From a virus: a stretch of 27,079 nucleotides of DNA. The DNA is taken from positions 84,629-111,707 of the IMG/VR virus record IMGVR_UViG_3300037963_001253; one strand, given 5' to 3'. Below, one piece after another: positions 1 through 27,079 of the stretch. How positions within the stretch are numbered: the first letter of the stretch is position 1; the number at the start of each line of letters is the position of its first letter. The position numbers and the translations under genes are program-made. A model generated the notes under the pieces. It saw only the letters and a list, made by a program, of their open reading frames with translations. It was not told where the DNA came from and searched no databases.

Positions 1-2
1 GG

Positions 3-1055
3 TTGGCTAAGATACATACTGATGAAAGACCTGATCTCAATAATGCTGTAGTCAGTGATTACACACCTTGGGAAACAGTTCTTCGTCTTAAGCAGTATCC
101 TAAAGAAGAATGGGATGATAGAATAGAGGAAGGTAAGTATATTATTAGTTTGATTACTAAAGACTGGATAGACCTTGATGCACTTGTTGTACCACAATCC
201 TTTCTAGATGCTAGGAAGCAGAATAAAGCAGCTAAGAAGGCTAAGAAGCCTAGTCTTAGTGGTGGTAGAAGAAAGGTGAAAGGTGAGATGACATGTAAAG
301 AAGCTGTTGATCTTGAGAGATATAATGATGGTAGGAACTGTAAGTTTTCTTCCAACATATATGACTTGAAGGAGCTGATGAAGAGTGGTAAGTATTTTAT
401 TTACACACTACATGAGGACTTTCTAAAACTAGACAAGTTGTACAAGCATATTGATCATAACTTTATCAAGCTTATTACACTATCTAATAGAGAGAAGACT
501 CTCATCGAGAAACTAGAAATACATAATTTAATATCATACGAAGAATTTATGAAAGGTAAAAACAAACCATTTAAAAGATTGGTAACATCAGCTAAAATCC
601 ATACTTTTATTAAGAAGTATGAAGCTATATTTAGTCATAGAGGTAAGACAATTAGGAATGCCTCTGATGATCTATACAAGAGACTAGAAGTTCTATGGAA
701 GTATAGAAATAAATATTATAGAAACCATGGTTATGGTGGCCGTGAACAGAAGCTTTACGAAGCTATGTATGCAGTTGCTGACAATCATAATCTCTATGAT
801 ATGAAAGTCTATCCAGAGTTCCTTGAGATGCAGAAGCTTGTAGAGAAGGAGATTCCATGGATAAAAGTCATGATGGAGCAATTCAGAACATCTTGTACTA
901 CTGAGACAGGGGATGCACAAGTATCAATACTTGTGGACATGTTGAAGTATTACAAAAAACGAGTGAACCTCGACCACTACGTGAAAATAAATGAAGAAAC
1001 AGAAGAGATTGCAGAAACTGTTAGCGAGGAAACAGTGGAGCAATCAGTATTTTAA
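3..1055 (+). CDS. C-terminal part of a possible rIIA-like protein (5' end outside window)
   Basis: The reading frame is open to the left edge, so the first residue here (a TTG codon) is probably not the true start; about 350 residues are visible. I recognise no catalytic motif. The protein is charged, with a Lys-rich stretch around residues 72-93 and a Glu-rich tail (about residues 330-350). The main clue is context: an rIIB-like gene starts 19 bases downstream, and in T4-like phages rIIA directly precedes rIIB. T4 rIIA is about 725 residues with an N-terminal GHKL ATPase domain, which would lie outside the window. If right, it is a membrane-associated protein acting with rIIB against exclusion by resident prophages. 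The assignment is inference from synteny; it could be an unrelated phage protein. Confidence 0.45.
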   Translation: MAKIHTDERPDLNNAVVSDYTPWETVLRLKQYPKEEWDDRIEEGKYIISLITKDWIDLDALVVPQSFLDARKQNKAAKKAKKPSLSGGRRKVKGEMTCKEAVDLERYNDGRNCKFSSNIYDLKELMKSGKYFIYTLHEDFLKLDKLYKHIDHNFIKLITLSNREKTLIEKLEIHNLISYEEFMKGKNKPFKRLVTSAKIHTFIKKYEAIFSHRGKTIRNASDDLYKRLEVLWKYRNKYYRNHGYGGREQKLYEAMYAVADNHNLYDMKVYPEFLEMQKLVEKEIPWIKVMMEQFRTSCTTETGDAQVSILVDMLKYYKKRVNLDHYVKINEETEEIAETVSEETVEQSVF

Positions 1056-1074
1056 CAGTTAAATAATAATAAAT

Positions 1075-2523
1075 ATGAGTAAGTTTATGTCTCTTGACTG
1101 GTTCAAGGGGAAGATAGAGAATTCTATCGATCGTGTCATAGCTAAGAAGCTAGACAGTGTTATGGGTGAGGAAGAGTCCTCATCCATAGACATTCAGAAG
1201 ATCAAGCTGGTTAATGATCAGCTAACGGTTATTCTGAATGATGGTAAGATGTATACTAAAACCGATGCTACTGAGGAAGACTTTGAGTCTGTACAGAGTG
1301 CAAAGACAGTTCAACAGCTGGAATGCATTATGATGGATGATCAGACAGCTCAGGACAAAGAGCAACAGAGAAGAGATATCGAGAAAGCTAAGGCTTTACA
1401 ACTTGGTATTGATGTACTCGTTGAGCTTGATGACTTCAGAAGAGAAGGTAATAGTTGTTATCTTGTAGGTACTAATAGAACTATGCCTAGTCTACTAGTA
1501 GAGAAGTTTATAGAAGTGGTATACAGAATCAAGCAGTATCGCTATGGTAACTCACCATTGCAGCATCACTGTGATCAAGATGATGAATACCAGTCTCTGA
1601 AGAACTTCTTTATGTGGTGTTGTTTGAATCCAAGAGCTGAGGTAGCCAATGAGCTATACAGGTTCTTGACTGAGAACAGCTTCAGAATTACTAAGCAAGG
1701 GTTCTTTGTAGCACTGCGTAATGTTGTTACACTTCATGGATCTCCAGAGCTTGTACACTTTATATCTAACACATATAACAAAGTGAAAGCTGTATGGGGT
1801 AAGAAGCCTAAGAAATACACTGTGTTCTTGGAAAATAATGAGTACAAGATTGTTCATGAGAATGGTCTGTATGAAACCAAGACAGAGTTGATTGAAGAGG
1901 AATGGTGTGATGAAGATGAGTGCTACTATGAGTGCGAACCATATGAAGAGAGCTATCAAGTTCCTATTGAATATGGTGAGAAGATTGGTAATCTCAAGGA
2001 TTTATACCTTGACTTGCCAAATAGACATGAGAACAGATTTACTGATGATTGGACTAAGACGTTCGATATTAGAATCGGTAAGCCTGTTAGTATGCCTAAA
2101 GAAGATTGCAATTGGTCTACACAAGACTGTGCTGCAGCAGGTTTACACTTCACTGCAGATCAGATACACTATGTAGGATGTGGTGACCAATCTGTTCTAG
2201 TACTAATTAATCCAATGAAAGTTGTTGGTATCGGTGAACATAAGGGTAGATGCTATGAGTATCTTCCAATTATGACTGTACCAAGAGAAGAAGCCACAAG
2301 TATACTACATGACTTGAGGTTTGATACTCTACAGTTGGATGAGCAGTATGCAGTCAGAGAGCTCGATAGGCTGGAAGAGAAAGCCAAAGAAGGCTTTACA
2401 GCTGAGGTTAGTAAACATGAGTTTAATATACCTCACATGACTTACACTGAAATCGAAGACATTGTTGCTAATCTTAGCAAGATGAAGGAGACTATTAGTG
2501 ATAGAGTTACAGCAATTGAGTAG
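1075..2523 (+). CDS. rIIB-like protein
   Basis: The protein has 482 residues, longer than T4 rIIB (about 312). The recognisable part is the C-terminal third: a segment with IRIGKPVSMP, then WSTQDCAAAGLHF, then VLVLINPMKVVGI, in the order I know from rIIB-like proteins of many large phages. The N-terminal half has a Lys/Glu-rich helical stretch (about residues 95-115), and an acidic Cys/Tyr-rich patch lies near residues 270-295. In T4, rIIB works with rIIA at the host membrane and counters lambda Rex exclusion; its biochemical activity is not settled. It follows the previous gene by 19 bases and is probably co-transcribed. A strong inverted repeat lies just past the stop codon. I am fairly sure of the family and unsure of the function in this host. 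Confidence 0.72.
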   Translation: MSKFMSLDWFKGKIENSIDRVIAKKLDSVMGEEESSSIDIQKIKLVNDQLTVILNDGKMYTKTDATEEDFESVQSAKTVQQLECIMMDDQTAQDKEQQRRDIEKAKALQLGIDVLVELDDFRREGNSCYLVGTNRTMPSLLVEKFIEVVYRIKQYRYGNSPLQHHCDQDDEYQSLKNFFMWCCLNPRAEVANELYRFLTENSFRITKQGFFVALRNVVTLHGSPELVHFISNTYNKVKAVWGKKPKKYTVFLENNEYKIVHENGLYETKTELIEEEWCDEDECYYECEPYEESYQVPIEYGEKIGNLKDLYLDLPNRHENRFTDDWTKTFDIRIGKPVSMPKEDCNWSTQDCAAAGLHFTADQIHYVGCGDQSVLVLINPMKVVGIGEHKGRCYEYLPIMTVPREEATSILHDLRFDTLQLDEQYAVRELDRLEEKAKEGFTAEVSKHEFNIPHMTYTEIEDIVANLSKMKETISDRVTAIE

Positions 2524-2529
2524 TTTTAA

Positions 2530-2562
2530 TTGAGGTGGTGTCTCAGATATTTCTTATATTTG
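2530..2562 (+). promoter_or_regulatory. Bacteroidota-type promoter for the HNH gene
   Basis: TTG at 2530-2532 is followed after 22 bases by TATATTTG at 2555-2562, matching the Bacteroidota -33/-7 pattern (TTG, TAnnTTTG). The start codon at 2591 would lie about 20 bases after transcription start. The -7 element sits inside the right half of a strong inverted repeat, so the two signals may interact. Confidence 0.5.
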
Positions 2563-2571
2563 AGATACCAC
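2535..2571. promoter_or_regulatory. Strong inverted repeat after rIIB-like gene (terminator or operator)
   Basis: The arms 2535-2550 and 2556-2571 pair over 16 positions, with two G-U pairs on the plus-strand RNA, around the 5-base loop TTCTT. The outer 11 pairs are GTGGTGTCTCA against TGAGATACCAC. Neither strand has the T-run of a classic intrinsic terminator right after the stem. Because the -7 box of the next promoter lies within it, it could be a terminator for the rII genes, an operator for a dimeric repressor, or both. Confidence 0.55.
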
Positions 2572-2590
2572 TAATTAAAAAACCAATGCT

Positions 2591-2992
2591 ATGGCAACAA
2601 GAAAAGGAAAGCAGAGAGTAGCTAGAACTAGAAATGCTGGTACTATGACAGAAGCAGCATTCTGGTCAATGATTAGAAGTGCTCTCAGGCAAAAAAGTAG
2701 ATGGTGGAAACCAATAGCTGAATGTAAAAAGCTTGCAAGGAGGGCTAGTAAATCCAAAAACAAAAGACAGAAATGGGAATACCAATGCAATTGTTGCAAG
2801 GGATGGTTTAAGAGTGACCAAGTTAATGTGGATCACATTGAACAAGCAGGAAGCCTACGATGTTATGATGACTTACCAAAGTTTGTAGAGACTTTGTTCT
2901 GTGAACAAGATAACCTACAATGCTTATGTAAGAACTGTCATGACGAAAAAACTAATTTGGAGAAACAATTAAAAAAATATAAACAGAAATGA
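2591..2992 (+). CDS. HNH endonuclease
   Basis: The 133-residue protein has a very basic N-terminal half (many Arg/Lys, suited to DNA binding) and a C-terminal HNH fold. Visible motifs are a CNCC zinc-binding pair near residue 68, the catalytic-type VDHIEQAG segment near residue 80, then NLQCLCKNCHDEKTN near residues 108-122, giving the second Cys pair and the final His. This is the usual layout of small free-standing phage HNH nucleases, which cut or nick DNA using a metal ion bound at His/Asn/His. It is the first gene of a block with a PD-(D/E)XK nuclease, overlapping it by 4 bases (ATGA), which suggests joint translation. It could serve recombination, packaging or host DNA breakdown, or be a homing nuclease; the sequence does not decide. 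Confidence 0.88.
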   Translation: MATRKGKQRVARTRNAGTMTEAAFWSMIRSALRQKSRWWKPIAECKKLARRASKSKNKRQKWEYQCNCCKGWFKSDQVNVDHIEQAGSLRCYDDLPKFVETLFCEQDNLQCLCKNCHDEKTNLEKQLKKYKQK

Positions 2993-4032
2993 TACAAGGA
3001 ACTACAAAAACAGAAGAACTATACAGGGCTGTGATGCTGGATAGTTCTAGCTCATTGAAAGACTTTTCGATGGACAGAAAGAAATATCACAGAAAGTACA
3101 TACTTAACGAAGATATAAAAGAGAAAGACTCTATAGCAGCTAATCTAGGTAGACTAGTAGAAACTATGCTATGGGAGCCTCATCTGTTTGATGAGAAGTT
3201 CTTTATGTCTTCCGTAGCATATACACCTACAGGACTGATGCTAGAGTTTGTAGAACGTCTATATGATGTTACCAGAGATTCAACTGATGAGGCTGGTAAT
3301 GTATCTAGAACGTTCAAAGAACTAGCAGAGGAAGCCTACGCACTATCATCGTTTAAAATTAAATTCGACCAAGTGTTGAAGAAGTTTATAGGATCTGATG
3401 CAGAACTATATTACAACGAGATAAGACAGGTTAGAGCTAAGAATCTAACAGTAGTAGATACACAACAGGTGGCTACAGCTGAGAAGATTATAGAAACATT
3501 AAGAACTAGTCCTTCAACTAAGGATATAGTATCACTAGTTAGTAGTGAGAGATACGATGTTTATGATCAGTTTCAAGTAGAAGACTACACAGTAGATGGA
3601 CATCAGTTTAAATCTATGATGGACCGTGTGGTAGTAGACCATGAGAAGAAAACAATCCAAGTTTATGATTTGAAATGTACATGGAATGTTGAGAACTTCT
3701 ATGAGGAATACTATTTGTATAGAAGAGCATACATTCAGGCTTATCTTTATTATAGAGCGGCTCAGTATCACTTTATGAATAAAGAGGTACTCAACTATAC
3801 AGTTCTTCTACCAAGATTTATAGTATGTGACAGTGCAGATTACTATCAACCTTTAGTATATACACTTACTGAAGAGAATATGTTTGATGCACGTAATGGT
3901 TTCGAACACAAGGGTAGAAAGTATCCAGGTGTAAAGAAACTAATTGAAGAACTGATATGGGCTCATGGTAATAACACATGGAACATATCAAAAGATAATT
4001 TTCAAACTTTAGGAATAATAAAATTAACATGA
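2989..4032 (+). CDS. PD-(D/E)XK nuclease, RecE/Cas4-type exonuclease
   Basis: The 347-residue protein shows the core motifs of the RecE/RecB/Cas4 nuclease group. An early Gly-Arg-Leu-Val-Glu helix lies near residues 51-55, in the place of the GxxxH/E motif. D212 sits in SMMDRV, D227 and K229 in YDLK (the D-x-K pair), and Q250 in QAYLYY is the helix that follows the core. These residues normally bind magnesium and cut DNA phosphodiester bonds. Such enzymes resect 5' ends to make single strands for annealing or strand exchange, and a RecA gene lies 4.3 kb downstream in the same direction. The start overlaps the HNH gene and the stop overlaps the next gene, both as ATGA, so the three are likely translated together. 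Family call is firm; the exact substrate is inferred. Confidence 0.85.
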   Translation: MIQGTTKTEELYRAVMLDSSSSLKDFSMDRKKYHRKYILNEDIKEKDSIAANLGRLVETMLWEPHLFDEKFFMSSVAYTPTGLMLEFVERLYDVTRDSTDEAGNVSRTFKELAEEAYALSSFKIKFDQVLKKFIGSDAELYYNEIRQVRAKNLTVVDTQQVATAEKIIETLRTSPSTKDIVSLVSSERYDVYDQFQVEDYTVDGHQFKSMMDRVVVDHEKKTIQVYDLKCTWNVENFYEEYYLYRRAYIQAYLYYRAAQYHFMNKEVLNYTVLLPRFIVCDSADYYQPLVYTLTEENMFDARNGFEHKGRKYPGVKKLIEELIWAHGNNTWNISKDNFQTLGIIKLT

Positions 4033-4637
4033 AGAAAACCATAACAACAATATTTATGGTCCCAACATTAAAGATACCTAAGGGGGCACTACGCCTCCTT
4101 GGGTTCATTAATGCATTTCAGTACGACATAGATAGAGAGATTGATTATGGTGAAGGTAAAGTGATTTATCTTCTATTCAAGCCCGATGATATAGAGTACT
4201 TTAGAGAGTTTCTAGATGCAGAATATGACAGGACTGAAGCTATCATAGAAGACTATGATTATCCAAATGGATTTGTAGTCCTAGTCTATAAGCTAGACTC
4301 AACATGGAACAGAGACTTTAGTCTAGTCAAGAGAAGTAAATATTCTAAGACTTCCCCTGCGTTTCAAAAGATGTTCCCTAAGGTGATCAAGATAATAGAC
4401 AAACGAGGTTTGCATAAAGATGAAATCAGTTTGCAACACAGAGTATTTAACAAGACTCTAGACTTAATAGCATACTGGGAGAAAAAGATCGGTATAGAAT
4501 GGACAGACGATATGGAGGTATGGCCTGCATATGATGAGTCCAAAGAGATATTAAACATGATGGAAATCAAAAACGAATATAATAATGGAAAAACAAATAT
4601 CAAAGTTGCTAAGGGAGCATCCAAAGGTAACAGCTAA
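4029..4637 (+). CDS. Hypothetical phage protein, 202 residues
   Basis: I do not recognise this protein. It is soluble-looking, with mixed alpha/beta composition, a basic middle (around residues 95-130) and a Lys/Asn/Gly-rich tail. It has no signal peptide, membrane segment or known catalytic motif. It starts within the ATGA overlap with the PD-(D/E)XK nuclease, so a partner role in DNA metabolism is possible, but this is guilt by association only. Codons 17-25 contain a strong GC-rich hairpin that is unusual for this AT-rich DNA. The 3' end overlaps the next gene by 53 bases in another frame. Confidence 0.75.
   Translation: MKKTITTIFMVPTLKIPKGALRLLGFINAFQYDIDREIDYGEGKVIYLLFKPDDIEYFREFLDAEYDRTEAIIEDYDYPNGFVVLVYKLDSTWNRDFSLVKRSKYSKTSPAFQKMFPKVIKIIDKRGLHKDEISLQHRVFNKTLDLIAYWEKKIGIEWTDDMEVWPAYDESKEILNMMEIKNEYNNGKTNIKVAKGASKGNS
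4076..4104 (+). promoter_or_regulatory. Strong GC-rich hairpin inside the 5' part of a coding region
   Basis: Bases 4077-4087 pair with 4093-4103 over 11 positions (two G-U pairs) around the loop ACTAC, and the A4076-T4104 pair extends it. It starts 48 bases after the start codon of the 202-residue gene. No T-run follows, so it is not a standard terminator. It could slow ribosomes, act as an RNase-resistant or processing point in the nuclease mRNA, or be chance. Confidence 0.5.
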
Positions 4638-4992
4638 GATACAAGAAGCATTTATAACTAAACTAGTGGCTTCTATAGATAAAGATAAAATGCCAGAAGA
4701 CTTTCAGGAGTTTGTGAAATCACAGACAATGGAAGAGAGTAGACTTGCAGAGATAGTTAAGTCTGCACCACACAGCCTGTTCAATGTGTTTGATGAGGAG
4801 GGAATATACATAAGTATAATCTATCAAGATGAAGTAGGATTTGTTTGGGACATGGGTCATCCTTATGAAAACCCTAGTATCCCTTTCAACACTAGACTGC
4901 AGGCAGAAAAGAAAGCTATATTTAGGGCATTCGAAATATTAGAAGACAAATTAAATCCAACAAAAGATGAAGAAAAAGAAGAAAAAAGTTAG
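4585..4992 (+). CDS. Hypothetical phage protein, 135 residues
   Basis: This small acidic, probably cytoplasmic protein has helical ends and a central beta-like stretch (about residues 66-90, FNVFDEEGIYISIIYQDE). I see no known motif. The C-terminus is Lys/Glu-rich and low in complexity. It overlaps the upstream gene by 53 bases and the next by 26, in different frames. The segment ending in NTRLQAEKKAIFRAFEILED reads as a regular helix. It may be a small accessory protein of the nuclease or nucleotide-metabolism block, but nothing in the sequence shows a function. Confidence 0.7.
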   Translation: MEKQISKLLREHPKVTAKIQEAFITKLVASIDKDKMPEDFQEFVKSQTMEESRLAEIVKSAPHSLFNVFDEEGIYISIIYQDEVGFVWDMGHPYENPSIPFNTRLQAEKKAIFRAFEILEDKLNPTKDEEKEEKS

Positions 4993-5149
4993 GTCAGTTC
5001 TGATAATTGTATTAGATTTGCTAGCTTCGAAATTGATAAGTAAGAAAGAAGCTAAGCTTCTGCTTAATCAAAGTGATCCTATTCGATCTTTTAGTGGATG
5101 GTACACTAGCTGTACACAAAACGTAAACATCTGCTATGAGAACAATTGA
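4967..5149 (+). CDS. Small hypothetical protein with Lys-rich start, 60 residues
   Basis: The frame starts with ATG followed by six Lys codons in an A-rich tract, then a hydrophobic helix-like stretch (about residues 9-22, RSVLIIVLDLLASK). It overlaps both neighbours (26 bases upstream, 14 bases downstream), the tiling pattern of real phage genes in this block. No signal peptide or known domain is clear; a short amphipathic or membrane-binding helix is possible. Because the A-rich junction could also permit ribosome slippage from the upstream frame, it might be made as an extension of that protein. I am only moderately sure it is a separate gene. Confidence 0.5.
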   Translation: MKKKKKKVRSVLIIVLDLLASKLISKKEAKLLLNQSDPIRSFSGWYTSCTQNVNICYENN

Positions 5150-5468
5150 AGACTTTAATAAAACGTGGAACTCCAGTATATCTGGAGCTGGTCTAGGTAT
5201 CGAGGTACCTCAAGTCGTAGCGTTTATGAATCATGTCATGACTAATCTCTCAAAGATAGAGGGATTTAAGTTGATTGAGGTGTCTACCATGCGTGGAGTT
5301 CCTAGAGTTCAGAGCAACTTAATTGAACTAATGCCATGGGTAGCAGCTGTTATTCATACAGAGATTGAAGAAAAGATTACTATGATATTGAAAGTAGAGT
5401 TTGAGATAGAACAAAGACTGAATTCAGTCGGATTAGATATTAACGGTAAACCTTTACAACATGAATAA
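5136..5468 (+). CDS. Hypothetical phage protein, 110 residues
   Basis: This unrecognised 110-residue protein lies immediately before nrdB and overlaps its start by 8 bases, so the two are probably translated together. Its composition suggests a compact alpha/beta cytoplasmic protein: VPQVVAFMNHVM near residue 24 and a helix-rich C-terminal half ending near residue 105. No Cys pair of a glutaredoxin or thioredoxin is present, so it is not an obvious reductant for the ribonucleotide reductase despite its position. Confidence 0.7.
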   Translation: MRTIEDFNKTWNSSISGAGLGIEVPQVVAFMNHVMTNLSKIEGFKLIEVSTMRGVPRVQSNLIELMPWVAAVIHTEIEEKITMILKVEFEIEQRLNSVGLDINGKPLQHE

Positions 5469-6441
5469 GAATATTTTTAAACCTAGAGTAAACATACTCC
5501 CTTACGAATACCCACAACTTTTAGCATACAAAGATGCAATCAGACATTCCTATTGGATTGACACAGAATTTAATTTTACAGAAGACATACAAGACTTCAA
5601 GGTTACTCTTACAGATCAAGAGCGTGACATTATAAAGAAGACTATGCTAGCAATAGCACAGATAGAAGTTAACGTAAAGACATTCTGGGGAGATCTATAT
5701 AAGCGTATGCCTATAACAGAGATAGGAGATGTAGGATTTACATTTGCAGAGTCTGAGGTTAGACACAAAGATGCATATGCTAGACTGTTGCGTATACTTG
5801 GTTTAGAAAAAGAATTCAAAAATGTAGTAGAGATACCAGCCATTGCTGGAAGAATTAAGTACTTGAAAAAGTATTTAGATGGGACAAGATCTAAGGACGA
5901 CAAGATGTACACTAAGTCTGTCTTACTGTTCTCTTTATTTATAGAGCACGTAAGTCTATTTAGTCAGTTCTTAATCATGATGAGCTTCAACAAAGACAGG
6001 AATGTACTTAAAGGTATATCTAACGTTGTTGAGGCCACAAGTAAAGAAGAGGAGATACACGGTAACTTTGGAGCAGAGTTAATTAATATCATCAAGAAAG
6101 AAAACCCTGAGTGGTTTGATCAAGAGTTTGGTGACTTAATTAATTCAGCATGTAAGAAAGCTTACGCTGCAGAGTGTGGGATATTAGACTGGATCTTTGA
6201 GAAGGGTGAGTTATGGTTCCTACCAAAGGAAACTATACAACACTTTATAATGAATCGATTCAATAATTCCCTCAAGAAGATCGGTATGGATCCTCTATTT
6301 ACAGTGGATGAGTCATTACTAGAGTCAACACATTGGTTTGACGTAGAGATTACATCTACAAAAGAAGGAGATTTCTTTTATAAGAAGTCTGTGGATTATA
6401 ACAAAAAGAGTAAAAGTATAACAGAAGACGATTTATTTTAA
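5461..6441 (+). CDS. nrdB: Ribonucleotide reductase class Ia, beta subunit
   Basis: This is the 326-residue small subunit that holds the di-iron site and tyrosyl radical used to reduce ribonucleotides to deoxyribonucleotides. All expected metal ligands can be placed: E69 (IEVNV), E99 and H102 (ESEVRH), E162 (FIEHVSLF), E197 and H200 (EEEIH). The radical Tyr fits Y106, four residues after H102 as in E. coli NrdB, so a tyrosyl-radical enzyme is likely rather than a Tyr-less type. Length is slightly short of the 340-375 usual for the family. The sequence style (QIEVNVKTFWGDLY, TFAESEVRH) resembles Bacteroidota enzymes, fitting capture from such a host. nrdA follows two bases after the stop. It supplies dNTPs for phage replication. 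Confidence 0.97.
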   Translation: MNKNIFKPRVNILPYEYPQLLAYKDAIRHSYWIDTEFNFTEDIQDFKVTLTDQERDIIKKTMLAIAQIEVNVKTFWGDLYKRMPITEIGDVGFTFAESEVRHKDAYARLLRILGLEKEFKNVVEIPAIAGRIKYLKKYLDGTRSKDDKMYTKSVLLFSLFIEHVSLFSQFLIMMSFNKDRNVLKGISNVVEATSKEEEIHGNFGAELINIIKKENPEWFDQEFGDLINSACKKAYAAECGILDWIFEKGELWFLPKETIQHFIMNRFNNSLKKIGMDPLFTVDESLLESTHWFDVEITSTKEGDFFYKKSVDYNKKSKSITEDDLF

Positions 6442-6443
6442 TT

Positions 6444-8069
6444 ATGGAATATGGAAGATATTACTGGCTTAATAAAGACAGTAGACAGTTCTTATCCAGA
6501 GGGTACATAGACGAAGAGCCTGAGCAAAGAATACGAGATATAGCTAACGTAGCTGAAAAGTATCTAGGTGAAGTAGGATTTGCTGCTAAGTTTGAAAACT
6601 ACATGTCAAGAGGTTTCTATAGTCTATCTACACCAGTCTGGATAAACTTTGGTAAAAGAAAAGGCCTACCTATCAGTTGTTATGGATCTAATGTGGATGA
6701 CACGTTAGATAGTATCCTAAACGCTGGACGTGAGGTAGGTATGATGTCTAAATATGGAGGAGGTACAAGTGCCTATCTAGGTAACATTAGACCAAGAGGT
6801 AGTGAAATATCTACTGGGGGACATGCTGATGGGCCTGTGCACTACGCAAGAATATACGATACAGTTGTAGATGTTTGTAAACAATCTGCAGCTAGACGTG
6901 GTGCTTGTGCAGTTTATCTACCGGTTGAACACAAGGATATAGAAGAGTTTCTAGATATAGGAACTGAAGGTAATCCTATTCAAGGACTTCAGTATGGAGT
7001 CACGGTTACAGATAACTGGTTGAAATCCATGAAGGCAGGAAGCAAAGAGAAGCGTAAGATATGGGCCAAGATCATTCAACATAGGAATGAGTTTGGATTT
7101 CCATATATTATGTTCTATGACAACTCAAACAATAACACACCGTATAAAGATCTAGGATATAAGATTACAGCATCTAATCTCTGTTCAGAGATACAACTAC
7201 CAACAGACAGCTTCAATAGTTTTGTTTGTTGTTTAGGATCTATCAACCTATTACACTGGGATGAGATAGTAGAAACAGATGCAATAGAAGTGTATACACA
7301 TTTCTTAAATGCGGTGATGGATGAATTCATACAGAAAGCCGAGTATATGGCAGGTATGAAAAGAGCCTGGAGATTTGCATCTCAACACAGGGCTATTGGT
7401 GTAGGGGCATTAGGTTACCATTCCTACTTGCAATCTAAACTGATAGAGTTCGAGTCTTTGGAAGCAAAGATGATTAATGTTAATATTTTTAAAACAATCA
7501 AGGACCGAACAGAAGCAGCTTCTCAATGGCTGCATGATGCAAAAGGGTATAAATGTATAAGAGAAGGTTATGCTAACACCACATTGATGGCTATAGCACC
7601 AACTAAATCTAGTTCGTTTATACATGGGGCAGTATCTATGGGTATTGAACCAATTAAGTCCAACTACTTTATAAAGGATCTTGCTAAGTCTAAGACTATA
7701 TACAAGAATCCATTCCTCATCGAGGAGTTAGAGAAGTATGGCCTTAATAACAAGGAGACTTGGGACAGTATATTAAAGAAGGATGGTTCGGTTCAACATC
7801 TGAACTTTCCTTCTAAGGCTGTCTTTAAGTCTTTCATTGAGATTAGTCCTAAGGAGATAGTGATCCAAGCTTCAGCACGTCAGAAGTATATAGATCAGTC
7901 ACAGAGTTTAAACTTAATGATTGATCCTAGTATACCAGCAAAAGATATTAATCAACTATATCTATTTGCTCACGAGCAGGGAGTTAAAACACTATACTAT
8001 CAGTTCAGTCAGAGTTCAGCACAAGCATTTGCACGTAACATTTTGGAGTGTGCAAGCTGTGAAGGCTAA
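6444..8069 (+). CDS. nrdA: Ribonucleotide reductase class Ia, alpha (catalytic) subunit, no ATP cone
   Basis: The 541-residue catalytic subunit works with NrdB. Key residues are in place: C79 (PISCYG) and C262 (VCCLG) as the substrate-reducing pair, N245-L-C247-S-E249 as the active-site triad with the thiyl-radical Cys, Y518-Y519 (TLYYQ) for radical transfer, and the C-terminal C536-x-x-C539 that passes electrons from thioredoxin or glutaredoxin. Cellular NrdA is usually about 750-850 residues; here the N-terminal ATP-cone is absent, so dATP feedback inhibition is expected to be lost, which would favour high dNTP levels. The gene starts two bases after nrdB and ends before a 281-base intergenic region. 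No dedicated reductant lies beside it, so host thioredoxin is likely used. Confidence 0.97.
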   Translation: MEYGRYYWLNKDSRQFLSRGYIDEEPEQRIRDIANVAEKYLGEVGFAAKFENYMSRGFYSLSTPVWINFGKRKGLPISCYGSNVDDTLDSILNAGREVGMMSKYGGGTSAYLGNIRPRGSEISTGGHADGPVHYARIYDTVVDVCKQSAARRGACAVYLPVEHKDIEEFLDIGTEGNPIQGLQYGVTVTDNWLKSMKAGSKEKRKIWAKIIQHRNEFGFPYIMFYDNSNNNTPYKDLGYKITASNLCSEIQLPTDSFNSFVCCLGSINLLHWDEIVETDAIEVYTHFLNAVMDEFIQKAEYMAGMKRAWRFASQHRAIGVGALGYHSYLQSKLIEFESLEAKMINVNIFKTIKDRTEAASQWLHDAKGYKCIREGYANTTLMAIAPTKSSSFIHGAVSMGIEPIKSNYFIKDLAKSKTIYKNPFLIEELEKYGLNNKETWDSILKKDGSVQHLNFPSKAVFKSFIEISPKEIVIQASARQKYIDQSQSLNLMIDPSIPAKDINQLYLFAHEQGVKTLYYQFSQSSAQAFARNILECASCEG

Positions 8070-8109
8070 CTAACTTAGTTAAAAAAATAATCTATAAAGT
8101 TAGAATTGA

Positions 8110-8141
8110 TTGTGATATGTCAGAGAATAGTTTTATATTTG
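8110..8141 (+). promoter_or_regulatory. Bacteroidota-type promoter for a candidate small RNA
   Basis: TTG at 8110-8112 and TATATTTG at 8134-8141 are separated by 21 bases, matching the Bacteroidota -33/-7 consensus. Transcription would begin near 8148. No ORF of note begins before the intrinsic terminator at 8267-8294, so the product would be a short non-coding transcript. Confidence 0.55.
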
Positions 8142-8147
8142 GCATAG

Positions 8148-8294
8148 AATAGAGGTGGAAGGGTCCACTTCAAAAACAATCAACAACTGGGAGAGGACCC
8201 TTTGTGGTATTCACTCGATTATTGAATTAAGTATTTTCTGTTCTGTTTTTTTAATTGTTGAAGAAAAGCCTTGGAGAAATCCAGGGCTTTTTTT
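8148..8294 (+). ncRNA. Candidate small RNA between nrdA and recA
   Basis: This gap holds a promoter-like sequence, foldable sequence and a strong terminator in the right order, predicting a transcript of about 145 bases. Two competing folds are visible. A short hairpin pairs GTGGA (8155-8159) with TCCAC (8164-8168). A longer-range stem pairs AAGGGTCC (8159-8166) with GGACCCTT (8195-8202). They share bases and cannot form together. The end is the GAAA-loop terminator. It could instead be an untranslated leader with attenuation for recA. No riboswitch class is recognised. The 5' end is inferred from the promoter. Confidence 0.5.
8267..8294 (+). terminator. Intrinsic terminator upstream of recA
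   Basis: A 9-base-pair stem (8267-8275 with 8280-8288, one G-U pair) closes a GAAA tetraloop and is followed at once by a run of seven T (8288-8294). This is the clearest rho-independent terminator in the window. It separates the nrd transcription unit, or the candidate small RNA, from recA. Confidence 0.9.
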
Positions 8295-8326
8295 GTAGGC
8301 AATTACACATAAAATTCGTATATTTA
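8293..8326 (+). promoter_or_regulatory. Possible recA promoter
   Basis: TTG at 8293-8295 and TATATTTA at 8319-8326 (one base off TAnnTTTG) are 23 bases apart, just after the terminator. The recA ATG at 8351 follows 24 bases later in an A/T-rich leader. The match is imperfect. Confidence 0.35.
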
Positions 8327-8350
8327 TATATAACATTTAAACAATTAAAT

Positions 8351-9454
8351 ATGGCAAAAAAAGCACAAAAATCTACAGAAAATGTAGATCAGTTTCAAGA
8401 AGCACTTGAAAAGTTAAACAAGCAATATGGTAAGGGTACTGTACTTGCTTTAGAAGATAAGGTTGAGGAGTCTTATGATACTATTAGCACAGGGTCAATT
8501 GGTTTTGATTGGATAACGCTAGGTGTTGGAGGGTTTGTCAAAGGTAGAATGTATGAGCTGATGGGCTGGGAAGGTACAGGTAAGTCCACAATCTGTGGTC
8601 ACGCTGTAGCCAGCTGTCAAGCTAAAGGAGGTAAGGTAGTATACATTGATGGCGAGCATGCTGTTGATACTAACTACTTCAAAGCATTGGGTGTAAACAC
8701 AGAGACTATGTTGATTGCACAACCATCTTCGGGTGAAGAAGGTTTTCAGATTGCAGTTGAACTAATGCAAACAGGTGATGTAGATCTAGTCATCATAGAC
8801 TCAGATTCATCACTAATACCAAAAGCAGTACTAGATGGGGCTGTGGGTGAACATGCAATTGGTAAGAAAGCACGACTAAACAGTAGTGCATATCCTAAGC
8901 TAAAATCTATAGCACACAACACAAACACATGTCTTATTGTAATCTCTCAGTATAGAGAAAAGATTGGTGTCATGTTTGGTAACCCTACAACTACACAGGG
9001 TGGACATGCACTGAAGTTTTATTCTGACTGTAGAATAGAAGTTAGTAGATCACTAGCTAAGGATGGTGGTGTTACCTATGGTAATATCACTAAGGTGAAG
9101 GCTACTAAGAATAAGATTACTCCTCCGTATAAACTAGCAGACTTTGAGATAGTGTATGGTATTGGTATTGATAGAGTGGGTGAGATGATGCAATTACTTA
9201 ATGACTATGAGTTAGGTAGAAAGTATGGTAAGACTATGACAGTCGATGGTGTTAAGCATGATCTTGAAGAGTTCAAAGATATGGTACGTAATGACGAGAA
9301 GTTTTACAATGAGTTACGTATGAAGATCATCACAGCTATCAAGGGTGAAGAGATGCAGGAAGAAGAAGAGGAGTCTCCCATAGTGGAGACTAAGATTGAA
9401 GTCCAAACACCAGAGCCTGAGATAAAAAGATGGTACGATACAAATGAAATGTAA
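8351..9454 (+). CDS. recA: RecA recombinase
   Basis: This 367-residue RecA forms filaments on single-stranded DNA and drives ATP-dependent strand exchange. Visible motifs: Walker A GWEGTGKST (residues 72-80, K78), catalytic E102 in GEHAVD, Walker B ending at D150 (LVIID), and the L2-type region IGVMFGNPTTTQGGHALKFY, close to bacterial RecA. A Glu-rich acidic tail ends the protein, as in cellular RecA. I chose ATG 8351: an upstream in-frame TTG at 8255 would put the start before the terminator, and a typical RecA N-terminus begins at 8351 after an A/T-rich leader. It resembles bacterial RecA more than T4 UvsX. The next gene overlaps its end by 11 bases. It likely acts with the PD-(D/E)XK nuclease in phage recombination and repair. 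Confidence 0.95.
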   Translation: MAKKAQKSTENVDQFQEALEKLNKQYGKGTVLALEDKVEESYDTISTGSIGFDWITLGVGGFVKGRMYELMGWEGTGKSTICGHAVASCQAKGGKVVYIDGEHAVDTNYFKALGVNTETMLIAQPSSGEEGFQIAVELMQTGDVDLVIIDSDSSLIPKAVLDGAVGEHAIGKKARLNSSAYPKLKSIAHNTNTCLIVISQYREKIGVMFGNPTTTQGGHALKFYSDCRIEVSRSLAKDGGVTYGNITKVKATKNKITPPYKLADFEIVYGIGIDRVGEMMQLLNDYELGRKYGKTMTVDGVKHDLEEFKDMVRNDEKFYNELRMKIITAIKGEEMQEEEEESPIVETKIEVQTPEPEIKRWYDTNEM

Positions 9455-9836
9455 AGTTTGTGGCAGGAAGAGCGAAAGTGAATACTGCTTCAGACACAAA
9501 CCAAGAAAGAAACTAGCCTCTAGAAAGTTTAAGAACGCACTTCCATCTAGGGGCAAAGTTTCACCTAACAAAGATCACTTATTTTTTATGGATATATGGA
9601 GAAAGAGGCCACACCGGTCTGAGATCAGTGGTGTGTACCTGGGAAAAGAACCCTCTAGTGCCTTCTTTCATCACATACTACCGAAAAATAAATATCCAGA
9701 AGTTAGGATGGATGAAGAAAATATTATACTTTTGACACTTGATGAACATGCTGATGTTGAGTCAGATATGTACAAATTTGATATAATAAACCAACGTAGA
9801 ATTAATCTTTTAAAAAAACTAAATCATGAATCATAA
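9444..9836 (+). CDS. HNH-like / zinc-ribbon endonuclease-like protein
   Basis: The 130-residue protein begins with a CKVCG...YCFRH zinc knuckle (residues 3-18), followed by a basic region and an HNH-like core. FHHILPKN near residue 75 could supply the first His pair, NIILLTLDEH (about residues 92-101) the middle Asn and last His. This resembles the HNH arrangement of recombination endonucleases such as lambda NinG/Rap, though similarity is by pattern only. It overlaps the end of recA by 11 bases and the next gene by 11. Translation coupled to recA suggests a recombination-junction or DNA-processing nuclease. The second Cys pair found in many HNH proteins is not seen after the core, so activity is not certain. 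Confidence 0.6.
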   Translation: MKCKVCGRKSESEYCFRHKPRKKLASRKFKNALPSRGKVSPNKDHLFFMDIWRKRPHRSEISGVYLGKEPSSAFFHHILPKNKYPEVRMDEENIILLTLDEHADVESDMYKFDIINQRRINLLKKLNHES

Positions 9837-10287
9837 AAGAAAAAAGGCAGACAAATATTTTGCTGCACATGGGATAAACCCAAACACACCAAACAGTGAC
9901 GGTATTAGCAATGTGCTAGACCTTACACCAAAAAAATCATGGCATCAAGACAGTGATGGTGTTACAAGTTATGCTTGTACTATTAGTGTACAAGGATACT
10001 TATTCTATTCACATGTAGATGTAATCTTTACAGACTCAGATGGTAATACATATGAGTTCGAAGGATCTGCAGGTGGTGTAGGAGTAGGAGATACTGAAGC
10101 TGAAGGTATTATTTATTTCGGTAATGAAGAGACATTACTAAAAGCAACTACATTCGGAGTAGCATTTATTGCAGAAGATGGTGGTGCACTACAAGTAACA
10201 TGGGGTACTAGTGGTAACGCTACAGCAGTAGGTGTAGGTGAAGGACTAGGTGCATTTGGTGGTAGTGGATCTTGGAAAAAAGTATAA
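9826..10287 (+). CDS. Gly-rich beta protein, possibly VapA-like barrel
   Basis: The 153-residue protein has a basic N-terminus (residues 1-10), then a strongly beta-forming region with alternating hydrophobic residues (about 45-130) and Gly-rich turns. It ends in a Gly-rich motif, EGLGAFGGSGSW. No signal peptide or enzymatic motif is visible. The beta pattern with a closing Gly-rich strand reminds me of the compact barrel of the Rhodococcus VapA family, but this is a weak recollection and not a firm call. It lies between the recA/HNH pair and the co-chaperonin cluster. It may be a small virion or host-directed protein. Confidence 0.65.
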   Translation: MNHKRKKADKYFAAHGINPNTPNSDGISNVLDLTPKKSWHQDSDGVTSYACTISVQGYLFYSHVDVIFTDSDGNTYEFEGSAGGVGVGDTEAEGIIYFGNEETLLKATTFGVAFIAEDGGALQVTWGTSGNATAVGVGEGLGAFGGSGSWKKV

Positions 10288-10290
10288 ACT

Positions 10291-10605
10291 ATGTCATACA
10301 TAAAAAACCAATTCTTTTATACACGGAAAGAACCAATCGAGGGAACAGACCCACAAGAATTTAATGAGTACAAAGATAGTATCAACCTTAATAAGGTGAT
10401 AAGATCTGTACAGATGTCACCAGATACTATTGTAATATTACTAGATGATATGCACGAGCGTGTACAGGAAGTGCCTAACATTAATCCTAAGAACAATAAA
10501 GTGATTGGGACTAAGAAGAAAGTTCAGGTGTTTCAAACTGAGGCATATCTATCAGGTGATGACAAAGTAAGATTTGAGAAACTAACAAACGTAGAAAATG
10601 AGTAA
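10291..10605 (+). CDS. Hypothetical phage protein, 104 residues
   Basis: This small protein is unrecognised: hydrophilic, with a central segment TIVILLDDMHERVQEVP (about residues 46-62) that reads as a beta strand followed by a turn, and a Lys-rich IGTKKKVQVFQTEAYLSG strand pair. It overlaps the GroES-like gene by 8 bases in a different frame, so it is probably translated with it. A head or assembly-linked role would fit the co-chaperonin next door but is not shown by the sequence. Confidence 0.75.
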   Translation: MSYIKNQFFYTRKEPIEGTDPQEFNEYKDSINLNKVIRSVQMSPDTIVILLDDMHERVQEVPNINPKNNKVIGTKKKVQVFQTEAYLSGDDKVRFEKLTNVENE

Positions 10606-10894
10606 GAAACCATACAAGCAACTCTTAGGTAATCGTATATATGTAGATGTACCTGAGAGAAAGAAGAGCAAGCTTGAGGTAGATGCTAACACTAAGGAAG
10701 CTCTGCAGAGAGAGATGCTTAAGAAGATGTCAAAACTAAAAGTATTTGATGTTGGAGAACTAGTGACTAATATAGAGCCAGGAGACGAAGTATTAATAGA
10801 CCCAGGGAAGTTAAAGGACGCACACTTGATTCCTCTTACGGATGATAAGGATGTACTATTGATATCTCCTTTTGATGTTATTCATGTTTGGTAA
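10598..10894 (+). CDS. GroES-like co-chaperonin
   Basis: The 98-residue length matches GroES (about 97) and T4 gp31 (111). The GroES pattern is visible: LGNRIYVDVPE near residues 10-20 (compare PLGDRVLVKP), a region rich in Leu and Lys in place of the mobile loop (about 22-48), then GELVTNIEPGDEVLIDPG (compare VGDRVLF) and a closing VLLISPFDVIHVW strand (compare the MREDDILAV end). It would cap the host GroEL ring and adapt it to fold phage proteins, as gp31 does for the T4 capsid protein. No GroEL gene is in the window, fitting use of the host ring. The hydrophobic GroEL-binding tripeptide of the mobile loop cannot be placed with confidence. The next gene begins on the last base of the stop codon (TAATG). 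Confidence 0.75.
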   Translation: MSKKPYKQLLGNRIYVDVPERKKSKLEVDANTKEALQREMLKKMSKLKVFDVGELVTNIEPGDEVLIDPGKLKDAHLIPLTDDKDVLLISPFDVIHVW

Positions 10895-11715
10895 TGAGCG
10901 TAGATATAATATCAGGAACAGAGGCAGCTTACACTGTGCCCAAGTGGCCAAGCCAAGAGCTGCCTTTCATTTCCTGCAAATGTATTACTTACGGAAGAAC
11001 GGATCTACTAGTTGAATCTTTATATAGTTTTCTTATACAAGACTATCCAAAAGATAAGTGCGAGCTAGTAATAGTCAATGACTATCCTCTTCAGAAATTA
11101 CACTACCCTCACCCACAAGTAAAAATATACAATCTTGATACCACCTTTCCTCTGATCGGAGAGAAAGAGAACTTTGCTATTGAAATATGTCAAGGACCTC
11201 TCATCGCTGTATGGGATGATGATGATGTAGCTATGCCCAATCACTTACAGAACATCGCTAAGTATTGGAAGGATGACACTAACATTATCCACTGGGAGAC
11301 AGGAGTATACTACAACGAACCTAACATTACACAGATAATGGGAGTTGGTAACTCAGGTATTGTATACAGCAAGGATGTTTGGGAAAGAATAGGTAAAAGC
11401 CCATTAGAGAATGCTGGTGGAGACATGACACTAACCAATAGGATACATGCCTTAGGTGGTAAAGTTGATGTCAAAATGCCAGATAGTGAAGCATCCTGGT
11501 TCTATATGTGGGGTGGTAGAGGTTATCATCAATCCGGTATGGGTACAGATACTGAAGATAGGCCGAACATTATAGAAAGACATTGCGAGTTTGTAGAACA
11601 ACAACGTAAAGCTGGTAATGTTCCTACAGGTGACATACATTTGGTTCCTCAATGGAAACATGACTATAAACAAATGTTGAAAGACTATGTTAATAAACGC
11701 AATAATAATAAATAG
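10894..11715 (+). CDS. Glycosyltransferase family 2-like protein
   Basis: This 273-residue GT-A-fold transferase uses a nucleotide-sugar donor. Visible signs: an N-terminal strand ISCKCITYGR followed by a helix (residues 26-50), LVIVND near residue 58, and a DDDD cluster at residues 108-111 (AVWDDDDV), the metal-binding DxD region of GT2 enzymes. I chose the ATG at 10894, which overlaps the GroES-like stop as TAATG; an in-frame TTG six bases earlier is less likely. It has no membrane segment, so it acts in the cytoplasm. It overlaps a second glycosyltransferase gene by 29 bases. Likely targets are phage structural proteins, host surface glycan precursors or modified DNA bases; the sequence does not say which. 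Confidence 0.88.
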   Translation: MSVDIISGTEAAYTVPKWPSQELPFISCKCITYGRTDLLVESLYSFLIQDYPKDKCELVIVNDYPLQKLHYPHPQVKIYNLDTTFPLIGEKENFAIEICQGPLIAVWDDDDVAMPNHLQNIAKYWKDDTNIIHWETGVYYNEPNITQIMGVGNSGIVYSKDVWERIGKSPLENAGGDMTLTNRIHALGGKVDVKMPDSEASWFYMWGGRGYHQSGMGTDTEDRPNIIERHCEFVEQQRKAGNVPTGDIHLVPQWKHDYKQMLKDYVNKRNNNK

Positions 11716-12319
11716 AAACCTTTTAACAACACTAAAGCATACAGTAGACTTTCTTGAAAAAGAAGAGAGGATAAATAACATATACATTATAGATAATGAT
11801 TCTACTTATCCTCCGTTGTTAGAGTACTATAAGAATACTCCAGCAGGAGTTCACTTCTTACGTGCTAACTATGGTCCTCAACATGTTTGGGCCTCACAGT
11901 TTAACTGTCTTAGAGATGCAGATTATTATATAGTTACCGATCCTGATTGTACATACGATGGTGTACCATCTGATTGGTTGGACAAGATGCTAGCTGTAAG
12001 AGAAGACAAAGTGGGATTCTCGTTAGAGATAAATGATTTACCAGACACAGAGATTGGTAAAGCAGCCAAAGCTCATGAAAGTAAATACTGGACAGTTCCA
12101 CATAATCATGGTTGGGATGCACATATAGATACTACGTTCGCATTGTATGCTAATGGTGTTAGATTTGGTTATGATGCGATAAGATTAGATAGGCCGTATA
12201 CAATAAAACATGAGCCCTGGTATCTTGACAAAGATAATATTAATGAAGAGTGGAGGTATTACTTAGAAAATGCATCTCCAGTCTCAACATGGGGACATAG
12301 ATTAGCAAAAAAGTTATGA
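11687..12319 (+). CDS. Glycosyltransferase, GT-A fold
   Basis: The 210-residue protein starts with a typical GT-A opening, INAIIINRNLLTTLKHTVDF (residues 3-22), then IYIIDNDST (32-40) for nucleotide-sugar binding and YIVTDPDCTYD with the DPD metal motif at residues 85-87. It is shorter than most family members, but the core strands and motif are present. It overlaps the previous transferase by 29 bases in a different frame and the DUF6165-like gene by 4 bases (ATGA), so the three form a translation-coupled group. It probably adds one sugar in the same glycan as its neighbours. Confidence 0.82.
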   Translation: MLINAIIINRNLLTTLKHTVDFLEKEERINNIYIIDNDSTYPPLLEYYKNTPAGVHFLRANYGPQHVWASQFNCLRDADYYIVTDPDCTYDGVPSDWLDKMLAVREDKVGFSLEINDLPDTEIGKAAKAHESKYWTVPHNHGWDAHIDTTFALYANGVRFGYDAIRLDRPYTIKHEPWYLDKDNINEEWRYYLENASPVSTWGHRLAKKL

Positions 12320-12714
12320 AGATAGAGGTGTCAAATGGTGAGTTGCTAGACAAGCTGTCAATACTCAAACTGAAGCTTGAGAACATAAAAGATCGTGAGA
12401 AGTTAAGAAACGTAGAGAAGGAGTATAATATACTAAATCCTCTAGCACAAATACTTTTTGATAATTTTGATATAGAGGAAGCTTACAAGGATCTTCACAG
12501 TATAAATGAGAAGCTATGGTTTATAGAAGATTGGTTAAGAGATCTGGAAGCTGCATCATGTTTTGATGATGGGTTTGTTGAGTTGGCTAGATCTGTATAT
12601 ATTACCAACGATCAAAGAAGTGAATGTAAAAAGAGAATAAATCTATTGACTAAGTCAGAAATAGTAGAAGAAAAATCATACAAAGACTATGACAACAACA
12701 GGAGGAGACGATAA
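12316..12714 (+). CDS. DUF6165-like protein linked to glycosyltransferases
   Basis: The 132-residue protein begins MKIEVSNGELLDKLSILKLK, a signature I associate with the small DUF6165-type family found beside glycosyltransferases in surface-polysaccharide clusters. The rest is mostly helical, charged and Leu-rich (about residues 10-115), suited to coiled-coil or helical-bundle assembly. The last residues are Arg-rich. Function is unknown; a regulatory or scaffold role for the neighbouring transferases is plausible. It starts in an ATGA overlap with the upstream transferase. The family name is from memory and is moderately certain. Confidence 0.6.
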   Translation: MKIEVSNGELLDKLSILKLKLENIKDREKLRNVEKEYNILNPLAQILFDNFDIEEAYKDLHSINEKLWFIEDWLRDLEAASCFDDGFVELARSVYITNDQRSECKKRINLLTKSEIVEEKSYKDYDNNRRRR

Positions 12715-12820
12715 TAACGGGTGGAATTGGACAGGTATACTAGTGTGGGCCATGATATTCTACATAACTTGGGTGTTATGGAGATGGTTACACTACGTAT
12801 TTACCGGTCTTGTAGCTTAA
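12689..12820 (+). CDS. 43-residue single-pass membrane protein
   Basis: A short frame starts with ATG 12689, inside the 3' end of the DUF6165-like gene in another frame, and ends with TAA at 12818-12820 in the tRNA D-arm. The product has an acidic, polar head (GGDDNNG) and a strongly hydrophobic, Trp-rich segment (about residues 15-38, with IFYITWVLWRW). Such small Trp-rich membrane proteins are common in phages but no function can be named. A coding purpose is supported by the overlap with the upstream gene and the clear membrane segment; the overlap with a tRNA is the odd point. Confidence 0.55.
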   Translation: MTTTGGDDNNGWNWTGILVWAMIFYITWVLWRWLHYVFTGLVA

Positions 12821-12879
12821 CTGGATAGAGCACCTCACTACGGATGAGGAGGTTGTAGGTTCGAATCCTACCAAGATCA
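12806..12879 (+). tRNA. tRNA-Arg (anticodon ACG)
   Basis: A full 74-base cloverleaf folds. The acceptor stem is 12806-12812 with 12872-12878 (one G-U pair), the D-stem GCTT/GAGC, the anticodon stem CCTCA/TGAGG with loop CTACGGA and anticodon ACG at 12840-12842, a 5-base variable region, T-stem GTAGG/CCTAC with loop TTCGAAT, and discriminator A12879. The CCA end is not encoded and must be added by the host. ACG in bacteria is normally edited to ICG by TadA and reads CGU, CGC and CGA. Arg codons here often appear as AGA, so the benefit for CGN decoding is notable but not measured. Confidence 0.95.
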
Positions 12880-12880
12880 C

Positions 12881-13078
12881 ATGAAATATATAATAATAAT
12901 AATGCTAGCACTTCTGAGCATGTCTTGTGCTACTCAGAAGCCTAACACTATAAATAAAAGATTGTTTAAGAAGGAGCTTAAAAGAGCTGCTAAGAATCCG
13001 ATTGCTATCTGCAACCCATTCTACACTTACTCATCTTGCCACCTTTCTTCATGTAAGCTTTACGTGCAGTCTTTCTAA
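12881..13078 (+). CDS. Small lipoprotein, 65 residues
   Basis: The start ATG lies two bases after the end of the tRNA. The N-terminus is a lipoprotein signal: a short charged start, hydrophobic IIIIMLALL, then the lipobox LSMSC with Cys16 as the lipid site. The mature part is Lys/Arg-rich, then Cys/Ser/Tyr-rich. The last 25 codons lie antisense to the end of the convergent basic-protein gene, an uncommon 74-base overlap, so the C-terminus may be accidental or the gene truncated. It could be an outer-membrane Rz1-like lipoprotein or an exclusion lipoprotein; no direct evidence favours either. Confidence 0.55.
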   Translation: MKYIIIIMLALLSMSCATQKPNTINKRLFKKELKRAAKNPIAICNPFYTYSSCHLSSCKLYVQSF

Positions 13079-13526
13079 CCATACCTTTCTTAGTACCTGA
13101 CTTAGCCATGTAAGCCTTGCGAGCGGTTTTTCTAACCATTCCCTTTTTAGTACCAGACTTTGCATAGCCCATTTTGTTACGTACAGCTGTAGGTAACTTC
13201 TTAAGACCTTTTTGTGAAGGCTTAACTTTCTTCAAGCCTGCCTTAGCTTTGTGTACTTTTTTTCCTTTTTTAGCATCTTGATTTAAGTAAGATACTTTTG
13301 AGCCAAACTTGTCAGCTTTCTTTTTCATGGCTGCAACAGACATACCTTTCTTAGCCTTTTTCATGTAGGCTCTTCTAGCTGTCTTACGCACCATTCCTTT
13401 TTTAGTTCCAGATTTGGCTTTCATTTTACTACCATATCCAGCTTTTTTTACTTTGGAGCCAGCTTTAGACTTCTTCATATAAGCCTTACGAGCTGTTTTA
13501 CGGACCATACCTTTTTTTGTTCCCAT
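13005..13526 (-). CDS. Repetitive Lys/Arg-rich basic protein with four GTKKGMVRKTAR repeats
   Basis: The 173-residue protein is built almost entirely of Lys, Arg, Ala, Gly and Ser, and carries four near-identical copies of a roughly 18-residue unit, GTKKGMVRKTAR(K/R)AYM. Copies lie at the start, near residues 39-57, and twice in tandem near 125-160. Its composition resembles histone H1 tails or protamine-like proteins, so binding and compaction of DNA is the natural guess. The tail CRMGCR adds Cys residues. It is the last of five basic genes in a row on the minus strand and its 3' end overlaps the convergent lipoprotein gene. It may be packaged in the virion or displace host DNA-binding proteins. 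Confidence 0.82.
   Translation of the reverse strand: MGTKKGMVRKTARKAYMKKSKAGSKVKKAGYGSKMKAKSGTKKGMVRKTARRAYMKKAKKGMSVAAMKKKADKFGSKVSYLNQDAKKGKKVHKAKAGLKKVKPSQKGLKKLPTAVRNKMGYAKSGTKKGMVRKTARKAYMAKSGTKKGMVRKTARKAYMKKGGKMSKCRMGCR
13048..13097 (-). repeat. Copy 1 of the GTKKGMVRKTAR coding repeat
   Basis: This is the most C-terminal copy of the 17-18-codon repeat in the 173-residue basic protein. The protein unit is nearly identical to the other copies while many third-codon bases differ, which suggests older duplication with selection on the protein. Confidence 0.8.
13105..13154 (-). repeat. Copy 2 of the GTKKGMVRKTAR coding repeat
   Basis: This copy is in tandem with copy 1, separated by only a few codons. 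Confidence 0.8.
13358..13409 (-). repeat. Copy 3 of the GTKKGMVRKTAR coding repeat
   Basis: This copy carries TARRAYM instead of TARKAYM and is separated from copy 2 by about 200 bases encoding a unique basic linker. Confidence 0.78.
13473..13523 (-). repeat. Copy 4 of the GTKKGMVRKTAR coding repeat
   Basis: This copy begins right after the initiator Met of the basic protein, so the protein starts with the repeat unit itself. Confidence 0.8.
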
Positions 13527-13550
13527 TGTATTTAGATTATTTTGAGTTAA

Positions 13551-13847
13551 TTAACATTTCCACCTACGTCTAGCTTGTCTTATTCTAGAGTTCGGATTAT
13601 TTCTAGTTTTTGCACTACTGCGTTTTAATTGTCCCAAACTCCTAGCACAATAAGACTTACGTCTTTTAGCAGCTTTAGAGCCCTTCTTTACTTTACCAGT
13701 AACGGCTGTCTTTAGTTTAGATCCAGGATTAGCACGTCTATATGCTGCTACACCTTTCTTGGTCATACCAGCTCCAGACTTAGTCTTCCTGTAGTTACCA
13801 CCTTTACCGGTGGTTCTACGGATAGAATTAGCTTTCTTCCTAGCCAT
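13551..13847 (-). CDS. Basic virion-type protein, DUF6321-like
   Basis: The 98-residue Arg/Lys-rich protein contains GAGMTKKGVAAYRRANPGSK (residues 25-44), then VTGKVKKGSKAAKRRKSYCA (about 49-68) and an end in ARRRWKC. I associate this pattern with the DUF6321-type basic domain found in cyanophages, pelagiphages and large algal viruses, often within virion proteins. The two conserved Cys (in SYCAR and the terminal RWKC) may form a disulfide or bind metal. Its start overlaps the stop of the preceding gene (TAATG). A role in binding packaged DNA is inferred from charge and company. The family name is from memory. Confidence 0.75.
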   Translation of the reverse strand: MARKKANSIRRTTGKGGNYRKTKSGAGMTKKGVAAYRRANPGSKLKTAVTGKVKKGSKAAKRRKSYCARSLGQLKRSSAKTRNNPNSRIRQARRRWKC

Positions 13848-14170
13848 TACTTTTTCTTTTTATTTCTATTAGTAATTTTCTTTAACGTCTTAGCAAAGTT
13901 ACATCTCTGTGTAGCTTTTCTTCCAGGAGGATTCTTACAATACTGAGCTATACTCATACCTTTACGTTTGGCTGCAGCTGTTAGTGCACCAGGTTTCTTG
14001 ATAGCTTTCTTAATATCTAATCTCTTTCCCTTTTTTGCTAAGGGTTTAGCTCCTTGTTGCATGTTAGATCCATACTGAGCTTTCTTTTTACGTACGACTT
14101 TCTTTTTTCCGTACTTAGTGTACGTTGCTTTTTTCTTACGTACAGCTTTTTTCTTTTTGTGTGCAGGCAT
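13847..14170 (-). CDS. Basic protein with KPGALTAAAKRKGMSIAQYC domain
   Basis: The 107-residue protein has an N-terminal half of Lys/Arg clusters (KKKAVRKKKA and similar, residues 4-35) and a C-terminal domain, KKPGALTAAAKRKGMSIAQY followed by CKNPPGRKATQRCNFAKTL, about residues 57-98. I know this PGALTAAAK...A-x-TL pattern from small basic proteins of large DNA viruses and marine phages. The N-terminal half looks like a histone-tail-like DNA-binding arm. It overlaps both neighbours in the TAATG manner, so the block is translated as a unit. DNA compaction in the virion or cell is the likely job. Confidence 0.75.
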   Translation of the reverse strand: MPAHKKKKAVRKKKATYTKYGKKKVVRKKKAQYGSNMQQGAKPLAKKGKRLDIKKAIKKPGALTAAAKRKGMSIAQYCKNPPGRKATQRCNFAKTLKKITNRNKKKK

Positions 14171-14436
14171 TACTTCTTCTTTTTAGATTTGCGTTTACGA
14201 AGAGCACTTGTTCTTCGACCCATCCCTACTCTTTTCTTCTCAGCTACTACTGCAGCCTTACGTTTGCCCACACCTTTCCAGGTGACCGGTGTCTTCTTAC
14301 TTATTCTTTTTGATGGTCTACACTTCTTAGTACCCTTGTTCTTTGAAGAACCACAAGGGTTGCCTTTTTCATCTTTCCATTTTTCTTTAAACCAGCGTTT
14401 AAGAGCTAGACCTTTTGCAGTTTTACGTACAGCCAT
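14170..14436 (-). CDS. Basic protein, DUF5872-like
   Basis: The 88-residue protein reads LKRWFKEKWKDEKGNPCGSS (residues 12-31), then KKCRPSKRISKKTPVTWKGV, followed by a Lys/Arg tail ending KSKKKK. The combination of KRWFKEKW, NPCG and CRPSKRxSxKTP is one I associate with the DUF5872 domain of giant viruses, algal viruses and phages. The two Cys (PCG, KCRP) may form a disulfide. It overlaps the downstream basic gene by one base (TAATG). Function in the family is not established; DNA association is inferred from charge and from the neighbouring genes. Confidence 0.78.
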   Translation of the reverse strand: MAVRKTAKGLALKRWFKEKWKDEKGNPCGSSKNKGTKKCRPSKRISKKTPVTWKGVGKRKAAVVAEKKRVGMGRRTSALRKRKSKKKK

Positions 14437-14440
14437 ATCA

Positions 14441-14635
14441 TTACTTTTTACCAGCTCTACGTTTTCTACATTTAGCTATGGCACCAGAGGCATAAGCAGA
14501 AGGAAATACCTTATACCTAGCCTTCACTTGATGATAACAAGCGTCATGGTTAGGTTTAGAAGACTTTCCCTTCTTAGCCTTAGCTACCTTTTTACGTACT
14601 TTCCCTCCTACTCTAGATTTCCGTTTAACAGCCAT
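14441..14635 (-). CDS. Basic protein with YKVFPSAYASGA motif
   Basis: The 64-residue protein has a Lys/Arg-rich N-terminus (residues 1-27) and the motif CYHQVKARYKVFPSAYASGA followed by IAKCRK. The motif KVKxRYKVxPSAYASGAxxKCRK recurs in small proteins of cyanophages, pelagiphages and nucleocytoplasmic large DNA viruses, usually attached to basic regions. It is the first gene of the five-gene basic block, followed by a 4-base gap. The conserved Cys pair might be structural. It probably acts with its neighbours on DNA. Confidence 0.78.
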   Translation of the reverse strand: MAVKRKSRVGGKVRKKVAKAKKGKSSKPNHDACYHQVKARYKVFPSAYASGAIAKCRKRRAGKK

Positions 14636-14647
14636 ATGTGATTGTGT

Positions 14648-14917
14648 TTATTCCACAGCCTTCAGTGGTTGTGGTTGTGTTGGGGGTTCTGGGGCTTCAA
14701 CAATTACGCCACCTTCAACTCCCTCTTTCATTATTTTCTCGATTACATCATTAGTTTGCATCATGAGGTTAAATTTACTAGCCTCTTCTGTTGCTAAGTA
14801 TGATCTCACCATGTTTAGTATAAGACCAAACTCTTGTCCTGAAATTTCAAATTTATCCTCTGGTTTCCAGGTGTACCTTCCTTGAGGATTATAGATTGGT
14901 TTATTATCTTCTGCCAT
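14648..14917 (-). CDS. Hypothetical phage protein, 89 residues
   Basis: The acidic 89-residue protein is unlike the basic proteins that follow it. It begins MAEDNKPIYNPQGRYTWKPE, continues with a helical FEISGQEFGLILNMVRSYLA segment (about residues 23-42), and ends in a Pro-rich tail (EAPEPPTQPQP). Small phage proteins with this kind of opening are widespread, but I know no function. It is the first gene after the promoter at 14947-14978 and probably shares a transcript with the basic genes. It could be an assembly or structural accessory. Confidence 0.75.
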   Translation of the reverse strand: MAEDNKPIYNPQGRYTWKPEDKFEISGQEFGLILNMVRSYLATEEASKFNLMMQTNDVIEKIMKEGVEGGVIVEAPEPPTQPQPLKAVE

Positions 14918-14946
14918 TGTATTTAATTTAAGCGTTAATATAGAAA

Positions 14947-14978
14947 CAAATGTAATATATTTTTAGTCATCAAGCAAA
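14947..14978 (-). promoter_or_regulatory. Bacteroidota-type promoter for the basic-protein operon
   Basis: On the minus strand, TTTG (14978-14975) is followed after exactly 20 bases by TACATTTG (14954-14947), a full match to the Bacteroidota -33/-7 consensus. It overlaps the last codons of the 96-residue gene and would start transcription near 14940, about 20 bases before the ATG at 14917. Confidence 0.65.
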
Positions 14979-15253
14979 TTTATTCTAAAAACTATAGAAC
15001 CTGAGGTCTTAATACTTTTAGATAAATCTAACTTTATACCAAATACATTATGTAGTTTCAATATTTCTTGTAATAACATCTCTGCATACTTAGGCATGCT
15101 AGGAGCTAGTCTAAATATGTAGGAGTCAGAACTCTTAGTAATTTGCATACTAGAGTGTTCATCAATGGAGTCTATGAGTCCTTCCAAGTGAGCAAAATAA
15201 GTCATTTCATTCTCACGCAATACTTCAGGAAAGAATTTTCTTTGTATCTCCAT
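14963..15253 (-). CDS. Hypothetical phage protein, 96 residues
   Basis: The 96-residue protein is unrecognised. It looks like a small alpha/beta domain: helical N-terminal half (residues 8-32), strand MQITKSSDSYIFRLAP (37-52), helix YAEMLLQEILKLHN (about 56-69), then two strands to the end. A small structural or assembly protein is possible. Its 3' end contains the promoter of the next gene. The leader holds a GC-rich stem-loop at 15268-15292. Confidence 0.72.
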   Translation of the reverse strand: MEIQRKFFPEVLRENEMTYFAHLEGLIDSIDEHSSMQITKSSDSYIFRLAPSMPKYAEMLLQEILKLHNVFGIKLDLSKSIKTSGSIVFRINLLDD

Positions 15254-15267
15254 GATTTATTATATAT

Positions 15268-15292
15268 ACCCAGGGACACTAGGCCCCTGAGT
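15268..15292 (-). promoter_or_regulatory. Stem-loop in the leader of the 96-residue gene
   Basis: Read on the minus strand, ACTCAGGG and CCCTGGGT pair over 8 positions (one G-U) around a 9-base loop, between two minus-strand genes. On the plus strand the wobble becomes a mismatch, so it is better as minus-strand RNA. It is followed by A/T-mixed bases rather than a T-run, so it is a weak terminator at most, or a processing or translation-control hairpin. Confidence 0.4.
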
Positions 15293-15311
15293 TATATAGT
15301 TTGTAATTAGA

Positions 15312-15764
15312 TTACGGACATGCGTTCACTGCGAGTACAGATCCATCTAATGCAAGTTGAGCATTCCAGAATGTTCCATTAGCTATGCTAACTTTGTGAT
15401 ATAATGTATCACCATCTACTGGGTTGTTACCACCTGCATCATTGTATAGTACATCTCCTACAGATACCACTGCTACATTCGCTTGTTCGATGAATGCTGC
15501 TGTATCTATAGTTTCGCTACAAGCATCTGCTGCATCACCTGCTTCAGAATAGTTACAAGCTGGTAAAGGTGCTGCTGTTGTTGTGCTAGTTGAAGTTGTA
15601 CTAGTGGTAGGGTAACAACACTCATATGTAATATTTTGTGGTAGTTCCTTCCAGTTTCCATTTTTTGGTATCTTACGTCTTAAGACGAGAGAACCAGCTA
15701 CTACACGACCAGATGCATCATATCTGACGTAAGCCTTCAACGGTCTTTTGTTAATGCTTCCCAT
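15312..15764 (-). CDS. Virion-type protein with Thr/Ser-rich hinge
   Basis: The 150-residue protein has three parts: an N-terminal beta domain (residues 1-48, RPLKAYVRYDASGRVVAGSL and onwards), a Thr/Ser hinge after CCYP (TTSTTSTSTTTAAP, about 53-66), and a C-terminal domain (about 67-150) rich in Asp, Ala and Val and ending VNACP. Hinges of this kind join modules in surface-exposed phage structural proteins, and I have seen similar pieces in Bacteroidota phages. It has no signal peptide. It may be a decoration, neck or fibre-linked protein, and the Thr/Ser run is a possible site of O-glycosylation. Two other minus-strand genes here share this hinge type. Confidence 0.75.
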   Translation of the reverse strand: MGSINKRPLKAYVRYDASGRVVAGSLVLRRKIPKNGNWKELPQNITYECCYPTTSTTSTSTTTAAPLPACNYSEAGDAADACSETIDTAAFIEQANVAVVSVGDVLYNDAGGNNPVDGDTLYHKVSIANGTFWNAQLALDGSVLAVNACP

Positions 15765-15784
15765 TTTATTTAAGTTTTAAAGGG

Positions 15785-16804
15785 TTAGTAATTAAGTTTA
15801 TATTTATTATGTAAATCCTTGAGCTTTTTAGCATAGTAACCAGTACAATGCTTCATGCTCACTTCGTTGTTTAAAACAACGTCTAGGTGTGGATCTTTGA
15901 AAGGATCTGCACCTGCATGGTATTTACCTTTATAGAAACAAGGATATCCTCCTTGCTCTGTAGCGACAATACCTGCATTGTGATAGATAGGATGGGTTTC
16001 TAATTTAGTCACAGGATCTGGACCCCATGAAAATCCCATCTCTGGTATCACTTTAGTTTCTTTTTCCCTCACCCACAGATTCCATAACACAGCCCACATA
16101 TCTGCACACCATGATTGGAATCCATCATTTTCACTCTTGAAGAACTCTCTGTTTATTTTTTGAAGATAAGTTCTAACAAGTATACAGTCATTCATCACTT
16201 TACTCCAGAAAGATGCATCTATATTCTTAAGTAGATATTGTGCACCACCAGAGTGATCGTTGTTAGCTTCAGCAACTTCTCTGCTTATGCCAACCACACT
16301 TGCTATCTCAGCTAGTACATCTCTAGTTTTATATTGTTCTAACTTTTCTGGTAGAACTTGATGAACCTTGCTATCAAAATAGCTAGCGTTGATATAACTG
16401 TTTGTGTCGGATAGATAACATACATCATCTTCAATGTAGTCATCTATATTAAATTTGTCTGTCCATAAAATGTCAGAGTCACAATAGAATATAGCGTGAT
16501 CTTTCATCTCTGGATGCTCAGACCAGTATCTCCATAACAACCAAGGTCTCATTATTGGTATGTATATAGATATAAGATTGGTAAGTTCTCCTTCTTTATC
16601 TTTGTAGAAGTTCCATTCAGCTTCTGGATAGAGATCTACAACTTGTTGCCACTTAGTATTAAACTCTCTCTTCTGGGGTGTGTAAATAAGAATGATTGCA
16701 TCCTTAGATTTTCCTTGTTCCCTTAAACTTTCGAGCCACATGTGCACTTGCCATGTGTAATAAGTGTCGTCTGGTTGAGCACAGACATATTTCAGTTCTT
16801 TCAT
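15785..16804 (-). CDS. Putative GT-A glycosyltransferase, 339 residues
   Basis: This protein has a GT-A-like plan: an N-terminal strand (LKYVCAQPDD) and helix, AIILIYTP (36-43), then AIFYCDSDILWTD with the D109-S-D111 metal motif, and a long C-terminal part with THPIYHNAGI near residue 280. This His-containing segment after the DxD core is seen in phage glycosyltransferase-like proteins. It has no membrane segment or signal peptide. It sits on the minus strand among virion-type genes, away from the plus-strand transferases, and so may be expressed late. Substrates are unknown; modification of virion proteins with Thr-rich hinges next door is an attractive guess. Confidence 0.75.
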   Translation of the reverse strand: MKELKYVCAQPDDTYYTWQVHMWLESLREQGKSKDAIILIYTPQKREFNTKWQQVVDLYPEAEWNFYKDKEGELTNLISIYIPIMRPWLLWRYWSEHPEMKDHAIFYCDSDILWTDKFNIDDYIEDDVCYLSDTNSYINASYFDSKVHQVLPEKLEQYKTRDVLAEIASVVGISREVAEANNDHSGGAQYLLKNIDASFWSKVMNDCILVRTYLQKINREFFKSENDGFQSWCADMWAVLWNLWVREKETKVIPEMGFSWGPDPVTKLETHPIYHNAGIVATEQGGYPCFYKGKYHAGADPFKDPHLDVVLNNEVSMKHCTGYYAKKLKDLHNKYKLNY

Positions 16805-16830
16805 TATGTAGTTATTGGTTTTAAATTATC

Positions 16831-16971
16831 TTACGGTGATGTAGTAGTAGTTGTTGTAGTACTACAGTTACATTTGTGAGTTACTTGAATCAATCTTTCA
16901 AGTTGCTTAGAGATTCTCCAAAGCATTTGATCTGTGTAACCCGAGTTGACCGGTCTAGGTGGAATTGCCAT
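16831..16971 (-). CDS. 46-residue Thr-tailed protein
   Basis: A short frame runs from ATG (16971) to TAA (16831-16833). Its product begins with a Pro-rich start (MAIPPRPVNSGYTD), continues with an amphipathic helix (QMLWRISKQLERLIQVTH, about residues 15-32) and ends with CNCSTTTTTTTSP. A Bacteroidota-type promoter lies just upstream at 16988-17019. The Thr run resembles the hinge in the 150-residue protein and in the fibre protein, but here the chain stops at once after it. It may be a small multimeric virion protein or the surviving N-terminal piece of a larger hinged protein. Confidence 0.62.
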   Translation of the reverse strand: MAIPPRPVNSGYTDQMLWRISKQLERLIQVTHKCNCSTTTTTTTSP

Positions 16972-16987
16972 GATATTACGTTTTTAA

Positions 16988-17019
16988 CAAATTTATTAAT
17001 ATTTTATTTATTATTTCAA
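16988..17019 (-). promoter_or_regulatory. Bacteroidota-type promoter for the 46-residue gene
   Basis: On the minus strand, TTG (17019-17017) and TAAATTTG (16995-16988) are 21 bases apart, matching the TTG/TAnnTTTG consensus. The start codon at 16971 is 16 bases after the -7 box. The surrounding 16972-17049 gap is otherwise very A/T-rich with no other signal. Confidence 0.5.
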
Positions 17020-17049
17020 TTTATCATCAAATTAAAATAATCATTCTGA

Positions 17050-17517
17050 TTAGAATATCTTATATCTAATTACAATACCATAACCACCTGGATTATCCGG
17101 TTGAACAAAAACTCTAGCACCTACATCTATTTTAGATAGACCCACGGTGACTTCTCCAAATAATATTGGGTTGGTAAGTGTAATTTGGTGCGTTTGAACA
17201 CCTATGTAGCCTCCAAAGTTTAACTTCTTTTTAGCATCAATGATGTCCTCCTGCGTTGATATGTATTCTTTCTGAGACGCAATGATATCATCTTTGGTCT
17301 TCAGCTGTGAGATAAAACTAATCTCCTTCTGTTCAAAGAGATTTATTCTATCCTCTAGTTCTTTAGTTATTAGTTTTAGGTTGTCGTATTGGATGAGATC
17401 CTTTACTACTAGTCTAGCCTGTTCTTCAGTTAGGATTACTACTGGTTGGATATCTGTCTGTGAAAAACTCTTGAAGCTCACTAACAGGCATAGAATCAAC
17501 CACTTTAAGTTGAACAT
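17050..17517 (-). CDS. Spanin-like partner: signal peptide, coiled coil, beta tail
   Basis: The 155-residue protein has an N-terminal signal-type helix (WLILCLLVSFKSFSQ, cleavage probably near residue 19-20), a coiled-coil region (about 28-95, with ILTEEQARLVVKDLIQYD then Glu/Lys heptads), and a C-terminal beta segment (about 98-155) ending GYGIVIRYKIF. It overlaps the upstream gene by 92 bases in another frame, the gene-in-gene style of Rz/Rz1 spanins. It lacks a lipobox Cys at the cleavage point, unlike Rz1. The alternating strand pattern and final Phe suggest outer-membrane contact. Its place next to the putative endolysin supports a role in outer-membrane disruption. Probable but unproven. 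Confidence 0.6.
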   Translation of the reverse strand: MFNLKWLILCLLVSFKSFSQTDIQPVVILTEEQARLVVKDLIQYDNLKLITKELEDRINLFEQKEISFISQLKTKDDIIASQKEYISTQEDIIDAKKKLNFGGYIGVQTHQITLTNPILFGEVTVGLSKIDVGARVFVQPDNPGGYGIVIRYKIF

Positions 17518-17761
17518 ATTCTTTTTCTTTTATGGTTTTTATCTTTTCTACTACCTTCACATCTGCATTCGACAAGCTGTCTATCTTTATTCTAAGTAGT
17601 TCGTCTTTCTTCTCGTAAATTTTTATCTGCTCGTTTATCTCTTGCAGCTTTTCTTCATACAAAGAGATCTCTCTCTGTGACTGTAAGTTAAGAAAGATGA
17701 GAACAACTATGATAAGTAAACCAAACCATTGGTTCTTTAAAAAATTCAGTACTTTTATCAT
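17426..17761 (-). CDS. Inner-membrane spanin-like (Rz-like) coiled-coil protein
   Basis: The 111-residue protein has an N-terminal membrane helix (WFGLLIIVVLIFLNL, about residues 12-26) and a long coiled coil (about 28-80), then a polar C-terminus ending in DRYPTSSNPN. This N-in, C-out topology with a periplasmic coiled coil is that of Rz-type i-spanins. Its 3' part contains the out-of-frame start of the next gene, and its start overlaps the stop of the putative endolysin gene as ATGA. The set fits a lysis cassette: endolysin, then the spanin pair. Sequence identity to lambda Rz is not expected; the call rests on architecture and context. Confidence 0.65.
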   Translation of the reverse strand: MIKVLNFLKNQWFGLLIIVVLIFLNLQSQREISLYEEKLQEINEQIKIYEKKDELLRIKIDSLSNADVKVVEKIKTIKEKEYVQLKVVDSMPVSELQEFFTDRYPTSSNPN

Positions 17762-18369
17762 ACTATATCGTTTGACTCTATTAGAGTGTAGGTGAATTTG
17801 TTACCCCATATAGCAGCTGCTTTTTTGCAGATACCTAGGAACTCATGCCAATCGTCATTATCAGCAATCACCTGACAGCCTGCAGACCATTTGTCTACAC
17901 GCCATGATTTGCCACCTTTCTTAGCTGTGGCTCTGTGTATATTTATACCGAAGATACCTTCGTGTACATTATCATCATTAAGATCGTACACATTGTCTTT
18001 GTTCTTATCCCTGTACACTTTGACAGGAGCTCTTTGACAAAGGGCATCATATTTTCCTTGGTGCTTTCGGATTTTATAAGCACCTCTGTATTGTCCGGGC
18101 TTGAGAATAGCCACTCCTTTTTCGTTAAGGAGGTTACCCACCCAGTGTGTGCCTGGATCTGTTGTACATTTATAGCAGTGGAACTTCCACTCACCATCTA
18201 CTTTGTAGGACACTGTGATGCAATCATCAAAAGCATTTGTCACTCTGTTCTTTGTTTCAGAGTTTCTCACGCCCACTATGTTCACATCATAATCACCATC
18301 ACCTGCGAAGTATTTATAGCCTTTTACAGCCAATGCTTCTTCTATTTGTTCTCGGGAGTAACAAGACAT
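17758..18369 (-). CDS. Putative endolysin with YkuD-like HX16SxGC motif
   Basis: The 203-residue protein has an N-terminal domain (1-85) and a C-terminal region containing INIHRAT (H145) and DKWSAGCQVI (S162, G164, C165). The H-(16)-SxGC spacing is that of L,D-transpeptidase-like YkuD catalytic domains, where Cys is the nucleophile and His the base. Such enzymes act on peptidoglycan peptides. In a phage lysis cassette the likely role is cleavage of cross-links, that is, an endolysin rather than a cross-linker. It has no signal peptide, so release through a holin is expected; a holin-like gene lies 21 bases upstream. A segment with DKNKDNVYDLNDDN (about 121-134) may bind calcium. Its stop overlaps the spanin gene start. 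Confidence 0.72.
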   Translation of the reverse strand: MSCYSREQIEEALAVKGYKYFAGDGDYDVNIVGVRNSETKNRVTNAFDDCITVSYKVDGEWKFHCYKCTTDPGTHWVGNLLNEKGVAILKPGQYRGAYKIRKHQGKYDALCQRAPVKVYRDKNKDNVYDLNDDNVHEGIFGINIHRATAKKGGKSWRVDKWSAGCQVIADNDDWHEFLGICKKAAAIWGNKFTYTLIESNDIV

Positions 18370-18390
18370 AGTTACAATATAATTAATTTA

Positions 18391-18615
18391 TTACTTATTG
18401 CCAAATGTTTTTTCCAAACCAGCAATACCAAAGCAGCCTAGCGTAACGATAACAAAGGAGTCATAAACGAATTCATTTATAACGAGGTCTTTGCCAATCA
18501 CACCACTGACTAGGTCAGCTATCATCACTATACACATAATGAGGAACGAGATAAATCCTACAATAGACTTCTCGTTCCAATCATTATCGTCTTTAAAAAT
18601 ATTCTTCCAGCTCAT
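18391..18615 (-). CDS. Holin-like protein with two membrane segments
   Basis: The 74-residue protein has a charged N-terminus (residues 1-15), two hydrophobic helices (about 18-38, FISFLIMCIVMIADLVSG, and 50-66, DSFVIVTLGCFGIAGLE) and a short charged tail. Size and topology fit a class II holin, which forms membrane lesions and releases the endolysin. It lies immediately before the putative endolysin gene (21-base gap) and immediately after the CDGSH-like microprotein (TAAAATG junction). A second small membrane protein is encoded one gene upstream, which may be the antiholin or a second holin. Function inferred from topology and context. Confidence 0.7.
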   Translation of the reverse strand: MSWKNIFKDDNDWNEKSIVGFISFLIMCIVMIADLVSGVIGKDLVINEFVYDSFVIVTLGCFGIAGLEKTFGNK

Positions 18616-18616
18616 T

Positions 18617-18697
18617 TTAGCAAGCTGTTAAGTGTGAACCATCACAAAGCCCTTCAGCATTCATGGTGTGTCCACATGTACAAGGTTTACCTTTCAT
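18617..18697 (-). CDS. 26-residue CDGSH-like microprotein
   Basis: This tiny gene starts with ATG 18697, overlapping the previous stop as ATGA, and its TAA is one base from the next ATG. The product is Cys-rich: CTCGHT, four residues, then GLCDGSH. This resembles the CDGSH iron-sulfur motif C-x-C-x2-(S/T)-x3-P-x-C-D-G-(S/A/T)-H, with one extra residue between the Cys pair and CDGSH and no Pro. In CDGSH proteins three Cys and one His bind a 2Fe-2S cluster. The protein is shorter than the usual domain (about 40 residues) and would have to be a minimal or dimeric binder of iron-sulfur or zinc. Its packed position argues strongly that it is translated. Confidence 0.68.
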   Translation of the reverse strand: MKGKPCTCGHTMNAEGLCDGSHLTAC

Positions 18698-18888
18698 AAT
18701 TTACTTTTTATTGCGGACTTTGCTAAGTCCCAGTTTTTATGGATAAAAATTCCGAAGCAAACGCCAGCCCATATTTTAAGGCCAAATATCCAGAGACCAA
18801 TACCAACCCCAAGGCCAGCTGCTCCTTCAATACCGTTTCCAACGATCCAGTTTTTAATTAGTTTTAAAACACTTTTTACTTTATTCAT
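18694..18888 (-). CDS. Small Gly-rich membrane protein (possible second holin or antiholin)
   Basis: The 64-residue protein has a basic start (MNKVKSVLKLIKN), a Gly-rich hydrophobic stretch (about residues 19-48, with AAGLGVGIGLWIFGLKIWAG) and a basic tail. One long or two short membrane helices could form. Its stop overlaps the CDGSH-like start by ATGA. Small Gly-rich membrane proteins next to a holin are sometimes second holins or antiholins; that is inference only. Confidence 0.65.
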   Translation of the reverse strand: MNKVKSVLKLIKNWIVGNGIEGAAGLGVGIGLWIFGLKIWAGVCFGIFIHKNWDLAKSAIKSKL

Positions 18889-18903
18889 AATTATATATTT
18901 AGG

Positions 18904-19302
18904 TTAAAATTGACTAGCCTTTTTTAGCTCTTCAATATCCTCTACTAGTTCTTCTAGTGTAACAGGACATTCTAGATCTAGGCCAGCTTTATACTCTAGT
19001 TCCTTATATCCATCTTTGAATACTATTATCGTAGGAACCATACGTATTCTATACTTTTTCTTTATTCCAGGTGCTTCAGCTAAGTTGATACGATGGTATT
19101 TCACTCCTTCCAGCTTTTTCCAATCCTGAAATGCATTATCTTTGTTGAACTCAGCCCATACTTCTATGACTACAAGACTTTCATTCTCACCGAATGCAGA
19201 TGTGCCACTTATAGCATTGTCAAACTCAGACTCTGAGATAAAATTTTGAGACAATAAACTTAGTGGTAGACTTAGTATAAGTATGAGGAGAAGATTCTTC
19301 AT
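18904..19302 (-). CDS. Exported thioredoxin-fold protein without CxxC
   Basis: The 132-residue protein has a signal peptide (KNLLLILILSLPLSLLS, cleavage near residue 19), then a thioredoxin fold: LVVIEVWAEFNKDNAF (about 43-58), where Trp-Ala is kept but the usual CGPC is replaced by residues with no Cys, VKYHRINLAEAPGIKKKY (68-85), and MVPTIIVFKDG, keeping the cis-Pro strand. The only Cys in the mature part is near residue 112, outside the active site. It is thus predicted redox-inactive, working as a binding or chaperone module in the periplasm. It overlaps the next gene upstream in TAATG manner. Related thioredoxin folds are known in Bacteroidota phages to my recollection, but the role is not known. 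Confidence 0.78.
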   Translation of the reverse strand: MKNLLLILILSLPLSLLSQNFISESEFDNAISGTSAFGENESLVVIEVWAEFNKDNAFQDWKKLEGVKYHRINLAEAPGIKKKYRIRMVPTIIVFKDGYKELEYKAGLDLECPVTLEELVEDIEELKKASQF

Positions 19303-19595
19303 TATCTTCCTTTTGTTAGTTCGTATATTCTTTCCTCCATCTTTTCAAACTTCTCTAATAATAAGTCCACATCCTCTTGTGTCTCCATTATAGTTTGTCT
19401 GACGAGCTCATCCTTGAGTTCATATTCTACTTTTGATATTTCTGGTTCTGGTAGTTCCATAGCTAGTGCTATGTCTGCTTGCAGCACGAAGTACATACTT
19501 GCTAAAGATACTGCTCCCCCTATGATTAGTCCTAGGGTCTTAAGATCGAGTGTTATTTTGGTTTCCTCTCCGATTTGAGGTGCCTGTTTTGCCAT
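19302..19595 (-). CDS. Inner-membrane coiled-coil protein, spanin-like or lysis accessory
   Basis: The 97-residue protein has one membrane helix (about residues 18-40, LKTLGLIIGGAVSLASMYFV) with a cytoplasmic N-terminus, then a Glu-rich coiled coil to the end (about 53-97, DELVRQTIMETQEDVDLLLE). The topology is like an i-spanin or a membrane scaffold. It sits between the outer-membrane barrel gene (2-base gap) and the thioredoxin-fold gene (1-base overlap). It could bridge inner membrane and periplasm with those two partners. No named family is recognised. Confidence 0.72.
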   Translation of the reverse strand: MAKQAPQIGEETKITLDLKTLGLIIGGAVSLASMYFVLQADIALAMELPEPEISKVEYELKDELVRQTIMETQEDVDLLLEKFEKMEERIYELTKGR

Positions 19596-19597
19596 GA

Positions 19598-20788
19598 TTA
19601 ATTAAATGTAAAGTTGAGACCGAAACTAGTTTGATATATTTCACTGTCCCATAACTTTGCATACTCTCCCTCTACGTACACTCCTAGATGTTTTGATAAC
19701 TTCCATCCAGCACTAAGGCCTGCAGAATAGTCATCCCACTGCTCAAACTCAGAGTCTTGTCTTAATCCTCCGAGTCCCCAGTTATTTCTATTACCATAGC
19801 TGAAATCCTCATCACCAGCTACGTATTTATGATAGGGTAGAATCCAGTTAGCATATGCATGTAACCAGAACTTTGACTTGTAGTGATAGAAATCTACACC
19901 CACGATTGGTGCAACTTCAGCAAAAGGATCTAGTAAGTCCCATGCTTCTCTGTTAAACCTATTCATTAAATTAGTAAATACGGTTTGTCTAAATTGTAAA
20001 TCTGTATAAGCTACAATATCTCCCTGTGCGTTTATCCAATACCAATCATACATATCGTTTCCAAGTTCATCTTGAGATTGATAGAATATGTCATCATAAC
20101 CATAAAGGAAGCCAAGAGTATACCATGGGTTCACTGCATCACCAAACTCATTTGTTTCATTTAACCATATCTCAACCGGGTTATACCCATAAGCACGCTC
20201 GTGAGTACGGTAGATTGCACCAGCTGATATACTAAACTTCTCACCAATAGGTAGTCTAGCTCTTAGTTCTGCTGACTTATAGTTTACATTTACCTTTCCT
20301 ACTCCTCTACTTTCTAATTTTACTATATGATAATCACCTGTATGTTTTATAAAGTATCTGTGGTTCTTAAAGTATTCTCCTCTCCAACGTTCTTTTTCAT
20401 AATGTATTTGGTACTCCAATCCAGTGATCGCAGATGATGGTGCAGTGAATGCTAGCTGATTCTCTGTTCCATCATAGTAGTTTTTAGGTTTTCTCTCATA
20501 ATTGAAACGTGCCAGCTTCCTGATTCCAAATCCAATACGATAATCAAACTCAAACTCTGGAGTATTGTTTACCACTTGAGGAACATCATAGAGTCCACCA
20601 TCGGGATTAGTTCTTACAAAGTACACATCGTTAGGAGGTTCAATAGCATTTCTCACATCACCAGCTCCATAGACTGTTCCATATTTTAGGAGGTCTTCAT
20701 ATAGAGATTTAAAAAATCCATCCTTCTCCTGTCCTATTGCGGATACAGAAAACAAGGATAATAGTATAACAAGTATTAATTTTTTCAT
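19598..20788 (-). CDS. Phage-encoded outer-membrane beta-barrel protein
   Basis: The 396-residue protein begins with a signal peptide (KKLILVILLSLFSVSAIGQ, cleavage near residue 20) and continues with many amphipathic strands typical of outer-membrane barrels, aromatic girdles (Trp/Tyr-rich) and a final strand ending FGLNFTFN, close to the C-terminal aromatic BAM signal. It is the first gene of the minus-strand operon and has its own Bacteroidota promoter (20873-20904). No enzyme motif is seen. It might remodel the host outer membrane: masking or blocking the phage receptor (superinfection exclusion), or aiding release. It could also be a porin-like piece captured from a host. The barrel prediction is good; the role is inference. 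Confidence 0.82.
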   Translation of the reverse strand: MKKLILVILLSLFSVSAIGQEKDGFFKSLYEDLLKYGTVYGAGDVRNAIEPPNDVYFVRTNPDGGLYDVPQVVNNTPEFEFDYRIGFGIRKLARFNYERKPKNYYDGTENQLAFTAPSSAITGLEYQIHYEKERWRGEYFKNHRYFIKHTGDYHIVKLESRGVGKVNVNYKSAELRARLPIGEKFSISAGAIYRTHERAYGYNPVEIWLNETNEFGDAVNPWYTLGFLYGYDDIFYQSQDELGNDMYDWYWINAQGDIVAYTDLQFRQTVFTNLMNRFNREAWDLLDPFAEVAPIVGVDFYHYKSKFWLHAYANWILPYHKYVAGDEDFSYGNRNNWGLGGLRQDSEFEQWDDYSAGLSAGWKLSKHLGVYVEGEYAKLWDSEIYQTSFGLNFTFN

Positions 20789-20804
20789 AGGGGTATAGGG
20801 TGCC

Positions 20805-20937
20805 TATAGCATATTATATTGTAAAATAGAATTAAGATTGGTTTTAAACGCCTGTAGAATATAGCGTATGAACAAATATACTTACACTAATCTGAACAAC
20901 CAAACATTTCAGGTAAAATTTTTGCTTAATATAGCAT
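20805..20937. repeat. Repeated TATAGC and AAACGCCT motifs in the divergent promoter region
   Basis: TATAGC occurs near 20805-20810, 20860-20865 and 20930-20935, each followed by A/G-T-A or A-T-A. AAACGCCT occurs at 20846-20853 and 20938-20945. The copies lie between two divergent promoters and could be sites for a shared regulator. Short motifs in A/T-rich DNA may also repeat by chance. Confidence 0.35.
20873..20904 (-). promoter_or_regulatory. Bacteroidota-type promoter for the lysis/envelope operon
   Basis: On the minus strand, TTTG (20904-20901) precedes TATATTTG (20880-20873) by 20 bases, a full consensus match. Transcription would start near 20866, giving a leader of about 78 bases before the outer-membrane protein gene. 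Confidence 0.68.
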
Positions 20938-20952
20938 AAACGCCTAACTTTG
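20921..20952 (+). promoter_or_regulatory. Bacteroidota-type promoter for the multidomain glycosyltransferase
   Basis: TTTG at 20921-20924 precedes TAACTTTG at 20945-20952 by 20 bases, a full consensus match. The start codon at 20970 lies only 17 bases past the -7 box, so the leader is very short. It faces away from the promoter at 20873-20904, making a divergent pair. Confidence 0.7.
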
Positions 20953-20969
20953 GAATAAAATCACCAGAT

Positions 20970-23900
20970 ATGCCACATAGTTACGAGTTCTTTAAAGATG
21001 ATATAAAAAAATGGTTCATAACAAATGTTCCTAAACATAAGAGAATATTAGATGTAGGGCCTGGTGTGGGAACTTATTCAAACCTTTTAAGATCACATGG
21101 GTATCGTATAGATGCTGTGGAAATTTATGCACCCTATGTTCAGAAGTACGATTTAATTAACAAGTATGATAATGTATTTATAGGTGACATCTGTAAATTT
21201 GACTTCAAAGATTATGACTTTATAATTTTTGGTGATGTCATAGAACATTTACACAAAGAAGATGCCATAGAACTACACGAAAGACTAATAAAACAGAAGA
21301 AAGAGTTTCTATACGCAGTGCCTTGGATGATGGAGCAAGGGGAACATGAGGGAAATATACACGAGACACACCACCAACCAGATCTTACACCAGATGTATT
21401 ACAGGAAAGATACCCAGAAATGTATTCTTTATTTGAGAATGAATGGTATGGTTACTATGTTCATACACGTAGAAAGTTTGAGAAAGCATATGTTATGTAT
21501 GCTAGCAATGCTTACTATGATACAGTATGTGCAGCTGTAGAGTCTATCAATCTAGTAAGTAGGATACCAGTCATAGTATACCTATTAAATGATAACAGAA
21601 AAGTTCCTAAAGCAGTTACAGTAAAGTGGGAATACGAAGGTCATGATGTAAGACAAAGTGATTATATAAATCGTAATGACAGTAGAGTGTATGATCTGTT
21701 AATACAAAGACCTTGTGTTGTAAAACATGCATTGAATAACTATGCAAAGACTGTAGCTTATATAGACTCTGATAGTGTAGTGACTAAGTATATAGATAGA
21801 ATATTTAAGTACATGCCAGAGGACTCAACACACCCATATTTTACAGAAGGTATATATGATTATCTATTTATAAATGGTAGAGGTGGAGTAGAAACTAGAG
21901 ATGAAATGCATAAAAGTTTAGAGCATCCAGCTTGTGAATTATTTGGTGTAGACCAGCTAGTTCGCTCGAAATACCGCCAAACTGGCTATTTTGTAGCAGG
22001 ACAGCAGTGTTTTGATTTCCTAGATGAGTGGGAGTGGATGTGTAATCATCCTAAGGTAAAAGCAAATCCACAGTACTATGCACCTTACCATGAAGAGACG
22101 TTAGTGAATGTATTGTTGTGGAAGTATAATATCCACGAAGGACTTCCTTACATGTATCTAAACTATAACAAGTTTGTAAATATTGATGAACTTCCTTTTG
22201 ATGGTACAGATCGATACTTAGAGGAGTGGGTTAGACTACCTAAAAAGAAAGAAGAACTGCTTGTATTTCATGGAGAGAAAAGACCAGAGTATATGCGTGC
22301 TACAATGTATGCACAAAAGAAACGGATATTATTTGTAGCTCCTCACTTATCTACAGGAGGTATGCCTGCATTTTTATTAAAAAGAATAGAAGCTCTAAAG
22401 AATGATTACGACATATATGTAGTAGAATTTAATAACTATAGTAATGAATATGTAGTTCAAAAGAACAGGATAAAAGAAATAGTAGAAGAATTCTATACAC
22501 TAGATGAAAACAAACGTGAACTAATAGATATTGTTAGAGATAAAAGAATTGATATTGTGCATATAGATGAGATGTCAGAAGACATGGGTCATGATGATGT
22601 AATGAATGAGTTGTACTGTAACTGTAGATCATACAGAATCATAGAGACTTGTCACAATATATCATTCACTCCGTCAACCAAGAAGTTTCATCCGGACGCA
22701 TATGCATTTTGTACACCTTATCACTTAGAAACATTTGAAGATACACCTAGTCCTGTAAAAGAAGTAATAGAGTTTCCTATAGAGAAGAAGGAACGTAACA
22801 GAAGAGAAGCTCTTAACACTCTAGGACTAGATCCAACTAAGTCACATGTAGTAAATATAGGATTGTGGACTAGAGGTAAGAATCAAGGAGAAGGATTATC
22901 TATGGCTAGAAAGCTCCCACATGTAGAGTTTCATTTTATAGGTAACCAGGCTGGTAATTTTAAAGAGTATTGGGAGCCACTTATGAAAGATGTTCCTGAT
23001 AATGTTAGAGTATGGGGCGAGAGGTCTGATACTGATTTGTTTTTACAAGCAGCTGATGTCTTTATGTTCAACTCTACTTGGGAGTGTAATCCTCTTGTAT
23101 TAAGAGAGGCTATAAGTCATGGTCTACCTATACTTGCTAGAAACCTACCTCAATATAAAGATATGTTTACTAAGTATATGGTTGACTTTGATCCTATGAA
23201 AGGAAAGAATCAGTTATCTAAGTTACTTAGAGAAGGATATAACTATGAAGTTCCAACTGATAATACTTTAGAACACTTTAGACAGAATCATATTAATCTT
23301 TATACACAAGTTTTAGATAAACCAAAGTATAAAAACAAACCTGTAAAAGATTATACTATAACACAAAGCTTTGTTAATGGACCCTTCCTAGAAATAAAAG
23401 GTACTAGTGATAGTCATTTTCTTGTAGAGTTCTATGATGGAGATAAACTGATATATAGTAATCTTATAAAGTGTGGGCACTGGGTAAGATTAGATAGACA
23501 ATACTATACTGCTTGGAGAACAGTGGTATACAAGGATGATGTTCTAGTGATGGACGAGTGGATGGACTTAAAAGATAAGAATGTCCTTATAAGTATGGAG
23601 AGTTCTGCACTAGGAGATACAATTGCATGGATAGAGTATGTGTTACAATTTCAATTTGTACACGCCTGCCGTGTTACAATTAGCACTTTCAAGAACTTTT
23701 TATTTGAAGAAGTTTATCCAGAGCTTAAGTTTGTAGAACCAGGAACAGTAGTTAGTAATTTATATGCTCAGTATAATATAGGATGGTTTGAAAATAAAAA
23801 CAAGGAACCAGAACCACCTAAAACTATACCCTTACAAAAAACAGCTACTAATATTTTAGGACTTGAATTTAAAGAAATAAGACCTAGAATTAAATCTAAC

Positions 23901-24419
23901 TTCGGAAATAAATTTAATGGAAGATATGTAACTATCGCTACTAACTCTACGGCTGGTTGTAAGTTCTGGACAAGAGAAGGATGGCAGGAAGTTATAAACT
24001 ATTTACATAGTCAAGGGTATACAATTATAAATACTTCCAAAGAAGACAATCCTTTTGACAATTGTGAGAAGATATTAGATACCTCTATAGAATATACAAT
24101 TGATTGTATAAGACAAAGTGCATTCTTTATAGGACTATCTAGCGGATTAAGTTGGTTAGCATGGGCCCTACAAGTCCCAGTTGTTATGATATCTAACTTT
24201 AGTGAAGAGGGTCATGAGTTTTCATGTCATAGAGTAACCAACACAAATGTATGCCACGGTTGTTGGAATGATCTAAAGTATACTTTTGATAAAGGGGATT
24301 GGGATTGGTGTCCTGAACACAAAGGAACAGATAGACAATTTGAATGTCATAAATCAATCACTGCAGAAGATGTTATAAAAGCTTTACCTATTCAGAGCAA
24401 CCTATCCAGCTACAGCTAG
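20970..24419 (+). CDS. Multidomain methyltransferase-glycosyltransferase ending in a TibC-like heptosyltransferase domain
   Basis: The 1149-residue protein appears to contain four domains. (1) A class I SAM methyltransferase, about 20-165: DVGPGVG at residues 28-34, acidic E51 after a strand, and DVIEHL at 89-94. (2) A GT-A glycosyltransferase, about 171-440, with the D266-S-D268 motif. (3) A GT-B glycosyltransferase, about 449-785, opening with RILFVAPHLSTGG and holding the E705-x7-E713 donor motif. (4) A C-terminal domain, about 790-1145, matching the autotransporter O-heptosyltransferase (TibC/BAHT) pattern: YTITQSFVNGPFLEI, ALGDTIAWIEYV, GLSSGLSWLAWALQVPVVMI, then C1095-x2-C1098-x15-C1114-x11-C1126, resembling the iron-binding Cys cluster of TibC. 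TibC adds heptose to Ser of adhesin repeats. It is convergent with, and overlaps by 32 bases, the fibre gene, a possible acceptor. Confidence 0.88.
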   Translation: MPHSYEFFKDDIKKWFITNVPKHKRILDVGPGVGTYSNLLRSHGYRIDAVEIYAPYVQKYDLINKYDNVFIGDICKFDFKDYDFIIFGDVIEHLHKEDAIELHERLIKQKKEFLYAVPWMMEQGEHEGNIHETHHQPDLTPDVLQERYPEMYSLFENEWYGYYVHTRRKFEKAYVMYASNAYYDTVCAAVESINLVSRIPVIVYLLNDNRKVPKAVTVKWEYEGHDVRQSDYINRNDSRVYDLLIQRPCVVKHALNNYAKTVAYIDSDSVVTKYIDRIFKYMPEDSTHPYFTEGIYDYLFINGRGGVETRDEMHKSLEHPACELFGVDQLVRSKYRQTGYFVAGQQCFDFLDEWEWMCNHPKVKANPQYYAPYHEETLVNVLLWKYNIHEGLPYMYLNYNKFVNIDELPFDGTDRYLEEWVRLPKKKEELLVFHGEKRPEYMRATMYAQKKRILFVAPHLSTGGMPAFLLKRIEALKNDYDIYVVEFNNYSNEYVVQKNRIKEIVEEFYTLDENKRELIDIVRDKRIDIVHIDEMSEDMGHDDVMNELYCNCRSYRIIETCHNISFTPSTKKFHPDAYAFCTPYHLETFEDTPSPVKEVIEFPIEKKERNRREALNTLGLDPTKSHVVNIGLWTRGKNQGEGLSMARKLPHVEFHFIGNQAGNFKEYWEPLMKDVPDNVRVWGERSDTDLFLQAADVFMFNSTWECNPLVLREAISHGLPILARNLPQYKDMFTKYMVDFDPMKGKNQLSKLLREGYNYEVPTDNTLEHFRQNHINLYTQVLDKPKYKNKPVKDYTITQSFVNGPFLEIKGTSDSHFLVEFYDGDKLIYSNLIKCGHWVRLDRQYYTAWRTVVYKDDVLVMDEWMDLKDKNVLISMESSALGDTIAWIEYVLQFQFVHACRVTISTFKNFLFEEVYPELKFVEPGTVVSNLYAQYNIGWFENKNKEPEPPKTIPLQKTATNILGLEFKEIRPRIKSNFGNKFNGRYVTIATNSTAGCKFWTREGWQEVINYLHSQGYTIINTSKEDNPFDNCEKILDTSIEYTIDCIRQSAFFIGLSSGLSWLAWALQVPVVMISNFSEEGHEFSCHRVTNTNVCHGCWNDLKYTFDKGDWDWCPEHKGTDRQFECHKSITAEDVIKALPIQSNLSSYS

Positions 24420-27078
24420 GTGCTATCGATGAATTAGAGAAACGACCAGTAAATGTTCCTGTACTTTGTGATAATATCTCACCACAATAAGTTGCACCAC
24501 TACAGTTAGTAGATAATTGGAATTGTGCAATATCACCTACACTAAATGTTCCTCCAGGTATAATTGCTGCACTACCAAAGTCACAGTAAATAGTTGCATC
24601 TATATAGAACTGTTGACTATCATCACATCTTTCAACTAACCATCTTAAACCTTGAGATCCAGGATTAGAACGAGAAGTTGAAGTAGTTGTAGTAGGAGGA
24701 TTACCAGCTCCACATTCACCAATTCTTATTTTTAAAACTCCAGCAGTGTGATATAAACCATATAATGGTATACCAGCTTGTGCAGCTGCACAGTCACTAC
24801 CATAGTTATGGTGCTCTCCTACCTCTGGCATGATGATACAACTCTCTACATTACTTACATTACCTACGTTTGGAATATTATTAATAGTTCCTTTTTCTGT
24901 GATAAGTAAAGCATTTTTCCTATTGTTAGTATTGTTTGCAGAACCAGCTCCTACCATAAATACAGTAGGAATATTTCTACCGTAAGTGTAGTTAGTATTT
25001 TGGTAATCATTAAACTGACCATAAACACCTATAGTGTCTGAAGTGGTAGTTGTATTACTACCATTTACTGTTGTATCAGAAAGAGCTTGTAAGGTACGTC
25101 CACAAACTATAGACTCATTCTTATAGTTTTTAGCTTGATAACCTAGAGCCCCTGATCTATATCTTACTGCACTACTAGTTCCAATATTATTTTGACTACC
25201 GAAAGTAAAACTACAACCTACACTAGTTCCACTGTATACATAGTTACCCCCTCCTACATTTATAGTAAAGTCACCAGCAATACCAGAATTTTGTCCAACA
25301 AGTATACTAGATTTACTTCGACTTGTACTTAAAAATCTAAGATTGTTACCAATTCCAAGAACGTTTTGTGTTTGTCCACTAGCAAATTGAGTTTGGACAC
25401 CAGTTCCTGCTATTATTGAATTAATTAATGCAGAAGATCCGTTAGAACTACTTGATAGAGTATTATTTTGTCCTGCAATAATATTATAATTACTACCTTG
25501 ATAAATATCATTACTATATCCTCCAACCAGATTACCCTTAGCTCCACTGAATGCTATATTGGATCCACTATTTAATGTGTTCTGTTCTCCAACTACAAGA
25601 TTTAATCTAGCATTTTTCAGAACATTAGCATAACCACCTACTATATTAGAATCATTATCACCATTACTATCTCTATAGAATGTATTATTAGTTCCAACAA
25701 CTAAACTCTGGTTAGTATTAAATTCAGCTAAAGCACCTGATGTACTTTTACCATGGTCTCCACCACCAACAATATTATTGATTCCATTCAGGAAGTTACG
25801 AGTAGATCCAACAGTTCCTCCATGTTCATGTCCTACTACTAAACTATAGTCCATGTTTATGTTGGACTTACTTGCAGATACTATATTATAATCTGCTCTT
25901 ATAGTAACTCCTGAATTATTATTATCACCTATCTTGTTTTGGAAACCAGTTATGAATCCTCCTTGCATTGCTGCAGCGTTTGGTATAGTATTTTGATTTC
26001 CTGCTATAACAGAGTATTTTATATTATTACCTATAACATTGTCTCTACCTGTTACGAATACAGCTTGAGGAGTTGTACTTGAGGAACTATCACCTAGTGT
26101 ATTATTCCAACCAACTACAACTGCACCATATGTATTAGAATTACTACCACTTTTTTGTATTATATTGCTAAATCCTCCAACTTCTGCATTATTTACATTA
26201 GTAAGAGTATTACTAGCACCCCACATAAAGTTGTTGTTACCATCGATAGATTGTCCACTTCCAGCTACAAGAACATTAATTGCATCTCCACCTGTTTGAT
26301 GACTTATCCCTGATACATTAGATCTTATCAGTTTCTTACTTATGTTATTATTTTGTCCTGAAAGAATAGAGTTAATAACTGTACCGGTCGCAGGACTGGT
26401 CTTATTAACAGTGTTAGTTGTACCTACTACAAGAGAAGCTGTGTTTACAAAACCAGAAACTGTACCAGTAACCAGGTTACCTTGTCCTACTATAAGCATT
26501 TTATCTCCTGTAAGATTATTATTAAATCCAACAATAGATAAGTTACTTGATAATGCATCTCCGATCTCATTCTCACTACCACAAATCATGGCAGAACCAT
26601 CATAAGTTGTAGCATATATATTAGCTACATATGTAGTCTCATCTTCATAAGGAGATACTTCAAGTCTTGGAACAACTCTAGTTACATAGTGTGTACCATT
26701 ACTTGGTTGTGTGATTCTTATACCCTCAGTTATATATGTATAGTTTGTATTTGTATAAGTTGCACCTATCTTGATTAGATCATTGTTAGCTACATTCAGT
26801 GCAAATATTGCATTAGTTAGAGTGTTTTGAGTAGGCTTGACGGTCATATCACCACTCACCTCTAATGTATTTCCAGGACCACTTCCTACCCCTATACCTA
26901 AACGTGAACTAGTATCGTCCCAATAGAAGTTAGAATTTCCAGCTATTACTGTTGTTGACTGGCCTTTAACTCCTGACCAGAATGCAACCTCTCCATCTGC
27001 AATACCAGAACCACTAACTTGACTAGCAGGTGTTGTACCACTCGAACCTGATGAGCCAGAAGTACCCGATGTAGCTGA
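24388..27078 (-). CDS. Tail-fibre-type protein with YadA-head-like beta-roll (5' part outside window)
   Basis: The frame is open to the right edge, so at least 897 codons are visible; the GTG at 26859 is not a needed start. Just inside the edge are collagen-like Gly-x-y repeats (SGTSGSSGSSG), then WSGVKGQS and WDDTSSRLGIGVGSGPGNTL, typical of fibre modules. The middle holds some 25 or more short repeats with the pattern x-(V/I/L)-x-G-x-x-N-x-(I/L/V), as in SIVGFNNNL, LVVGTNNTF and NIIAGQNNTL, predicting a trimeric left-handed beta-roll like the YadA head. Then comes a Thr/Ser hinge (PPTTTTSTSRS) and a Cys-rich C-terminal domain ending SWIGCSE. The repeats are Asn/Ser/Thr/Gly-rich. It likely forms the receptor-binding fibre and may be glycosylated by the neighbouring transferase. 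Confidence 0.82.
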   Translation of the reverse strand, partial: SATSGTSGSSGSSGTTPASQVSGSGIADGEVAFWSGVKGQSTTVIAGNSNFYWDDTSSRLGIGVGSGPGNTLEVSGDMTVKPTQNTLTNAIFALNVANNDLIKIGATYTNTNYTYITEGIRITQPSNGTHYVTRVVPRLEVSPYEDETTYVANIYATTYDGSAMICGSENEIGDALSSNLSIVGFNNNLTGDKMLIVGQGNLVTGTVSGFVNTASLVVGTTNTVNKTSPATGTVINSILSGQNNNISKKLIRSNVSGISHQTGGDAINVLVAGSGQSIDGNNNFMWGASNTLTNVNNAEVGGFSNIIQKSGSNSNTYGAVVVGWNNTLGDSSSSTTPQAVFVTGRDNVIGNNIKYSVIAGNQNTIPNAAAMQGGFITGFQNKIGDNNNSGVTIRADYNIVSASKSNINMDYSLVVGHEHGGTVGSTRNFLNGINNIVGGGDHGKSTSGALAEFNTNQSLVVGTNNTFYRDSNGDNDSNIVGGYANVLKNARLNLVVGEQNTLNSGSNIAFSGAKGNLVGGYSNDIYQGSNYNIIAGQNNTLSSSSNGSSALINSIIAGTGVQTQFASGQTQNVLGIGNNLRFLSTSRSKSSILVGQNSGIAGDFTINVGGGNYVYSGTSVGCSFTFGSQNNIGTSSAVRYRSGALGYQAKNYKNESIVCGRTLQALSDTTVNGSNTTTTSDTIGVYGQFNDYQNTNYTYGRNIPTVFMVGAGSANNTNNRKNALLITEKGTINNIPNVGNVSNVESCIIMPEVGEHHNYGSDCAAAQAGIPLYGLYHTAGVLKIRIGECGAGNPPTTTTSTSRSNPGSQGLRWLVERCDDSQQFYIDATIYCDFGSAAIIPGGTFSVGDIAQFQLSTNCSGATYCGEILSQSTGTFTGRFSNSSIAPSCSWIGCSE

Positions 27079-27079
27079 G

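What the first reader, a model, noticed from the sequence alone, without database searches (positions are those of the whole stretch)
20970..27078. Possible phage self-glycosylation pair: TibC-like multidomain transferase convergent with an adhesin-like fibre
The 1149-residue protein ends in a domain with the hallmarks of the TibC/BAHT autotransporter heptosyltransferases, including four Cys spaced C-x2-C-x15-C-x11-C. That family modifies Ser in repetitive beta-helical adhesins. The adjacent gene encodes an Asn/Ser/Gly/Thr-rich beta-roll fibre with some 25 or more short repeats and a Thr/Ser hinge. A fused methyltransferase, GT-A and GT-B would allow an extended, methylated glycan to be built by one chain. 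A fibre sugared by its own enzyme could alter adsorption, protease resistance or escape from host recognition.
Basis: partly seen in the sequence, partly recalled or inferred. Interest (0 to 1): 0.82.

Follow-up and report, generated by a model that had tools for sequence, protein, structure and literature searches.

The report
Phage enzyme paired with collagen-like fibre
A virus of bacteria carries, tail to tail, a giant collagen-like fibre made almost only of glycine, threonine and serine and a four-part enzyme that probably coats this fibre with sugars; the same two genes keep turning up together in unrelated phages, which points to sugar-stabilised collagen on virus particles.

Summary
The 1149-aa protein is a four-part enzyme: methyltransferase, GT-A (DxD), GT4-type GT-B (EX7E) and a C-terminal TibC-like domain (PDB TibC 8e-56; TIGR04414 278 bits, cut-off 200; TM 0.82; catalytic D/T/K/W and four-Cys iron finger kept). 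The phage is Crassvirales. The window's 'fibre' is only the last 896 aa: the contig breaks inside a collagen-like repeat, and its other end carries the N-terminal 1572 aa (336 Gly-X-Y triplets, 84% Ser/Thr at X/Y, almost no proline). The beta-roll is not the conserved partner (1 relative); the Gly-Thr-Ser collagen is (27 of 31 loci with enough flank; 20 of 23 dereplicated). TibC-like domains occur in 23/49 contigs with Gly-Thr-Ser repeats, against 2/41 with proline-type collagen and 2/31 random. Among relatives with near-identical capsids, complete-size genomes have both or neither (3 against 7). An unrelated cultivated cyanophage, Mel-JY01, has the same pairing. Best reading: the enzyme O-glycosylates Ser (perhaps Thr) of the collagen-like shaft, replacing proline as stabiliser. 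The sugar and the modification itself are unproven.

The parts
20970..24419 (+). four-domain enzyme, 1149 aa
   Evidence: the same fusion in many independent contigs at 49-71% identity
20970..21464 (+). class I SAM methyltransferase domain, about residues 1-165
   Evidence: Methyltransf_23 5.3e-8, 3cc8 6.5e-7; absent in some relatives, which start near residue 163-169
21471..22310 (+). GT-A domain, residues 168-447, invariant D266-x-D268
   Evidence: AlphaFold2 pLDDT 91.1, pTM 0.90; Foldseek best matches GT6 alpha-1,3-galactosyltransferases and UGGT catalytic domain, E 5e-8, TM about 0.5; DxD invariant in 28 sequences
22317..23339 (+). GT4-type GT-B domain, about residues 450-790, invariant E705-x7-E713
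   Evidence: Glycos_transf_1 5.7e-10; BshA/MshA/PimB'/PglA structures; invariant columns
23352..24386 (+). TibC-like domain, about residues 795-1139: beta-barrel plus GT-B catalytic core
   Evidence: TibC 7.9e-56, TIGR04414 9.8e-83, 278 bits, cut-off 200, TM-score 0.82 over TibC; D883, T994, K998, W1062 equal TibC D110, T226, K230, W305
24252..24347 (+). four-Cys iron-finger motif C1095/C1098/C1114/C1126
   Evidence: same spacing as TibC C339/C342/C358/C370; invariant in 28 relatives and kept in 31 of the 32 alignable matches from other phage contigs
24388..27078 (-). C-terminal 896 aa of the collagen-like fibre, open at the contig end
   Evidence: N-terminal 1572 aa at G000:C1:1-4716, minus strand
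27031..27066 (-). stub of the Gly-Thr-Ser/Gly-Ser-Ser collagen-like shaft
   Evidence: Pfam Collagen in 15 stretches, E 2.8e-136, in the N-terminal part
25009..26631 (-). beta-roll-like head region of the fibre, about residues 150-690
   Evidence: repeat motif count; homologue found only in L001
24673..24693 (-). Thr/Ser hinge TTTTSTS

Best explanation
The enzyme is a fibre-dedicated protein O-glycosyltransferase of a Crassvirales phage, acting in the host cell before assembly. Its TibC-like domain puts the first sugar on Ser (perhaps Thr) of the proline-poor Gly-Thr-Ser/Gly-Ser-Ser collagen-like shaft encoded by the convergent gene; the GT4 and GT-A domains lengthen the glycan and the methyltransferase may cap it. 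The sugars take over the stabilising role that proline or hydroxyproline has in other collagens and give a long, hydrated, probably protease-resistant fibre that carries interchangeable C-terminal heads. Shown: domain identity, intact catalytic motifs, what the fibre is, linkage and co-segregation. Inferred: that the fibre is the acceptor, which residue is used, the sugar, the order of the steps, the stabilising and shielding role.
For: TibC-like domain by sequence, curated model and fold with catalytic residues and iron finger kept. TibC modifies Ser of repetitive surface proteins, and BAHT genes usually sit next to their substrate gene (PMC4358343). Convergent collagen-like gene in 27 of 31 judgeable loci, 20 of 23 and 10 of 12 after clustering at 90% and 70%. 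TIGR04414 in 23/49 Gly-Thr-Ser contigs against 2/41 Gly-Pro-Gln and 2/31 random contigs (Fisher 4.8e-6 and 1.3e-4). Within one clade (capsid at least 89% identical) the pair is present or absent together. Same pairing in unrelated phages: Microcystis phage Mel-JY01 and a 735-kb phage. The shaft has almost no Pro or Lys/Arg and 84% Ser/Thr at X/Y; Thr glycosylation is an alternative way to stabilise collagen, and Pro-rich phage collagen needs none (PMC3368898).
Against: No glycan has been seen. TibC residue R286 is Thr here, so an ADP-sugar donor is doubtful. TibC used Ser, not Thr, while half of the X/Y positions are Thr. 26 of 49 Gly-Thr-Ser contigs show no TibC-like domain (many are fragments), and four distant relatives with enough flank lack the repeat. 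Gly is sometimes replaced by Ala in the repeat, so a continuous triple helix is not certain.
Confidence: 0.72

Rival explanations
1. The enzyme glycosylates the beta-roll head of the fibre, as BAHTs do on beta-helical adhesins.
Against: The beta-roll has a homologue in only one of 74 relatives that carry the enzyme; heads differ (for example L004) while the Gly-Thr-Ser shaft stays.
Confidence: 0.1
2. The enzyme modifies something else: host surface polysaccharide (superinfection exclusion, receptor change) or phage DNA; its place next to the fibre reflects a shared variable island.
For: Phage glycosyltransferases of these kinds are known; the fibre island also holds other modifying enzymes in relatives.
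Against: The TIGR04414 family is a protein O-glycosyltransferase family; the association is specific to the Ser/Thr-rich collagen and not to proline-type collagen, and recurs in unrelated phages with another gene order.
Confidence: 0.13
3. The association is a by-product of relatedness or of a shared host group, without a functional link.
For: Many loci are related crAss-like phages; contigs are not phylogenetically independent.
Against: Presence and absence go together within one clade of nearly identical capsids, and the pairing is found in a cyanophage and a huge phage.
Confidence: 0.05

Closest known systems
TibC / AAH bacterial autotransporter heptosyltransferases (BAHT, TIGR04414)
   Same: C-terminal domain: sequence, fold, catalytic Asp/Thr/Lys/Trp, iron-finger Cys, gene next to a repetitive surface-type protein
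   Different: fused to GT4, GT-A and methyltransferase in a phage; adenine-contacting Arg replaced by Thr; partner is a collagen-like fibre and not an autotransporter
Mycobacteriophage virion glycosylation (Freeman et al. 2023, cited in PMC12619734)
   Same: phage-encoded enzymes proposed to put glycans on its own structural proteins
   Different: there capsid and tail tube C-termini; here a collagen-like fibre and a TibC-type enzyme
Glycosylated bacterial collagen-like BclA and mimivirus collagen (PMC8968730)
   Same: sugar on collagen-like repeats; proposed stabilisation
   Different: BclA is a bacterial spore protein; mimivirus uses hydroxylysine and a PLOD-like enzyme; neither involves a TibC-type enzyme
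Phage-derived collagen-like fibres such as EPclA (PMC3368898)
   Same: collagen-like segment in a phage fibre
   Different: Pro-rich GPK/GPQ triplets, stable without sugar; here Pro-poor, Ser/Thr-rich, hundreds of triplets, with an enzyme partner

Membership tests
TibC/AAH-type BAHT (TIGR04414) | match over the curated equivalog cut-off | tested here: met
   278.2 bits against 200
TibC/AAH-type BAHT (TIGR04414) | TibC fold with N-terminal beta-barrel and GT-B core | tested here: met
   Foldseek best match TibC, TM 0.82 over the target, E 4e-26
TibC/AAH-type BAHT (TIGR04414) | catalytic base D110 and ligand residues T226, K230, W305 | tested here: met
   D883, T994, K998, W1062, invariant in 28 relatives
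TibC/AAH-type BAHT (TIGR04414) | R286, contact to the adenine of ADP-heptose | tested here: not met
   T1043; Thr in 27 and Val in 1 of 28; Arg in 10 of 32 other phage matches
TibC/AAH-type BAHT (TIGR04414) | four-Cys iron finger (sequence motif) | tested here: met
   C-x2-C-x15-C-x11-C as in TibC
TibC/AAH-type BAHT (TIGR04414) | iron binding and dodecamer | not testable with these tools
   needs protein; the large fusion may alter the assembly
TibC/AAH-type BAHT (TIGR04414) | ADP-heptose donor, Ser acceptor | not testable with these tools
   needs an enzyme assay
TibC/AAH-type BAHT (TIGR04414) | autotransporter partner gene | tested here: not met
   partner is a collagen-like phage fibre
collagen-like protein (Pfam Collagen) | long Gly-X-Y runs matching PF01391 | tested here: met
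   15 stretches, E 2.8e-136, in the N-terminal part of the fibre
collagen-like protein (Pfam Collagen) | trimeric triple helix | not testable with these tools
   needs circular dichroism or structure
Crassvirales | crAss-type major capsid protein with portal and terminase | tested here: met
   Crass_capsid 2.3e-31; phrog_6547, phrog_6681
phage virion glycosylation | glycan on a virion protein | not testable with these tools
   needs mass spectrometry of virions

The most novel reading that the evidence does not exclude
A widespread, modular phage strategy: collagen fibres built of Gly-Thr-Ser almost without proline are made stable and shielded by a dedicated TibC-type glycosylation enzyme, and the pair is exchanged as a unit among crAss-like phages, cyanophages and huge phages; sugar replaces proline in collagen.
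Probability: 0.5. Interest if true: 0.85.

Novelty: new variant of a known kind. Interest (0 to 1): 0.72.

Why it matters
It links an enzyme family described for bacterial virulence adhesins to virion fibres in diverse phages, names the likely acceptor (Ser/Thr of a collagen-like shaft), and offers a testable answer to how collagen almost without proline could be stable. A cultivated phage with the same pair (Microcystis phage Mel-JY01) makes it directly testable. It also shows that contigs often break at this repeat, so that such fibres are truncated or missed in databases.

Tried and rejected
Beta-roll as the conserved partner: rejected. Phage-encoded HldE-type nucleotidyltransferase as donor source: none found in the contig. 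Fibre relatives in annotated phages or PDB by plain sequence: no usable match. Bacterial genomes with the same architecture: only one partial hit, in a Bacteroidetes MAG contig. Literature on TibC-type enzymes in phages or on Gly-Thr-Ser phage collagens: nothing relevant in the held library. A first residue tally read a gapped sequence by mistake and was redone. My notebook entry giving 15/24 nearby places counted one control locus; the correct count is 14/24.

Full report
Setting. The window is the last 27 kb of a 111,707-bp virus record. The phage belongs to Crassvirales: the major capsid protein matches Pfam Crass_capsid (2.3e-31), and portal and terminase match the corresponding PHROGs. 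A long minus-strand run of structural genes (terminase, portal, capsid, then very large proteins) ends in the fibre gene, which runs off the contig start and resumes at the contig end in the window, as expected for a circular or permuted genome broken in a repeat.

The enzyme. The 1149-aa protein has four parts. (1) Methyltransferase, about residues 1-165. (2) GT-A, 168-447, a confident model (pLDDT 91, pTM 0.90) whose best matches are GT6 and UGGT-type enzymes at TM about 0.5, with an invariant DxD. (3) GT4-type GT-B with invariant E-x7-E. (4) A TibC-like domain: 8e-56 to TibC, 278 bits to TIGR04414 (cut-off 200), TM 0.82. Of the TibC residues that bind the ligand or catalyse (PMC4358343), D110, T226, K230 and W305 are kept and R286 is Thr; P300 is Ser, as in AAH; the four iron-finger Cys are invariant. 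Fusions of the same order occur in many independent metagenomic contigs, at 49-71% identity, so the fusion is not an assembly error. Some relatives lack the methyltransferase, others also the GT-A; GT4 plus TibC is the common core in other phages, with varying additions at the N-terminus, for example an FkbM methyltransferase.

The fibre. P0002 is a C-terminal fragment. The N-terminal 1572 aa at the contig start hold 336 Gly-X-Y triplets (GTS 165, GSS 69, GTT 30), with 84% Ser/Thr at X/Y, 6 triplets with Pro and 1 with Lys/Arg; Gly, Thr and Ser codons are mixed, so the pattern is kept at the protein level. Pfam Collagen matches 15 stretches. Homologues next to the enzyme in relatives are 1261-3330 aa (some cut by contig ends), with up to 782 triplets, and end in different heads. 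The beta-roll of the window is shared only with L001.

Linkage tests. Of 31 loci with at least 8 kb downstream of the enzyme, 27 have Gly-[STA]-[STA] runs there; 20 of 23 after clustering at 90% and 10 of 12 at 70%; in 48 loci all such downstream runs lie on the opposite strand. In the reverse direction, contigs of at least 25 kb picked by a Gly-Thr-Ser DNA pattern contain TIGR04414 in 23/49, against 2/41 for a Gly-Pro-Gln pattern and 2/31 for a random 15-mer. Of the 24 TibC places examined in the first set, 14 lie within 10 kb of the repeat, in three arrangements; one of the two positives in each control set also has it nearby (L498, L501). Among 24 contigs of at least 60 kb whose capsid protein is at least 89% identical to that of this phage, five have the enzyme and all five have the repeat; four have the repeat only, and in all four it sits at a contig end, so that the neighbour is cut off; fifteen have neither, including seven of about 100-115 kb. 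In the four genomes without the pair that were looked at (G134, G139, G140, G143), the corresponding island holds short fibre-like genes instead. Contigs are not independent draws, so the p-values (0.003 for all 24; 0.008 for the complete-size ones) are indicative only.

Independent cases. Microcystis phage Mel-JY01 (cultivated, 190 kb) encodes a 1226-aa GT4 plus TibC fusion, annotated as 'methyltransferase FkbM', and Gly-Ser-Ser/Gly-Thr-Ser/Gly-Thr-Arg collagen-like repeats within 3 kb of that gene. A 735-kb uncultured phage shows the repeat about 5 kb away; one of 636 kb has the TibC domain without the repeat within 12 kb.

Mechanism. TibC modifies Ser, not Thr, of repetitive adhesins. A Pro-rich phage collagen is stable unglycosylated, and Thr glycosylation is a known alternative stabiliser of collagen (also PMC8968730). 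The enzyme accompanies the Pro-poor, Ser/Thr-rich kind and not the Pro-rich kind. The simplest account is that it O-glycosylates the shaft, and that the extra domains extend and methylate the glycan. Which sugar is used is open: the adenine-contacting Arg is missing and no HldE-type gene was found; a nucleotide-sugar epimerase lies about 2.4 kb before the window.

Verdict. Observation confirmed; interpretation partly supported, with the likely acceptor moved from the beta-roll to the collagen-like shaft. The domain is TibC-like by sequence and fold, but it is not filed as an autotransporter heptosyltransferase, because R286 and the autotransporter partner were tested and not met. It is a new variant of a known kind.

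Noticed in passing
G000:C1:1-4716 (L076) and window end 27078: The contig breaks inside the collagen-like repeat: the N-terminal part of the fibre is at the contig start, the C-terminal part at the contig end. Repeats at contig ends recur in relatives (G123, G125, G127, G133).
   Followed up: yes
L592:5919-8488 (G142), similar genes in L585 and L590/L591: Sulfotransferase, APS kinase and a cytidylyltransferase-like gene sit in the fibre island of related crAss-like phages: a possible phage sulfation cassette.
   Followed up: partly
L593:1-2298 (Microcystis phage Mel-JY01, PP395634.1): Collagen-like repeats read on the + strand, while the record annotates hypothetical proteins on the - strand there; the fibre gene looks mis-annotated.
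   Followed up: partly
L497:1175-5311: Intein-type splicing and LAGLIDADG matches inside the GT4 part of a GT4-TibC fusion.
   Followed up: no
L491 (G023), TibC-like domain of L339: A TibC-like domain that lacks all four iron-finger Cys but keeps the catalytic D, T, K and W.
   Followed up: no
window 10888-11712 (+): A GT2-family glycosyltransferase gene, 275 aa.
   Followed up: no
G000:C1:81318-82190 (L080:5318-6190): Nucleotide-sugar epimerase (phrog_540) just before the window; could supply a donor sugar.
   Followed up: partly
window 12806-12880 (+): tRNA-Arg (acg) at the turning point between the two gene strands.
   Followed up: no
L034:9710-13396: In this group of relatives the N-terminal domain does not align with the window's methyltransferase and reads like an FkbM-type methyltransferase (by eye).
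   Followed up: no
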